Below are positions 1 through 64,000 of a stretch of 64,000 bases of DNA, piece after piece. Under the pieces are notes generated by a model, which ran no database searches, had not been told where the DNA came from, and saw nothing but the letters and a program-made list of their open reading frames with translations. How positions within the stretch are numbered: the first letter of the stretch is position 1; each line of letters opens with the position of its first letter. The stretch is from Rhodanobacteraceae bacterium (GTDB lineage: Bacteria; Pseudomonadota; Gammaproteobacteria; Xanthomonadales; Rhodanobacteraceae). The position numbers were made by a program, and so were the translations under genes. The stretch lies in NCBI GenBank assembly GCA_016790075.1, contig JAEUPP010000066.1, positions 1 to 64,000 on the forward strand. The letters run 5' to 3'.

Positions 1-921
1 TTCCACTGCGTGCAACGCTGTGTGCGCCGGGCCTGGCTGTGTGGTGAGGACCAGTACACCGGCATTTCCTTTGAACATCGCAAGCAGTGGATCACGGACC
101 GAATAGCCCTGGTTGGGCAGTGCTTTGCTGTCGCGATCCATGCCTACGCGGTGATGAGCAATCACCTGCATCTGGTGCTGGAGGTTGACCCACTAGCACC
201 GCTGCACTGGTGCAATGAGGACGTTGCGCGACGCTGGGTGCGGCTATTTCCACCGCACGAGGCCACCGCGTCGGCTTTCGAGATGAAATGCCAGTCCGTG
301 ATGAATGACCCGATTCGTCTGGGCGTGATCCGCCAACGTCTGGGCAGTTTGTCTTGGCTGATGAAGTGTCTGGTCGAACCGATTGCCCGCCGCGCGAACG
401 CGGAAGACCTCTGCAAGGGACGATTCTGGGAAGGCCGCTTCAAGTCGCAGGTATTGAAAGATGAAAAGGCATTGCTGGCGGCGATTGCCTATGTGGACTT
501 GAACCCGATCCGGGCGGGCATCGCCAACCGGATGGAAGATCAACAGCACACCAGCGTGAGCGAGCGGGTTCAGGAAGCGAACGATCACCCGCAACTGCTG
601 GCCTGTGTGGTGCAACCCCGAGCCGCGACAATCACCCCGACTTTGCCGGATATACGACTGCGGGACTATCTGGCGCTGGTGGAATGGACTGGCAAGCAGC
701 TACGGGATGGCCACAGTGGGACGATTTCTGAAGCAGCACCAGGGATCGTTGAACAGATAGAGAAAGACGCGAGTCGCTGGCCGGTGCGGGTCAAGGCCAT
801 CGGTTCGCGTTACTGGCGTGTTGTCGGCGAGGCGCAGGACCTGGTCGACACCGCCAAAGCACTAGGCCAGCGCTGGCTGCGTGGTATTGGGTTTGCGAGG
901 GCGCTGGGAAAAATCCGGTGA
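1..921 (+). CDS. REP-associated tyrosine transposase (RAYT, Y1/IS200-like family), 5' end outside the window
   Basis: The reading frame is open from base 1 and starts FHCVQRCVRRAWLCG, which matches the N-terminal strand of Y1 transposases, so the true start lies upstream. The metal-binding HUH motif is seen as SNHLHLVLEV. The candidate catalytic tyrosine lies in AYVDLNPIRAG. At about 306 residues it belongs to the longer RAYT type, with a C-terminal extension after the Y1 domain. Proteins of this family are single-strand nucleases associated with short palindromic REP sequences. The palindromic repeat field immediately downstream (about 1041-1310) fits that association. No frameshift is seen, so the gene may be intact. 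It could also be named IS200-like transposase. Confidence 0.85.
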   Translation, partial: FHCVQRCVRRAWLCGEDQYTGISFEHRKQWITDRIALVGQCFAVAIHAYAVMSNHLHLVLEVDPLAPLHWCNEDVARRWVRLFPPHEATASAFEMKCQSVMNDPIRLGVIRQRLGSLSWLMKCLVEPIARRANAEDLCKGRFWEGRFKSQVLKDEKALLAAIAYVDLNPIRAGIANRMEDQQHTSVSERVQEANDHPQLLACVVQPRAATITPTLPDIRLRDYLALVEWTGKQLRDGHSGTISEAAPGIVEQIEKDASRWPVRVKAIGSRYWRVVGEAQDLVDTAKALGQRWLRGIGFARALGKIR

Positions 922-1040
922 GCCCGATGACCGCGATACTTGAAGCGCGCAAGCGAGGATTGACTGTGGGTGAGACAAAATTTCCCGCTCGTACCCCCCC
1001 CTCACGAGAGCTACGGTGGGGGAATAAGGGTGAAAGTAGT

Positions 1041-5712
<4,672 letters not shown>

Positions 5713-5716
<4 letters not shown>

Positions 5717-7014
5717 TGGACAGTCTCCACAACGGCCAGGCCGAGGCTGCGGCCAGCCACTCGTTCGAGTTCGACGAAGAACAGGTGGTAGTCACGCGCG
5801 GCATCGACTGCTTCGCGCTGGACCGTCAGCAGTTGCTGCTGCGCGTCCACCAGCTCCAGATAGGAATAACGGCCAAGCGCGTAGCCTGCCTCGGTATGCT
5901 GCAGCGTGCGTTCGGCTTGTGGGATCACCCGTGTGCGCAAGGTGTCGGCCTGAGTACGTGCATGCAGGAGCTCCTGGTACAGCGCGTACAAGGTGCGGTA
6001 CAGATCAGCGCGCACGGCGTCGACTTCAGCGTCGATTGCATCGCGCCGCCATTCCGCCTCTCGTTCAAACGGCGCCGCACGTGCCGCATTGCCCAGCGGC
6101 AGGGACAGGCTTAGCACGAACGCCTGATCGTTACCCGCCTCCAGGCGGCGCACGCCCGCGTTGAGTGTCAGATCGGCTGTGCGATGGGAGCGCGCCAGCG
6201 CCAGGCGGGCGTCCTCGACGCGGCGCGCGGAGATGAACCGCGTCAGATCCGGGCTGTGTTCAAGGGCAGCGACAAGGCTGTCCAGAGATTCCGGTTCGGG
6301 CAAGTCGAAAAAAGCGGCCTCGGCGCGATCGAATCCTGGTACACGCGCGTTCCAGGTAGCTGCCAGCGCAACCCGCGCGCTATCGAGTTCATGTTCGGCG
6401 TGTTCCTGGGCGATCTCAGCCCGGGCCAGGGCGATGGCTGCCTTTCCGGATTCCGCCTCCCCTGCCTTGGCCGCCCGCACCCGCTGCTCGACGAGCTGCG
6501 CAGCACGCGTGGCCAGCACCGTGGCCTGCTGCGTCAGAGCCAGACCCTCCTGGTCGGCCACGACGTGGATGTAGCGGCGCGCGACTTCGGCCAGCAGGTC
6601 CAGCCTTGCCACGTCCTGGCCGGCAGCCACCAATGCCTTCTCGGCATCAGCCTGGCCTATACGCCGCTCGCGCTTGCCACCGCGTTCGATGACTGTGCCC
6701 AGGCGCAATGTAGTCTCCAGCGCTCCGACACCGTTCAGGCGCCCCGCCCCCAGCCAGTTTTCGGCTTCGAGCGTGCCCTGCCAGGCTGGCTTGAGGCCGG
6801 CCTGATCGCGAAGCGCATCGTGTACGCGCAAGGTGTAGGCCGCCGCTTTGAGAGCGGGGTGGCCGCGCAACGCGCGCGCGACCGCGTCTGACAGGGTAAG
6901 CGCCGGTGATGCCGGGACCAGCGCCGATGCCACGGGTGTAGGTGCACTGGCTGCGACAACAGCCGGCACAGGACTGGCCAAAAGGGCGAATCCTATCCAA
7001 GGTAAACGGAACAC
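5713..7014 (-). CDS. czcC: Outer-membrane efflux channel, TolC/CzcC family
   Basis: Outer-membrane factor completing the tripartite pump. I choose the GTG at 7014 because GAGG lies eight bases upstream and the product then begins with a clean signal peptide (MFRLPWIGFALLASP). That gives 433 residues, typical for CzcC. An ATG-started frame extends back to 7113, but the extra 33 residues only translate the palindromic repeats at 7044-7115 (VPGTGLVPVPVPG). Alternating long helices rich in Ala, Arg and Glu (for example DLLAEVARRYIHVVADQEGLALTQQ) fit the two OEP domains. It is the first structural pump gene and overlaps czcB by four bases. Confidence 0.9.
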
Positions 7015-7043
7015 GAGGAATTCCTCTGATCGACTGACGAGCT

Positions 7044-7115
7044 GTGCCTGGTATGCCTGGGACGGCATGCCTGGGACAGGCACAGGAACGAGTCCCGTGC
7101 CAGGGACAGGCACGG
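7044..7115. repeat. Cluster of GGGAC-core palindromes upstream of czcC
   Basis: Three short inverted repeats stand side by side: TGCC-TGGGAC-GGCA (7054-7067), TGCCTG-GGA-CAGGCA (7068-7082) and GTGCC-AGGGACA-GGCAC (7097-7113). They share a GGGAC core, the complement of the GTCCC found in several units of the field at 1041-1310, so the two repeat groups flanking the czc genes may be related. They occupy the leader between the small His-rich gene and czcC and could form hairpins in the transcript. Confidence 0.7.
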
Positions 7116-7155
7116 AAAGGCTGGCCGCTTACGGTGCGGCCATGGCGACCGGCAG

Positions 7156-7566
7156 TCAGGAGATCGGAGGGCGGAACGGGCTATCGCGTGTGCTGTCGCC
7201 TACAACAGTCTTGGACCAGGGCACAGCCGGTTGCGTGATGCGCGGCGCTGCGGCGAGGACCCATAACAGCGGGGGCAGGCCCGGGCAGGCACTGCCGACA
7301 TGGTTGTGCCCCAGGGTCAGGAGATCACTGAGCGGATCGCCAGTGTGATGATGGCCATGCTCGTCAATTTCCGCTGACGCTGCGCCTGACCTGCTGGCAC
7401 CGTCCTGAAAGCCTGCGCTCACCTGCCGATGTTCGTGCCCATATCCATGTGCCTGGGCTACCGCCGCTTGCAGCAGGAAGCCCAGCAGTGACCAGAACGC
7501 AAGCAGCAACACAGGCGCACGGCGCCTGGAGTAAGACATTGCTGGCTGCGCATGGGTCGCGTACAT
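7156..7566 (-). CDS. Small His-rich exported protein leading the czc operon (CzcI-like role possible)
   Basis: 136 residues, or 127 if it starts at the second Met (7539, MSYSRRRAPVLLLAFW). A hydrophobic signal segment is followed by His clusters (AHGYGHEH, EHGHHH, GHNH) suited to metal binding. A second hydrophobic stretch, PGLPPLLWVLAAAP, lies near the C-terminus. It precedes czcC on the same strand by about 140 bases. Small His-rich exported proteins often accompany Czc operons (CzcI, CzcE and unnamed ones). I recognise the type but not a specific family, so metal sensing or buffering in the periplasm is an inference. No strong ribosome site is seen before either start. Confidence 0.6.
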   Translation of the reverse strand: MYATHAQPAMSYSRRRAPVLLLAFWSLLGFLLQAAVAQAHGYGHEHRQVSAGFQDGASRSGAASAEIDEHGHHHTGDPLSDLLTLGHNHVGSACPGLPPLLWVLAAAPRITQPAVPWSKTVVGDSTRDSPFRPPIS

Positions 7567-8208
7567 AGGGCTTGATGGTAGTCGGGGTTACCGCAGCGGC
7601 GCAATTCAGGCACGTGTCGCCGATCTCGCATGGCGCGCGGCAATTTGGCTGCACGCGGACTCACCAGCCGATCGGAACCTGATGACACAGCAATAGCAAC
7701 GTTGTGCTGCGTTTCGATCACCGCCTGTGGTCGCGATGCGACGAGGGCGGGCCGGCAACCCGCATCAATTTCACATTGATTCAGCGCGGGTCTCCGCACC
7801 AGTCCACGGCGGAGCTGGGTAGCAGATCGTCATCGTTGGCGCGTATCTGGCTCAACTCACAGCACGGGCAAGATTCGGCGCAGCGGAATGTATTTCGCCC
7901 AGTCTGAGCTGATAGCGGAGGTCGCAAGACAACATACGGACTGACAATCCGACTGCACCGAAACTGATTCGCGACCACCCGAGCAGGAAATGCCTTTCCC
8001 GTTGTCGGACGGCAGCACCTGACCTTGCTTCGCGTCGACCTTGCTTCATTTCGTTTACCTGATTCTCGCGACGCGGAAATAGTGAGAGAACCGCCGCACT
8101 CAGTGCACTACCGTTTCAAGGCTGGAGTAACGGCGACGGACGCGAACTCGGCTTTGTCGATCCAAGTGCTCCGGCCACAGCATCCGACTATTCGATGGGG
8201 AGGATCAT
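7567..8208. other. Non-coding divergent spacer between the czc operon and the lipoprotein pair
   Basis: About 640 bases with no convincing coding frame; the short open frames here lack ribosome sites and recognisable sequence. It must hold the promoter of the minus-strand czc operon and that of the plus-strand lipoprotein genes. I could not identify a clear sigma-70 pair or metal-regulator operator. A short imperfect direct repeat, GACCTTGCTTC then GACCTTGCTTC, occurs around 8021-8047. Confidence 0.5.
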
Positions 8209-8886
8209 ATGCGCCGCTTGGGAACGCTGTGGGGTTTGCTTCTGCTCGCGGCCAGCTTGAACGGCTGCGCGACGTTCAGCGAGGTGCATTTCTTTGCGTC
8301 GGGACCGAATGCCGAAACCGAGCGCAACTACTTCCGGCTGAAAATCAGCGGAAACGCGCGATTCAGCAGCGCGCGCTATATCTCCGGCTATTACGATGAA
8401 AGAGCCGTCGATCTGTTCTTCAACGAAATGCGCGGAAGCAGCGTGTGCGACGGCGACTGCAAGACAGCACCGGAACCGGATCCTGACAAAAAAGTCATTT
8501 TACATAATGAAAATTACGATAAATATTCAGGACGTGATAGTTCGGGCGGAAAAATCACCCCACTGGACCCAGACCAGCACGGCACGCTGGTGATGATACT
8601 AAGCACAAACGCCAACGTCATTTCCGACACTATAGGAACATTTGCCCAGAGCAACATACTCGCAGACAGCGTCGCACGCATGCAGCACAGCCACACGCTG
8701 GACCGGGCAGACCTGATCAGTACTACACGCAGTGTGGACCAGGCCCGGCTCGACGCCAGCAAGGCCCGTATTACGGAACTAGTCAGCGCAATCAGTGCAA
8801 CCGCTCCCGTTCCGTCCTCGTCTGAGGCAAAGATGCTGTGGGCAGAACTATTGAGCATCACGCGCAACAACGAGCGTGCCGAATGA
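8209..8886 (+). CDS. Predicted lipoprotein of unknown function
   Basis: 225 residues with a type II signal peptide: MRRLGTLWGLLLLAASLNGC gives a lipobox (LNGC) with the Cys at about 20. The mature part has no domain I recognise. A short CDGDC pair around residue 80-85 could form a disulphide, and the C-terminal half is helical and polar. The ATG has a good ribosome site (GGAGG, five bases upstream). The next gene starts 44 bases downstream and is also a lipoprotein, so the two probably form an operon. Base composition is more A/T-rich than neighbours, with runs such as AAAAAAG, suggesting transfer or weaker selection. Anchoring in an envelope membrane facing the periplasm or surface is inferred only from the lipobox. 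Confidence 0.7.
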   Translation: MRRLGTLWGLLLLAASLNGCATFSEVHFFASGPNAETERNYFRLKISGNARFSSARYISGYYDERAVDLFFNEMRGSSVCDGDCKTAPEPDPDKKVILHNENYDKYSGRDSSGGKITPLDPDQHGTLVMILSTNANVISDTIGTFAQSNILADSVARMQHSHTLDRADLISTTRSVDQARLDASKARITELVSAISATAPVPSSSEAKMLWAELLSITRNNERAE

Positions 8887-8930
8887 CCGGCACAGGATAT
8901 GAATCGCCCAACTTCTAACGGAGAAATTCG

Positions 8931-10469
8931 ATGCGTTCAACACTCCTGATAGTGGCCACGGCGTTACTGGTGACCGCATGCGGCGGCTCCCTGAAGGTCA
9001 GGTATGACTTGCTTGACCGCCACTATGTCAAACGCGCCATGCTTGAGCAGCGAATTCCCGAACAAATACGTGCGGTGCGCGGCATTTGCAGCCAAGAAGC
9101 GTGCATATCAGATGTCGAATCCAACCAGGCAGCCGAGCGAATCAGGCAAGCGCAAGTAAAAGCCGCCAACATTTGGACAACCATTGACAAGCTGTGCCAT
9201 GGTTTTGAATTGCCATGCGAAAAACACACTAAACTTGAAGCTGATGTGCTCGCGCCACATTTCAACTCGCTTAGGCAGATTAGCGCTCGCCTCGACTCTG
9301 CGCTGCGCAAGAACAAGCAGCGCTTCGATAGCGAGGAACTTGGAAAAGTGCCGCTTGAAATTCGGGAACTGGCCATGGCACGCGCCTCAGCCGTGGACGC
9401 GTTGGCGGATGCAACTAAAACCGCGATTGCCAATTACGAGCAATTTTCCACCGAGACCGCTATTCATACCGTCGGGGCCGCGAGCAGCGAGATCAGCGAA
9501 CAAGCGACGAAGGGAAACGCGCTGGAAAGATCCAGGGTACTTGGCAAGTTCGCCGACGTTGCGGTATCAATCGATTTGTTTTCGCACCCAACCACCGACA
9601 AGGAAACAGTGCAGAATGCAAGAGACAAAGCTGCTGCCGACGCAGAAAAGCTCGAAAGAAAGATTCGCGAAGTAGCAAAAAAAGGTTCGGCAGCCAGTGA
9701 CGCCCAACTGTCGCTCGCGCTTGACGATCCAGCTGTGGCAAAAAAAAACGAAGTTAAGGAAATTGCAATAGCACAGCAGCAAGCAAACGACGAACTGCAA
9801 AAGGGGTTGACCAACTTTTTCCGACAGCTTGCCAAGGAAACCCCGCGCGAACTGACAACGAGTTCGAGAGAACTTTCCGGATTCCGCCTGGACCGCGCCA
9901 AGGAAGCGTATACCGTCGCTCATGCCCCCGACGAGTACTGGAGTGAAAAGTATCAAAAAGCCTATGGCAGGGGCATCCTGGGCAACCTCAATGTCGCCGT
10001 CAAATATACGCCCCCCAACCTGGCAACCGAAGGCAGCGTTGGAAGCTTTAACATAAAGGGGCTGACCTTTGACCCGAGCCAGGTTACGCAGATGGCCAGC
10101 AAGGCACTTACTCAAGGCTTGTTGATGTACACACAGATGGCAACGGGACGTTTGCCGTCGCCAGAGACACCCGCCGCCGGAGCATCAGCAACCAACGCAA
10201 CATCGACCAACCTTGCCACAGAAGTTGGTAACGCAAGAAGAGCCCTAGCCCTATACGACGCGCAACTAAACGACCGTCAGATCGCCCTGCAGGATCTCCA
10301 TGAATTAGTTCGCGCAATGATGCCGGAAGGTACGAGTAGCGACCCGGCCAAGCGCCAGGAAGCTGCCAAATCGCTGCAGCGCTGGCTCAAGACCAACAAG
10401 GATCGCCTTTCCCCGGCGCTGACCGGAGGAACCGCGTCGACTTCCACCACAGCGCCGGCTACAAACTAG
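8931..10469 (+). CDS. Predicted lipoprotein, largely helical, unknown function
   Basis: 512 residues with lipobox VTAC (Cys at about 17) after MRSTLLIVATALLVTAC. The body is rich in Ala, Lys, Glu and Gln with long helix-forming stretches (about residues 60-330), suggesting a coiled-coil or helical-bundle periplasmic protein. The C-terminus is low complexity, rich in Thr, Ala and Ser. A ribosome site (GGAG) lies eight bases before the ATG. It follows the other lipoprotein by 44 bases. The frame contains A-runs such as AAAAAAACG around 9740, unusual in this GC-rich window. I do not recognise a family. Joint function with the upstream lipoprotein is likely from arrangement only. Confidence 0.7.
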   Translation: MRSTLLIVATALLVTACGGSLKVRYDLLDRHYVKRAMLEQRIPEQIRAVRGICSQEACISDVESNQAAERIRQAQVKAANIWTTIDKLCHGFELPCEKHTKLEADVLAPHFNSLRQISARLDSALRKNKQRFDSEELGKVPLEIRELAMARASAVDALADATKTAIANYEQFSTETAIHTVGAASSEISEQATKGNALERSRVLGKFADVAVSIDLFSHPTTDKETVQNARDKAAADAEKLERKIREVAKKGSAASDAQLSLALDDPAVAKKNEVKEIAIAQQQANDELQKGLTNFFRQLAKETPRELTTSSRELSGFRLDRAKEAYTVAHAPDEYWSEKYQKAYGRGILGNLNVAVKYTPPNLATEGSVGSFNIKGLTFDPSQVTQMASKALTQGLLMYTQMATGRLPSPETPAAGASATNATSTNLATEVGNARRALALYDAQLNDRQIALQDLHELVRAMMPEGTSSDPAKRQEAAKSLQRWLKTNKDRLSPALTGGTASTSTTAPATN

Positions 10470-10644
10470 ATACCTGCCATACGCGGTTTCTTTGCAGGCC
10501 AGAGCCAAGCTATGCAGACAACCAACACTGTCACTTGGTTGAGTCCTGCGGGCGCGCACGTGCTGAGTGAAAGCGGCCGTGCGAAGGTGGACGAAAACCC
10601 AGCAGCAAAGTCAGAGTATCCGCCAGTCTTCCGATGAACCTGCA

Positions 10645-10680
10645 AGCGGCAAGCGACGCAATGCCTCTTCGCTTGCCGCT
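10645..10680. terminator. Perfect 12-bp inverted repeat between convergent genes
   Basis: AGCGGCAAGCGA (10645-10656) and its complement (10669-10680) flank a 12-base loop, between the convergent ends of the lipoprotein gene (10469) and the RND permease gene (10690). It would form a stable hairpin in either transcript. There is no clear T-run on either side, so intrinsic termination is uncertain; mRNA 3'-end protection is an alternative. Confidence 0.45.
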
Positions 10681-10689
10681 AGAACCAAC

Positions 10690-13194
10690 TTAGCGTTTCT
10701 CAAACGGCCGCAGCAGCCAGCGGCATAGCGCCGGCAGGAAGATCAGTGCGGCGAACATGTTCACGACAAACATGAAGGTCAGCATCAGGCCCATGTCGGC
10801 CTGGAACTTGAGTTCCGAGAAAATCCACATGGCGACGCCAACTGCGAGCGTCAGTGCAGTGTAGAAGATCGCGATGCCTGTGGTCTTGAGCGCGCCGAAA
10901 TAGGCTTCGGTCAACGCTGCGCCATCCTGCATGGACTCGCGCATGCGCGCGAAGATGTAGATCGCGTAGTCGACGCCTATGCCCACACCCAGCGCAACCA
11001 CGGTCAGGGTATTGACCTTGAGGCCTATGTCGAGTTCGACCATGAGTGCATGGCCAAGCTCGGTGACGAGCACCAGCGGCAGCACGATGCAGAGTGCGGC
11101 CAGCGGATTGCGGAAGCTCAGCAGACACATGACAAAGACCGCGCCATAGAGCAGGTACAGCATGATCTTGTCGACCTCGCGCACCTTGTCGTTGATTGCC
11201 GCGAGCACACCGACGTTGCCGGTGGCCAGGCGCAAATTGACAAAGTCGGTGTGGAAAGCCTCGCCCTTTTCCGTCGCGGCAGCATGCTTCTCAGCGAGAA
11301 CCTTCATGAAATTCACGTTGCCGCCGGCCCAGGTGCCGTTGTACTCGCGGAACTTCTTAACCGCAGCGACGACGCGGTCTATCGTGGTCGCGCGGTGGTC
11401 GCCAAGGAACAGCATGATGGGCATCGCGCTGCAGTCGTTGTTGAGCAGGCCCGAATCGGTTTCAAAACCTTGTGTGGCCATGCGCAAGGTGTCTGGATCG
11501 CGCGGCAGTGCACGCCAGCGCAGGTTGCCCTCATTCCAGCCCGCGTTCACGATCTTCGCCGCCATCGGCAAGGTCAGCACCTGCTCGACACCTTCGACGT
11601 TACGCATATGCCAGGCGAAACGGTCCATGGTCTCCATGACCGGATAGCTGGTGGTACAGGCCGAGGGCTGCGCTTCGGCGATCACATTGAGCATGTCCAC
11701 ACCCAGCGCGAACTTCTCGCTGATCAGCACCGCATCCTGGTTGTAGCGTGCTTCAGGGCGCAGTTCGGCCACACCTTTCTCGGCGTCCCCGATCATGACC
11801 TGATGACCGTGCTGCTTGGCCAGGAACCAGACGACGAGGCCGATCACGATGATGATCGCCGCCGGCACCGGTCGGCTGAACTTGGCGAGCAGCGCCCAGA
11901 TCTTGTCGAACTGGGTCAGCTGGCGCAGGCGGTATTCGCGCTTCTTCTCCAGATTGCGCAGCTTGCAGTAGGACAGCAGCACGGGCAGCAATACCAGGTC
12001 GGTCAATATGGTGATCGCCACGCCGACGGTCGCGGTGATTGCAAGCTCGTAGATGATCTGGATGGGAATGATGAGGATGGTTGCAAAGCCGATGCAGCCG
12101 GCAATCAGCGCAACCGCACCCGGAACCAGCAGCATGCGGAACGCAAGCCGTGCGGCAGTCTGGGCATCGACGCCGCGGCGCCCGCGCAATTGCTCGACGC
12201 TGCCTTCTTCCAGTCCGCCGAAGAAGATCTCGCCGCGGAAGCGGTTGATCATTTGCTCGCCGTGGCTGACCGCAATGGCAAAGATCAGGAACGGCGTCAG
12301 CATATTCATGGGATCGATGCCGAAGCCGAGCAGCCGTAGCGCACCCAGCATCCAGAGCACCGCGACCAGGGCACAGAATACGGTCAGGGTCGCAAGCTTG
12401 ACCGAGGAGGAGTACAGGAACAGCAGTACCCAGGTGAACGCAATCGTCAGGAAGAAGAACAGGATGACCGAACGGGCGCCGTCGCTGATATCACCGACCA
12501 TCTTCGCAAAGCCGATGATGTGGACACTGGTCGCCTCGTTCTCGTATTTGGCACGGATATCTTCCAGCTGCCTGGCGACTTTCTGGTAGTCGAGCTTGAC
12601 CTGCCCTTCACCGCCCTCCGGCACGAGTTCAGCCCAGACCATGGCGCCGCTGAAGTCCTTGGCGACGAGGCGGCCGACAATATTTGCTTTTTCGATATTG
12701 GCCTTGATTGTGGCGAATTGTTCGCTGGTCGCTTCAAATCCTTCGACATTCGGCGTGAATTCCTGCGGGATTACGTTGCCTCCGGCAAAACCGTCTTCGA
12801 CGACTTCGACAAAACGCACGTTAGGCGTGAAGATGGAGCGGATACGTGCCTCGTCGACGTTGTCGATCGTCTTCACGTCCTGCGTGATCTTCTCCATGGC
12901 CTGCATGAACGACTGGTTGAACATGTCGCCGTTCTTGGCCATGACCGCGATCAGAATACGGTTGGCGCCGCCGAACTCTTTCTCATAGTCGAGAAAGGTC
13001 TGCATATATTCATGCGCCAGCGGGATCTGTTTCTTGAAGCCCGCATCGACGCGCAGTTGGGCGGCAAACCAGCCCATCGCAATCGTGACCAGCGCGAACA
13101 GCGCCAGCACCACCGTGCGGTTGCCGAATACGGCGCGCTCAGCGAAACGGTGGAACGCGCTGGGATTGTCTACCGCCTTGATCGAACCCGCCAT
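10690..13194 (-). CDS. RND/MMPL-family permease of the DUF1302/DUF1329 cluster
   Basis: 834-residue inner-membrane protein with the RND/MMPL layout: one N-terminal TM (about 28-47), a large periplasmic loop, a first TM bundle including FLIFAIAVSHGEQMINRFRGE, a second periplasmic loop and a second bundle containing ALGVGIGVDYAIYIFARMRE, the MMPL/SSD signature. Such permeases are the lipid or hydrophobic-compound branch (HpnN, MmpL), distinct from CzcA. The ATG at 13194 lies about 100 bases after the stop of the Ycf48-like gene; the spacer contains a TGCTG-rich simple repeat. Its constant partners (DUF1302, DUF1329, Ycf48-like propeller) suggest export or import of a hydrophobic substrate across the envelope. 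The substrate is unknown. Confidence 0.88.
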   Translation of the reverse strand: MAGSIKAVDNPSAFHRFAERAVFGNRTVVLALFALVTIAMGWFAAQLRVDAGFKKQIPLAHEYMQTFLDYEKEFGGANRILIAVMAKNGDMFNQSFMQAMEKITQDVKTIDNVDEARIRSIFTPNVRFVEVVEDGFAGGNVIPQEFTPNVEGFEATSEQFATIKANIEKANIVGRLVAKDFSGAMVWAELVPEGGEGQVKLDYQKVARQLEDIRAKYENEATSVHIIGFAKMVGDISDGARSVILFFFLTIAFTWVLLFLYSSSVKLATLTVFCALVAVLWMLGALRLLGFGIDPMNMLTPFLIFAIAVSHGEQMINRFRGEIFFGGLEEGSVEQLRGRRGVDAQTAARLAFRMLLVPGAVALIAGCIGFATILIIPIQIIYELAITATVGVAITILTDLVLLPVLLSYCKLRNLEKKREYRLRQLTQFDKIWALLAKFSRPVPAAIIIVIGLVVWFLAKQHGHQVMIGDAEKGVAELRPEARYNQDAVLISEKFALGVDMLNVIAEAQPSACTTSYPVMETMDRFAWHMRNVEGVEQVLTLPMAAKIVNAGWNEGNLRWRALPRDPDTLRMATQGFETDSGLLNNDCSAMPIMLFLGDHRATTIDRVVAAVKKFREYNGTWAGGNVNFMKVLAEKHAAATEKGEAFHTDFVNLRLATGNVGVLAAINDKVREVDKIMLYLLYGAVFVMCLLSFRNPLAALCIVLPLVLVTELGHALMVELDIGLKVNTLTVVALGVGIGVDYAIYIFARMRESMQDGAALTEAYFGALKTTGIAIFYTALTLAVGVAMWIFSELKFQADMGLMLTFMFVVNMFAALIFLPALCRWLLRPFEKR

Positions 13195-13295
13195 GTCTTG
13201 CCCTCGTGCTGCTGCGGCTTGCGGCGACGCGGTCGCTACCGCCGGAATTACGGGAATGCCTGCTGTGCTGCGGCGTGCTGTGCTGTGCTGTGGCG

Positions 13296-14501
13296 TCAGC
13301 GAGGCTGGAAGCGCGCAATACCGTTCTCGCCAGCGACGAGCAAGGCCGCACCGCCCTCGATCGGCAATACCGCGGCAAGCGCGCCAGCCGGATCAATCGC
13401 TCCAGCACGCAGCGGCTCGGTGGCCGAGCGGCGTACCAGCACCAGACCGTTGGCACCCACCAGCGCAACGCCGCCGCCTTGTAGCTTGACACCACCGAGC
13501 AGACTGAGCTCGGTCTCAGTCTTCAGCTCGCGCCAAGTGTCACCGAGGTCGTCAGTTTCAAAGGCGTGACCGCGCAGACCGAAGACGACAGCCCGTTGAC
13601 CTTCAAAGCCAATGACGCCAAACATGGAACCATCATACGGCAGCTTCAGGCGTTGCCAGTTCGCGCCATGGTCGCGCGAGCGCAGCAGGCTGCCGCGCTC
13701 GCCCGCGATCAGCAGCGAGCCATCACTAGTCCGCGCAATCGCATTGAAATGGGGTTCGCTCTCATCCTCGATCTTCAGCTCCTCTTTCGAGAACGTCCAT
13801 TTCGCGTCGTCACCGGCTGCCGCCTCCGTCGCTGCTGCCGGTGCCGCATTCACGAGAATCTGCCGCTCGGCCCATGTGGCTCCGCCGTCGCTGGTCTCCA
13901 GGAACAGGCTATAGGCACCGATCGCAAAACCACGGTTCTCGTCGAGGAACAGCACGTCGAGCAGGGGGGCGCCATGGCGTGCGCCACCGTTGCTGGCGGC
14001 ATCGGGCGATGCCTTCCACGGATCACGGCGCTGCGACTTCCAGTGCATGCCCGCATCGTCGCTCGCGAGAATGACACCGTCGCGGCCTACCGCCCAGACC
14101 TTGCTGCCGACACTGGTGACTGCAGTCAAGGTAACGCGCGTGGGCACATCGGCTACCTGGCGCCAGTTGCTGCGGTCCTCGGAGACGACTATGGCGCCAT
14201 GCTCACCAACGCCGATCGCACGATTGCCTGACTCGGTCAGATCAAGCAGCAGTGACTGGGTGACCAGCGGCATTAGCTCGGCCGCGCTAGCGGCTGGCTC
14301 GGGCCACGTGGTCACCCGGTCTGCACGCGAAGGCTGCGGCAGCGGTGAAGACGGCGGTTCCGCCGCTGCGGCTGCAGTCCCAGCCGACGGTGCTGCGGCC
14401 TGTTGGGCCAGCGCGTAACCCGCGACGAGCATTGACGACCAGACCATGCCGCGCCAGATACGCAGCGCCCGCTCCGATCCTTTATACGACTCACGTCCCA
14501 T
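13296..14501 (-). CDS. Ycf48-like/BNR-repeat beta-propeller, exported
   Basis: 401 residues when started at the ATG at 14501, which has GAGGGG seven bases upstream. The longer frame back to 14603 lacks such a site. A signal segment (about WRGMVWSSMLVAGYALAQQ) precedes repeats with the BNR/Asp-box pattern: ILASDDAGMHWKSQ, LFLETSDGGATWAE, SLLRSRDHGANWQRL, HAFETDDLGDTWREL. The family relates to Ycf48 and often stands beside RND permeases and DUF1302/DUF1329 genes. A periplasmic scaffold role for the neighbouring permease is plausible but unproven. It starts about 320 bases after the DUF1329 gene, beyond a predicted terminator, so it may have its own promoter with the permease gene. Confidence 0.85.
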   Translation of the reverse strand: MGRESYKGSERALRIWRGMVWSSMLVAGYALAQQAAAPSAGTAAAAAEPPSSPLPQPSRADRVTTWPEPAASAAELMPLVTQSLLLDLTESGNRAIGVGEHGAIVVSEDRSNWRQVADVPTRVTLTAVTSVGSKVWAVGRDGVILASDDAGMHWKSQRRDPWKASPDAASNGGARHGAPLLDVLFLDENRGFAIGAYSLFLETSDGGATWAERQILVNAAPAAATEAAAGDDAKWTFSKEELKIEDESEPHFNAIARTSDGSLLIAGERGSLLRSRDHGANWQRLKLPYDGSMFGVIGFEGQRAVVFGLRGHAFETDDLGDTWRELKTETELSLLGGVKLQGGGVALVGANGLVLVRRSATEPLRAGAIDPAGALAAVLPIEGGAALLVAGENGIARFQPR

Positions 14502-14824
14502 CAGCCAGCCCCTCGCAGTGTGTAACCAAGGACCATTGCGGTCCTTACCGGTTGGCACGAGCGTATTCGCGCCCGAGTGTCGTTGCAGCGATCGCGCAAG
14601 CATCTTGCCGCACCTGCTACGGGCTTCCGGCGCCCGCTGTGTTTGCTGTCCCTCGCAGCCTCACCTTAGCGCAATCGCAGGCCCACGCGGAACGGCTGCA
14701 AGGTAAGAACATGACTACCGCACAGACGTCGGCAATACCAGCGCTATACGCAATACCCTCATCCAAAACGTCATCAGCCGCCCCGAAACGGCGGCGGCTG
14801 ATGATGGCGCAACCAATAGACGGA
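14502..14824. other. Spacer between DUF1329 and Ycf48-like genes
   Basis: No coding frame is supported. At its upstream (high-coordinate) end it holds the terminator of the DUF1302-DUF1329 transcript (14772-14803). The rest presumably carries the promoter of the Ycf48-like/RND pair, which I could not pin to specific boxes. Confidence 0.5.
14772..14803 (-). terminator. Rho-independent terminator after the DUF1329 gene
   Basis: On the minus strand an 11-bp GC-rich stem (CATCAGCCGCC and complement, 14772-14782 with 14793-14803) closes a 10-base loop and is followed by CGTTTTGG. It lies about 20 bases after the DUF1329 stop codon, as expected for the end of that transcript. Confidence 0.7.
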
Positions 14825-16210
14825 TTACTGGAAGCCGCGCTGACGCAGCGACTGCGGGGTGAACATTTCCGGCGTGGTCTGGTAGGAGAAGTCGTACATC
14901 GCTTCCTGGTTGTCGAGACCGGAAACGATGTAGCGGCCCGACTTGAGGTCGTGATGCGTTTCCAGCGTCGACCAGAACAGCGGCACTTCGTAGTAGGTCA
15001 CGCTCGGTGCTTCCGAATAGCGCCAGAGCTTGCCAGCCGAGTCGTAGTGATCCATGGTCAGGATCTGCCAGCTATCCTCGTCGATGTAGAACGTGCGCCG
15101 CGGATTGATATGGCGCTGGCCAGCCTTGAGGGTCGCTTCGACCACGTGCACACGGTGCAACTCGTAGCGCAGCAGATCCGGGTTGATAAAGCCTGGCTTG
15201 ACCAGATCGTCGACCTTGGCCTTGTCGCTGTGTGCCTTGTACGAGTTGTACGGCACGTACATTTCCCGCTTGCCGACATATTTCCAGTCGTAGCGATCCA
15301 TCGCGCCGTTGAACATGTCGGTCTGGTCGTTGGTACGCAGGCCGTCGGACGCAGTACCCGGATTGTCATAGGCGACATTGGGCGCGCGGCGCACGCGGCG
15401 CTGACCAGGGTTGTAGACCCAGGCCTGACGAGGCTCTTTCTTGGAGTCCAGCGTCTCGTGTACCAGCAGCACCTGACCTGCCAGGCGCGGCGGTGCCACC
15501 ACTTCCTGGTAGAAGTAGATCAGCACGTTGTTGATGTCCTTGAGCGTATTACCGGGCTTGTAGTAAAGGCCGAGCAGCTCTTCCTTGATGCGCGTCAGCG
15601 TATAGGCACCCGTAGCGGTCGGCGCCGCCTGGTTGGCCCAGCGCAGACCCGCCACCCCCTTGAACTTGAGCTTGTGGTTCCAGATCGCCTGGTAGCCCGC
15701 GGTCACCGGATCCTTGTCGAGAATCGGAAACGGCACGCCTTCCGCGACATTGGCAACGCCTGCACCGTCGTCGACAACCTCGCCGGTCGTGGCGTTCTTG
15801 ATCGACATTTCATAGGTGCGCGCCGGGTACGCTGCGCTACGGCGCGTCGGGTACACGATCATTTTCCAATTCTTATACTTTTCAAACATACCGATCTGGC
15901 CGGTACTGATCTTGTCCCCGTAATCCTTGTAGTTCTGCGCCGTAATCGTGAACAACGGCTTGTCGTTGGCGTAGGGATCGGCGTGATGATCACCAGCCTT
16001 GTAACCGGCCGGCGGCGTCGCGATGCCACCAGCCCATTCGGGAATCGTGCCGTCCTTGTTGCCGGCACGTTCGGCACCGGTCGGTGTCAGTGGCGTACCG
16101 GTCATGCCGAGTTTCGCCGCTTCCTGCGGGCTGACCTTGGCCAGCGCCGCGGTGGATACCAGAGCGAAAGCCACCAGCGCCGCCGTCCGGGTCTTCTTGA
16201 GCATCGTCAT
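14825..16210 (-). CDS. DUF1329 family exported protein (LolA/LolB-like fold family)
   Basis: 461 residues from the ATG at 16210, which has GGGAGGG six bases upstream; a 23-residue longer frame has no such site. The signal peptide is MLKKTRTAALVAFALVSTAALA. The mature protein opens KVSPQEAAKLGMTGTPLTPTGAERAGN, the hallmark of DUF1329. Downstream features such as RRVRRAPNVAYDNPGTASDGLRTNDQ and HVVEATLKAGQRHINPRRTFYIDEDSWQ (shortened here to what is diagnostic) resemble outer-membrane lipoprotein-sorting folds that bind lipid. It sits 25 bases downstream of the DUF1302 gene, its usual partner. A periplasmic carrier of a hydrophobic molecule is a reasonable inference. Confidence 0.9.
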   Translation of the reverse strand: MTMLKKTRTAALVAFALVSTAALAKVSPQEAAKLGMTGTPLTPTGAERAGNKDGTIPEWAGGIATPPAGYKAGDHHADPYANDKPLFTITAQNYKDYGDKISTGQIGMFEKYKNWKMIVYPTRRSAAYPARTYEMSIKNATTGEVVDDGAGVANVAEGVPFPILDKDPVTAGYQAIWNHKLKFKGVAGLRWANQAAPTATGAYTLTRIKEELLGLYYKPGNTLKDINNVLIYFYQEVVAPPRLAGQVLLVHETLDSKKEPRQAWVYNPGQRRVRRAPNVAYDNPGTASDGLRTNDQTDMFNGAMDRYDWKYVGKREMYVPYNSYKAHSDKAKVDDLVKPGFINPDLLRYELHRVHVVEATLKAGQRHINPRRTFYIDEDSWQILTMDHYDSAGKLWRYSEAPSVTYYEVPLFWSTLETHHDLKSGRYIVSGLDNQEAMYDFSYQTTPEMFTPQSLRQRGFQ

Positions 16211-16235
16211 GTATTTCCCTCCCGCAAGAGAACGC

Positions 16236-18131
16236 TTAGAACGAATACTTGACCGAGAACGCGACGAAATCGCGGTCACTGATCAGGTTCAAGTTGCCGG
16301 CGCCGAAGAAGTTCGTGTAGCTCAGATCGAACGCGAGCTTGTTGAGGTAGTTGGCCTCGGCGCCAAGCGTGACCGACTTGCGGTCCTCGATGAAATTGCC
16401 ACCAGGCCCAGGGCTGATGCCGTTGACGTCGTGATTGAACGCAATACGCGGCGACAGCGTGAATGCGCCACCGAAAGCGTTGTTATAGTCCGCGCGCGCC
16501 GCAACACGGTAGCCCCAGGAGAACGAAGTCGGGAAGCCGGCTACCTGCGTCTGCGGATTGCGCAGGGCGCCCGAGGTGACATCGAAACCGCCGCCGGTAT
16601 CCGTGCCGTCACCCTGGTAACGCATTACCGACGGTGGCGGCAGATCCCAGATGTTGGTGAAGCCAACTTCACCCACCAGCGAAATCTGGTCAGCGCCGAC
16701 GAAGTTGCCGGGGCCGAACACCTTGGTGGCCGTTACCTGCAGTTGCGAGATCTTGTGTCGTTCCCAGCCGCGGATCTCCGCTCCGGGCGAGTACTGGCCA
16801 AGCTGGCTGCTGAAGCGCAGGGCCGGTGCCGGGATGATCGCGTTGAGCGGACTCAGGGCTGCGAACAGCAGTTCGACGTCGTCGATCTGCAGCGGTGCAT
16901 TCGGGCGGTAGGACAGTTCGCCCTGCAACGCGATACCCGGGCCTTCCAGCGGCATGTTGAAGCTGACCGCATACATGCGGATATCTTCGGGGTATTCGGC
17001 GAAATAGCGGCCGGTATTGACCGCGGTCGTGCGCACCGCCCTGCCCGACAGCAACGGCAAGCGGCTGTGGTAGTTCAGCGCGTAGAAACCAAACTCCGCG
17101 TTGTTGAACCAGTCGGCCAGATAGTTGAGGCGGAAGCCGTACTGCCCCGAATCCTTGGCGAAGCGGTCGGGCGCACGCGGCACTGCGGCACCACAAGCCG
17201 CCGGCTTCAGTGCCGCCGGCAGGTTCGGATTGTCGGTGCCGGAGCCGCCGTAGCAATAACCGTAGAAGAAATCCGGATTGATGACGGGCTGCGGAATAGT
17301 GCCGAAATTCAGCATTACGTAGCTGCCGCCCAGCGTCGCAAAGTCGTTGGTCGAGAAATAAGTGCCCGCCGGATCAGCCTCGGTCTGCTCGAACTCGAAC
17401 AGGTACAGCGCTTCCGCCGAGAGGTTGTCGGTGAGGTTGAAAGAACCCCAGATCATATTGACCGGCAGGAACGCCTCTTTCAGCTCCGCGCCGGCCACAC
17501 GCAGTTTGGACACGTCGATGGGATTGATGACGTTGGCGCCGCCCTGGATGAAGGTGCTTTCGCCCCAGCTCACGACCTGCTGCCCCAGACGCAGCGAACC
17601 GCCCTTTTCGCCGATATTGAAGTTGTGGAAAACAAAGGCATCAAGGATCTTGGTGTCCTTGCCGACCTTTTCCTTGGCTTCGTTCGACAAGTCGTAGCGG
17701 TTCGCGTTTTCCCAGTCGTAGAAACTGTAGCCGCGGAAGAAGGCGCCCGAATTGGCGCCGTACATCAGGCTCAATTCGACCGTGGCCTTGACCGCGTTGG
17801 TGAATACGTCGCCGTCACTCCACTTGCGGTCACCGTCGTCGCCGTTGACCGAATAGCGGCCACGGGCGGCGCGCTGTTCCGGGCTGCCTAGCGTGAACGG
17901 CGCCTGCCCGATCGCGGGATTGAACTGGGACTTGCCGATCAGATCGTCGTCCTGCGAAGCCACTCGCCAGGCTGCGCCGTAGGTGACGGTCGTATTGACC
18001 GTGCCGTGGAAGCCGTCCTGATCGCCGAACTCAAAAGCCTGAACCGGCAGCACCACAGCAGCGCCAAGCGCGACAGCGACTGCGGACGCGAGCGGTCGCA
18101 AGGAGCCGCGGAAGTTGGACTTGTTCTTCAT
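16236..18131 (-). CDS. DUF1302 family outer-membrane beta-barrel protein
   Basis: 631 residues from the ATG at 18131 (GGGGAA eight bases upstream). An in-frame TTG at 18146 would add five residues but is less likely. A signal peptide ends near PVQA. The mature N-terminus FEFGDQDGFHGTVNTTVTYGAAWR is typical of DUF1302. Features such as YDLSNEAKEK, LRLGQQVVSWGESTFI and GGANVINPIDVSKLR are conserved in the family. The protein alternates amphipathic strands and ends in SVKYSF, with the terminal Phe of BAM substrates. DUF1302 almost always pairs with DUF1329. A porin-like channel for lipid or hydrophobic compounds is inferred. The gene lies 31 bases after the lipase gene and 25 before DUF1329. Confidence 0.9.
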   Translation of the reverse strand: MKNKSNFRGSLRPLASAVAVALGAAVVLPVQAFEFGDQDGFHGTVNTTVTYGAAWRVASQDDDLIGKSQFNPAIGQAPFTLGSPEQRAARGRYSVNGDDGDRKWSDGDVFTNAVKATVELSLMYGANSGAFFRGYSFYDWENANRYDLSNEAKEKVGKDTKILDAFVFHNFNIGEKGGSLRLGQQVVSWGESTFIQGGANVINPIDVSKLRVAGAELKEAFLPVNMIWGSFNLTDNLSAEALYLFEFEQTEADPAGTYFSTNDFATLGGSYVMLNFGTIPQPVINPDFFYGYCYGGSGTDNPNLPAALKPAACGAAVPRAPDRFAKDSGQYGFRLNYLADWFNNAEFGFYALNYHSRLPLLSGRAVRTTAVNTGRYFAEYPEDIRMYAVSFNMPLEGPGIALQGELSYRPNAPLQIDDVELLFAALSPLNAIIPAPALRFSSQLGQYSPGAEIRGWERHKISQLQVTATKVFGPGNFVGADQISLVGEVGFTNIWDLPPPSVMRYQGDGTDTGGGFDVTSGALRNPQTQVAGFPTSFSWGYRVAARADYNNAFGGAFTLSPRIAFNHDVNGISPGPGGNFIEDRKSVTLGAEANYLNKLAFDLSYTNFFGAGNLNLISDRDFVAFSVKYSF

Positions 18132-18162
18132 ATTTGGTTTCCCCAAGTTCCTGGACGCTCGC

Positions 18163-20358
18163 TTACTGCGTGCGGATGACGGAGGTGTTGGTGACCTGCA
18201 CCGCGGTGCCGCCGCTGACTATCATGCTGGCCATCTGAGTCTGCATTTCAACGGTGGCTGCCGCCGAAGCACGCGGATCCAGCAGCGAACCATGATCGCC
18301 CTGGATGAAACGCGTAGCGCCGCGTACACCACTGGCCGACTGAGCCGATGCGGTGACCGGGCTTAACCCCAGTGCGCGAATCAGCGCCTCGGTGCCCGCA
18401 AGTGGCGCTCCCGGTACGGTGTTCGGAATGACCTGATCCGGCAGCACGGTGCCGCCGCCGACGACTTCGTGCAGCAGCACACGCTTGCCGGCCAGGGCAA
18501 ACGCCGTATTCAGCGGATCGGCAGAATCGATGGCTTGTTGTGCCGCGCCCAGGAAGCGATCGAAATCCGGCGTGCCTGCGTTGACCCCCGCCGCAGCGAG
18601 GCCTGCGCGGATACGCGGACCGAAGGTCGCGGAACCGTCGAGCAGGCGCGCAATGCCACCGCCCGGCACGCTGAACACGGCGGTGTTGATGCTGGGCTCG
18701 AATGCCGTGAAGCTGACGCCGATGATGCTGCCCAGCGACTGGCTGACATAGCTGATCCGCGAACCGTCGAAATCAGTGCCTGCTACGCCGTCGTAGCTGA
18801 TGGTCGGTATGGCCTTGGCCAGCGAGAACAGATCGACGATGCCCTGGCGCAGATTGTCGCGCGAGGTCAGCAGGCTGCCGAGGTTGATCATGTGCGTGCC
18901 GGATGCGTCAGGCTGGCCGTCGGGGCAAATCGGCTGGCCCGTCGGGCAGGGTGTGTTGTCGTTCTTGACCAAGTCGACGTTGAACGTGCGCTCGCGCGCG
19001 CCGGCCGCGGCCAATGGCGTGGATTCAATATTGAACGGGTGGCCCGGCGGCAGACCATGCAGCGGTATGTCGATGGCGATGACCGCAAAACCCTGCGAGG
19101 CCAGGGTCTGCGATACCGCAAACGCATCGGTGCGGTTGCGGGTAATACCGTGCTGGTAGATCACGATGGGCCAGCCTGCTGCTGGCCGCGTCTTGCCCGA
19201 GGCCGCATTCGGCACGGTAAGCAACAGCGGGATGGTCTCGGTCTTGGTCGCAACCGGGAACGGATTGGCAAAGGTGACGTTGGTCGAGGTCGGCGACAGC
19301 CCAGCGCTGTTGAACGGTGGCACGTACGCGCCCGGTGCGGCCTGCCAGAAGCCCTGCAGCACGGCGGCAGCCTGCGCCGGTGGCGTCGCATTGGCCGGCG
19401 CCTTGAGGTAATAGGGCAGGTCCAGCGTACCGATATAGATATCAGCGATAGGCGCAAAGCCGGCGCCGAGGTCAGCGATGGTCTTGCCGGTCGGCGCCAC
19501 CCGCGTCAGCGGCGCAGGGGACTGCTGCACCTTGCCGACGGCGGCCTGCAGTACGGGGGTAATGGCCTGGGTGGTGAACACCCAGCTCACGACGACCTTG
19601 TCCGGCGTAATGCCCTTGCTCGCGGCGGCGGCAAGGTGGGAGTTCGTCAGCAGACGCAGCGGCTCCAGCGCGCAGGCCGTGGCTGCCGGCAGCAACGGTT
19701 CGGTCGATGCGCCGTTGACGCATAGCGGGCTGGTCCGCTTGGACAGGAAATAAGTCTGGTCCGGCGTGGCATCGTTGCCGTTGTTATCGGTGACGCCGGT
19801 GGTGACCACCGCCATGTAGCTGGTCAATTGCTTCAGCGGCTTGGTCGGCACGATGGCGACCGTGCGGTTGGTCGTATCCGAGGGCGCCACGGCGGTGGCG
19901 AAATCTGTGCCTGCCACGAGTTCGCGCACTACACCGGTAACGCCACCGCCCGGCCCGGTCAGGGTGACTTCAAACACGCGGATCGTCGTGCCCGGTATCA
20001 GGCTGCTGGCCTTGGGGGCGGCAGAGAACTGCACCTGGCCGGGACCTACGGTACTCCACCCATCCAGTGCATTCACCGCGACTTGCGGATCAGCGAAATT
20101 ATTCGGATTGGCGACCGGGATATTGAGCGTGAGGTCAGTCGTACCCGAGAGCAACAGATTGTTCGGTAGCGGAATCACCCGCAGCGCCGGATCGGCATTG
20201 GCCGGATCGAAGCGGGCCGCGATAACGCCGGTCACGGGTGTGCCGTTGCCGTTGTTCGCCGGCGGCGTAGCTGTGGCGCGCGGACTGTTGCTGCCGCCGC
20301 CGCAGGCGGCCAACAGCGCAGACGACAACGCCAGTGCCAAACTCTTTCGGGCCTGCAT
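18163..20358 (-). CDS. Surface lipoprotein lipase of the VolA/Pla-1 type (Lipase_bact_N family)
   Basis: 731 residues with lipobox LLAAC (Cys at about 19) followed by GGGSNSPRA, as in VolA, an outer-membrane lysophospholipase. The N-terminal part (RFDPANADPALRVIPLPNNLL) matches the bacterial virulence-factor lipase N-terminal domain. The alpha/beta-hydrolase part shows IVIYQHGITRNRTDAF for the oxyanion region, a nucleophile elbow YVSQSLGS with candidate Ser541, and a C-terminal FIQGDHGSLLDP with candidate catalytic His689. The elbow is S-x-S-x-G, as in the Pla-1/VolA group, not the classic G-x-S-x-G. AAGGA lies about ten bases before the ATG. Neighbouring DUF1302 and DUF1329 genes suggest that released lipid products are carried inward. 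Confidence 0.85.
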   Translation of the reverse strand: MQARKSLALALSSALLAACGGGSNSPRATATPPANNGNGTPVTGVIAARFDPANADPALRVIPLPNNLLLSGTTDLTLNIPVANPNNFADPQVAVNALDGWSTVGPGQVQFSAAPKASSLIPGTTIRVFEVTLTGPGGGVTGVVRELVAGTDFATAVAPSDTTNRTVAIVPTKPLKQLTSYMAVVTTGVTDNNGNDATPDQTYFLSKRTSPLCVNGASTEPLLPAATACALEPLRLLTNSHLAAAASKGITPDKVVVSWVFTTQAITPVLQAAVGKVQQSPAPLTRVAPTGKTIADLGAGFAPIADIYIGTLDLPYYLKAPANATPPAQAAAVLQGFWQAAPGAYVPPFNSAGLSPTSTNVTFANPFPVATKTETIPLLLTVPNAASGKTRPAAGWPIVIYQHGITRNRTDAFAVSQTLASQGFAVIAIDIPLHGLPPGHPFNIESTPLAAAGARERTFNVDLVKNDNTPCPTGQPICPDGQPDASGTHMINLGSLLTSRDNLRQGIVDLFSLAKAIPTISYDGVAGTDFDGSRISYVSQSLGSIIGVSFTAFEPSINTAVFSVPGGGIARLLDGSATFGPRIRAGLAAAGVNAGTPDFDRFLGAAQQAIDSADPLNTAFALAGKRVLLHEVVGGGTVLPDQVIPNTVPGAPLAGTEALIRALGLSPVTASAQSASGVRGATRFIQGDHGSLLDPRASAAATVEMQTQMASMIVSGGTAVQVTNTSVIRTQ

Positions 20359-20513
20359 AGGAGATTTTCCTTGACCAAGGTGGAGAAGCGACGCTTTCGT
20401 ATCTTAGGGAGTTCAAACGCTCGTTGGCAACGTGGATTTAACGAACTCACCGGGACAGTTTTTGCTGCTGCAACGCAACAAAATAAACCGGAATCCTCAC
20501 ATATTCCACATTA

Positions 20514-21398
20514 CTATTTAGCCACAACAGGGGCGCCCGGCGGTACCACCGCAGACATCCGCACTGGCCGCCAGCAATCACCGTGCGGGTAGAACGGGCG
20601 TGATTCCACGCCGAGTAATTCACGAGCGAGACGGTTGTCGGCAACGAGATCGCGTTTGAGGCGCTGCAGCATCGCGCCTCCGCGTCCTGTGATGCGGCTC
20701 GCAGTCTGCAAAAGAAAAATGTTAAGCGGCAGAGGTATGGTGTACCGATCGAGTCCTGCCCGTACCCGTTTCAGCATTTGCGCAAAGCTCAGGCGCTCGC
20801 CACCACCCAGCGGCAGCACCTGTCCCGCCGCGGCATCGGACAGGGCCGCGACACAAGCAGCCGCCACATCATCGGCATGCACTGGCTGGCGCAGCCCATC
20901 CGCACCCGGCAGCAATGGAAACACGCGGGAACGCAGCGCCAATCGCACAATGGGCGTGAGGCTGCGATCCACACCAGCGCCGTAGATCAGGGTCGGGCGC
21001 AGCACGGTCGCTGGAATATCATGCCGCGCCGCATATGCCATCAGCCGCTGCTCCGCACTGGCCAGACGGGCAGCCAACACACGCTCAGCCGCGTCCGGTG
21101 AGTCGAGCTTGCTGTCAGCGCTCATCGAACTCAGCGCGACGATACGGCGCGGTGCTGGTGATCTCGACGATTCCAGCCAGTCTACGCAATGGTCGAGCGG
21201 TCCGACGCAGATCAGTGCATCGACCGCAGGCGCCGAAAGCGAAACGTCGAGTCCGCCACGCAGCCAGACGACGCCGTCCTGCGGCGGCTGCTCGACGCGG
21301 CTTAGCGCGACGACGGCATGGCCAGCAGCGAGTAGCCGCGGCATGACGAAACGTCCGACCGCGCCGCTGGCGCCGATAACAAAGGCAGTCCCGGTCAT
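20514..21398 (-). CDS. NAD(P)-binding extended-SDR/epimerase-like protein
   Basis: 294 residues when started at the ATG at 21398, which places the dinucleotide-binding loop at the N-terminus (TAFVIGASGAVGRFV). The open frame extends 91 codons upstream without family similarity and partly under the regulator gene, so that part is rejected. Other features are VDALICVGPLD, RIVALSSMSADS, TVLRPTLIYGAGVDRS (the family proline-aromatic segment) and RQPVHADDVAAACVAAL. The classical YxxxK is not obvious. Members act as nucleotide-sugar epimerases, dehydrogenases or complex I-associated proteins. The substrate here is unknown. It lies between the regulator and lipase genes on the same strand. Confidence 0.8.
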   Translation of the reverse strand: MTGTAFVIGASGAVGRFVMPRLLAAGHAVVALSRVEQPPQDGVVWLRGGLDVSLSAPAVDALICVGPLDHCVDWLESSRSPAPRRIVALSSMSADSKLDSPDAAERVLAARLASAEQRLMAYAARHDIPATVLRPTLIYGAGVDRSLTPIVRLALRSRVFPLLPGADGLRQPVHADDVAAACVAALSDAAAGQVLPLGGGERLSFAQMLKRVRAGLDRYTIPLPLNIFLLQTASRITGRGGAMLQRLKRDLVADNRLARELLGVESRPFYPHGDCWRPVRMSAVVPPGAPVVAK

Positions 21399-21484
21399 AC
21401 CTAGGTTTGCGCCAGCCTTATCAGTCGGCCACACAGGGACAGCACAGCCGCCCGGCGCAGCGGACAGCAGACGGTCCAGAGCAG

Positions 21485-22465
21485 TCAAATACGCATGCCG
21501 CCAAAGATCCGCGCTGGCAGCGAGCGGATACGGCTCAACAGCGAATTGGGCAGCCTGCTCTGGGCCTGCAACGTCTGCGCCGTTGGGGTAACGCCATAGC
21601 GACGCACTGATTTTGGTGTCTGTTTGAGTTTCCAGTACCGCCCCAGGGCCGAATCGACACTGAGCCGGCATGAACCCATGCGCACAGGTTTGATCAGCAT
21701 GCGATAAACCTGACCTTCGTTGATCAGTTCGATCACCGTCTGCGCATTCGCGCGTTCGGTGATGACTACGGTCGCAATATGGGGGTGGTACTGCTTCAGC
21801 GCCTTTAGCATCAGGGTCAGGTCAGTACCATGATTGGTCGCGGTCTCGGAGATGACAACCCCGGTTTCATGCTGCTCAAGCACCTGCAGTGCACGCTCGG
21901 CCGTGTTGGCAAAACGTACCTGGTAGTGCGGCTGCAGGATTTCACGCAGGCGTTGCTGGGCGCTTGCATCGTCCTCGATGACCAGAACGCCGACCTGGGT
22001 GCGCGCCATGCTCTGTTCGTTCGGCGATAGCTGGTCGGTTGCAACCGCCGGTGCCTCGCGCGAAATCTCCCCGGCCTCAAGTACCAACGCGCGCAGGTCG
22101 CTGTTGACCCAGGGCTTGTTGATGAAGCGATAGACCTCGCCTTCGTTGACCGACCCCAGCACAGCCTTGAGGTCGGAATAGCCGGTCAACAGCACGCGCA
22201 TCGCGCGCGGGTGTTTTTCACGGATCTCGCGCAGCACGTCGACGCCCAGCATTTCCGGCATGCGCTGGTCGCAGACGACGACATCAACATTGTGCTTCTG
22301 CGCCAGCAACGGCGCTTCGCGCGGGTCCGTCGTGGTGACGACCTCAAGTTCGCGAAACAGCGCTTTCAGCGCGCGCAGTATGCGAGCTTCGTCGTCGATG
22401 AAGAGCACGCGCAGAACCCCGGTGTTGGGGTCGCGGGCCGGCATTTCGAAATCCTGTCCTAGCAT
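21485..22465 (-). CDS. Response regulator with two receiver domains, the second carrying Glu for Asp
   Basis: 326 residues with no DNA-binding domain. REC1 (about 18-130) has FIDDE, phospho-acceptor Asp66 in VVVCDQRMPE, LLTGY and NKPW. REC2 (about 158-270) has VIEDD and IKP, but the acceptor position reads VVISETA, so Glu207 replaces Asp and may mimic constant phosphorylation. A basic tail follows. It starts 12 bases after the histidine kinase gene and is clearly co-transcribed. An alternative start at 22444 (MPARDPN) has a better ribosome site, AGGA seven bases upstream. Output is likely through protein interaction, for example with enzymes or other kinases. Confidence 0.88.
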   Translation of the reverse strand: MLGQDFEMPARDPNTGVLRVLFIDDEARILRALKALFRELEVVTTTDPREAPLLAQKHNVDVVVCDQRMPEMLGVDVLREIREKHPRAMRVLLTGYSDLKAVLGSVNEGEVYRFINKPWVNSDLRALVLEAGEISREAPAVATDQLSPNEQSMARTQVGVLVIEDDASAQQRLREILQPHYQVRFANTAERALQVLEQHETGVVISETATNHGTDLTLMLKALKQYHPHIATVVITERANAQTVIELINEGQVYRMLIKPVRMGSCRLSVDSALGRYWKLKQTPKSVRRYGVTPTAQTLQAQSRLPNSLLSRIRSLPARIFGGMRI

Positions 22466-22477
22466 GACCGGGCGGCC

Positions 22478-23497
22478 TCAGAGCGGTGGTGTTCGCGCTG
22501 CATTGTCGATCGGCAGCATGACAGTGAATTCGGAACCGCGGTTCGGCGTAGTTCGCACTTTGATCGAACCCCCATGCGACTTGACGATCTTGTGGACTAT
22601 CGACAGGCCCAGTCCTGTTCCCTCGCCGGGGGCCTTGGTCGTGAAGAACGGATCGAAGATCTTGGGCAGTACATCGTCAGGAATGCCGCAACCGGTGTCA
22701 GCGAATGAAATTTCGACATTGCCATCGCTGGCACGCGTCGCCACCGTGAGTGTGCCTTCGTCTTCCATGGCCTGCGACGCGTTGGTGATGAGATTCAGGA
22801 ATACCTGGTTGAGCTGTGACGGCATTCCGCGCACACGCGGCACGGTCTCGAGCCGGCGCACAATCTTGATGCGGTCGCGTAGCTGGTGCGCGGCAATCAT
22901 CAGGGCACTCTCCAGACCTTCGTTGACATCCATAAGATCCAGGCCGTCGCGATCGACGCGAGCGAAACCCTTGAGATTCTGTACCAGCGACGCGAGCTGC
23001 GTGATGCCTTCGGCGGAATCGGCAAGCAAGTCCTTGGCCTCGGTCAGCAGCGGACTTTTCTCGACAGCGCGACGTGCGTCGAAAAGCTTTCGCCGCGACT
23101 CCTCGACATGCTTGACGAGTTTGTCCAGCGACTCCTTGTCGGCACCGAACATGAGATCAACCGGCTGCTGACAGTACTGCACGGCTACGTCGTATTCCTT
23201 CACGAGCTTGCGATAATCATCCAGCAGCTCGCCGACCACTTCGACATTACTCTTGACGAAGCCCAGCGGCGTATTCAGCTCATGTGCAACGCCGGCGACC
23301 ATCTGCCCCAACGACGCAAGCTTGGTCGTGTGAATCACCTGCGACTGGCTTGAACGCAATTGCTTGAGTTCGACGTCAGTCTGCTCGAGCTCGGCCCGTA
23401 GCTGCGCCTTGGCGGCTTCGGCCTGGCGCAAACGCCAGAACAATGCGCCGGCGGCGGCAGCCAGGGCCAGCATGAGAATCACGAGCACAGCGGTCAC
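22478..23497 (-). CDS. Sensor histidine kinase with a single N-terminal TM segment
   Basis: 339 residues: a TM segment (about 3-22) and a short coiled coil (about 25-50), then the HisKA H-box VAHELNTPLGF with the phospho-accepting His. The HATPase_c domain shows the N box NLITNASQAM, G1 DTGCGIP, F box DPFFTTK and G2 GTGLGLS. There is no periplasmic or PAS sensor domain, so input may come through the membrane or a partner protein. It precedes the double-receiver regulator by 12 bases. The long leader upstream contains a nested inverted repeat (23624-23780). Being upstream of the lipase/DUF1302 genes on the same strand, it may control them. Confidence 0.92.
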   Translation of the reverse strand: MTAVLVILMLALAAAAGALFWRLRQAEAAKAQLRAELEQTDVELKQLRSSQSQVIHTTKLASLGQMVAGVAHELNTPLGFVKSNVEVVGELLDDYRKLVKEYDVAVQYCQQPVDLMFGADKESLDKLVKHVEESRRKLFDARRAVEKSPLLTEAKDLLADSAEGITQLASLVQNLKGFARVDRDGLDLMDVNEGLESALMIAAHQLRDRIKIVRRLETVPRVRGMPSQLNQVFLNLITNASQAMEDEGTLTVATRASDGNVEISFADTGCGIPDDVLPKIFDPFFTTKAPGEGTGLGLSIVHKIVKSHGGSIKVRTTPNRGSEFTVMLPIDNAARTPPL

Positions 23498-23959
23498 GAA
23501 ACTCTCCCCATTGCGTTCCCCCGTTCGCGCGACCGACCCTGGTCACGGCCGGCGGGCAGCCTGGCATCCTTTAGGCGGCCCGCCAAGGTTGTTGCACCAA
23601 CGCCTCTGAGGGAGCACCAGACCCGCCCAGAGCTTCAGTATGGTGATTCGGCAGTTGGCTGAACAATCCTGGGAGCTTTCGCTGCGATAGGCCTTTGCAC
23701 CCGGCCACCCAACAGCAGAGTCCAACCCTGCTCCCTTCGACGAACTACCGAATCGGCACACCAGATTTCTTTCCCGGGCGCAGTATAAGCATGGCAGCCT
23801 GCGGACCATTCCCGCTAATGTACCGTCTGTCGGCGCTTTCGTGACCAGGGTCACCGAAAAGCCTCCGACCTGAGCCTTTGCAGGTCAGAAGACGCCGATT
23901 CGCTGCCATCGGAAGTTTCACCTAAGCTGCTCGCGAGAAACCTCGACCGGAGTTTGCGC
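23498..23959. other. Divergent spacer between kinase and ABM-like genes
   Basis: About 460 bases without a convincing coding frame. It contains a nested inverted repeat spanning 23624-23780 (listed separately) and a possible minus-strand -10 box TATACT at 23782-23787. The plus-strand promoter of the ABM-like gene must lie near 23850-23950 but is not clear. Confidence 0.5.
23624..23780 (-). ncRNA. Candidate structured RNA or structured leader (unidentified)
   Basis: Nested complementary segments would fold a single rod: CGCCCAG (23624-23630) with 23774-23780 including one G-U on the minus strand, GATTCGGCAGTT (23645-23656) with 23743-23754 (11 of 12), GGGAGC (23671-23676) with 23730-23735, GCTG (23681-23684) with 23713-23716, and GGCC (23690-23693) with 23703-23706. 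A TATACT box stands just upstream on the minus strand. The overall form, a long duplex with internal bubbles, recalls 6S RNA, but I do not recognise its consensus sequence. It could be a small RNA or a leader of the kinase gene. Strand is chosen from the -10 box only. Confidence 0.35.
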
Positions 23960-24289
23960 ATGATCGCTCGTATCTGGCGTGGCGTTACCCTCGCCTCAAG
24001 GGCCGAGGACTATCTCGAACATCTGCGCGAAACCGGCCTACGCGACTTCACGCAGACCCCGGGTAACCGCGGTGTCCAGGTCATACGGCGCGTTCAGGGC
24101 GAGCACTGTGAATTCCAGATCATCTCGTTCTGGGACTCGATGGACGCAGTCCGGCGTTTCGCAGGCAAGGAGGCCGAACGCTCGCGTTACTGGGATGCGG
24201 ACGAGGAATTCCTGCTCGAGATGGAACCGCTGGTACGTCACTACGAGGTGGCCGAATTCATTGAAAACCCACTGCACAGCTCGCAGTAA
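23960..24289 (+). CDS. ABM-superfamily (antibiotic biosynthesis monooxygenase-like) protein
   Basis: 109 residues. The ATG at 23960 has CGGAG eight bases upstream; an in-frame TTG six bases earlier is unlikely. The sequence starts MIARIWRGVTLASRAEDYLEHL and contains FQIISFWDSMDAVRRFAGKE, the dimeric alpha/beta-barrel pattern of ABM/stress-response proteins. The acidic tail ends EPLVRHYEVAEF, where the His is often conserved. Members include small monooxygenases, haem-degrading enzymes and proteins with no known reaction. It stands alone on the plus strand, so nothing in its context points to a substrate. Confidence 0.75.
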   Translation: MIARIWRGVTLASRAEDYLEHLRETGLRDFTQTPGNRGVQVIRRVQGEHCEFQIISFWDSMDAVRRFAGKEAERSRYWDADEEFLLEMEPLVRHYEVAEFIENPLHSSQ

Positions 24290-24461
24290 GCGCTCCTGCC
24301 CGCGACTCCGGTGTTTTCTGACTTCGTCCAGTGCTGTTCGCCGCAGCATCCTGCCCGGAATCGATGTGAGATCCAGCGCACTGCCGGCAATAGCTGACAC
24401 GCAGGAATCCGGCCGATGTACGGGCCTGGACTGCTGGCAGCCCCCTCAACACCGGCTCCGG

Positions 24462-25478
24462 TCAGTTGATGGAAGCACGCGGTGTAGGCAGGTTCTGTCC
24501 CTGGTACCAGGAATGCAGCTGGATGCGTAGTGCATCGGTCTGCACCTGCCACAGGCCCAGGCCGCCGCGGCGCAGATAGAAGGTCTGGCCGGTGCCGGGC
24601 GTAAGCGCCGCCCAATAGTCATCGACGTTGGTTACCTGCAGCGGCGGCGGCCCTTGGTTCAGCGGCTTCAGGATTCCGACGCCGTCCAGATAGTAAGGCG
24701 TGTCGACGAAATCCCCCTCCCCCGTTGCGCGATCGATACGGGCAAGCAGAGGAATGGCCGCCATCCCGGCCGCAAACCCCAGCAGCAACGGCAGCAGCAA
24801 GGCTTCACGCTGCGGCAGGCGCGTAAGGCGGAACAGCGGATACAGGAGCAGTGCGGCAGGTATCAGTGCCAGTGCCAGCCCTATGACCCAGCGGTGATCA
24901 CCGACCAATGCATAGGGGCTGAGGGCCTGATCAACCACCGCAAACCCGAGCAACAGCACGAACAGCAGGGTCGCGGCAAGGCTTACCGGGTGGTATTGCA
25001 GGTGAAATACATGCGACGGCGGTCGCGGCGCATCAGCCGGTGCGATCTGCGTATAAAGCCGAGTGGTCGCTTCAGCGGAACTCCAATCAAGTACACCGTG
25101 GGCGCTTAGCTGCAGCGCGGGGTCGCCGACGGCGAACCATTGCAGCTCCGGCACCGAGCCAGCGCGGCTACCGAGCCAGGCCAGTGCAAGCCCTTCCCGA
25201 CGCCATTCACGTTCGACCAGGGAGCCATCGGCAAAACGGCCGAAAACGCGCACACGTTCCGCGTCATGGCCAAGCCAGCCCAGCGCAAGGTCTGCCCCGG
25301 CGCGGGCTGGATCGGCAATCAATACGCGAACCGTCGACAGTCCATCCAGTTTCGCTTCCGGCGCACCGCGCAACGCATCCTGCGACGCCTGCCGCTGGCG
25401 GCCGCGGAGGAATGCCATCGCAACCGGCAGGGCATAGATCAGCGCCAGCAGCGGCGCGAACATCAGAAATACAGTCAT
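24462..25478 (-). CDS. Uncharacterised membrane protein
   Basis: 338 residues from the ATG at 25478; the frame extends 17 codons upstream with a polar, unlikely start. A TM segment at the N-terminus (TVFLMFAPLLALIYALPVAMAFL) is followed by a soluble region of about 140 residues and then three TM segments (around LAATLLFVLLLGFAVV, VIGLALALIPAALLLYPLF and LLLPLLLGFAAGMAAIPLL). A C-terminal periplasmic or cytoplasmic tail ends in PTPRASIN. I recognise no family. It is convergent with the ABM-like gene and lies about 80 bases downstream of the GST gene. Confidence 0.6.
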   Translation of the reverse strand: MTVFLMFAPLLALIYALPVAMAFLRGRQRQASQDALRGAPEAKLDGLSTVRVLIADPARAGADLALGWLGHDAERVRVFGRFADGSLVEREWRREGLALAWLGSRAGSVPELQWFAVGDPALQLSAHGVLDWSSAEATTRLYTQIAPADAPRPPSHVFHLQYHPVSLAATLLFVLLLGFAVVDQALSPYALVGDHRWVIGLALALIPAALLLYPLFRLTRLPQREALLLPLLLGFAAGMAAIPLLARIDRATGEGDFVDTPYYLDGVGILKPLNQGPPPLQVTNVDDYWAALTPGTGQTFYLRRGGLGLWQVQTDALRIQLHSWYQGQNLPTPRASIN

Positions 25479-25562
25479 CGCAGGCACGCCCCGGAAATGG
25501 ACGCGCAGCTTAGCCTGTCGCGCCCGCACGTGTCAGCGCAGGCACGAGGTGGATACGGCGGG

Positions 25563-26180
25563 TCAGGCGACTTTTTTTGCCGCGGCCTCCACCGCCAGCG
25601 CTTCAGCTACAGCAGGACGGACGGCGACACGCTCGACGAACCTCGTAACCGCCGGCCACTGATTCAGGTCGATGCCGACGTATTTGCCCCAGCCGAGTAC
25701 CGTGAACAGGTAGGCGTCTGCGACGCTGAACCGACTGCCCGTCAGATAGTCCTGTTTCTCCAGCAGCGGCTCGATCTCGCTGAAGCGCCGCGCCAGCTTG
25801 ACCTTCTGCGCCTCCTTGACCGCCTCATGCACTGGAGGGTGGAACAGTGGACTGAACTGCTTGTGTATTTCTGTAGAAATGAAATTAAGCCATTCCTGCA
25901 GACGATAACGCTGCAGCGTTCCGTTGGCTGGCGCCAGTTGCTTGTCCGGAGCAAGGTCGGCGAGGTATTGCACGATCGCAGGCCCCTCGGTAAGCACTTC
26001 ACCACCGTCGAGCAGCAAGGCTGGCACATAGCCCCTGGGATTGACCGTCGTGAAGTCGCTTCCGTCGGCAGCCTGCTTGGTCGCGAGATCGACCTTGACC
26101 ACTTCAAACGGCAGGCCCAGTTCACGCAGCACGATATGCGGCGACAATGCACAGGTTCCCGGCGCGAAATACAGTTTCAT
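25563..26180 (-). CDS. gstA: Glutathione S-transferase, beta class (GstA-like)
   Basis: 205 residues from the ATG at 26180 with GGAG seven bases upstream; the frame upstream of this (to 26321) has no family similarity. The thioredoxin-like N-terminal domain starts MKLYFAPGTCALSPH with Cys10, the mixed-disulphide residue of bacterial beta-class GSTs. VNPRGYVPALLLDGGEVLTEG supplies the cis-Pro loop and glutathione gamma-Glu site (shortened motif VPALLLDGG). The helical C-terminal domain ends with SRFSVADAYLFTVL. It conjugates glutathione to electrophiles in the cytoplasm. A second, Cys-less GST gene is at 33388. Confidence 0.9.
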   Translation of the reverse strand: MKLYFAPGTCALSPHIVLRELGLPFEVVKVDLATKQAADGSDFTTVNPRGYVPALLLDGGEVLTEGPAIVQYLADLAPDKQLAPANGTLQRYRLQEWLNFISTEIHKQFSPLFHPPVHEAVKEAQKVKLARRFSEIEPLLEKQDYLTGSRFSVADAYLFTVLGWGKYVGIDLNQWPAVTRFVERVAVRPAVAEALAVEAAAKKVA

Positions 26181-26362
26181 GCGGATGCTCCAAAGTAGGG
26201 AGGGTACGAGCAACCTGCGCAAAAGCAGCAGCGCTGGCCCGTCGCGGCTAGATGCGGCTAGCTGCTGTCTGCTCAAGGGTCGCACCGCCGCCGGCACCGT
26301 GAATGCACTGTTCACCAGCACGCAACAGCCACGTGACGCCGGCTGGGACGCCCTCTGCCTGC

Positions 26363-27052
26363 TCAGGCTAGCGCCCAGTCGGCCACGGCTTCGGCGTGGA
26401 TCCGGGTCGTGTCGAACGTCGGCACTGTGGTATCCGCAGCGCTGATCAGAAGGCCGATCTCGGTACAGCCAAGAATGATGCCTTCGGCACCACGCTGGAC
26501 CAGATCGGCCATGATTGCGCGGTAAGCCTCGCGCGAGGTATCACGGATCTCGCCGCGGCAGAGCTCGTCGTAGATCACGCGATGCACGACATCACGCTGT
26601 GCGGCGTCCGGCACCAGCACATCGAGCCCCTGCGCGACCAGTCGCTGGCGATAGAAGTCCTGCTCCATGGTGAAGCGCGTGCCGAGCAAGCCGACACGGG
26701 CCAGGCCCGCCGCCCGTATGCGCGCTGCTGTTGCATCAGCAATGTGCAGCAGCGGCAGTCCGCTACCCGCCTCCACCGCCGCAGCGACCTTGTGCATGGT
26801 ATTGGTGCAGATCACGACCGCCTGCGCGCCAGCTCGCTGCAACGCCGCGGCCGCCTTGGCGAGTTCACGCCCGGCCTCGTCCCAGTCGCCCTGCATCTGC
26901 AGCTGCTCGATCACGGCGAAATCCACGCTATAGAGCACTAGCCGCGCCGAATGCAGACCGCCAAGGCGATCGCGCACCTGCTGGTTGATGATGCGGTAGT
27001 AGGGAATCGTCGATTCCCAGCTCATCCCGCCGAGCAGCCCCAGGGTTTTCAC
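26363..27052 (-). CDS. Aspartate/glutamate racemase superfamily protein (YgeA-like)
   Basis: 229 residues from the GTG at 27052, placing KTLGLLGGMSWEST at the N-terminus as in YgeA-type amino-acid racemases. An ATG-started frame to 27136 adds 28 hydrophobic residues with no family match. The two catalytic cysteines of PLP-independent racemases are visible in VVICTNTMHK and IILGCTEIGLL. YgeA-like enzymes have broad specificity, for example homoserine, so the substrate is not certain. D-amino acids made this way could serve the peptidoglycan or signalling. No operon partner: about 180 bases separate it from the GST start downstream and about 300 from lpdA upstream. Confidence 0.85.
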   Translation of the reverse strand: MKTLGLLGGMSWESTIPYYRIINQQVRDRLGGLHSARLVLYSVDFAVIEQLQMQGDWDEAGRELAKAAAALQRAGAQAVVICTNTMHKVAAAVEAGSGLPLLHIADATAARIRAAGLARVGLLGTRFTMEQDFYRQRLVAQGLDVLVPDAAQRDVVHRVIYDELCRGEIRDTSREAYRAIMADLVQRGAEGIILGCTEIGLLISAADTTVPTFDTTRIHAEAVADWALA

Positions 27053-27348
27053 AAACTTCAGCCCATTCCGCAAGAGAAATACGAGTGAGTAAACGACCCA
27101 GAAACCCAGGGAAGACCTGAACAGCCCCCACGGCACGCCTGCTGTCCCCAGCCGCTCGTAACCGCAGTCCCGCCAAATTCGGCCGGCCGGCCCGTCGAGC
27201 GCACAGAGTGATCAGAACCTGAGGTTCTTGACGATCACCCTTCACGCCCGTGGCTCAAGAAGGCTCCAAAATCCGTGACCAAATTCCGGCTTGAGCGGAG
27301 TTCAGCTAACGATAAGTGTTACGCGACGGGGGACATGGCGATCGCCAT

Positions 27349-29145
27349 CTATCTCTTCTTTGGCGCGACAATATCTGTACAAGTTCCTTCGTACACCTCC
27401 GCCGCCATACCAACCGATTCGCTCAAGGTCGGATGCGGATGAATGGTCAGGCCGATATCGGCGGCTTCAGCTCCCATCTCGATCGCCAGCGCAACTTCGG
27501 CGATGAGGTCGCCCGCATTCGGCGCGACGATACCCGCACCAATGACGCGATGTGTGGCTTCGTCGAAGATCAGCTTCGTGAAGCCTTCGGTCCGACCTAT
27601 GCCGATAGCGCGACCCGAGGCCGCATGCGGAAACTTGCCGACGCCATAGGCCAGGCCTTCCTTCTTGGCTTCGGCTTCGGTGATGCCGACCCAGGACACT
27701 TCCGGATCAGTATAGGCGACGCTGGGAATCACGCGGGCGACGAATTCGCTCTTGTGGCCGGCGGCGACTTCAGCGGCGACCTTGCCTTCGTGCGTGGCCT
27801 TGTGTGCCAGCATGGGATTGCCGACCAGGTCACCGATCGCAAAGATATGCGGCACATTGGTACGCATCTGCTTGTCGACCGGAATGAAGCCGCGCTCGGT
27901 CACGTTGACGCCGGCCTTGTGCGCATCGAGCTTGCCGCCGTTGGGCGAGCGGCCAACGGCGACCAGCACCCGATCGTACAGCGTTGGCTGCGGCGCCTTT
28001 TCCCCTTCAAACGTCGCCAGCAGGCCCTCGGCCCGGGCTTCGATCTTGCTGACCTTGGTTTTCAGATGAATGCCGGCGTAGCGTTTTTGCAGGCGCTGCT
28101 GCAACGGGCGCACCAGATCCGGGTCGGCACCCGGCATCAGCTGATCAAGCAATTCGACAACGGTGACCTTTGCTCCCAAGGCCTCGTAGACGCAGGCCAT
28201 TTCCAGGCCGATGATGCCGCCGCCGACAACGAGTAGGCTCTTGGGCACGTCAGCCAGATCGAGCGCATCGGTCGAATCCATCATGCGCTTGTCGTCCCAG
28301 GGGAAGCCCGGCAGTTTCACCGCCTGCGAACCGGCAGCAATGATTGCGTTGTCGAAACGCACCAGTTGCCTGCCGCTGGCGCCTTCGACCTCGAGCTCGT
28401 TGCGCGACACGAATTTCGCCGTTCCGGTCACTACCGTGACCTTGCGCTGCTTGGCCATGCCAGCAAGTCCACCGGTCAGTTGCGCGACCACAGCGCTCTT
28501 GTGCGCCCGCAGTTGGTCGAGATCGATAGCGGGCTCGCCAAAACGTATGCCATGGCTGGCGAACTGGCGCGCCTCATCGACCACCCGCGCCGCATGCAGC
28601 AGTGCTTTGGACGGAATGCAGCCGACATTGAGGCAGACCCCGCCAAGCACCGGATAACGCTCGACCAGCACCACATTCTGGCCGAGGTCCGCCGCGCGGA
28701 AGGCCGCGGTATAGCCACCGGGACCAGCGCCAATCACGACGACCTGCGCCTGGATATCAGCCTTGCGTCCGGTTTCCGGTGCTGCAGCGGGTACCGCGGC
28801 AGCTGCCACCGGCGCGGTTGCCTGCATGGTCTCCACCGCCTTGGGCGCCGCTGCAGCAGCGGCCGGTGCAGGTGCATCCTTGACCGCGGCCGGCGCTGCA
28901 GTCGTTGTCGCAACAGTCTCGATCAGCGCGACGACGGCACCTTCCGCCAACTCGTCACCGAGTTTGACCCTGATCTCCTTGACAACACCGGCGACCGTCG
29001 AAGGCACCTCCATCGTCGCCTTGTCGGATTCGAGCGTGACGAGCCCCTGCTCTTTCCTGATCGTATCGCCGACCTTGACCAGGACCTCGATCACGGGCAC
29101 GGAAACACCGCCGATATCCGGCACTTTGACTTCTGTCGTTGCCAT
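27349..29145 (-). CDS. lpdA: Dihydrolipoyl dehydrogenase (E3) with N-terminal lipoyl domain
   Basis: 598 residues. Residues 1-80 form a lipoyl domain with Lys42 in ESDKATMEVP, followed by an Ala/Pro linker (about 85-125). The FAD domain starts VVIGAGPGGYTAAFRAADLG and the redox disulphide is GGVCLNVGCIPSK. The C-terminal interface domain carries the HPHPTLSE active-site His. It reoxidises dihydrolipoamide in the pyruvate dehydrogenase complex and passes electrons to NAD. Lipoylated E3 subunits are known in several proteobacteria. Its ATG overlaps the stop of the upstream unknown ORF in TAATG, so the two are translationally coupled, and aceF is upstream. Confidence 0.95.
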   Translation of the reverse strand: MATTEVKVPDIGGVSVPVIEVLVKVGDTIRKEQGLVTLESDKATMEVPSTVAGVVKEIRVKLGDELAEGAVVALIETVATTTAAPAAVKDAPAPAAAAAAPKAVETMQATAPVAAAAVPAAAPETGRKADIQAQVVVIGAGPGGYTAAFRAADLGQNVVLVERYPVLGGVCLNVGCIPSKALLHAARVVDEARQFASHGIRFGEPAIDLDQLRAHKSAVVAQLTGGLAGMAKQRKVTVVTGTAKFVSRNELEVEGASGRQLVRFDNAIIAAGSQAVKLPGFPWDDKRMMDSTDALDLADVPKSLLVVGGGIIGLEMACVYEALGAKVTVVELLDQLMPGADPDLVRPLQQRLQKRYAGIHLKTKVSKIEARAEGLLATFEGEKAPQPTLYDRVLVAVGRSPNGGKLDAHKAGVNVTERGFIPVDKQMRTNVPHIFAIGDLVGNPMLAHKATHEGKVAAEVAAGHKSEFVARVIPSVAYTDPEVSWVGITEAEAKKEGLAYGVGKFPHAASGRAIGIGRTEGFTKLIFDEATHRVIGAGIVAPNAGDLIAEVALAIEMGAEAADIGLTIHPHPTLSESVGMAAEVYEGTCTDIVAPKKR

Positions 29146-29723
29146 TATTCCTGCTCCTTGTCCGGGGAGGCCGCCGTGCGGAAAACCTGCTTCAGCGCAT
29201 TGCGGCGCAATTCAAATTCAGCGAGTGGATCGGGTTCAGCGGTCGTGGTTGCCACAGCGGCCGGCCTAACCGGCACCGGTGCGGCCTTCGTCGGCTCGAC
29301 CTGCAGCGGCGACTCCGTAGCGCCTATCAGCCCACGCACACGGGCTTGCAGTGCCAGCAATTCCTCTCGTTCGCTGCGTTGCAGCGCCAGTCCATCCAGC
29401 TGCTTGCGCTGGCGCTGCTTGCTGAGCTCGCGGTACTTGCGGTTCGCATAGTTGAGTGACTGACGTATATCGGGCAGGTGGATGGTTTCCACTTCCTCGG
29501 GCAGCGTGTCGAAGCTGATATAGCCATCTTCGATCCAGAGGCCGCGGCGCCGTGCGACGATGCGCGTTTCACGCTCCTCGAAGAACAGCCGCGGCCAGTC
29601 GTTGTCGGGCGGCGCGCGATCCAGGCGCAGGAACATCACGCGCAGCGAATCGTGCACACGCGACCAGGTCGTCTTGCTCAGGTCGAGATCGACGATGCAA
29701 ATATCTTGGAATTCCGCCTCCAT
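29145..29723 (-). CDS. Unknown protein encoded between aceF and lpdA
   Basis: 192 residues, no signal peptide or TM segment. The N-terminal 100 residues look folded (FQDICIVDLDLSKTTWSRVH, then ERETRIVARRRGLW, then GYISFDTLPEEVETI). A charged helix (about 105-140, RKYRELSKQRQRKQLDGLAL) and a low-complexity Ala/Pro/Thr region follow. It has its own ribosome site (AGGA just before ATG) and overlaps lpdA by one base. I do not recognise a family. The position within the PDH operon suggests a link with the complex or its lipoylation, but that is inference from neighbourhood only. Confidence 0.75.
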   Translation of the reverse strand: MEAEFQDICIVDLDLSKTTWSRVHDSLRVMFLRLDRAPPDNDWPRLFFEERETRIVARRRGLWIEDGYISFDTLPEEVETIHLPDIRQSLNYANRKYRELSKQRQRKQLDGLALQRSEREELLALQARVRGLIGATESPLQVEPTKAAPVPVRPAAVATTTAEPDPLAEFELRRNALKQVFRTAASPDKEQE

Positions 29724-29751
29724 ACCGTCCTACCTGGTCCGTGGTCGCCGT

Positions 29752-31113
29752 TCAGAGCAAGGTTCGCCGCATGTCCGCCAGCAGTTGGCCGAGATAGCTG
29801 GTGAAACGCGCCGCCGACGCGCCATCGATGACCCTGTGGTCGTAACTGAGGCTCAACGGCAGCATCAGTCGCGGCTGGAAGGCCTTGCCGTCCCACACAG
29901 GCCGGATCGCCGACTTGGACACCCCGAGAATCGCAACCTCAGGCGCGTTGACGATAGGCGTGAAAGCCGTGCCGCCGATACCACCCAGCGAGGAAATGGA
30001 AAAACAGCCGCCGGACATATCGGCCGGACCTAGCTTGCCGTCGCGCGCCTTGGCGGCGAGTTCACCGGTTTCCTTAGCGAGCTCGAACACTCCCTTCCGG
30101 TCCGCGTCGCGCAGCACTGGCACGACCAGACCGTTAGGCGTATCGGCTGCAAAGCCGACGTGGAAATATTTCTTGAGAATGAGGTTCTCGCCCGAAGCGT
30201 CAAGCGAGGCGTTGAAATCGGGAAATTTCTTCAACGCGGCGACTACTGCTTTCATGAGGAAAGCCAGCATGGTCAGCTTGAGGCCGGATTTTTCGTTTTC
30301 CTTGTTCAGTGCAACGCGCAGTGCTTCGAGGTCGGTGATATCGGCCTCGTCATGCTGGGTTACATGCGGGATCATGACCCAGTTGCGCGCGAGGTTGGCG
30401 CCGGAAATCTTCTTGATGCGCGAGAGCGCGCGCGTTTCGGTTTCGCCAAACTTCGCGAAATCCACCTGCGGCCAGGGCAGCAGGTTGAGACCTCCGCCGG
30501 CGGCAACCGGTGCAGCAGCAGCACTGCGCGGCGCACCGCCGGCCAGCGCCTGTTTCACGTAGTTCTGCACATCTTCGCGCGTGATGCGTGACTTGCGGCC
30601 ACTGCCGCTGACGGCGCTCAGATCGACGCCGAGCTCGCGCGCGAACAGGCGCACGGCCGGGCTGGCATGCGGCACCTTGTCCGGCATCACGACGCTGGCA
30701 TCGAACGGCACCGGTGGCGTGCGCGGCCCGGCGATTTCCGCGTCTATGCCAGGCTTGACTGCCTCGGCGACAACCGGCGCCGCCGCCGGCGCGGCGGCTG
30801 CGCTGATCGCAGCCGGCGCGGGCTTGGCAGCAGCAGCGGGCGGTGCCACGCTCCTGGCCGGTGCGGCGGATTGGGCCTCGGCCGCATCGACCACGGCGAC
30901 CACCGAGCCCTCCGATACTTCGTCACCGACCTTGACGCGAATTTCCTTGACCACACCCGCGAACGGGGCAGGCACTTCCATCGTCGCCTTGTCGGACTCG
31001 AGCGTCAGCAGCCCCTGATCCTTCTTTACCGTGTCGCCGGGTGCTACCAGGATCTCGATAACCGGCACGTTGGCGTAGTTGCCGATGTCGGGAACCTTCA
31101 CTTCTTGTGACAT
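29752..31113 (-). CDS. aceF: Pyruvate dehydrogenase E2, dihydrolipoyllysine acetyltransferase
   Basis: 453 residues from the ATG at 31113 (GGGAGGG four bases upstream); the open frame further upstream is antisense to tyrA and rejected. One lipoyl domain (1-80, Lys42 in ESDKATMEVP), an Ala/Pro linker, an E3-binding domain (ASPAVRLFARELGVDLSAV, with GRKSRITREDV) and the catalytic acyltransferase domain with YDHRVIDGASAARF giving the HxxxDG motif. One lipoyl domain is fewer than the three of E. coli AceF. It transfers the acetyl group to CoA in the PDH complex. aceE is not next to it in this window, which is unusual; the operon continues to the unknown ORF and lpdA. Confidence 0.95.
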   Translation of the reverse strand: MSQEVKVPDIGNYANVPVIEILVAPGDTVKKDQGLLTLESDKATMEVPAPFAGVVKEIRVKVGDEVSEGSVVAVVDAAEAQSAAPARSVAPPAAAAKPAPAAISAAAAPAAAPVVAEAVKPGIDAEIAGPRTPPVPFDASVVMPDKVPHASPAVRLFARELGVDLSAVSGSGRKSRITREDVQNYVKQALAGGAPRSAAAAPVAAGGGLNLLPWPQVDFAKFGETETRALSRIKKISGANLARNWVMIPHVTQHDEADITDLEALRVALNKENEKSGLKLTMLAFLMKAVVAALKKFPDFNASLDASGENLILKKYFHVGFAADTPNGLVVPVLRDADRKGVFELAKETGELAAKARDGKLGPADMSGGCFSISSLGGIGGTAFTPIVNAPEVAILGVSKSAIRPVWDGKAFQPRLMLPLSLSYDHRVIDGASAARFTSYLGQLLADMRRTLL

Positions 31114-31284
31114 ACGCCCTCCCAGGCGGCAGATTTCGGGCAAGGCGGCTATTGTGGCGGCGAAGCCAGGCCTGCACCAGAGCGGATAGAGCGGACAACC
31201 CAGCGTTGGACTTATTCCGATTGGTTCGCGCAGCCTCGCGACCCGGCGGCTAAGCTGATCACTGTTTGCCGCGAAAGGTACTCC

Positions 31285-32376
31285 ATGGACATTACGCAAT
31301 TGCGCGCCGAACTTGATCACATCGATCGCGATCTGGTGCGCCTGGCGGCGGAGCGTCAGCGCATCGTCGCCGAGATCGGCCGCAGCAAGCGCGGCACCGG
31401 CCGACCGCTGCGGGATTTCCGCCGCGAAAAAGAGGTACTGGACAACGTCCGTGGCCACGCGCGGGAAGCGGGCATCGATCCTGAACTCGCCGCGGGCCTG
31501 ATGGAACTGCTGATTGCCGCATCGCTGACCAGGCAGGAGCAGGACACCGTCCGCGCCCTGTCCCAGGGCAATGGCAAGCGCGCACTGGTGATCGGTGGTA
31601 GCGGCCGCATGGGCGCCTGGTTTGCGCGTTTCCTCGATGCCCAGGGCTATGCGGTGGAAGTCGCCGATCCCGCTCCGAATGCCGCAGGCTTCGCACAACG
31701 CGAACGCTGGAATACCGGCGAGATCGCGCATGACCTCATCGTCGTGGCTACACCGCTACGCGCGGCGGTGCAGATTCTTGGCGAGCTTGCACTGGCGCGC
31801 CCTCCCGGCGTCGTGTTCGATCTCGGCTCTATCAAGACGCCGCTGCGCGGCGTGCTGCAGCAGCTCACAGCAGCCGGAGTACGCGCCACGTCCATTCACC
31901 CCATGTTCGGTCCTTCAGCCGACGTACTCGCGGGGCGCCATGTGGTGCTGATCGATACCGGCGATCGCAGCGCGCTCGAAACCGCGCGCAACCTGTTTGC
32001 ATCGACGACGGCAATCACCGTAGAGATGGACCTGGACGAACACGACCGTGTGATCGCGCTGGTGCTGGGTCTTTCGCATGCGCTGAATATCGCGTTCACT
32101 GCGGCGCTGGCCGGCAGCGGGGTGGATCCGGAACGCCTCAAGGCCGTGTCATCGACGACGTTCGGCGCTCAGCTTCGTATCGCCGAAGGCGTCGCGCGCG
32201 AAAACCCGCATTTGTATTTTGAAATCCAGTCGCTCAATGCGCATAACGGCCCGGCATTGACCGCACTCGACGAGGCTGTACATACCTTGCTGGCAGCGGT
32301 ACGCAACGGCGACGAACAGAGTTTCGTCACGCTGATGCAAAGCGGCCGCGACTACCTGCACGCAGGCGCGGAATAA
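31285..32376 (+). CDS. tyrA: Bifunctional chorismate mutase / prephenate dehydrogenase
   Basis: 363 residues. Residues 1-90 are an AroQ-type chorismate mutase domain (DITQLRAELDHIDRDLVRL, then RDFRREKEVLDNV). The dehydrogenase domain starts with the NAD-binding ALVIGGSGRMGAWFARFL, continues with VVFDLGSIKTPLRG and the characteristic TSIHPMFGPSADVLAG carrying the catalytic His. It converts chorismate to prephenate and on to 4-hydroxyphenylpyruvate for tyrosine synthesis. AAAGG lies seven bases before the ATG. It is divergent from aceF across a 170-base spacer and ends at a strong hairpin. Confidence 0.95.
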   Translation: MDITQLRAELDHIDRDLVRLAAERQRIVAEIGRSKRGTGRPLRDFRREKEVLDNVRGHAREAGIDPELAAGLMELLIAASLTRQEQDTVRALSQGNGKRALVIGGSGRMGAWFARFLDAQGYAVEVADPAPNAAGFAQRERWNTGEIAHDLIVVATPLRAAVQILGELALARPPGVVFDLGSIKTPLRGVLQQLTAAGVRATSIHPMFGPSADVLAGRHVVLIDTGDRSALETARNLFASTTAITVEMDLDEHDRVIALVLGLSHALNIAFTAALAGSGVDPERLKAVSSTTFGAQLRIAEGVARENPHLYFEIQSLNAHNGPALTALDEAVHTLLAAVRNGDEQSFVTLMQSGRDYLHAGAE

Positions 32377-32385
32377 GCTGCCAGG

Positions 32386-32417
32386 CCCTGCGCACCGCCA
32401 GACTGCGGTGCGCAGGG
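32386..32417. terminator. Bidirectional hairpin between tyrA and the DUF2884 gene
   Basis: A perfect 13-bp GC-rich stem (CCCTGCGCACCGC, 32386-32398, with 32405-32417) and a 6-base loop sit between convergent stops at 32376 and 32433. The U-tract is weak in both directions, so termination efficiency is uncertain. Confidence 0.6.
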
Positions 32418-32432
32418 TGGTATACGGCACCG

Positions 32433-33188
32433 TCAGTCGTTGATATCAAGCACGTTCAGACGCGAGCCGTCCTCAAGGCGCAGCTCAAGCCCATTTTCAA
32501 GGCTCTCCAGTTTCGCCACCATGGGACAGAGCGTCGCAACACGCGCGGCAAGCTGCACAGCCTGCGTGTCGACGCGACGCTCGATGTCCTGCTGGATCTT
32601 CGCACTGCGCTTCTCCAGCTCGGCCGCACGCGCCTCATCGCCACTGAGCGCGATGGCAATGGCGCTACCGGCGACCTCAGCGATGACGACCGGCATCAGG
32701 TCACCCATCGCCTTTTCGACCAGAGAGTCGAATTCGTCTTCGTTCCACGGACGCTTCTCGAAGGTGTCGTCGATGCGCAGCTTGAACTCATCGCGCAACA
32801 CGCCAAGGCGCTTGCGTGTATCCGGATTGTCGACCGTGTTTGAAAACGCCGCGGCAACTTCAGTCACCGCCACGTAGGCGATGTCGACAGCGTCGCGCGC
32901 AATGGCCTTGGCCTGCGGCACCAGCGCACGCACGGTGGCCTCATACTCAGCAATGCGGGAGCGGTCGGCGTCGCTGATCGTCAGCTTGCGGCCGTCGACG
33001 GTAAGCTGCCCCTTGTTCATGACGATGCTCTCAGGCTTGCCGCCGCCGTGGCGAAAACTCAACCCCGCCTGGTCCAGAGTCACATCGTAGGCGCTATCGA
33101 GGCCACAGGAGCCAATACTGTGATTCTCGGCTTGTGCGGCAGCGGCGAAACCAAGCCCCAGGGCGGCGGCAAGCAGCAGGCGTTTCAT
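32433..33188 (-). CDS. DUF2884 family exported protein (YggN-like)
   Basis: 251 residues with signal peptide MKRLLLAAALGLGFAAAAQA. The mature part starts ENHSIGSCGLDSAYDVTLDQ and later has LTVDGRKLTISDADRSRIAEYE, the pattern of the DUF2884/YggN family of periplasmic proteins. A long helical region (about 80-210) follows. Two Cys, in GSCGL and ATLCPM, could form a disulphide. The function of the family is unknown. The gene is single, convergent with tyrA and divergent from the GST gene. Confidence 0.85.
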   Translation of the reverse strand: MKRLLLAAALGLGFAAAAQAENHSIGSCGLDSAYDVTLDQAGLSFRHGGGKPESIVMNKGQLTVDGRKLTISDADRSRIAEYEATVRALVPQAKAIARDAVDIAYVAVTEVAAAFSNTVDNPDTRKRLGVLRDEFKLRIDDTFEKRPWNEDEFDSLVEKAMGDLMPVVIAEVAGSAIAIALSGDEARAAELEKRSAKIQQDIERRVDTQAVQLAARVATLCPMVAKLESLENGLELRLEDGSRLNVLDIND

Positions 33189-33387
33189 GGCGATTCCTTG
33201 GCGTCAGTAAGGGGAAATCGACGCGGGCTACCGGCGTCGTCGCGGGCTTGGATGCAAATTTTCACGCAAGGGTTGCAACCGCGCATAGGCCGCGCGGCAG
33301 CATGACTTCCGGCAGGGATACGCCCCATGCGCTACCACCGGCCTACGCGGCTCCGTATGCTGGTCTGCCCTGACCCGGAGCAACCCC

Positions 33388-34017
33388 ATGTACACCTTGT
33401 ACTACTCCCCCGGTGCCGCCAGCCTGCTGCCGCACCTGCTGCTGCTGGAAATCGGCGCGGCCTACGAACTCAAGCGTATCGACACGGCCGCCGGCGAGCA
33501 GCGCAGCCCCGAATACCTGCGCCTCAATCCCAACGGGGTCGTACCTACCCTGATCGTCGATGGGCGCCCCTGCGCAGAGACCGCAGCCCTGCTGCTGTTG
33601 CTCTGCGAGCGCCATCCGCAAGCGGGACTTGCCCCCGCCGTCGACGCCCCTGAGCGAGCCGCATTCCTGCAGGGCGTGCTGTATCTTGCAAACACGCTGC
33701 AGCCCGCATTTCGTCTCTGGTTCTATCCCAGCGACGCCGGCGAGGTCGACGCGACTGTCCTCAAGCAGGCCCTGCGCGCGCGCATCGAAAAATGCTTCGA
33801 TCAGCTCGCGGCCCAGCTTGCCGACGGCCGCAGCTATCTGCTCGGCGAGCGCTTCAGCGCGCTTGACCTCTACGCGACCATGCTGATGCGCTGGTCGCGC
33901 AACATGCCCAAGCCCGCAACCGAATGGCCGCTGCTCAAGGCCCTGGCCGAGCGTATCCGCGCAAGAGCCAGCTGGCGCCGTCTGTATGAGATCGAAGGCC
34001 TGACCGAGTGGGCCTGA
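33388..34017 (+). CDS. Glutathione S-transferase family protein lacking the beta-class Cys
   Basis: 209 residues. The N-terminal domain MYTLYYSPGAASLLPH aligns with GstA, but the Cys10 equivalent is Ala11, with Ser12 next to it. The cis-Pro loop is LRLNPNGVVPTLIVDG and the gamma-Glu binding site AETAALLLLL. The C-terminal domain contains the SYLLGERFSALDLYATML N-capping region (shortened). It may be a Ser-type GST or an isomerase/binding protein. It stands alone, divergent from the DUF2884 gene. Glutathione binding is likely; the reaction is unknown. Confidence 0.85.
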   Translation: MYTLYYSPGAASLLPHLLLLEIGAAYELKRIDTAAGEQRSPEYLRLNPNGVVPTLIVDGRPCAETAALLLLLCERHPQAGLAPAVDAPERAAFLQGVLYLANTLQPAFRLWFYPSDAGEVDATVLKQALRARIEKCFDQLAAQLADGRSYLLGERFSALDLYATMLMRWSRNMPKPATEWPLLKALAERIRARASWRRLYEIEGLTEWA

Positions 34018-34111
34018 GGCAATGCACCGGTTGAAACATACGGCGTGATCACCACACGGGCTGAACAATCCTGCCGCTAGTCTCCGCGTCGTCCCACCCA
34101 GGAATATGCTC

Positions 34112-34540
34112 ATGACCTCGTTCGACGAAGTCCATTTGCTGATCCGGTTGCTGCGCGAAGGTCGCGACTACTACGTTTTCGCCCGCGACGAGGTACGCGA
34201 TCCGGAGGCCGTCGAACTGTTCGCGCGGGCGCTCAAGGCGCGTCATGACCTGCTCGAAGGACTGGTCGCGACGCGCCTGCTGTTTCAGACCTCACCCGTG
34301 CATCCGACGCGGACCCTGTCTGCCGACCTTGGCTACGAAGAACTGCGTCATCAGTTCGACCCGCTGCATCCCAAAACACACGCGGCGGCGCTGCATGAAC
34401 GCGAACGCCGTGTGCTGCACCTGATGGAGGATCTCCTGGAAAGCGCCGGCTCGCCCAAGCTCCACGCTGCGCTGCGGGCACACCATGCCCAATTTGAAGA
34501 AATGTGTAATTTACTGCTTCGCTGGAGCCAGCGGCCGTAG
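34112..34540 (+). CDS. Unknown helical protein (ferritin-like bundle possible)
   Basis: 142 residues. I prefer the ATG at 34112, eight bases after GGA, to the ATG two codons earlier, which sits too close to it. The protein is almost all helix (SFDEVHLLIRLLREGRDYYVF, LFARALKARHDLLEGLVATRL, ERERRVLHLMEDLLES, KLHAALRAHHAQFEEMCNLL), with His and Glu spacing that recalls four-helix ferritin-like proteins of the DUF2383 type. I cannot confirm metal ligands. It is a single gene without useful context. Confidence 0.65.
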   Translation: MTSFDEVHLLIRLLREGRDYYVFARDEVRDPEAVELFARALKARHDLLEGLVATRLLFQTSPVHPTRTLSADLGYEELRHQFDPLHPKTHAAALHERERRVLHLMEDLLESAGSPKLHAALRAHHAQFEEMCNLLLRWSQRP

Positions 34541-34600
34541 CGGCGTATTGCCCCAACCAGCTCACCGCAGCAGACACGGCGAACGGGAACAGCCGGCAAC

Positions 34601-35335
34601 TCAGGCAGCCTTGAAGGTCACGACGAGCACGTCACGGTACGCGGGCTCGGTAACATCAACCGCCTCGACCGGGGTCACGCCGTGACAGACACGGGTATCG
34701 TCGACCAGCGCAGCGTCAAACGGCGCCGCCAGGGTGAAGCGACCGAGCAGCTCGCCGTCCGGGCGATGAATGGTCGTGGTGCCGCTGGCGATGTTCCTGC
34801 GCGCGACCAGCAGCACCAGCACGTAATCGACGCCGTCGCGATGTACGCCCTCGGGTGTGGGCAGCCCCTGCTCGCCCTGGCGCGCCTCAATGCGGAACTG
34901 GTGCACTTCAACATTCCAGGCCGTTACGGCAGGAGCCAGCGCGGTGAACAGATTGCGGCAATAACACAGCACCGTGGGCAGGCTCTGACCCGCGTCCCAG
35001 CAGGTCTCGACAGGCTGGAACCAGCGTGCAATGCCGCCGTGCAACGGGTTGTATTCAAGTGCCTGGTAATGCGGCCGGTCCGGCTCGCGCGTCAAGCCCG
35101 CAGCACTGGCCGTATAGACCCCGTGACGCCGGCGCCGATAACGTCCGTGGTCCGCCAGATAGGTGTCTACAGCGAGATCGTCCCAGCTTGCGGCGAACGC
35201 CGCCCAGTCAGTCAATGCGCCGCTGCGCGCCAGCTCGGCAGCCATGGCCGTTCCGCCGACGAAGGCAAAACCGGTGCGGCGCAACTCAGGCTCGATCGCC
35301 GCCAGTAACGCGGGTGAGTTTTCCTCGATAGTCAT
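34601..35335 (-). CDS. 2-oxoglutarate/Fe(II) dioxygenase family protein (isoleucine-dioxygenase-like)
   Basis: 244 residues. The jelly-roll core shows PTPEGVHRDGVDYVLVLLVAR giving the HxD iron ligands (HRD) and TRVCHGVTPV giving the distal His; YRDVLVVTFK supplies the Arg-containing strand that binds 2-oxoglutarate. FNPLHGG-like context (ALEYNPLHGGIARWF) is typical of the 2OG-Fe dioxygenase family that includes free amino-acid hydroxylases. The product could hydroxylate an amino acid in the cytoplasm; no biosynthetic partner is adjacent. It is convergent with the unknown helical protein gene. The substrate is not inferable. Confidence 0.82.
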   Translation of the reverse strand: MTIEENSPALLAAIEPELRRTGFAFVGGTAMAAELARSGALTDWAAFAASWDDLAVDTYLADHGRYRRRRHGVYTASAAGLTREPDRPHYQALEYNPLHGGIARWFQPVETCWDAGQSLPTVLCYCRNLFTALAPAVTAWNVEVHQFRIEARQGEQGLPTPEGVHRDGVDYVLVLLVARRNIASGTTTIHRPDGELLGRFTLAAPFDAALVDDTRVCHGVTPVEAVDVTEPAYRDVLVVTFKAA

Positions 35336-35446
35336 GCGCTGAAGTTAGCAGAGCGCGCGCAGCGCGCGATGGCCTATCGTTATATGCCGCACACCACGCG
35401 GCCGATGCATGGCTCCCGCCGGTAGGCGGCGAATGGTCCCTGGAAC

Positions 35447-36100
35447 TCAGCGCCCGGCACCCGCCTTGAGCGCATTGCGGTTGCCGAGACAGCGCACCAG
35501 GTTGGCGCGCGCAGCCTCAAAGCAACGCTCGTGGAACCAGTCGGAAACGAAGATACGCGGCGCAGCCAGCAAACCACGCAGGAAACGCCGGCGATAGTGA
35601 CGGAACATCCAAGCTGGCAACTTGCCGCGGTATTCCTGTGCAATGGCGGCATCGTAGGCATCAAAGCGCGCGGGCTCGGCCGCGAGTATGGCCATGTCGC
35701 AGTCGAGGAACAGCGCTGTATCACGCTCCAGCGGCTGCCCTGCCCAGTGGCCATGGCGCGCGGTCATAAGGATGAGCTCAGTCATGCGTAGCACATCGAC
35801 CTTTGCATCGGGCAGCCAGTGCGCAATCGCCACCTGAGCGAGTTCGGCACTGCGTTGCTCGTTGTCCTTGCGCCCGGCCTCATAGACGGCATCGTGGTAG
35901 AGCAGCGCAAGAAACACCTCGACCGGCGCATGCCAGCCCGGCCCGCGTGAGACGGCATCGAACTGGTCCAGCACTTCCCGCACATGGTCGAAATTGTGAT
36001 AAGCGCGTGGTGGACGCGCGTACTGCGCGCGCAACTCGGCCAACATTCCAGGCGGCAATGGCAGCGGGGCGGAAAAATCAAAATCGTCAGTACCGGTCAT
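35447..36100 (-). CDS. HD-domain metal-dependent phosphohydrolase-like protein
   Basis: 217 residues. ARPPRAYHNFDHVREVLDQF provides the first His, and LALLYHDAVYEAGRKDNEQRSAE (shortened: LLYHDAVY) the HD pair. The later RHGHWAGQPLERDTALFLDCDMAIL continues the pattern of the COG4339 family of predicted HD hydrolases. Substrate unknown; nucleotides are usual for HD proteins. It is divergent from the ABC exporter genes at 36264 and follows about 110 bases upstream of the dioxygenase gene on the same strand. Confidence 0.85.
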   Translation of the reverse strand: MTGTDDFDFSAPLPLPPGMLAELRAQYARPPRAYHNFDHVREVLDQFDAVSRGPGWHAPVEVFLALLYHDAVYEAGRKDNEQRSAELAQVAIAHWLPDAKVDVLRMTELILMTARHGHWAGQPLERDTALFLDCDMAILAAEPARFDAYDAAIAQEYRGKLPAWMFRHYRRRFLRGLLAAPRIFVSDWFHERCFEAARANLVRCLGNRNALKAGAGR

Positions 36101-36263
36101 CGAAACAGCTCCGCCAAGCGCTGAGGTTCATCTGCACCGCCGAATCACGTGCTTTCACGAGCCGGTCAATGCCGTTGGCACCAGCCGAGAAACAACGCCA
36201 GAGTCCACTGGCCAGACAGCCCAAGGCATCGGCAGAAAATCCGGCGTCCCTAACTCTTGGCCC

Positions 36264-37445
36264 ATGCCGCAGCGTTCGTCAGTTGCAACACTCGCACAGA
36301 TGAACACCTATTTTCACCCTCGCCTGCAGGAATCCCGCCGTGTCGCCGCGAACCGGCTTCGCCGCTTGTTGCGCCTATGGCCGCAGACACTGTTTCACCT
36401 GGCCGCGACGGTGGCACTGCTGGCCCTGCTCGGTGCTGGAATCGCTCGCATCGATGGCGATCGAATAGGCCTGGTTCTGCGTTTGCTCGCAGCGCAGCCG
36501 CTGGTAGTCGCGATCGCATTCGCCGCCTTCGGCTTCGCCATGTGCCGTAGTGCAACACTCGCGCTCAGGACTGAACTCAAGCTCGGCTGGTGGGGGGCAG
36601 CACCCGTGCCCGAAGCGGCGACGCGCCGCAGCCTGCACCTTAACGCAATCGCGCTGACCCTGTTCGGGAACCTGGTGATATTGCTGGTGCTGGCCGGCAT
36701 CGTGCTGCTGTCGCGCCGATCCACGCCGTGGTTTGCGCCGCTGCTGCTCACAGCGAGCCTGGGCTTCTGGCTCGGCAGCGGTGCTGGCTATCTCGCCGTA
36801 CGCCGGCTAGCCGCACTCAGGCGCAGCAGGATCACGCAGCTGCATTCAAGCGCTGCATTGTTGCCGCTGCCGGCGCTGGATCATGCGCAGCTGCGCCACC
36901 TACCAGACTGGCAGCGCCGCGAAACCGTCAGGCGTTGGCGCTCAGGCGGGCGCAACTGGCAGTTTCTCGCCTTGGGTCTGCTGGTCCCCATGGGCATGCC
37001 GCTGCTGCCGCTGGCCGGGCTGCTGCTGCTTGGAGTCGCCCTGATCTGGTACGGCCTCGCACTGCGTGCCAGTGAAGACACGCTGGTACACGCGACCCGA
37101 CTGCTCGCAGCCTTGCCGCTATCGTTCCAGCGCTTTGCCGCTGGCACCTTGCGCTATCCGCTGTTTGCCTGGATCTGCGCGAGCACGCTCGGTGCTACCG
37201 GCCTGCTGCTGCAGTCGGCCAGGCCCATCGTCGCCGCCCTGTTCATCCTTGCCATCGGACTGGGCGGCTTGATCTCGCTGTGCCTGAGCTGGCGCTACCG
37301 GCATCGGCCGCATCTGGCGCGGGTACGCGCCAGCGCCGAAGTGTCGCTACTGCTGCTGCTCGCCTATCAGTTGCCAATGCTTGCGCCGCTGTTGGCGCTA
37401 GCAATGGCCGCGCGCCACTACCTTGCTGCCCGGAGCCTTGCCTGA
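36264..37445 (+). CDS. Multi-spanning membrane protein, probable ABC exporter permease
   Basis: 393 residues (381 if the second Met at 36300, MNTYFHPRL, is used; neither start has a strong ribosome site). About eight to ten TM segments, for example LFHLAATVALLALLGAGI, ALTLFGNLVILLVLAGIVLL, PLLLTASLGFWLGSGAGYLA and VAALFILAIGLGGLISLCL. No family signature is seen. Its stop overlaps the ATG of the following ATPase gene (TGATG), which is strong evidence that the two form one transporter. The substrate is unknown. Confidence 0.75.
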   Translation: MPQRSSVATLAQMNTYFHPRLQESRRVAANRLRRLLRLWPQTLFHLAATVALLALLGAGIARIDGDRIGLVLRLLAAQPLVVAIAFAAFGFAMCRSATLALRTELKLGWWGAAPVPEAATRRSLHLNAIALTLFGNLVILLVLAGIVLLSRRSTPWFAPLLLTASLGFWLGSGAGYLAVRRLAALRRSRITQLHSSAALLPLPALDHAQLRHLPDWQRRETVRRWRSGGRNWQFLALGLLVPMGMPLLPLAGLLLLGVALIWYGLALRASEDTLVHATRLLAALPLSFQRFAAGTLRYPLFAWICASTLGATGLLLQSARPIVAALFILAIGLGGLISLCLSWRYRHRPHLARVRASAEVSLLLLLAYQLPMLAPLLALAMAARHYLAARSLA

Positions 37446-38191
37446 TGTCCGCCCTCGAAATTGCAGGCCTCGTGCATGCCTACGGACCGCAACGTGTACT
37501 CGACGGCGTGGATCTGGTTTTGCAGCCTGGCGAATTCACCGCACTCATAGGCCCCAATGGTTCGGGCAAGACGACCTTGCTGCGCTGCCTTGCCGGCATC
37601 CTGCAACCGCAGCAGGGCCGCGTCGCTATCGCCGGCGCCGAGATGGGCCTCAACGCGCTGACCGCCAAGCAGCGCCTGGGCTTCGCCGTCGACCCTACCT
37701 TGCTGCCTATGCTGCTGACGGGCCGCCAGTGTCTGGAGCTGTTTGCCGGTGCCCGAGGCCTGGGCCAGATTCCCGCAGCGACGCTGGATCTCGCCGAAGC
37801 GCTTGCGTTCTCCCGCTGGCTCGACCAGGAGGTGCAGGCTTATTCGCTGGGCACGCGACAGAAACTGGGCATTCTGCTTGGCTTGATCGGTGAGCCGCCG
37901 CTGATCGTGCTCGACGAACCCATGAATGGACTCGACCCGCTCAGTGCATTCGCCCTGAAGCAGCATCTGGTGCGCCTCACGCGCGAACAAGGCTGTGCGG
38001 TACTGCTTGCAACGCATGCGCTGGAAGTCGCCGAACGGTTTATCAGCCGCTGCGTGCTGCTGCTCGGCGGCAAACTGGTACGAGACTGGGACTCAGCGGC
38101 TCTCGCTGCGATCCGCCGCGACCCCGGCACCTCGCTCGAACAGGTCATGGTTGAAGCCCTACAGCGTTTTGGCGCACCGCGCACGGATTAA
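37445..38191 (+). CDS. ABC transporter ATP-binding protein
   Basis: 248 residues. The ATG at 37445 overlaps the stop of the permease gene by one base; the longer frame to 37280 lies inside the permease gene and is rejected. Walker A is GPNGSGKTTLL, Q-loop around VDPTLLPM, signature YSLGTRQKLGILLG (SLGTRQK in place of LSGGQ), Walker B LIVLDEPMNGLDP and the H-loop LATHAL. The variant signature is common in ABC-2 type exporters of the CcmA/drug class. It energises export through the upstream membrane protein. The pair ends just before a hairpin between convergent genes. Confidence 0.92.
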   Translation: MSALEIAGLVHAYGPQRVLDGVDLVLQPGEFTALIGPNGSGKTTLLRCLAGILQPQQGRVAIAGAEMGLNALTAKQRLGFAVDPTLLPMLLTGRQCLELFAGARGLGQIPAATLDLAEALAFSRWLDQEVQAYSLGTRQKLGILLGLIGEPPLIVLDEPMNGLDPLSAFALKQHLVRLTREQGCAVLLATHALEVAERFISRCVLLLGGKLVRDWDSAALAAIRRDPGTSLEQVMVEALQRFGAPRTD

Positions 38192-38220
38192 AGACCCGGG
38201 CGGCACGCCGCAGCGGCGGA

Positions 38221-38250
38221 TTCGCAGGCTACGGCCAGCATGCCTGCGAA
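38221..38250. terminator. Inverted repeat between convergent ABC and sppA genes
   Basis: TTCGCAGGC (38221-38229) and its exact complement (38242-38250) flank a 12-base loop between convergent stops at 38191 and 38258. No T-run is visible, so it is only a candidate terminator. Confidence 0.4.
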
Positions 38251-38257
38251 TTGCGCT

Positions 38258-40108
38258 TCAGCGGATTTCGCAGAAGCAGTAGGCGAATACGTTGGGCTTG
38301 CCGTCCTGCAGACCGCGCAACAGACGCAGCGGACGCTGCAGGTTGGCGTCACGCAACAAGCCCGCTTCCGGACGCAGCCATTCGATCTTCGCCAGCGCCC
38401 GCGCACTCGCGTTGTCGCTGAGACCAAGCAGGAACTGCTCAAACGCACCGGGCAGTTTCTCGATGTAGCGCGTCTGGTAGTTGCTACCCAGCTTGGCACG
38501 CTCGGCAGCCGCCGCGACGGCCGCGTCGAGTCCGCCGAGCTTGTCAACGAGGCCGCGCTCCAGCGCCTGACGCCCGGTCCAGACCCGGCCGCGCGCAACC
38601 TGGTCGATATCGGCAGGTTGCTTGCCGCGCGCGTTCGCAACACGGCTGATGAAATCCCGATAGCCCTTGTCGATCACCGACTGGATTACCTTGGCGACCG
38701 AAGGGTCCAGCGGCCGGCGCGGATCGAATGCACCGGCAAACGGTGTCGTGCCAACACCGTCCGTGTGCACGCCGAGTTTTTCCAGCGTATCCGGAATGTT
38801 CACAAACAGGCCGTAGATACCAATTGATCCGGTGATCGTCGCCGGCTGGGCGAAGATTTCGTCAGCATCCATGGCGATCCAGTAACCGCCCGATGCAGCA
38901 ACATCACCCATGGACGCGATTACCGGCTTGCCGGCCTGTTTGATGAGCTCGATCTCGCGCCGGATCTGCTCCGAAGCAAATGTCTCACCACCCGGTGAAT
39001 TCACCCGCAGCACGACTGCCTTGACATTGCTGTCCTCGCGCGCTTCACGCAGCAGTGTGGCCGTCGACTCGCCGCCTACCGTGCCGGGGTTCTGCTCGCC
39101 ACCGACGATCTCGCCTTCCGCAACGATGATCGCTACAGAAGCGCGCAGATCCGGTAGCGCCGAACTGCGCGCGCGAGCCTGGTAGTCGCTCCAGTGCACC
39201 TGGCGGAACGAGTGCTTTTGCTTGTCCGCAACACCCTTGGCAATCAGGATTTCGCGCGCCTGGTCGCGTGTTGCCAGTTGATCGACCAGTTGCGAGGTCA
39301 GCGCGATCTTGGCCAGATCGCCGCCCGCATCGGCTATGGCATCAGGCAGTATCTCGATGCCGTTCTGTATCGCCTTGGGTTCAAGCTTGCGCCGGCTGCC
39401 AACCTCGCTGAGCCAGGTCTGCCACAGGCCGTCCAGCCAGAAACGGTCTGCCTCGCGCGCTTCGCTCGAAGCCTGGTTGAGCACATAGGGCTCGGCTGCG
39501 GACTTGAACTCACCGACGCGGAACAGGTGCACCTGCACGGCAAGCTTGTCGAGCAGATCCTTGTAATACCCGCGATAGCTCGAAAAGCCATTCAGCAGGA
39601 CTGCTCCATCCGGATGCAGCAGGATCTGGTCTGCATGTGTGGCCAGCAAGTACGGCATCTGGGTCATGCCGTCGGACACGGCGACCACTTCCTTGCCACT
39701 TGTCCGGAATCGCTCCAGCGCGGCACCGATCTCGGTCAGCGATGCAAGGCCCGCACCGCGGAGACCATCGACGATCAGCACCATGCGCTCGATGTTCGGA
39801 TCCTCAGCAGCGCGTGTGATGACTTCAAGCACATCACGCAGCTGAATCTCGTCGACCTTGTTGCCGAGCATGCGCTCCAGCGCGCGCGAACCGGCGTCGG
39901 CGCGGTATTGCTCGACGAGTTCGCCCTTGAGATCCAGCACCAGCGCAGTACGTGGCTCCAGCACGGGTTCCGGTACGGACAGTGCAAGCAGCACGACGAA
40001 CAGGACGAATAGAAAGATCAGGTTGAACACCAGACGGCGCGTGAAATTGATCGCGTCCCAGATCGCGCCAAAAAACCGCCGCACCGGCCCGGGCTTACGC
40101 TCCGTCAT
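38258..40108 (-). CDS. sppA: Signal peptide peptidase SppA, 67K type
   Basis: 616 residues from the ATG at 40108 (GGAGG five bases upstream). An N-terminal TM anchor (LVFNLIFLFVLFVVLLALSV) is followed by two S49 peptidase-like domains. The N-terminal domain contributes the catalytic Lys in FRVGEFKSAAEPYVL, and the C-terminal domain the Ser in GDVAASGGYWIAMDADEI, preceded by RVNSPGGETFAS. This long form matches E. coli SppA. It degrades cleaved signal peptides at the periplasmic face of the inner membrane. The gene is 46 bases downstream of the MATE gene, so they may be co-transcribed. Confidence 0.95.
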   Translation of the reverse strand: MTERKPGPVRRFFGAIWDAINFTRRLVFNLIFLFVLFVVLLALSVPEPVLEPRTALVLDLKGELVEQYRADAGSRALERMLGNKVDEIQLRDVLEVITRAAEDPNIERMVLIVDGLRGAGLASLTEIGAALERFRTSGKEVVAVSDGMTQMPYLLATHADQILLHPDGAVLLNGFSSYRGYYKDLLDKLAVQVHLFRVGEFKSAAEPYVLNQASSEAREADRFWLDGLWQTWLSEVGSRRKLEPKAIQNGIEILPDAIADAGGDLAKIALTSQLVDQLATRDQAREILIAKGVADKQKHSFRQVHWSDYQARARSSALPDLRASVAIIVAEGEIVGGEQNPGTVGGESTATLLREAREDSNVKAVVLRVNSPGGETFASEQIRREIELIKQAGKPVIASMGDVAASGGYWIAMDADEIFAQPATITGSIGIYGLFVNIPDTLEKLGVHTDGVGTTPFAGAFDPRRPLDPSVAKVIQSVIDKGYRDFISRVANARGKQPADIDQVARGRVWTGRQALERGLVDKLGGLDAAVAAAAERAKLGSNYQTRYIEKLPGAFEQFLLGLSDNASARALAKIEWLRPEAGLLRDANLQRPLRLLRGLQDGKPNVFAYCFCEIR

Positions 40109-40154
40109 TGCTGCCTCCAACTTGCCGTGAATTGCGGCGCCGGAACGGTGCCGC

Positions 40155-41564
40155 TCAGTGGATATTGTGCCCCGGATCGGACGGGGATTGACCAGTGGCC
40201 ACTGGCAGGTCCTGCCAGCGGCCCTGTGTTGCCAGGCGGCGAAAACGCAGGAACAGCAATACCGCTGCAACCGACAGTCCGGCAATCAGGCCCATCCACA
40301 TGCCGCGCGCACCGAATCCGGCGCGGAACGCGAGCAGCCAGCCCACCGGCATACCCACGCCCCAATAGGCCAGTACCGTAATGAACATCGGCACCCGGGT
40401 GTCCTTGAGGCCGCGCAGCGCGCCGCTGGAGGCAACCTGGATGCCATCGGAAAACTGGAACAGACCGGCGAGTATCAGCAATTGCGAGGCGAGCGCGACG
40501 ACGGCGACATCACTTGTATACAACGATGCAATTCCTTGCGGCGCAAGCAGCATCGCGCTGGCCGACAGGAACTGAGTCGCCACGCAGAGCCCGATGCCGG
40601 CGTACCCGGCATAACGCACCCCGCGCTCGTCTCCGCGGCCAACCGCGTTACCAACACGTACCGTGATCGCCAGCGCAAGGCCCAGCGGGATCATGAAACT
40701 CACGGCTGAAGCGTTGAGCGCGATCTGGTGACTGGATGCAGTAGTCGCGCCCAGACCGGCCAGCACCAGGGCGACAACGGCGAACAGGCTGGCCTCCATG
40801 AATACGCTGACCCCCATCGGCAGGCCAAGGCGCAGGAGCTGGCCAATGACAGCGAGATCGGGGTGGTCCACGCGCTCGAACAGACGCAGACGGCGGTATT
40901 CCGGCCGCCAGTACAGCCAGGCAAGCAAGGCAAAGAACTGCAACCACATCACTGCTGCCGTAGCCGCACCGCAGCCCGGAGCACCCTGCGGCGAAAAACC
41001 AAGCCGGCCATACATCAATGCCCAACCTATCGGCGCCAGCAGCACAAGCCCCAGCAGGCCGAAGTACATGGTCGGCCGGGTGAGTCCCATGCCTTCGCTG
41101 GTACCTCGCAGCATGAAATAGCCGCAGAGCGCCGGCGCTCCCCAGGAAATGGCGTGTACGAAACCTAGCGCATCCGCACGCAAACTCGCATCCACGCCGA
41201 TCCAGCCAAGAAAATACGGTGCGCAAAGACGCACGGCAAAGAACAGCAGCAGCCCCATTCCGGCCGCCAGCCACAAGGCCTGACGGAACAACGGACCGAC
41301 TTCGGCCAGGCGTTGCGCACCCGCGAGCTGCGCCACGGACGGCGATAACGCCATACTCACGCCCAGTGCCGCGACGAAAGCGAGTACCCAGAAATTCGCG
41401 CCTACCGACACCGCGCCCAGGGTGTGCGCATCGAGATGGCCGGCCAGCATCGTGTCGACAACGGTCATGCCGACGCCACTGAGCTGGCCGGCGATCAGCG
41501 GCAAAGCCAGCCGCACGGTGTCGGCGCATTCCTGCGCGAGGCGCTGGCGATTGATGGCAGGCAT
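40155..41564 (-). CDS. MATE family multidrug efflux protein (NorM-like)
   Basis: 469 residues from the ATG at 41564; an upstream in-frame ATG adds 21 basic residues without similarity. Twelve TM segments in two halves. The first half begins ALPLIAGQLSGVGMTVVDTMLAGHLDAHTLGAVSVG (diagnostic part VVDTMLAG) and the second RLGLPMGVSVFMEASLF. Members use a Na+ or H+ gradient to expel cationic drugs. No regulator is adjacent. The ribosome site before the ATG is weak. It is divergent from the DUF3667 gene. Confidence 0.9.
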   Translation of the reverse strand: MPAINRQRLAQECADTVRLALPLIAGQLSGVGMTVVDTMLAGHLDAHTLGAVSVGANFWVLAFVAALGVSMALSPSVAQLAGAQRLAEVGPLFRQALWLAAGMGLLLFFAVRLCAPYFLGWIGVDASLRADALGFVHAISWGAPALCGYFMLRGTSEGMGLTRPTMYFGLLGLVLLAPIGWALMYGRLGFSPQGAPGCGAATAAVMWLQFFALLAWLYWRPEYRRLRLFERVDHPDLAVIGQLLRLGLPMGVSVFMEASLFAVVALVLAGLGATTASSHQIALNASAVSFMIPLGLALAITVRVGNAVGRGDERGVRYAGYAGIGLCVATQFLSASAMLLAPQGIASLYTSDVAVVALASQLLILAGLFQFSDGIQVASSGALRGLKDTRVPMFITVLAYWGVGMPVGWLLAFRAGFGARGMWMGLIAGLSVAAVLLFLRFRRLATQGRWQDLPVATGQSPSDPGHNIH

Positions 41565-41788
41565 GAGGCGGCGCGAAACCGGTCGGCGGTCGGCTAGTCT
41601 AACAGCGCCACGCGAGCAAGCTGGCATGGAAGCAGCCTCCGGGACCGTATGCCCGCATCGCCCTCATGGGTTCACGCTTGCTCCGGCCAAAGCAATCCGC
41701 GGGCGCGGGAGCTTGCGGACATGAACCACCCCGGGAGCCTGGTGATCGGCCATACTTCAGCGTCGCTGGCCAGCCCGCTCCGAACCTG

Positions 41789-43063
41789 ATGAACCACTCC
41801 ACACCTGTTGACCCGCCGCATCGGGAGCCACTTCAGCCGGTCGCGCCGAATACCGCCGGCACGGGGCATTGCGCCAACTGCGGCGCAACTTTGCAGGGAC
41901 CGCATTGCCACCTGTGTGGCCAGCCGATCAAAGGCATGATCCGCCCTCTGTCGGGTCTGACAGCGGACGTTGTCGACAGCGTGTTCAACCTTGATTCGCG
42001 CATCCTGCGCACGATAGGCCCGCTGTACTTCCGCCCGGGTTTCCTTACGACCGAATATTTCATCGGACGCCGCGTGCGTTATGTCACGCCGTTCCGGCTG
42101 TTTTTCTTTCTGACCGTGATTGCATTTCTGATCACGCAGATCTACAGCGAACAGATGGGCCTGAGTGCAAGCATCGGCAATGGCGCCAAGCAAGGCGCCG
42201 AAGCCCTTGCGACCATACAGGCGGCGGAGACACCCGAGGCGGTGACCGCGCAACGCGACCTGGCGCTGGCTGGCCTGGACGCAGCGACCAAGAACGTCGG
42301 CCTGCCCGAAGAGGCACGCCGTGAAATAGAAGCGGCACGCAAGGAGATCCGTGCTCAGGCGCAGGAGCGCATGGAGTTTCTCGAAAAAGTGCGGGAGGCC
42401 AAGGCGAAAGGTCTGCCGCCGCCAGTGCCACCAGAAGCTGGAAGTGATCCGGGTCCGGCCGTGCCCGCCACCGGCGCCGCACCTTCACCACCCGCCGCTG
42501 CGGACGACGAGCCAGAAATAGTGCTGTTCAACGAGCCGTGGGATCCCAAGACGAAACCACTGACCATTTCGTGGCTGCCCGATGCCGGCAACGCGAAACT
42601 CAACCAGATCATCAGCACAGCCGTCAAGAACGCCAAGAACATACGTAACGAGCCCAAACGCTTTGTCGCTGCGTTTTTCGGTGTCGTGCCGCAGACCTTG
42701 TTCGTACTGATGCCGCTGTTTGCGGTGATGCTCAAGTTCTTCTATCTGTTCAAGCGCCGCTACTACATGGAGCATCTGATCGTCGCGATCCATAGCCATG
42801 CGTTCCTGTCGCTGAGCATGCTCGTGATCTCATTGCTGGGTCTGGCCCGTCTTGCATTTCCGGCAGCGGCGACGCCGCTCGGCTGGCTGGCGACTGCAGC
42901 GACTTTCTGGATACCGCTCTACCTGTTGCTGATGCAGAGGCGCGTGTACCGGCAGAACTGGTTCATGACCCTGTTCAAGTATTCGCTGATCGGGACTTGC
43001 TACAGCGTGCTGATTGCTCTTGCGATTGCGGTTGCGCTGATCATTTCGCTGATCGTCGCATGA
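41789..43063 (+). CDS. DUF3667 family membrane protein with N-terminal zinc ribbon
   Basis: 424 residues from the ATG at 41789; the longer frame back to 41666 has no similarity. A zinc-ribbon HCANCGATLQGPHCHLCGQ (CxxC-CxxC) is followed by the DUF3667 segment RPGFLTTEYFIGRRVRYVTPFRLFFFL. A long charged, partly coiled cytoplasmic or periplasmic insert (about 150-270) with Ala/Pro tracts precedes the C-terminal TM cluster of about four helices. The function is unknown. Its stop overlaps the start of the DUF4286 gene by four bases (ATGA). Confidence 0.85.
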   Translation: MNHSTPVDPPHREPLQPVAPNTAGTGHCANCGATLQGPHCHLCGQPIKGMIRPLSGLTADVVDSVFNLDSRILRTIGPLYFRPGFLTTEYFIGRRVRYVTPFRLFFFLTVIAFLITQIYSEQMGLSASIGNGAKQGAEALATIQAAETPEAVTAQRDLALAGLDAATKNVGLPEEARREIEAARKEIRAQAQERMEFLEKVREAKAKGLPPPVPPEAGSDPGPAVPATGAAPSPPAAADDEPEIVLFNEPWDPKTKPLTISWLPDAGNAKLNQIISTAVKNAKNIRNEPKRFVAAFFGVVPQTLFVLMPLFAVMLKFFYLFKRRYYMEHLIVAIHSHAFLSLSMLVISLLGLARLAFPAAATPLGWLATAATFWIPLYLLLMQRRVYRQNWFMTLFKYSLIGTCYSVLIALAIAVALIISLIVA

Positions 43064-43365
43064 TCGTCTACGAGGTCAGCATCGAGGTCGACCGGGCGAG
43101 CGCTGCGCCGTATCTCGACTGGCTGCGCGAGCATGTGGCGCAGATCCTGCGTATCGACGGCTTCGTACAGGCGCAGCTGTACGAGCGCTGCGACATTCCT
43201 GACGATGCGCCGCGCTGCGGCTTCGTGGTCACCTACCAGCTGCGTGATCAGGCCGCGCTGGCGGCGTATCTCGCAAACCACGCCGCCGGCCTGCGCGCCG
43301 ACGGCGAACGCCGTTTTGGCGGCCGCTTCAGCGCGACCAGGCGCGTGCTGCGCGAACTCGATTGA
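43060..43365 (+). CDS. DUF4286 family protein
   Basis: 101 residues, starting MIVYEVSIEVDRASAAPYLDWL and containing IDGFVQAQLYER and GFVVTYQLRDQAALAAYL, the ferredoxin-like (dimeric alpha/beta-barrel) pattern of DUF4286. The ATG at 43060 overlaps the DUF3667 stop; the longer frame to 42997 lies inside that gene. Small cytoplasmic protein of unknown function, translationally coupled to the membrane protein. Confidence 0.85.
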   Translation: MIVYEVSIEVDRASAAPYLDWLREHVAQILRIDGFVQAQLYERCDIPDDAPRCGFVVTYQLRDQAALAAYLANHAAGLRADGERRFGGRFSATRRVLRELD

Positions 43366-43385
43366 GTCATCGCCGCATCGCGTAC

Positions 43386-44093
43386 TCAGCCTGCCGGCTC
43401 CCGTTGCTGCAGGCGCGTGGCCCGTTGCTCGGGCGTCATGCGCAGGAACTCCTGCCGCAGCGCGGCGCGCCCAGCCGGCGGGGTCGCCAGCAGCAACTGG
43501 CGTAGCGCCTTGCGCTGCCGCGGCTCCAGTGAATCAATCATCAGACGCATGGGCTCGCGCTCGGCCTCCGGCAGCGACTGCAGCCAGCGTTCACGCGCGA
43601 GGGCGTGGCGCTCGCTGTTCGCTCCCTGCAGAAACGCGCGGCGCTCGGCCGGGCTCATGCGCTGGAATTCCTCGCGCAGGCGCGCGCGCTCCTCCGGCGG
43701 CAGATGGCGGAAACGCTCCAGGCCACGGCGCACGCGCGCCTGCTGCTCCGGCGGCATGGCACGAAACAGACGGAAGCGCTCGCGCAGTACCTGACGTTCC
43801 GCAGGAGTCAGCGCCTGCCAGCGGCGAAAGCGATCCTGCATTCGCGCACGCTGCTCTGGCGGCATCACAGCCCAGCGCGCGGCCGCGCGACGCAGGCCGG
43901 CCTGACGCTCCGGTGTCATTCCATCCCATTGCGCCGCAAACGGTTGCAACTGTTCGCGTTCGGTCGCACTGAGGCTGGCATAAGGAATTGCTGCCGATGG
44001 CGGCTCAGCCGGCGGCTGCGCCGCCAGATTCCAGGCAAGCCCGGTCAACAGCAGGAACACCACAGTGCGCAGGCTGGCAGCATCACCGCGCAT
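43386..44093 (-). CDS. DUF3106 family exported protein with tandem helical repeats
   Basis: 235 residues from the ATG at 44093, which has GGAGG at the right distance; an ATG six bases upstream sits on top of that site. The signal segment is RTVVFLLLTGLAWNLAAQ. The mature part consists of repeats of about 20 residues built on L/M-x-PEQRARxxxRxxRW (for example MPPEQRARMQDRFRRWQ, LTPAERQVLRERFRLF, LPPEERARLREEFQ). It is probably a helical periplasmic protein similar in style to chaperone or stress proteins such as CpxP-like repeats, but this is inference. Last gene of the sigma-factor operon, overlapping the 88-residue gene by 11 bases. Confidence 0.8.
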   Translation of the reverse strand: MRGDAASLRTVVFLLLTGLAWNLAAQPPAEPPSAAIPYASLSATEREQLQPFAAQWDGMTPERQAGLRRAAARWAVMPPEQRARMQDRFRRWQALTPAERQVLRERFRLFRAMPPEQQARVRRGLERFRHLPPEERARLREEFQRMSPAERRAFLQGANSERHALARERWLQSLPEAEREPMRLMIDSLEPRQRKALRQLLLATPPAGRAALRQEFLRMTPEQRATRLQQREPAG

Positions 44094-44349
44094 CGTCATC
44101 CTCCTCCGCAACTTGCCCATCCGAAGCGGGCAAGTCGGCAGGGTCTATCCAGTTGCCCTGCGCATCCTCGAATTCGCTGAGGTAGAGCAACAGCGCGGCG
44201 TCGGTCGAACTGATTGCAGCACCGGGGGCTGCCTCGGATCCATCCGCGGACGGCGGCGGTGCCGGCGGCGGCAGGGCGCCCGCCGTCAGCGATACAGCAC
44301 AAAACAAGACCGCGCTTAGCCATTGTGTTCGCCGTCGGCATCGAGCCAT
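44083..44349 (-). CDS. Small exported acidic protein in the sigma-factor operon
   Basis: 88 residues. The ATG at 44349 has GGAG eight bases upstream and lies inside the 3' end of the DUF3619 gene (34-base overlap). A signal segment (WLSAVLFCAVSLTAGA) precedes a Pro-rich linker and SSTDAALLLYLSEFEDAQGNWIDP, then an acidic tail EEDDDAR. I do not recognise a named family, but a short protein of this kind between a DUF3619 gene and a DUF3106 gene fits a conserved arrangement. It overlaps the DUF3106 gene by 11 bases. Probably periplasmic. Confidence 0.7.
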   Translation of the reverse strand: MARCRRRTQWLSAVLFCAVSLTAGALPPPAPPPSADGSEAAPGAAISSTDAALLLYLSEFEDAQGNWIDPADLPASDGQVAEEDDDAR

Positions 44350-44678
44350 GCATAGAACTCCGGATCATCGGTCATCTCGAACTCACCCTCAGCCAGCAGT
44401 TCGGCGTCTTCTGGCAACAGCGTCGGCGCCCTGGCTTCTGCCGGGCTGTGCTTCGGATAGGGCCACCAGAACAGCACCGCGAGCAGCAAGGCCGCAGCGG
44501 CGAGGCCCGGGGCCCAGCGCAATGCGTTGGCTGGTCGCTGCGCAACTGCCAAGGCGCGCTGACGCGCGCGGTTCAGGCGCGACAAGGTCGCCGCATCCAG
44601 GGATTGGGTGGACGCTTCCAGCAGACTGCGTGCCTGCTCGGTCCAATTCGGCTGGTTGGGGTCTGGCGTGGGTTTCAT
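44316..44678 (-). CDS. DUF3619-like single-TM protein, possible anti-sigma role
   Basis: 120 residues from the ATG at 44678, which overlaps the sigma-factor stop by four bases. A cytoplasmic N-terminal helix region (EQARSLLEASTQSLDAATLSRL) precedes a single TM (LRWAPGLAAAALLLAVLFWW) and an acidic periplasmic tail (LPEDAELLAEGEFEMTDDPEFYAWL). The topology, short cytoplasmic domain, one TM and periplasmic tail, and the position directly after a sigma factor resemble anti-sigma factors. No anti-sigma motif such as the ZAS HxxxCxxC is present, so the role is inferred from arrangement. Confidence 0.75.
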   Translation of the reverse strand: MKPTPDPNQPNWTEQARSLLEASTQSLDAATLSRLNRARQRALAVAQRPANALRWAPGLAAAALLLAVLFWWPYPKHSPAEARAPTLLPEDAELLAEGEFEMTDDPEFYAWLDADGEHNG

Positions 44679-45304
44679 CGGTGCGCCTCCAGGGCGGTGC
44701 GCAGCGCATTGAGCGCGCGCCAAAGATGCGTCTTTACGCTGCCTTCGCCACAGCGCATGGCGGTGGCCGTATCGGCCACATCAAGTCCTTCCCAGATCCG
44801 CAACAGGAAAGCCTGGCGCTGACGCAGCGGCAACTGGCGCAACGCCGCATCAAGCGCCTCGCCGGCGTTCTCGCTGGCCAGACGCGCCAATGGGCCGGTT
44901 TCTGCCGCATCGACAGCCATGGCGATCGGGTCCGTATCTTCCTCGTCGTCGCGTGTTGGCCACAGCACGGCGAGCCAGCGCCCGCGAACCTGACTGCGCC
45001 GGTGCCAATCCGTCACGCGGCTGTCCAGGACGCGGTAGAACAACGGCGGCCATTCCGCTTCCGGCTTGCCGGCGTAGTTGCGCACAAACGCGAGCATGGC
45101 TTCCTGCACCAGGTCCAGCGCCTCGTCCCTATGGCCCACCGAGAGCTCGGCAATGCGCAGCGCGCGCCGCTCGACACTGCGCAAAAAGCGGTCGAGGTGG
45201 TTCTTCGCAGTAGCAGCCTGCACCTCGTCCCGTGACATCCAGTCCAAGTCCGTCACTCGTTGAGCCGCCATTGTAGGGGCGAGAATGCGTTGATCGTGAG
45301 CCAT
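44675..45304 (-). CDS. RNA polymerase sigma factor, ECF-like (sigma-70 regions 2 and 4)
   Basis: 209 residues. Region 2 is seen in HRDEALDLVQEAMLAFVRNY and PLFYRVLDSRVTDWHRRSQ. An acidic linker (DDEEDTDPIAM) follows, and region 4 contains LRQLPLRQRQAFLLRIWEG and GEGSVKTHLWRALNALR. The start is not fully settled: 45304 has AGG upstream, and an internal ATG at 45238 (MSRDEVQA) gives 187 residues. It heads an operon with the DUF3619-like TM protein, the 88-residue protein and the DUF3106 protein, all overlapping. An envelope-stress regulator is likely. No promoter matching a self-regulated sequence could be recognised. Confidence 0.87.
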   Translation of the reverse strand: MAHDQRILAPTMAAQRVTDLDWMSRDEVQAATAKNHLDRFLRSVERRALRIAELSVGHRDEALDLVQEAMLAFVRNYAGKPEAEWPPLFYRVLDSRVTDWHRRSQVRGRWLAVLWPTRDDEEDTDPIAMAVDAAETGPLARLASENAGEALDAALRQLPLRQRQAFLLRIWEGLDVADTATAMRCGEGSVKTHLWRALNALRTALEAHR

Positions 45305-46050
45305 GAGGGACCTGCATCATCGTGACAACGCCGGCTCAAGCAGCCAGCAAACGGTGCCATACGGTCGCTGTCCGCCGCACCCGTTGCCTCCAACGCGAGT
45401 CCGGCACAGGGGTTGACAGGCTGCAAACCCAGCAACGGCGCGGTGGAGCAATTGCAGCTACCGTGTCAAGCGTTGTGCACAGCCTCACGGCTGCGGCGAA
45501 CGACCCGGCCGCAAATCCGAAAAATGCCGCATATGAACTTTTTAAGACAATTTAACTGATTGATTCAAAAGGACTATGACGAATTGATTAAAGATTCGCC
45601 AAGGCCACGCAAAGCGCGTATTTACGGCCTTTGCGCGCGCCTGCCGGCCAGTCTTCCACAAGCTTATCCACAGGCCTTGTGGATAAGCAGCAAATCCTTT
45701 TTAAAACAGCCCTCTGCGCACGAATGCTTAAGCAGCCCTACGAATGTTGCCGAGATACGCGCGAACGCCTGCCCAGCGCGTAGACCGAAAGGGCGACACG
45801 GACCCGGAGACGTCTGGATCAGCCAACGCCCGCACGCTCCGCTCCTTGCGGCTGATCGCTGCAGTCCCATTGGCGGCGGCTGGTATTCCGAGCCGACCAC
45901 CCGGCCGTGGAAATGCCCCGGCACGGGTCCGAACGCCGCCAACGGGTGGCCGGCCGCAATCCCCGCAAAAGGCCTGGTTTTTCGTCCCGCTGCCCTAAGC
46001 TACGCTACAGGCCCGAACGGATCTCACCCATAGCACGAACCCAGTCGTCC
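45305..46050. other. Long non-coding region with DnaA boxes between the sigma operon and priA
   Basis: About 745 bases with no credible gene; the longest frame (45560-46033) reads through the DnaA-box palindrome and lacks a ribosome site. An AT-rich tract at about 45525-45600 stands out in this GC-rich window. The paired DnaA boxes lie at 45664-45686, followed by another AT-rich stretch (45690-45708). It must also hold the promoters of the sigma operon (minus) and priA (plus). Confidence 0.6.
45662..45688. promoter_or_regulatory. Inverted pair of perfect consensus DnaA boxes
   Basis: TTATCCACA at 45664-45672 and TGTGGATAA at 45678-45686 are both exact matches to the E. coli R1/R4-type DnaA box. 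They face each other across five bases within an 11-bp perfect palindrome (GCTTATCCACA and complement). A related TTCCACAAG stands just before it. An AT-rich tract at about 45525-45600 lies nearby. The site could be a DnaA-titration or DnaA-regulated promoter site for priA; a replication origin is possible but not shown. Confidence 0.8.
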
Positions 46051-48231
46051 ATGCCCGAGATCCTGCGCGTCGCCGTACCGGTGCCGCTACCCCAACTGTT
46101 TGACTACCTTGCGCCGCGTGGCGCAGCGGTGGCCCCAGGATGCCGCGTCCTAGTACCGTTTGCTTCGGGGCGTCAGGTCGGCATCGTGGTCGATACCGCC
46201 AGCGACAGTGAGATACCACACGGCAAACTCAAAGCTGTGGTCCAGGTACTGGACACGAAACCGCTGCTTACCCGCGAACTGCTGTCTACCCTGTACTGGG
46301 CGTCACGCTACTACCAGCATCCACTCGGCGCGGTACTCGAAACAGCACTACCCGTTGGCTTGCGCCAAGCCAAACCCCTGCCACTGGAAGGCTATCGCGC
46401 GCTCGCGCTCAGCGCGGAAGGGCGCGATACCGCGGCCGACACATTGCGGCGCGGCACACGCATACGCGAGCTGTTTGAGCGGCTGACCGAGGGGCCGCTG
46501 ACCTACGCCGCCCTCGACCTCGCGCTGCCACGCTGGCGCGACAGCGCGGCGGCGCTGCGCCAGCGTGGCCTGATCGAAACGGTGGCGCTAGCTGCCAGCG
46601 CCAGCCTCGCGACGACGACCATAGTGCCGCCGCCGTTGAACCCGGCGCAGGACGAGGCAATCGGCCGGATCAGCAGCGCACTGCAGCGATTCCAGCCCTG
46701 GCTGCTCGACGGCGTGACCGGTAGCGGCAAGACCGAGGTCTACCTGGTACTTATCGAACGCGTGCTCGCACAGGGGAGTCAGGCGCTGATGCTGGTACCG
46801 GAAATCGGCCTGACGCCGCAGACCCTGCGCCGCTTTCGTGACCGCTTCGGCCATCAGGTGCATGCGCTGCATTCAGGGCTGGCCGAAGCGGAACGTTCGC
46901 GCGCCTGGCTCGCCGCCGCACGCGGTGAAGCCACGGTCATACTCGGCACACGTTCGGCGATCTTCTCGCCTATGCCAAGGCTAGGCCTGATCGCCGTTGA
47001 CGAAGAACACGACGCCTCCTACAAACAGCAGGACGGGTTTCGCTACAACGCGCGCGATCTTGCCCTGGTTCGCGCGCGCGCGCTCGGAATTCCGGTCGTG
47101 CTCGGTTCGGCCACACCCTCGCTGGAAAGCCTTGCCAACGTCGCCGCTGGTCGCTACCAGCGCCTGGAGCTACCCCACCGCGCGGGCGGCGCGCGGGCGC
47201 CGCAGTTGCGTATCGTGGATGCCAGGCGCACACGGCTAAGTCATGGCCTGGGCCCGGAGTTGCTGAAGGCACTCAGCGAAACGCTCGCCCGCGGTGAACA
47301 AGCACTGATCTTTCGCAACCGGCGCGGCTACGCCCCGGTGCTGCTCTGTCACGATTGCGGTTGGCACGCCGACTGCGAGCGCTGTGCAAAACCCATGACC
47401 CTGCACCGCCAGCGCGGTCGCCTCATCTGCCACCACTGCGAAGCCGAACGCCGCGTACCCACCCACTGTGGTGACTGCGGCAGCGGGCAATTGATGCCGC
47501 AAGGCCAGGGCACCGAGCGTCTCGAAGAAGCACTGACTGAATTGTTCCCTGCAGTGCCGGTGATTCGCATAGACCGCGAGACGACGCGGCGACGCGGCGC
47601 GCTCGAAGCACTGCTGGACCGATTAGGACCGCATCAGCCCGGTATTTATGTCGGCACGCAGATGCTGGCGAAAGGACACGATCTGCCCAATCTCACCCTC
47701 GTCGCCATACTCGGCGTGGACGAAGGACTGCACAGCATCGATTTCCGCGCCAATGAACGGCTGGGGCAGCTCATCGTTCAGGTCGCCGGCCGCGCCGGCC
47801 GCGCCAGCAAGCCCGGCACCGTGCTGCTGCAGACCCACCATCCGGACCATGCCTTGCTCGGAACCTTGCTGCGCGGCGGCTACCGCGCTCTCGCGCAGAG
47901 TTTGCTTGGCGAGCGCCGCGCGACAGAGTTGCCGCCATTCGCACACTTGGCGCTGCTACGCGCCGAAGCCAAGGATCCATTGGCACCACAGGAATTTCTC
48001 GCCGCCTGCCATGCAGCCTCTAACCAGGTCAACGGTGTCGATGTGCACCCCCCTATTCCGGCACCGATGCCACTGCGTGCCGGATTCGCGCGCAGCCAGA
48101 TGATCCTGTCGGCAACTGATCGGAGCAAACTCCAGGCAGCCTTGCCGACCTGGATGGAACTCTGGCGCCAGCTGCCCTCGGCGCGGCGCGTTCGCTGGTC
48201 CATCGACGTGGACCCGGTCGACCTCTATTGA
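46051..48231 (+). CDS. priA: Primosomal replication-restart helicase PriA
   Basis: 726 residues from the ATG at 46051 (MPEILRVAVPVPLPQLFDYL); the longer frame to 45907 has no similarity. The N-terminal 3'-DNA-binding domain is followed by helicase motifs VTGSGKTEVYL (I), AVDEEHDASYKQQDGFRYNARD region (DEEHD, II) and GSATPSLES (III). The zinc-binding insert has paired Cys: CHDCGWHADCERC and CHHCEAERRVPTHCGDC. The C-terminal helicase lobe includes YVGTQMLAKGHDLPNLTLV. PriA reloads the replisome at stalled forks. No clear ribosome site precedes the ATG. The neighbouring DnaA boxes may connect its expression to replication state. Confidence 0.96.
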   Translation: MPEILRVAVPVPLPQLFDYLAPRGAAVAPGCRVLVPFASGRQVGIVVDTASDSEIPHGKLKAVVQVLDTKPLLTRELLSTLYWASRYYQHPLGAVLETALPVGLRQAKPLPLEGYRALALSAEGRDTAADTLRRGTRIRELFERLTEGPLTYAALDLALPRWRDSAAALRQRGLIETVALAASASLATTTIVPPPLNPAQDEAIGRISSALQRFQPWLLDGVTGSGKTEVYLVLIERVLAQGSQALMLVPEIGLTPQTLRRFRDRFGHQVHALHSGLAEAERSRAWLAAARGEATVILGTRSAIFSPMPRLGLIAVDEEHDASYKQQDGFRYNARDLALVRARALGIPVVLGSATPSLESLANVAAGRYQRLELPHRAGGARAPQLRIVDARRTRLSHGLGPELLKALSETLARGEQALIFRNRRGYAPVLLCHDCGWHADCERCAKPMTLHRQRGRLICHHCEAERRVPTHCGDCGSGQLMPQGQGTERLEEALTELFPAVPVIRIDRETTRRRGALEALLDRLGPHQPGIYVGTQMLAKGHDLPNLTLVAILGVDEGLHSIDFRANERLGQLIVQVAGRAGRASKPGTVLLQTHHPDHALLGTLLRGGYRALAQSLLGERRATELPPFAHLALLRAEAKDPLAPQEFLAACHAASNQVNGVDVHPPIPAPMPLRAGFARSQMILSATDRSKLQAALPTWMELWRQLPSARRVRWSIDVDPVDLY

Positions 48232-48252
48232 AGGCCAACTCGTGAGTACATC

Positions 48253-49527
48253 ATGCACAGTGAACAACATCCGCACGTGGTCATCGTCGGCGGAGGATTC
48301 GGGGGGTTGTGGGCCGCCCGCGCCCTTGCGCGCAGCCCGGTCCGGGTAACGCTGATCGATCGTGTCAATCATCACCTGTTCCAGCCACTGCTGTACCAGG
48401 TCGCAACAGCCGGGCTGTCCATGCCAGACATCGCAGCGCCGCTGCGCCATATCCTGCGGCGCCAGAACAACGCGACCGTGCTGCTCGGCGAGGTCACCAC
48501 AATCGATCGCAACAGCCGCCGCCTGCACTGCACCAATGGCAACGAACTCAGCTACGACTATCTCATCGTCGCCAGTGGTGCGCGGCACGCGTATTTCGGC
48601 CATGACGATTGGGCTGCCCATGCCCCAGGACTGAAGACGCTGGACGATGCACTGTTAATCAGGCGCCGCGTGCTCACTGCATTCGAGCGTGCAGAGGCCG
48701 AAACCGACCCTGAGCGCCGCGCGGCCTGGCTCAACTTTGCCGTGATCGGCGCCGGCCCCACCGGCGTCGAACTGGCCGGCACACTGGCGGAAATTGCGCG
48801 CCATACCCTGCGCCGGGAATTTCGCCGTGCTGATCCCGCGGCGGCTCGCGTACTGCTCGTCGAAGCCGGGCCGCGCGTATTGCCGGCGCTCCCGGAATCG
48901 CTATCGGCAAAGGCAGCGGCTCAGTTGCAGCACCTCGGCGTCGAAGTGCATACGGGTCGCGCCGTCAGTGCTGTCGACTCCAGCGGTATCACCCTCGGCG
49001 AGGAACACATCGCGGCACGCACTGTATTGTGGGCTGCCGGTGTTGCTGCTTCTCCGCTGGGTCGCTGTCTGGACGTACCGCTTGACAAGGCGGGCCGCGT
49101 CGCCGTCGAGGACGACCTCAGCGTACCGGGGCATCCGGAAATCTTTGTTGTCGGTGATCTGGCAAGCCGGATGCAGGACGGCAAACCCGTGCCCGGCGTA
49201 GCACCCGCAGCCAAGCAGATGGGCACTCACGCCGCCAAAGTCATACGCGCGCGCCTCGCCGGCGCCACGACGAAGCCATTTCGCTACGTCGACGTCGGCT
49301 CACTCGCGACCATAGGCCGCATGGCCGCCGTCGCCGACCTGGGCCGGGTGCGGCTATCGGGCATGATCGCGTGGTGGTTCTGGCTGCTGATCCATATCCT
49401 GTTCCTGATCGGATTCCGCAGCCGACTGATCGTGCTGATCAACTGGAGCTGGTCCTACTGGACCTATCAGCGCCACGCCCGGATCATCGTCGGTACAACA
49501 CGCGACGACGCAGAGCCGGCGAGTTAG
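48253..49527 (+). CDS. ndh: Type II NADH:quinone oxidoreductase (NDH-2)
   Basis: 424 residues. Two Rossmann motifs: VVIVGGGFGGLWAARAL for FAD and FAVIGAGPTGVELAGTL for NADH. VNHHLFQPLLYQVATAGLS is the NDH-2 signature, AKQMGTHAA the quinone-site region, and the C-terminal amphipathic helix (IAWWFWLLIHILFLIGFRSRL) anchors the protein to the inner membrane. It oxidises NADH without pumping protons. It starts 21 bases after the priA stop and ends at a strong terminator. Co-transcription with priA is likely. Confidence 0.95.
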   Translation: MHSEQHPHVVIVGGGFGGLWAARALARSPVRVTLIDRVNHHLFQPLLYQVATAGLSMPDIAAPLRHILRRQNNATVLLGEVTTIDRNSRRLHCTNGNELSYDYLIVASGARHAYFGHDDWAAHAPGLKTLDDALLIRRRVLTAFERAEAETDPERRAAWLNFAVIGAGPTGVELAGTLAEIARHTLRREFRRADPAAARVLLVEAGPRVLPALPESLSAKAAAQLQHLGVEVHTGRAVSAVDSSGITLGEEHIAARTVLWAAGVAASPLGRCLDVPLDKAGRVAVEDDLSVPGHPEIFVVGDLASRMQDGKPVPGVAPAAKQMGTHAAKVIRARLAGATTKPFRYVDVGSLATIGRMAAVADLGRVRLSGMIAWWFWLLIHILFLIGFRSRLIVLINWSWSYWTYQRHARIIVGTTRDDAEPAS

Positions 49528-49547
49528 ATCGATTACCACCACAAACG

Positions 49548-49576
49548 ACGACGGCCCCATCAGGGGCCGTCGTTTG
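49548..49576. terminator. Bidirectional rho-independent terminator between ndh and rpoH
   Basis: An 11-bp stem (ACGACGGCCCC, 49548-49558, with 49563-49573) and a 4-base ATCA loop are followed by TTT on the plus strand. It lies between convergent stops at 49527 (ndh) and 49595 (rpoH) and can serve both genes. Confidence 0.8.
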
Positions 49577-49594
49577 GCACACACCGACGTGTAG

Positions 49595-50461
49595 TCAGGC
49601 GACAAACAGTGCGCGCATCTTCTTCATGGCATTGGCTTCGATCTGACGAATGCGTTCTGCAGATACGTTGTATTCGTCAGCCAGCTCCTGCAACGTCGCC
49701 TTCTCCCCATCCTTGAGCCAGCGGCGCGTGATGATGTCGCGTGAACGCTGGTCGAGACGGGCCATGCCCTCACGCAGTGACTCAAGCTGGCTTTCCTCCT
49801 GATCGTCGTTGGCCAGCGATTCGTAAGGGTCAGCACGATGATCGACGAGGTAGGCAACCGGTGCCGGCGGCGCTTCGTCGTCGTTGTCGGCCGGTGCGTC
49901 AAACCCGACGTCACGGCCCGACAAGCGCGACTCCATCTCCAGGACGGTTGCAACCGGCACGCCCAACTCCTTGGCGACGGTTTGCGCCTCGTCATGGCTG
50001 AGCCAACCAAGACGCTTCTTAGACTTGCGCAGATTGAAAAACAGCTTGCGCTGCGCCTTGGTCGTAGCAACCTTGACGATGCGCCAGTTACGCAGAATGA
50101 ACTCATGCATCTCGGCACGAATCCAGTGCACCGCGAAGGAAACCAAACGCACGCCGAGACTCGGATCGAAGCGCTTGACTGCCTTCATCAGGCCGATATT
50201 GCCTTCCTGCACCAGGTCGCCTAGCGGCAGACCATAGCCCTGATAGCCGCGCGCGACATGAACCACGAAACGCAGGTGAGACAAGACCAGGCGCTTGGCC
50301 GCATCCAGATCATCGTCGCGGCGCAGGCGCTCGGCCAACTGCTGTTCTTCGTCCTGGGTCAGCATCGGTACGCGATGCGTGGCACTGATGTAAGCCTCGA
50401 GGCTGCCCAATGCACTAGGAATCGGCAGGTTGTTGCTGACTAGGGCAAGCGCTTCGGTCAT
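49595..50461 (-). CDS. rpoH: Heat-shock sigma factor sigma-32 (RpoH)
   Basis: 288 residues from the ATG at 50461 ([11 protein letters not shown]); GGAGG lies ten bases upstream. Region 2 is [38 protein letters not shown] with the RpoH-specific box [21 protein letters not shown] next to it (shortened motif [10 protein letters not shown]). Region 4 ends [25 protein letters not shown]. It directs polymerase to chaperone and protease promoters during heat shock. The leader carries a perfect CIRCE element at 50493-50519, which implies repression by HrcA, an unusual cross-connection. A sigma-70-like promoter is placed just upstream of it. Confidence 0.96.
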
Positions 50462-50492
50462 AGCCTGAAACCTCCAAATACTGAACAACAGG

Positions 50493-50519
50493 TTAGCACT
50501 CGCTTGTATGGAGTGCTAA
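50493..50519. promoter_or_regulatory. Perfect CIRCE operator (HrcA binding site) in the rpoH leader
   Basis: TTAGCACTC-N9-GAGTGCTAA matches the CIRCE consensus without a mismatch (arms 50493-50501 and 50511-50519, spacer gcttgtatg). It lies 32 bases upstream of the rpoH start codon and downstream of the predicted promoter, the usual CIRCE place in a leader. Confidence 0.95.
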
Positions 50520-50565
50520 GAACTGCGGGAGTTCCCGAGCTGGGAATTCCGCACGAACGGCCATT

Positions 50566-50596
50566 AGTGTACCACTTGGTACAGGAAACAGGTCAA
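50566..50596 (-). promoter_or_regulatory. Likely sigma-70 promoter of rpoH
   Basis: On the minus strand TTGACC (50591-50596) and TACACT (50566-50571) are separated by 19 bases. The -10 is preceded by TGG (TGGTACACT), an extended -10 arrangement that compensates for the long spacing. Transcription would start near 50559, about 40 bases before the CIRCE element. A perfect palindrome, GTACCA-CT-TGGTAC, overlaps the -10 region. Confidence 0.5.
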
Positions 50597-50686
50597 CCCT
50601 CCGTAAAAGTCATAAGCGGTCTGCGCACACCCCCAGCGTCCCGCTCAAGCGCTTGATTAAAAAGAGCTGGAAGTCACGGACTTTAA

Positions 50687-52762
50687 CTACGCCGTCGAGC
50701 CGGCGGCGCCACACCGCTGATTCGACTCACCGCCCAGCAATCCGCGCAGCAGCAAGATCAGCGCCGAGAGCGGTTGCACGAAAGCATCACTGCCGTCACA
50801 CCAGATTGCCGCAACCTGCCGCATCAGCGCCGCCGCCCGCACCAACCCTGAGCACTCCAGCGCGTCAGCCTGGGCCGCCAGGCGCGCATAGGCGGAGGCA
50901 GGCTGGTGACGCAGCCCCTGCCGCGCCAAGGAAGTGAGGTTTTCGACTACGGTTTCAAGCAGGCGGACCAAACCGTCGACCTCCGCATCACCGGCCCACA
51001 CTGGCAACGCCTGCGCCGTTACGGTACCGGCCTGCAGAACAACAGCGCGGCGCGCCGTGAGCAGGGCGAGTGGTACCAGCCGCAAGCTACCCGCGTGCAT
51101 TCCGGCCAAGCCGGCCACATAACGCGGTGGGTCAGCGATGTCGGCCAGGGCTGCCGCGAGCACATCCACCGCGCCCGCCGCGGCTGTATCCTGCGCGAGC
51201 ACAAGCTCGATCCAGTCATCATCAGCGCAGCCATCGACGTCGACAGCATCATTGCTGCAGCGCAGGTGCGCGCGCAGGGTTGAAGCCGCCGCGTCCCAGC
51301 CCCAGGCTCCCAGCTCAGCAACCGGCAGTACATGCACATGGCTTATGGCCTGCCGGGGCTGTACGAAATCCGGTACCGCCTCGCCCAGGTACTGCCGGAG
51401 TGCCCCCGCATTGGGCATGCGCAGCGGGGTAGTCAGTCCATCCCAGGAATTCGGGGACAGCGGCAATACGCTGGTCTGGCGAGCGAGTGCGGAAATGTCG
51501 ATGAGCCCGTTAGCCCGCCGTTTCGCACCGCGTGTGACGACCTGAGCCGACGCAAGCTGGCGCAGCGACTGTCCGGCAACACGCCGCTGCAGCAGAGATG
51601 ACCCAGGCTGTCCGCTCTCGCGAGGCCAGCTCCGCTCAAGCACGGTGACGGCAAGCGTATCGGGGTCAGCGAACAGCACACGCGCGCCGTCGGTGCTGTC
51701 GTCACTCCAGCATTGCAGCCCGAGTGAAACCAGTTTGAGATGATCGAGCGCCACTTCGCCACGTATGCCGATACCGAGTATTCGTGCTGCCGGCAATCGC
51801 GGCTTGTCCACCGCCGCGGCCGCTGCTGCGGCCGCAAGCCGCGCGGCGAACTCCGCCAGCACATCCAATAATCGCCGGGGATCGAAGCGACTCGATCGCG
51901 CCGCTTGCGCCAGCAATAGGGTGCGCAGCTCGTCCAGGCCGTCAACTGACCAGTTCCAGCCAAGTTGCACGAAAAGCTCGCGCAGCGCGACGTAGTCCGC
52001 ATCCAGCGGCATCCATTCCTGGCTGCTACCGTCCAGCCAGACTCGCCTCAGGAAACGCCATGCTGCTGCGTGCGCCGCATTCATCGCCGCGTCGAAACCC
52101 GCAGCCACAACGGCAGCGTTGTGCGGCAGTAGCTCGACAACGCTATCGCATTCGCTCTGCGCCTGACGGAACGCCCAGACAGCAATAGCTACATGTTCAC
52201 AATTTCCACCGAGCTCACAATCGCAGCGTGCATGCGCAAGACTGCTGCGTGAAAAGAAGCGCACGCTGCAGAGCGGCAGATGGGCAGTGGGCGTCGGTGC
52301 CGCCGCTCGCCAGGTGGTCAACCGCACGACTGGCCTGCCCGCAGCGAGCCGCCGCGCCTGCGCTAGCGCCGCGGGGGGCAGCACGCTGGCCAGCACCTCG
52401 TCGCCGAATTCTGCCGGGCTCCACCCCTCCCCGACTTCGACTGCCGCTACGCCGCTGCCAAAAGCCGATTCCAGGGGCTGGTTGCGCGCCCATTCCTGAT
52501 AGGCCAACACCAATGTCACGCGGTGCCGGCACAGTCCGGCGGCAGGACAGGTGCAGCGCGCCTCGCGCAGCGACCTGCCAGGTGCGAGGCTGGCCTGCTG
52601 GCCATCGGCGTAAGTCGCCTGCACGGTTGAATCGGCAAGCACCTCGATCTGCGGCCGGCGACCTTCCGCAATGTCCTTCTGTGCGCGCTTGACGAAGCCA
52701 GGATTCGACAATGCCATCAGGGCGTCGGGGCCAAGCTCGACGAGATCCGCACGCAGGCTCAT
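50687..52762 (-). CDS. yehQ: SWIM zinc-finger protein (YehQ-like)
   Basis: 691 residues. Two SWIM-type metal motifs (CxC...CxH): REARCTCPAAGLCRHRVTLVLA near residue 70-85 (shortened CTCPAAGLCRH) and ARCDCELGGNCEHVAIAV around residue 180-195. The remainder is mostly Ala/Leu-rich and likely all folded helices and strands without a domain I can name. It overlaps the VWA gene upstream by four bases (ATGA) and is the last gene of the operon. E. coli YehQ has the same kind of finger and the same place after the VWA gene. SWIM domains bind DNA or proteins in other families. The target is unknown. Confidence 0.82.
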   Translation of the reverse strand: MSLRADLVELGPDALMALSNPGFVKRAQKDIAEGRRPQIEVLADSTVQATYADGQQASLAPGRSLREARCTCPAAGLCRHRVTLVLAYQEWARNQPLESAFGSGVAAVEVGEGWSPAEFGDEVLASVLPPAALAQARRLAAGRPVVRLTTWRAAAPTPTAHLPLCSVRFFSRSSLAHARCDCELGGNCEHVAIAVWAFRQAQSECDSVVELLPHNAAVVAAGFDAAMNAAHAAAWRFLRRVWLDGSSQEWMPLDADYVALRELFVQLGWNWSVDGLDELRTLLLAQAARSSRFDPRRLLDVLAEFAARLAAAAAAAAVDKPRLPAARILGIGIRGEVALDHLKLVSLGLQCWSDDSTDGARVLFADPDTLAVTVLERSWPRESGQPGSSLLQRRVAGQSLRQLASAQVVTRGAKRRANGLIDISALARQTSVLPLSPNSWDGLTTPLRMPNAGALRQYLGEAVPDFVQPRQAISHVHVLPVAELGAWGWDAAASTLRAHLRCSNDAVDVDGCADDDWIELVLAQDTAAAGAVDVLAAALADIADPPRYVAGLAGMHAGSLRLVPLALLTARRAVVLQAGTVTAQALPVWAGDAEVDGLVRLLETVVENLTSLARQGLRHQPASAYARLAAQADALECSGLVRAAALMRQVAAIWCDGSDAFVQPLSALILLLRGLLGGESNQRCGAAGSTA

Positions 52763-53883
52763 CCCCGCACCTGCTCGGCGATCCAGCCGGCCAGCTCGCC
52801 CGGCGTCATCGCGCCTATCTGTGCACCGACCTTGACCAGGCGCGCGGCGGTTTCGCGGTCATAGCTTGGCTGCGCTTGCGCGTCGAGTGCCGCCAGCCCC
52901 AGTACGCGGCAACCCGACTGGACCAGGGCCTGCGCGCGCCGCACCAGCTCACCGGCGTCGCCGCCCTCGTAGAAATCGCTGACCAGCACAATCAGGGTCC
53001 GTGCCGGATTCGCGACACAGCTTTGGGCATACGCCAGCGCTTGCGCGATATCGGTGCCGCCACCGAGTTGTACCTTCATCAGCAATTCGACCGGATCGGA
53101 CACATCCTCGGTGAGGTCAACGATGGACGTGTCAAATGCCACCAGCCGCGTGTGCATGCCGGGCAGGTTCCACAGGCAGGCGGCCATCACGGCGGAATGA
53201 ATCACCGAGTCGACCATGGACCCGCTTTGATCGATCAGCAATATCAGATCCCAGCGTTGCACCTGCCGGCGTGAGCGGCTGACGAAATACAGCCGGTCGA
53301 AAAACAGCCGTCGCCGCCGGCTATCCCAGCGTGCGAGATTGCTGCGCACGGTACGCGCGAAGTCAAAATTCCGTGCCATCTTCAGCGCCGAACGGCGGCG
53401 GCGGTCGCGCGGTCCAGCGAAAGCTTGCCGCACCTCATTCGCGAGTTTTTCCAGGAGCTGGCGCACGACCTCCGCAACCAGGCGCCGCGCCGCGGCGAGC
53501 ACCGCGGGGTTCATCAGGTGCTTGGTCTGCAGCACCGCACGCAACAGGCTCGGCGACGGCACGATACGTTCCAGCACGTCGAGGTTGGTCACGACTTCGG
53601 TAATGCCGTAACGCTCTACCGCGTCCCGCTCCAACCGCTCGATGACTTCCTGCGGAAACAGCTGGTGCACCGCGTTGATCCAGTCCGGCACCGTCAGCTG
53701 CGAGGCTTCGAGGCCGCCGCTGCGTTCACCGCGTAGCGCCCGTTCGGGATCGCGCCCATACAACCAGTCCAGCGCAGCATCCGCGGCAAGCGCCGCACCA
53801 TCCAGGCTGCCGAGTGCGTTCTGCGAGGCCTCGCCCAGCAGCAGGCGCCAGCGCTGCAGCGCGTCGGGAATCGCGAAACTCAT
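52759..53883 (-). CDS. yehP: VWA (CoxE-like) domain protein (YehP-like)
   Basis: 374 residues. The C-terminal half is a von Willebrand A domain with the MIDAS motif LILLIDQSGSMVDSVIH (DxSxS), then LVAFDTSIVDLTEDV and VLVSDFYEGGDAGELV. The N-terminal half is helical with a basic segment (GPRDRRRRSALKMARNF). VWA proteins of this type pair with MoxR AAA ATPases and together remodel protein complexes or insert metal. It overlaps the DUF5682 gene by four bases on one side and the SWIM gene by four on the other, so synthesis is tightly coupled. The E. coli counterpart is YehP (378 residues). Confidence 0.87.
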   Translation of the reverse strand: MSFAIPDALQRWRLLLGEASQNALGSLDGAALAADAALDWLYGRDPERALRGERSGGLEASQLTVPDWINAVHQLFPQEVIERLERDAVERYGITEVVTNLDVLERIVPSPSLLRAVLQTKHLMNPAVLAAARRLVAEVVRQLLEKLANEVRQAFAGPRDRRRRSALKMARNFDFARTVRSNLARWDSRRRRLFFDRLYFVSRSRRQVQRWDLILLIDQSGSMVDSVIHSAVMAACLWNLPGMHTRLVAFDTSIVDLTEDVSDPVELLMKVQLGGGTDIAQALAYAQSCVANPARTLIVLVSDFYEGGDAGELVRRAQALVQSGCRVLGLAALDAQAQPSYDRETAARLVKVGAQIGAMTPGELAGWIAEQVRG

Positions 53884-56255
53884 GCCGTTTCCTCCTGCGC
53901 AGCCGGCAATACGCCCCAGCGCTGCAGCTCGGCCCAGAGTTCGCGCTCGCGGCGGGCCGCCAGCGCGATCAACTGCGGCGGCACGTCCTGCGGCAGCGCT
54001 GCAGTCAAGCGGCTCTGCGGCAAGTGCACAGCCTCATGCAGCCGCAATACGGCGCGGGCGAGCTGCCCGCGTTCGCGCGCCGGCAGCCAGGCGAGCGCAG
54101 CGCGCAGGGCCGGCAGTGCGTGTATGAAGTCATCGTCGTCGAGCGCGACGACAAGTGCGTCGACACCGCGCACGAAGGCGGGGTCCTCTGCAATCTGCTC
54201 GCGTGCCAGCGCGAGCAGCCCGGACAAGGCATCCCCTAACGCGTCGGCTGCCAGCGTACCCAGCAGCGCCATGGCTGCCGAGGTGTCAACCGCCGCGGAT
54301 GTGGCGCCAGCAAGCTGAGGCAAGCTGATCAGCGCACCTAGCGCGGCGCCGCGGCTCAATGCCGCAGCCGTCACGTCCTGCGCCTTGCGCGCCAGCACCG
54401 CGAGTGCACGCGCCACTTCGATTTCCAGTCCGGCATGTCCTTCCTGCTGATCAGCAACATGCCCGCGCAGCAGGTCCCGCAACGCTGCCACGGCACGAAG
54501 ATGCGGGTAGACCTCTGCTGCCGCAATCGCTGCGGTTGGCTCAAACAACCACAGTGCGCGGTCACACGCAGCGCCAATCACGACCGCCAGCAAGGGTGCG
54601 CCGGCTACGGCAACCGCTGCGCCATGCCGGTACAACGGATACAGCACGGCCAGAGCCTGGCCGACATCTTCAAAGCGCGGCGCCGCGGCGATCGCGCTGC
54701 GCAGATCGGCGAGCAGCGCATCGCTGACCGCGGCCAGCCCAGCCAGCGCTGCCTCATTAAGGCCCTGCGCCAATGCAGTGATATCGCTGCGCGCGTCGCG
54801 CAGCTTTGCTTCAAGCATTGCGCGCGCCGCATCAGCCAGGGTCGCCCCGTAGGCACCGGCCTCGATCAGTGCCGCCGCCTGTTCGACAGGACGGGCCAGG
54901 CGCCAGCGTTCGCGGCGCTCGCCGGCCAGGGCCAGCGTCGGGCCCTGCAGGCGTTCTATGCCCGGAATGCCCAGCAGACGCAGCCTGTGCAGTACGCGGC
55001 TTTCACACCGTCCCTGCGCTCCCAGCAGATCAATGTCGCGCTCGCCATCCAGCGTGATCCCGGCAGCAGCCAGTTCGTGTTCGACCGAGGCAACCAGCGG
55101 AGGCTGTGGTGTGTCAGGCGCCAGCCGGCCGCGCTGATCACCGGCAAGCACGTCCATGACTTCCACCAGCAACGGTGCAGTACCCGCGCGAATCGTGCCG
55201 CGATAGGTCCAGGGCAGCGCGGCATCCTGAGCTTCCTTCAGCAGGCAGGCAGCCACTGCGTCTAGCCAGTCCGCACGCAGCGGCTCGGCATGCCCGCGCA
55301 GCGCAGCGAGCCCCCGTGCATGGGTATGTACCGCGATCAGATCGGCCGTCGACGCGGCCAGACCACGCCGGCGCAGACGCCCGGCTATCTCGCGTAGCAG
55401 ACGCAGGCCCGCCGCATCGCAGCCCTCTTCCCATAGCCACTGGTAATACAGCGGCGAGGACATGCCCGAGGCATAGCCCAGAAACGCGTCGAGCCGGCGA
55501 AAGCTATAGGGGACGAGGAACGAGCCGTGGCGCGATGCCAGGCTGTCACCCGGCGGCGCGGGCGATATGGGTTCGGCCTCACCAACACGCTCCTCACGCC
55601 AGAGCCGCGCCAGCGCAGGGGCGTGGTAGCCGCCACACACCACCAGCACCTCGCCATCGTCGCGTGCCATAGCCCAGGCGATCCATTGCGCCATCTGCGT
55701 TTCGCGCGCCGCGTTGCCGGCCGAGCCAGGGTCGTCGCCACGCAACTGCTCAAAATGTGTCCGCAGATGCTCAGCGAGTGCATCGGTCTCGCCATCCTGC
55801 TCGAACAGGTGATCCCAAAGCGCATCGCGCCCATCGATCGCCAGTCGCTCGGCAAGCGCCGCCTCGTAGGCTTGCGCCCGCGCCTCATGAACCGCATCAG
55901 GCGCATCGGCGTAGCGGTTGGGCAAATCCGTCATCGCATCGTGCCAGGCTGGCAAATCGATGAAACGCACGATGGCCCCCTGCACCCGCCCCAGTACCAG
56001 CGCCTGCCATTCCGGCGAATGCTCCGCAAACGGCGTCCAAGAACCGCGCTGCACCCCGTCGCCCGACAAGTAGCTGTAGATGGCGACAGGCAATTGATGG
56101 CCCAGAGACAGCTCGTCCAGCCGCGGATTGAAATCGGCCGGCCCTTCAATGAGCACATAGCGCGGCTGCAGCGCGCGGACCCGTGCCGCGACGAGCCGCG
56201 CACAGGCCGGGCTGTGATGGCGCACGCCGACGATACAAGGCGCGCGCCGACTCAT
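53880..56255 (-). CDS. yehM: DUF5682 family protein (YehM-like)
   Basis: 791 residues. It opens CIVGVRHHSPACARLVAARV and LIEGPADFNPRLDEL, the signature of DUF5682. A VVCGGYHAPALARLW motif follows at about residue 210. The order HH, then EGP, then GGYHA recalls the ChaN/EreA/TraB-like hydrolase fold, though this is an inference. The C-terminal two thirds are helical, with no TM segments. It overlaps the ATPase gene by four bases and the VWA gene by four. E. coli YehM (about 760 residues) occupies the same place. Probably the client-recognition or enzymatic component of the module. Confidence 0.82.
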   Translation of the reverse strand: MSRRAPCIVGVRHHSPACARLVAARVRALQPRYVLIEGPADFNPRLDELSLGHQLPVAIYSYLSGDGVQRGSWTPFAEHSPEWQALVLGRVQGAIVRFIDLPAWHDAMTDLPNRYADAPDAVHEARAQAYEAALAERLAIDGRDALWDHLFEQDGETDALAEHLRTHFEQLRGDDPGSAGNAARETQMAQWIAWAMARDDGEVLVVCGGYHAPALARLWREERVGEAEPISPAPPGDSLASRHGSFLVPYSFRRLDAFLGYASGMSSPLYYQWLWEEGCDAAGLRLLREIAGRLRRRGLAASTADLIAVHTHARGLAALRGHAEPLRADWLDAVAACLLKEAQDAALPWTYRGTIRAGTAPLLVEVMDVLAGDQRGRLAPDTPQPPLVASVEHELAAAGITLDGERDIDLLGAQGRCESRVLHRLRLLGIPGIERLQGPTLALAGERRERWRLARPVEQAAALIEAGAYGATLADAARAMLEAKLRDARSDITALAQGLNEAALAGLAAVSDALLADLRSAIAAAPRFEDVGQALAVLYPLYRHGAAVAVAGAPLLAVVIGAACDRALWLFEPTAAIAAAEVYPHLRAVAALRDLLRGHVADQQEGHAGLEIEVARALAVLARKAQDVTAAALSRGAALGALISLPQLAGATSAAVDTSAAMALLGTLAADALGDALSGLLALAREQIAEDPAFVRGVDALVVALDDDDFIHALPALRAALAWLPARERGQLARAVLRLHEAVHLPQSRLTAALPQDVPPQLIALAARRERELWAELQRWGVLPAAQEETA

Positions 56256-57364
56256 GGCAGGCGATGCCGGGCCTCGAAATACGCCCGCCAGTGCGCACCG
56301 GCCTTCTTCGCGACTTTCTGTTCGAAGTAGCGGCGCAACTTCGCACGGTCGTCGGCATCATCCTTGACCACGGTGCCGGCGATGCAGTCGACGAGATCGG
56401 CCGGACTGCCGCCCCGCTGTTCGAGAAACCAGGCACGCACACCGACCGCATGCGCGACGTTGACCGCCTCGGCTGTCGACATCACCGCATTGAGCCGGTC
56501 CATGCCGCCTTCGCGACGACCGCCCTCGCCGCTGGCGCGCAGCTCGCGAAACGTGGTCACCAGCAGTTCGAGCACGGGCTCGGGCACCGCCCTGGGTATG
56601 CCGCTGCGCGCCAGCAGCTCGGCCGAAGCCTGCTGCACCAGGGCCAATTCGCGCTCGTAGTCGAGAATAGGAAACACCGTCTCGAAATCGAAGCGGCGCT
56701 TGAGTGCCGCCGACATTTCGTTGACGCCACGATCGCGCGTGTTGGCGGTCGCGATGATATTGAACCCTTCGCGCGCATAGAGCATGGCGTGCTCTGACGC
56801 AAGTTCCGGCACGGCCATCACGCGATCGGACAGCATGCCGAGCAGGCAGTCCTGCACTTCCAGCGGCGCGCGCGTGATTTCCTCGAAACGCACGATACGG
56901 CCATCGCGCATGCCCTGGTATAGCGGCGCCGGTACCAGTGCACGCGGGCTAGGCCCCTCGTTGATGAGGAGCGCATAGTTCCACGAGTATTTGATCTGGT
57001 CTTCGGTAATCGAGGCGCCACCCTGTATCGTCAGCGTCGACATGCCGCTGACCGCGGTCGCCAACAGTTCCGACAGCAGCGACTTGGCCGTACCCGGTTC
57101 GCCCACGAGCATCAGGCCGCGGCCAGTCGCCAGCGTCACCAGCATGCGTTCGATCGCCGCCACCGGCGCGACGATCTTGCGCGAAACATCCAGCGCTGCA
57201 TCGCCGAGCACAAAGGCGCGCGCCGCCTTGAGGCTCAGCGCCCAGCCCGGCGGCCGCGGGTCCTGATCGGCAGCGCCCAGACGCTGGAGCTCATCGGCGT
57301 AGAGGATTTCCGCAGGTGGTCGCTGCAGCTTGGAGGCGGCGGGTTCAGGTTGTTTTTTGGCCAT
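56252..57364 (-). CDS. yehL: MoxR-family AAA+ ATPase (YehL-like)
   Basis: 370 residues. Walker A GEPGTAKSLL, Walker B region RFEEITRAPLEVQD (with EE in place of DE), sensor 1 IIATANTRDRGVNEMSAALKRRFDF, and the C-terminal lid with a sensor-2 region around GMDRLNAVMST. The N-terminal 60 residues form a specific extension. MoxR ATPases work with VWA proteins as chaperone-like machines that assemble or activate partner complexes. It overlaps the DUF5682 gene by four bases and starts 28 bases after the DUF4132 gene. It matches E. coli YehL in size, domain and position. Confidence 0.92.
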   Translation of the reverse strand: MAKKQPEPAASKLQRPPAEILYADELQRLGAADQDPRPPGWALSLKAARAFVLGDAALDVSRKIVAPVAAIERMLVTLATGRGLMLVGEPGTAKSLLSELLATAVSGMSTLTIQGGASITEDQIKYSWNYALLINEGPSPRALVPAPLYQGMRDGRIVRFEEITRAPLEVQDCLLGMLSDRVMAVPELASEHAMLYAREGFNIIATANTRDRGVNEMSAALKRRFDFETVFPILDYERELALVQQASAELLARSGIPRAVPEPVLELLVTTFRELRASGEGGRREGGMDRLNAVMSTAEAVNVAHAVGVRAWFLEQRGGSPADLVDCIAGTVVKDDADDRAKLRRYFEQKVAKKAGAHWRAYFEARHRLP

Positions 57365-57392
57365 GGCGGAAGATGGGGAAATTGAGTTGTAG

Positions 57393-60300
57393 TCAGGCGC
57401 AGAGCGCTTCCATATCGCGAATCAGCTCGCTCGCGGCAATGGCATCGAGCGCCGAGAATGGCTTGGTGTCCTGCATGCCGCCCCAGCTCGTCGGCACGCC
57501 GACCTGCAGCTCCTGCAGGTTCTGTTCGGGATATTCGCCGACAAGGCCGACGATGATGCCGGGCTCGAAACTGAGTTCGATCACGGTATGACCTGAAAGC
57601 GGCTTGGTGAAATACCAGATGCCGCCGCCGTCCTGGGCTACGCCGCGACGCCAGCCTTTGTTGACCAGGCCGAGGATGCGGCCGGTAGGAACCACCCTGC
57701 CCTTCCAGCGCAGCAGTTCCGTCGCCGCACGCTCCGCCTCGGTCAGCGCAAAACTCTCGCGTCCCAGCTGGGCGAACGGCTGCAGCAATTCGTAGTCGGC
57801 CAGCACCTGAGCGAAAGCGGCCGCTGTTTCCGCCGGCAATTCCAGCGCATGGGGCAGGCCAAGCCGTATGCGCTCGCCCTGAGGTAGATCAATACTCGCG
57901 TCGTCGGCATCGCTGTAGCTGCCGTCTTCGGCAACACGGAAGCAGTGCAGCAGCCGCCCACCCTGCGCCGCCTCGACGTCGTCGACCTCGTAGACACCCC
58001 AGACCAGCCGTTGCACCAGATGCCGCACCAGCGGATGGCCGGCCAGGAAACGCTCGAAAACGTCGCGCTCCCAACGACGGCGCGAACACATCGCGACCTC
58101 AAGCCGCAGAACCTGCTGCGCGGCGATCGTACGTGCATCCTTCTTGAGCTGCTTGAAGCGCTCGACCGCGGCCGAGGACAGCGCGGCATCGTCGGTCTTT
58201 TTCGGCTTGGGCAAATCGGCCAGACGCGCACCATCGCTGTCGCGGACATAGGGCTTCAAGGCCTCATCAAAACCGACACGGAACTGGCGGGGACCAAAAT
58301 CGAGCAGCAGCGTGCCGCTTTCGTCGAGGCCGAGATCGGGTGCAAGGCGATCTTCCAGCTCCTCGGCACTCAGGCCGCGCGCCACGGCAACCGCATCGAT
58401 CTTCTCCCGCGCCTTGTCCTGCAGTCCCTTGAACTTCACCTTCTGCGCAATGCCGTTGAGCAGCATCAGCGCCACGTCGCTGCCTATCATCGCCAGCACA
58501 TCGAGGCCGGCCACTGCACGCGCATGCGCCCCTTCCCCGGGCCAGTTGCGGATCAGCGGCGTCAGCCGCCGCGCCGTGTCGTCGTTGCCGAACCAGCCAA
58601 GCGCCGTCATGCCCCAGCCTTCCTTGGATGGCGCCGCCGCAGCCAGCCATGCGCTGAAGAGATCCCAGGCGAAATCCGCGATCGACTCGGCCGTACAGAC
58701 TTCCCTGACCTGCGCGACGCCGGGGTACAACGCCTCGTTCGCCGGGAACATCAGCATCTCGCCCAGATGATCCAGCGCGGCATCCGGCAACGCCTTGCCA
58801 TTGCTGCGCAGCCGCGGGCGCCGCCAGCCGCGCGGCGCCCAGAACGCGGGCAGGCTACCCCGCCGGCTGGGGAAGCGATCCAGCGGATCTTCCGCAAGCA
58901 TGAGGCGCACGGCGTCCACCACGTCGCTGCGGCCGTAGCGCGCCGCCACCTGGTGGACCAGTTCTTCCTGCCCGTTTGCCGCCAGGAAACGCAGCGCTGC
59001 ACCGGCGCAATCGCGGGCTTCACCCGCCTTGCCGAGAGCGGGCGCAATCAGCGCCGCTGCCGCATATTCGGAGTAGCGCAGCAACCAGTCACGGCCGAAA
59101 CGGCGCAAGGTCTTGAGCTTCGCTAAGGCGCGCGCGGCGATCGGCGCCAGCTCGGCGTCAGCCACGGCCAGCGCCAGATCGGCGAACTCCACGGGATTGC
59201 GCCGGATCGCCCGTAGCGCACCAGGCCAGGCCGCCAGACCGAAGCGTGCCAGCATGTAGCTCACGTTGGCATCCGCACTGCCCTCACCAGCCAGGCGGTT
59301 CCAGACAGCCAGCGCAAAGTCCTGCGGCAACTGTGCGATCAGCCCGCCGTTGATGACGCAGTAGGTGTAGCGCCGGTTCGCATTCACCTGTTTCCAGGCC
59401 GCGTGCAGGGCGTCGGTATCACGCTGGCGCAGGGCGACCAGGGCTTTTTCCAGCAGGGTCCGCTCAAGCGCGGCATCAATGACCGAATAGCCGGCATCAA
59501 AACCCAGCTCGCGGGCAAACTGCTGCATGTCCTTGGCGCAGCGTGTGAAGCGCTGCTGTTCCCACTGCGACAGGACGCTCAGCCTGTCGCGTTCATCCTG
59601 GTCCCAGAACAGCTGCGTGGGCAGATCCAGCGGCGCAAGTCCCGCGACGCTGGCCGTCGCCTTGCGCGGTTTCAGCCACGGTGGATCGGCCAGCACCGGC
59701 GGCAGCTCGTCCACCGCAGCGGCTTCGGCTGGTCCAGCCAGAAGAACCAGTTGCCGCTCGATCACCGCCCAGGCGGCGCTGTTGAGCCATGGCCGCACCG
59801 CGTCCGCCGCCCCCGCGTTGGCCTGTAGCAGCCCCCCCAACAATGGCACCAGCGCCGCACTGTCGCGGCCCGCGCCGGCAATCAGCCGCGCCAGCGCAGC
59901 AATAGCCGGCAACGGCCAGCGCTGTGCCGCCTGATTCAGCCGCAGCAGACAGGATTTGCCTGTCGATGCCACGTCCGCCAGCGCCGTGATCGCCTCGGGT
60001 ACACCGAAATACGTCAGCAGCCCCCCCGGAAGGTCCTCGGCCGCCGACTGCAGCAGCAGGGGTAGCGTATCGAGGCGACGTTCGCGCAACACGGTCGCCA
60101 GCATCGACGGGTTGTGCAGGAACCACTGATAGTCGACCTTGCCGGCGAACACCGCCTGCAAGGCTGCGGGCGCCGTGGCCGTCAGTTGCAGCCAGTGCAG
60201 CGCGGCCGGCGCCGCCGCGCCGCCGACCCGCAGCGCAACCTCGTTGGAGATTTCCGGCGCATCGGGGAACAGCAGCGCGACGACAACCTGACGGGCGGGG

Positions 60301-61298
60301 TGCAGCGAGCCGATCTGCGCCTTGACCAGCGCGACACATTCCTGCCAGATCGCTTCGTCCGCGTGTGACAAGCGGCGCCGGAACACCAGCTCGTCCGCGC
60401 TGAGCACCGAGTACCAGATCGACGAAAAGGGAGCGGAGACGTTACGACTTACCGCAACCTGACGCGAATGCCCGCGCGGTTGCCCATGCCATTGGGCGGT
60501 CGATGCGACCTGGTAGCACTGTGCCTGCAGCAGCAACCCGAGCGCAGCCACGAGGCCGTGCTGGTCTATCAGATATTCCGCGACGCAGGCGGGATCATTC
60601 GCCTGATGCGTACGGTCAGACAGCAATGCACAGGACAGGGCCAACAGCAGCACATCGGACTCAACGCTGCCAGCCAGCGTCCGCTGCTCAATTCGCTGCC
60701 AGGTCAGCTCCAGCAGCGGCCACAGCGCGGGATCGGTTCCCGATTGATCGAGCGTGGTTTCCTTGAGCAGGCGTGCGCGCGCCTGCAGCCACCAGGTGCG
60801 CGGATCCACCGTCGGCACCTCGGCCGGAAACCGGCGCGACGGTAACGCAATGACCCCAAGGTTGTACTTGTCCGTGCTGTGCAGGTACTTCCAGGCGGCA
60901 TCGAAATCCAGCGGCTCTGCGGCTAGCCAGGGTGGCTGGCCGGACTCCGCCGGCAGCGGCGCCGGTGGACTTGCACCGGCATCGGCACTGGCATCGCCCG
61001 ACGCAACAGCGGCGGGCGTTGCCGCCGGCGGCGCCAGCTTTTTTTCCAACTTCACTTTTTCACTATTTTCAGCGACCGCTGCGGCCGCCCCGGCAGTGGT
61101 TTCCACATAGCCCTTGGCGGTCTTCTCGGTAACGAGCTTGTCCAGCGCCAACCTGGCCTTCACCGCATCGGCAAAACTCTTGGTCTGACTCTGCCCCTGG
61201 GTGCCTATGCGGCCCCAGCGGATCTGCAGCTCCACCCCTTCCTGCACGATTTCCCAGAACTTGTTGGAAGCCCCCTCGGAAAACTCGAAGCGACGCAT
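57393..61298 (-). CDS. WGR-DUF4132 protein (MolR/YehI-like), first copy
   Basis: 1301 residues from the ATG at 61298 (MRRFEFSEG, AGGGACGG just upstream); the longer frame to 61424 is spurious. Residues 1-66 are a WGR domain (KFWEIVQEGVELQIRWGRIG, WGR at 28-30), otherwise known from PARPs and MolR proteins. A low-complexity Ala/Pro linker (about 67-110) precedes a very long helical repeat region (about 110-900, ARM/HEAT-like in style). The C-terminal DUF4132 domain (about 1040-1301) includes RRRWERDVFERFLAGHP and WRRGVAQDGGGIWYFTKP. It lies 28 bases upstream of the ATPase gene. Its C-terminus is almost the same as that of the next gene. Confidence 0.87.
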   Translation of the reverse strand: MRRFEFSEGASNKFWEIVQEGVELQIRWGRIGTQGQSQTKSFADAVKARLALDKLVTEKTAKGYVETTAGAAAAVAENSEKVKLEKKLAPPAATPAAVASGDASADAGASPPAPLPAESGQPPWLAAEPLDFDAAWKYLHSTDKYNLGVIALPSRRFPAEVPTVDPRTWWLQARARLLKETTLDQSGTDPALWPLLELTWQRIEQRTLAGSVESDVLLLALSCALLSDRTHQANDPACVAEYLIDQHGLVAALGLLLQAQCYQVASTAQWHGQPRGHSRQVAVSRNVSAPFSSIWYSVLSADELVFRRRLSHADEAIWQECVALVKAQIGSLHPARQVVVALLFPDAPEISNEVALRVGGAAAPAALHWLQLTATAPAALQAVFAGKVDYQWFLHNPSMLATVLRERRLDTLPLLLQSAAEDLPGGLLTYFGVPEAITALADVASTGKSCLLRLNQAAQRWPLPAIAALARLIAGAGRDSAALVPLLGGLLQANAGAADAVRPWLNSAAWAVIERQLVLLAGPAEAAAVDELPPVLADPPWLKPRKATASVAGLAPLDLPTQLFWDQDERDRLSVLSQWEQQRFTRCAKDMQQFARELGFDAGYSVIDAALERTLLEKALVALRQRDTDALHAAWKQVNANRRYTYCVINGGLIAQLPQDFALAVWNRLAGEGSADANVSYMLARFGLAAWPGALRAIRRNPVEFADLALAVADAELAPIAARALAKLKTLRRFGRDWLLRYSEYAAAALIAPALGKAGEARDCAGAALRFLAANGQEELVHQVAARYGRSDVVDAVRLMLAEDPLDRFPSRRGSLPAFWAPRGWRRPRLRSNGKALPDAALDHLGEMLMFPANEALYPGVAQVREVCTAESIADFAWDLFSAWLAAAAPSKEGWGMTALGWFGNDDTARRLTPLIRNWPGEGAHARAVAGLDVLAMIGSDVALMLLNGIAQKVKFKGLQDKAREKIDAVAVARGLSAEELEDRLAPDLGLDESGTLLLDFGPRQFRVGFDEALKPYVRDSDGARLADLPKPKKTDDAALSSAAVERFKQLKKDARTIAAQQVLRLEVAMCSRRRWERDVFERFLAGHPLVRHLVQRLVWGVYEVDDVEAAQGGRLLHCFRVAEDGSYSDADDASIDLPQGERIRLGLPHALELPAETAAAFAQVLADYELLQPFAQLGRESFALTEAERAATELLRWKGRVVPTGRILGLVNKGWRRGVAQDGGGIWYFTKPLSGHTVIELSFEPGIIVGLVGEYPEQNLQELQVGVPTSWGGMQDTKPFSALDAIAASELIRDMEALCA

Positions 61299-61532
61299 AC
61301 CGTCCCTGTCCGGCCATTGGCGAAGCGCCAACGCTATACAGAGTCTGCTACAAGATCCAGCCCACAGGCTTCGTGACCTGCCCGACAAAATAGGCATTGG
61401 CGGTGGAAAAATGCCCGCCGCCAATTACGTGCTCACCGACATGCGGGATTTCTGCGAATGGGTGTCCAGCTTGGGCGCAGCAGGATTGACTTGCCTAGCG
61501 GCCATGACAGGAGGACTTCGGAGATCCGGTGA
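61299..61532. other. Spacer between the two DUF4132 genes
   Basis: 234 bases without a coding frame. It probably holds a promoter or processing site for the downstream operon, but no clear -35/-10 pair or terminator hairpin is seen. Confidence 0.4.
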
Positions 61533-64000
61533 TCAGGCGCAGAGCGCTTCCAGATCACGGATCATTTCGCTGGCCGCGATAGCGTCGAGCGTAGAGAACG
61601 GCTCTGCTTGCTGCACGCCGCCCCAATCGCCGGGCACACCAACCCGCAGGTCCAGCAGCACCTGCTCGGGGTGTTCGCCGACCAGCCCGACTATGATGCC
61701 GGGCTCGAAACTGAGTTCGATAACGGTGCGGCGTGAAAGCGGCTTGGTGAAATACCAGATGCTGCCGCCGTCCTGCGCCGCGCCTCGCCGCCAGCCTTTG
61801 TTGACTAGGCCAAGGATGCGGCCGGTAGGAACCACCTTGTTCTTCCAGCGCACGAGTACGGTCGCCGCGCGCTCTGCCTCGGTCAGGGTAAAGCTCTCAC
61901 GGCCTAGCTGCGCAAACGGCTGCAGCAATTCGTAATCGGCCAGTACCTGCGCGAACGCGGCAGCCGTTTCCGCCGGCAGTTCCAGCGCATGCGGCAGGCC
62001 AAGCCGGATGTGATCACCTTGCGGCAATTCGATCGTGGCGTCGCCGGTGTCGCAATAGCTGCCATCCTCAGCTACGCGGAAACACCGCGACAGCCGGCCG
62101 CCCTGTGCGGCGGCGTCCTCGTCGACTTCGTAGACTCCCCAGACCAGGCGCTGCACCAAATGCCGCAGCAGGGGATGTCCGGCAAGAAACCGCTCAAACA
62201 CCTCGCACTCCCAGCGCCGGCGCGCACACATGGCAATTTCGAGCCGCAGTATCTGCTGCGCGGCAATCGTGCGTGCGTCCTTGCCAAGCCGCTTGAAGTT
62301 TGCAACAGCGGCAGCGGCCAACGCCGCATCATCGGCCTTCGTTGGCTTGGGCAGATCCGCACGGCGTGCGCCGTCGCCGTCGCGTACACAAGGCTTGAGC
62401 GTTTCGTCAAACCCGACACGGAACTGGCGCGGGCCGAAATCGAGCAACAAGGTGCCGCTCTCATCCAGCCCCAGATCGGGTGCAAGCCTATCCTCAAGCT
62501 CCTCAGTACTGAGGTCGCGCGCCGTTGCGATCGCTTCGATCTTCTCGCGCGCCTTGTCCTGCAAACCTTTGAACTTCACCTTTTGCGCAATGCCGTTGAG
62601 CAGCATCAGCGCGACATCGCTACCGATCGCGGCCAGTACATCGAGTCCCGCCACAGCGCGCGCATGTGCGCCCTCGCCCGGCCAGTTACGTATCAGCGGC
62701 GTGAGGCGGCGCGCGGTGTCATCGTTGCCCAGCCAGCCCAGGGCAGCCATGCCCCAGCTATCCTTGGGCGAGCCGGCGGCGACTAGCCAGGCATTGAACA
62801 GATCCCAGGAAAAATCGGCAAGGGATTCGGGTGTACAGGCGTCCTTGACCTGGGCGATACCGGCATAGCGCTCTTCATTGGCCGGGAACATCAGCATCGC
62901 GCCAAGATGATCGAGTGCCGCATCCGCCAGTGCCTTGCCACTGCTGCGCAGACGCGGACGCCGCCAGCCACGCGGCGCCCAAAATGCCGGCAAGCTGCCA
63001 CGCCGGTCCGGAAAACGATCAAGTGGATCTTCGGCGAGCATCAGGCACACCGCAGCTGTCACCTCGTCACGGCCATACCGCGCAGCGACCGCGTGAATCA
63101 GTGATGCATGCCCATTCGCCGCGAGGAAACGCAGAGCGGCACCCGCACACTCACGTGCTTCGCCCGTTTTGCCAAGCGCTGGCGCAACCAGTGCCGCGGC
63201 CGCGTGCCCGGGACAACGCAGCAGCCAGTCACGGCCAAAGCCACGTAAAGTCTTGAGCTTCGCAAACGCCCTGGCCGCGGTTGGCGCGAGCTCAACATCG
63301 GCAATGGATGCGACAAGTTCCGCAAACTCAATGGGATTGCGTCGAATCACGCGCTGCGCCCCCGGCCACGCGGCAAGACCGAAGCGGGCGAGCATGTAAG
63401 CAACATCCTCGGTGCGGCCTTCATCCTCACCGGCGAAGCGATTCCAAACGGCAAGTGCGAAGTCCTGCGGCAACTGCGCGATCAGGCCCCCCTTGACGAC
63501 CAGGCGCCTCCAGGGCCGATCCGCCTTTGCACGCAGCCAGACAGCGTACAGAGCCTCGGCATCCTGCTGGAGTAACGCAACCTCACGCAGTTCGAGCAAC
63601 TGCTGCTCGCCAACAGGATCAGTAGCATCCAGGCCGATATCCGAACCGAAGGCCTTGGCAAACTTGCGCATGTCATCGCGACATTGCTCAAAGTAGCGCT
63701 GCGTCGCCGACGGCAGCGTGCTCCAGCGCTCGCGCTCACCCTCACGCCAGAGCAGCTGTGTCGGCAATTCCAGCGGAACCAAGTCCGCGATATGCGCCTT
63801 CGTCTTGCGCGGCTTCAGCCAGGGCGGATCAGCGAGTACCGCCGGCAGATCCTCGGTAACAGCCACATCAGCCGGCCCAGCCAGCAGCGCGGAGCGGCGC
63901 TCGATGACGGCATTCGTTGCCGCATCGAGCCAAGGTCGGAGCAAGGCCTGCGCTGCCGTGTTGGACAGCAGCAGCCCATCCAGCAACGGCGCCAGTAGGG
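61533..64000 (-). CDS. DUF4132 protein, second tandem copy, 5' part outside the window
   Basis: At least 820 residues; the frame stays open to the window edge (LLAPLLDGLLLSNT), so the N-terminus, including any WGR domain, is not visible. The alignable part runs from about LKPRKTKAHIADLVPLELPTQLLW to the C-terminus ALDAIAASEMIRDLEALCA. The last about 600 residues are nearly identical to the downstream copy (for example ERFLAGHPLLRHLVQRLVWG, VPTGRILGLVNKGWRRG). The middle (around LYAVWLRAKADRPWRRLVVKGGL against LHAAWKQVNANRRYTYCVINGGL) is diverged. It belongs to the same minus-strand operon and is the most upstream gene seen. Confidence 0.85.
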   Translation of the reverse strand, partial: LLAPLLDGLLLSNTAAQALLRPWLDAATNAVIERRSALLAGPADVAVTEDLPAVLADPPWLKPRKTKAHIADLVPLELPTQLLWREGERERWSTLPSATQRYFEQCRDDMRKFAKAFGSDIGLDATDPVGEQQLLELREVALLQQDAEALYAVWLRAKADRPWRRLVVKGGLIAQLPQDFALAVWNRFAGEDEGRTEDVAYMLARFGLAAWPGAQRVIRRNPIEFAELVASIADVELAPTAARAFAKLKTLRGFGRDWLLRCPGHAAAALVAPALGKTGEARECAGAALRFLAANGHASLIHAVAARYGRDEVTAAVCLMLAEDPLDRFPDRRGSLPAFWAPRGWRRPRLRSSGKALADAALDHLGAMLMFPANEERYAGIAQVKDACTPESLADFSWDLFNAWLVAAGSPKDSWGMAALGWLGNDDTARRLTPLIRNWPGEGAHARAVAGLDVLAAIGSDVALMLLNGIAQKVKFKGLQDKAREKIEAIATARDLSTEELEDRLAPDLGLDESGTLLLDFGPRQFRVGFDETLKPCVRDGDGARRADLPKPTKADDAALAAAAVANFKRLGKDARTIAAQQILRLEIAMCARRRWECEVFERFLAGHPLLRHLVQRLVWGVYEVDEDAAAQGGRLSRCFRVAEDGSYCDTGDATIELPQGDHIRLGLPHALELPAETAAAFAQVLADYELLQPFAQLGRESFTLTEAERAATVLVRWKNKVVPTGRILGLVNKGWRRGAAQDGGSIWYFTKPLSRRTVIELSFEPGIIVGLVGEHPEQVLLDLRVGVPGDWGGVQQAEPFSTLDAIAASEMIRDLEALCA

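What the first reader, a model, noticed from the sequence alone, without database searches (positions are those of the whole stretch)
50687..64000. MoxR-VWA-SWIM-DUF5682 system with tandem WGR/DUF4132 proteins, a poorly understood ternary module
Seen: a tightly overlapped minus-strand operon (three ATGA overlaps) of MoxR ATPase, DUF5682, VWA and double-SWIM proteins, headed by two large DUF4132 proteins. Established: the order and protein sizes match the E. coli yehI/yehL-yehM-yehP-yehQ (MolR-related) cluster, of unknown function, and MoxR ATPases act with VWA proteins as assembly machines. Inference: WGR and SWIM domains occur in DNA-damage or nucleic-acid proteins, so the module may sense nucleic-acid or stress state and remodel a target, perhaps in defence or regulated cell response.
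Basis: partly seen in the sequence, partly recalled or inferred. Interest (0 to 1): 0.85.

Follow-up and report, generated by a model that had tools for sequence, protein, structure and literature searches.

The report
YehL-type MoxR-VWA gene cluster
This is a copy of a little-understood bacterial gene cluster, also present in E. coli, that appears to build an ATP-driven protein-remodelling machine and whose mystery protein now looks like a hydrolase-type enzyme, which makes its function testable.

Summary
Window 50687-64000 (minus strand, on to 65453 in its contig) holds two WGR/DUF4132 genes, MoxR, DUF5682, VWA and double-SWIM genes, with three 4-base overlaps, in the order of E. coli yehI-yehL-yehM-yehP-yehQ. 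It is an ordinary member of the named YehL branch of MoxR ATPases, of unknown function.

Added here: (1) a co-inherited unit: in 41 DUF5682 loci, MoxR was found in 40 and VWA in 39, the misses lying at contig ends. (2) Two forms: SWIM_A with DUF4132 (22 loci) or SWIM_B with DUF5691 (16); none has both; three are undetermined. MoxR, VWA and DUF5682 trees split the same way. (3) The DUF5682 N-terminus is a remote relative of TraB/TIKI proteins with invariant His13, Glu37 and His211; structure models were too poor to test this. (4) In this genus the cassette usually lies between ung and rpoH, neighbours in most relatives; the DUF4132 pair arose in place, since a scrap of ung lies between them.

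Neighbours gave no sign of a defence island. Best guess: a MoxR-VWA machine controlling a hydrolase-like partner in a damage or stress response; the chemistry and trigger are inferred.

The parts
61533..64000 (-). Upstream WGR/DUF4132 protein (part in window; complete gene 61533-65453 in the contig, 1306 aa)
61304..61425 (-). 122-base scrap, 80% identical to the 3' end of ung and the leader of the upstream DUF4132 gene: trace of a tandem duplication
   Evidence: blastn (E 6e-28)
57393..61298 (-). Downstream WGR/DUF4132 protein, 1301 aa; profile of the family matches HEAT-like alphaRep chains in its middle
   Evidence: (71% identical to the upstream copy)
56252..57364 (-). MoxR AAA+ ATPase (YehL type); Walker A at residue 88, Walker B at 159
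   Evidence: nearest solved chain midasin
53880..56255 (-). DUF5682 protein (YehM type)
55401..56255 (-). N-terminal 285 residues of DUF5682, remote relative of TraB/TIKI; His13, Glu37, Arg184, Met188, His211
   Evidence: model of residues 1-330 of low confidence
52759..53883 (-). VWA protein (VWA_CoxE, YehP type); MIDAS DQSGS at residue 218, Thr277, Asp303
50687..52762 (-). Double-SWIM zinc-finger protein (YehQ type)

Best explanation
The locus encodes one co-inherited machine of the YehL type. MoxR is expected to form an ATP-driven ring that works through the VWA protein, whose MIDAS site grips a target (inferred from NorQ-NorD and other pairs; active residues intact here). Its closest target or partner is the DUF5682 protein, made from the same overlapping message; its N-terminal domain is a remote TraB/TIKI relative and probably a hydrolase or peptidase (inferred). 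The SWIM protein and the large WGR/HEAT-like/DUF4132 proteins would be the input side: adaptors that recognise nucleic acid or a damaged complex and bring the machine to it (inferred). In a second branch DUF5691 takes the place of DUF4132. The likely role is a damage or stress response in which MoxR-VWA switches the hydrolase-like protein on or presents substrate to it.
For: Shown: the gene set and overlaps; MoxR in 40 and VWA in 39 of 41 DUF5682 loci; two exclusive forms with the same single A/B split in trees of 39 MoxR, 37 VWA and 39 DUF5682, 0 of 500 shuffles as low; pairwise-distance correlations 0.89-0.96, 0 of 2000 permutations reaching them; DUF4132 and DUF5682 in the same genomes (9 both, 2 DUF4132 only, 5 DUF5682 only, 382 neither, p 1.7e-13); one open frame of 1960 aa with SWIM then WGR then DUF4132 in L053. 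DUF5682-N against TraB: hhalign Prob 80.8, score 45.1, best of 150 column shuffles 22.7. Invariant His13, Glu37, His211. Damage induction of DUF4132 and WGR proteins in D. radiodurans (PMC8533742). Damaged-base repair gene ung lies just upstream here, which is position, not proof.
Against: No biochemical evidence for hydrolase activity. The two structure models are poor (mean pLDDT 53.5 and 48.2) and Foldseek found nothing at E 0.001 or better. Against ChaN the match is weaker (Prob 25.4; 3.2). The first Glu of the published 2His/2Glu set has no counterpart seen at the equivalent place. Some TIKI-fold proteins are not enzymes (PMT, same paper). Co-located genes correlate in distance whatever their function. 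No LexA box without mismatch in the 27-kb E. coli region; one-mismatch boxes are no more than chance. In E. coli the cluster is almost universal and yehH is a pseudogene in K-12. DUF4132 genes also occur alone: 5 of 19.
Confidence: 0.4

Rival explanations
1. A maturation machine: MoxR-VWA opens a target enzyme for cofactor or metal insertion, as NorQ-NorD does, and DUF5682 is a metal- or haem-binding carrier (ChaN-like), not a hydrolase.
For: Published MoxR-VWA pairs with known roles insert metals or activate enzymes (PMC9976466, PMC12657314, PMC13036017: abstracts and passages). ChaN has the same fold (PMC6254334 passages) and DUF5682-N matches it above all of 100 shuffles. The gene name molR recalls molybdate.
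Against: No metalloenzyme is a constant neighbour in the 130 neighbour proteins scanned (one search shows only the 25 commonest families). The match to TraB is stronger than to ChaN. The D. radiodurans authors saw no change in moeA or moeB.
Confidence: 0.2
2. An anti-phage or conflict system, akin to the MoxR-vWA ternary systems.
For: Patchy spread (14 of 398 phylum genomes), lateral movement (tree; a mobilizable Iodobacter plasmid carries it beside a type I restriction system), two exchangeable partner sets.
Against: PADLOC at E 1e-10: 8 families matched among 130 neighbours, 34 among 130 control genes. No convincing PADLOC match for the proteins themselves. Near-universal in E. coli. VWA has no C-terminal effector domain.
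Confidence: 0.15
3. A nucleic-acid quality-control system, in particular RNA repair, in which DUF5682 and MoxR-VWA clear or remodel damaged ribonucleoprotein.
For: One type B locus (L043) lies beside an RlaP gene, with RtcR- and RtcB-like genes near; one type A locus (L066) has an RtcB-like gene (RtcR and RtcB names are recalled).
Against: Only 2 of 41 loci.
Confidence: 0.1

Closest known systems
E. coli yehI-yehL-yehM-yehP-yehQ (YehL subfamily of MoxR ATPases)
   Same: Same order of DUF4132, MoxR, DUF5682, VWA and SWIM genes, similar sizes; MoxR sits next to the E. coli and Iodobacter copies in the tree. YehL is a named subfamily (PMC3893208, PMC11432383 passages).
   Different: Window has two intact WGR/DUF4132 genes; K-12 has a yehH pseudogene, a separate WGR protein yehF, yehK in between, and YehI without a Pfam WGR match.
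SWIM-DUF5691-MoxR-DUF5682-VWA operons (form B; Deinococcus and Rhizobium plasmids)
   Same: Same MoxR, DUF5682, VWA core and a SWIM protein.
   Different: DUF5691 in place of WGR/DUF4132, a different SWIM family, usually at the 5' end; separate branch in all three trees.
MoxR-vWA ternary conflict systems (PMC7159879)
   Same: MoxR plus vWA plus a third component.
   Different: Third component is DUF5682, not VMAP, iSTAND or another listed one; no effector domain after the VWA domain; weak match to the bpMoxR profile, under cut-off.
TraB/TIKI/ChaN/erythromycin-esterase superfamily
   Same: DUF5682 N-terminus: profile match to TraB with His, Glu, R-x-x-x-M and GxxH stretches aligned.
   Different: Long extra C-terminal part; only two His and one Glu of the published 2His/2Glu set; no structural confirmation.
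NorQ-NorD, CbbQ-CbbO, RavA-ViaA, midasin
   Same: MoxR-type ring with VWA/MIDAS partner; nearest solved chains to the MoxR are midasin.
   Different: None has DUF5682, SWIM or WGR/DUF4132 partners as far as the passages read say.

Membership tests
YehL-type MoxR cluster | MoxR, DUF5682, VWA and SWIM genes together, in the order of E. coli yehL-yehM-yehP-yehQ | tested here: met
YehL-type MoxR cluster | MoxR phylogenetically with E. coli YehL | tested here: met
   Starred branch with L004 and L074 in a 39-row quick tree made of cluster MoxRs only; no other MoxR subfamily was included
MoxR AAA+ ATPase | Walker A, Walker B and sensor residues | tested here: met
   Invariant in 39 of 39 at the positions counted, save the hydrophobic residue before Walker B EE
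VWA co-factor of MoxR | MIDAS DxSxS-T-D | tested here: met
   37 of 37, Thr 36 of 37
MoxR-vWA ternary conflict system | VMAP, iSTAND or another described third component, effector domains on the vWA protein | tested here: not met
   Pfam shows DUF5682 and a VWA that ends near the C-terminus; bpMoxR under cut-off
TraB/TIKI superfamily (DUF5682 N-terminus) | Profile similarity along the domain | tested here: met
   Prob 80.8-87.9 by setting; best shuffle 22.7 against 45.1; ung, reversed and four cluster families at 0.2 or less
TraB/TIKI superfamily (DUF5682 N-terminus) | TIKI fold | tested here: inconclusive
   Model pLDDT 53.5; no Foldseek match at E 0.001
TraB/TIKI superfamily (DUF5682 N-terminus) | 2His/2Glu active-site set of the published enzymes | tested here: inconclusive
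   Two His and one Glu invariant; the second Glu not seen at the equivalent place
Anti-phage defence system | Enrichment beside other defence genes | tested here: not met
   8 PADLOC families among 130 neighbours, 34 among 130 controls at E 1e-10; a small sample
Anti-phage defence system | Protection against phage | not testable with these tools
   needs bench work

The most novel reading that the evidence does not exclude
DUF5682 proteins are TIKI/TraB-fold peptidases or esterases under the control of a MoxR-VWA ATPase, and the SWIM plus WGR/HEAT-like/DUF4132 (or DUF5691) proteins aim this enzyme at damaged nucleic-acid complexes: a damage-triggered, ATP-gated proteolytic switch found from E. 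coli to Deinococcus.
Probability: 0.22. Interest if true: 0.82.

Novelty: new member of a known kind. Interest (0 to 1): 0.5.

Why it matters
E. coli carries this cluster in almost every sequenced genome, yet its function is unknown. Reading DUF5682 as a remote TraB/TIKI relative gives three residues to test, and the two exchangeable partner sets show which parts are core (MoxR, DUF5682, VWA, a SWIM protein) and which are swapped. If the reading is right, MoxR-VWA machines would control hydrolases as well as insert cofactors.

Tried and rejected
Structure: two AlphaFold2 jobs with 3-row alignments (only sequences allowed by the tool) gave weak models and Foldseek found no match at E 0.001 or better; I draw nothing from them beyond strand positions. 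Phage link: IMG/VR scans with two DUF5682 alignments confirmed no relative; phage records gave one unannotated 14-kb faecal scaffold; yet PHROGs has families that match the SWIM, VWA, DUF5682 and DUF4132 proteins strongly, so some (pro)virus record must carry them; not traced. SOS link: no exact CTGTN8ACAG in the 27-kb E. coli stretch and only one in L005, inside the MoxR gene; with one mismatch 13 in 27 kb, two of them upstream of cluster genes, one 25 bases before yehF, which is what chance gives. PDB profile of DUF5682 hit only ATP-synthase b coiled coils in its C-terminal part, taken as coiled-coil similarity. DUF5691 and DUF4132 are not shown to be related (Prob 1.4). An early SWIM profile drifted into DUF4132 proteins and was rebuilt. 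RNA repair was followed to 41 loci and found in 2.

Rows dropped: I fetched all DUF5682 places except the own genome, repeats, fragments (L027) and places under the cut-off (L024, L041, L178, L179). In the control set four long genes of 134 were left out to stay under the residue limit. L069 was typed A by hand from a short DUF4132 end seen. The first printing of domain positions is unreliable where a protein has several domains; one search corrects L053. L184 has DUF5691 but no SWIM_B found although its contig runs on.

Full report
What is there. The window's last 13.3 kb hold, on the minus strand, two WGR/DUF4132 genes, MoxR, DUF5682, VWA and double-SWIM genes. MoxR/DUF5682, DUF5682/VWA and VWA/SWIM overlap by four bases, each with an ATG start. 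The upstream DUF4132 gene runs on to contig position 65453. The order is that of E. coli yehI-yehL-yehM-yehP-yehQ. The names ung, ftsE, ftsX, rpoH and priA below come from my reading of the sequences and from the agreement of their neighbours; PriA, FtsX and Sigma70 domains were also seen among the neighbours scanned by Pfam.

How it got here. In the window's contig the order is ftsE, ftsX, a two-receiver response regulator, ung, the cluster, rpoH. Among 30 ung loci of the family, the three of the window's genus have DUF4132 right after ung; of the other 27, 20 have rpoH within the 1.5 kb held, 17 of them within 0.42 kb; 7 have not. So the cassette entered between ung and rpoH. Of the genus's eight genomes with DUF5682, six have it at this place as far as their contigs show (window, L048, L049, L051 on both sides where held; L054 and L058 on the rpoH side only), while G050 and G091 have it elsewhere. 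The 234 bases between the two DUF4132 genes hold a 122-base scrap, 80% identical to the end of ung and the leader of the upstream DUF4132 gene. The pair therefore arose by a tandem duplication after arrival; the proteins are 71% identical. It need not be the same pair as yehH/yehI.

One unit. DUF5682 was found in 17 of 117 genomes of the family (16 over cut-off), 14 of 398 of the phylum, 14 of 369 of the class (12 over cut-off) and 3 of 289 of another class. I fetched 41 loci. MoxR was found in 40 and VWA in 39; L186, L069 and L187 end or begin at contig edges. In a few loci (such as L052, L055, L071, L185) VWA is separated from DUF5682 by other cluster genes. In the 398 genomes 11 carry DUF4132 and 9 of these also carry DUF5682 (Fisher p 1.7e-13, not corrected for relatedness). 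Of 19 DUF4132 genes there, 12 lie within about 10 kb of DUF5682 on one contig, 2 lie on another contig of such a genome (G282, whose DUF5682 is at a contig end) and 5 stand alone, one of them in the window's own genome (L007).

Two forms. Form A has DUF4132 and SWIM_A; form B has DUF5691 and SWIM_B. Of 41 loci, 22 are A (one, L069, typed by a fragment; one, L058, by SWIM_A alone at a contig end), 16 are B and 3 are undetermined; none has both partners. Trees of MoxR (39 rows), VWA (37) and DUF5682 (39), made by a quick method, each separate A from B by one change, 0 of 500 shuffles as low. Distances between genes correlate at 0.89-0.96; genes that sit together would do so in any case. The tree is not that of the species: the window's clade joins E. 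coli and an Iodobacter plasmid, other members of its own family lie elsewhere, and G091 has both forms. In L053 one open frame of 1960 aa reads SWIM, then WGR, then DUF4132, which ties these proteins together. DUF5691 shows weak HEAT similarity and the DUF4132 family matches HEAT-like alphaRep chains, but the two are not shown to be homologous.

What DUF5682 may be. In 18 aligned members GxRHH, Glu37, R-E-x-x-M and GxxH are nearly or fully invariant; in 39 rows His13 and Glu37 are in 38 of 38 that reach them and Arg184, Met188, Gly208, His211 in 39 of 39. A profile of the first 285 residues matches a profile of 20 TraB_PrgY_gumN proteins with Prob 87.9 (a run whose options gave a full-length alignment) or 80.8 (local, 34 columns, score 45.1). 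The best of 150 column shuffles scored 22.7, the reversed profile 12.6, ung 13.5; VWA, MoxR, SWIM and DUF4132 gave Prob 0.2 or less. ChaN, a known fold relative of TIKI proteins, gave Prob 25.4 and 32.1 (best of 100 shuffles 21.0), close to what TraB gives with ChaN (29.0, 32.0). Single sequences hardly see it: 1 of 18 members hit the TraB model, at E 0.26. The published TIKI enzyme RRSP needs 2His/2Glu (PMC6254334, abstract and passages); DUF5682 offers two His and one Glu. The low-confidence model puts strands at 7-11, 33-37 and 203-208, which end at these residues. That the match means an enzyme is inference.

How it may work. MoxR-VWA pairs are remodelling machines: NorD's VWA finger enters the NorQ ring and its MIDAS site binds the target (PMC9976466 passages; PMC13036017 abstract). 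The MoxR and VWA residues needed are intact here. I infer that the machine acts on or with DUF5682, and that SWIM and WGR/DUF4132 proteins supply recognition. The damage link rests on D. radiodurans: DRA0166 (DUF4132) and DR2173 (WGR) increase after mitomycin C in wild type, not in an irrE mutant (PMC8533742, passages). The same paper says MolR was described as LexA-controlled; my scans neither show nor exclude it.

Defence. No cluster protein gave a convincing PADLOC match (one hit, WGR, E 0.0028). Of 130 nearest neighbours, 8 PADLOC families matched at E 1e-10, 5 of the member matches being one family; of 130 control genes from the same set of genomes, 34 families (the tool does not give members per protein). 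The gene calls were my own. Against this, the Iodobacter plasmid copy sits beside a type I restriction system and insertion elements, and the module moves between lineages.

Literature. The only papers found with the term DUF4132 were three. No paper listed shows a DUF5682 or DUF5691 count above zero among the 12 displayed of 181. The library holds open-licence papers only, so this does not prove that nothing is in print. YehL is a named MoxR subfamily.

Noticed in passing
L043 422-7468; L066 17846-19126: RNA-repair-like genes beside the cluster: RlaP (PF10127) with RtcR- and RtcB-like genes in L043, and an RtcB-like gene in L066; the RtcR and RtcB names are recalled. 2 of 41 loci.
   Followed up: partly
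L007 12511-16170: A third DUF4132 protein (1219 aa) of the window's genome stands alone on contig C28, without MoxR, DUF5682 or VWA neighbours in the stretch read.
   Followed up: partly
L053 11803-17685: Single open frame of 1960 aa joining SWIM, WGR and DUF4132 parts.
   Followed up: yes
L074 (Iodobacter fluviatilis plasmid pl1): A form A cluster with two DUF4132 genes on a mobilizable plasmid, beside IS elements and a type I restriction-modification locus.
   Followed up: no
L080 (E. coli plasmid NZ_CP103756): The yeh region lies on an IncF plasmid between two IS26 copies, with resistance genes nearby, as annotated.
   Followed up: no
window 50687-64000: PHROG families match the SWIM, VWA, DUF5682 and DUF4132 proteins strongly, although phage and viral-contig searches found almost nothing; the source record was not traced.
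   Followed up: no
window 43386-44120: A 244-aa protein rich in repeated PPEQRARxR / TPAERQ-like units next to an ECF-like sigma factor gene.
   Followed up: no
window 1270-4464: A 1064-aa ORF that looks like a heavy-metal RND efflux pump (recalled resemblance).
   Followed up: no
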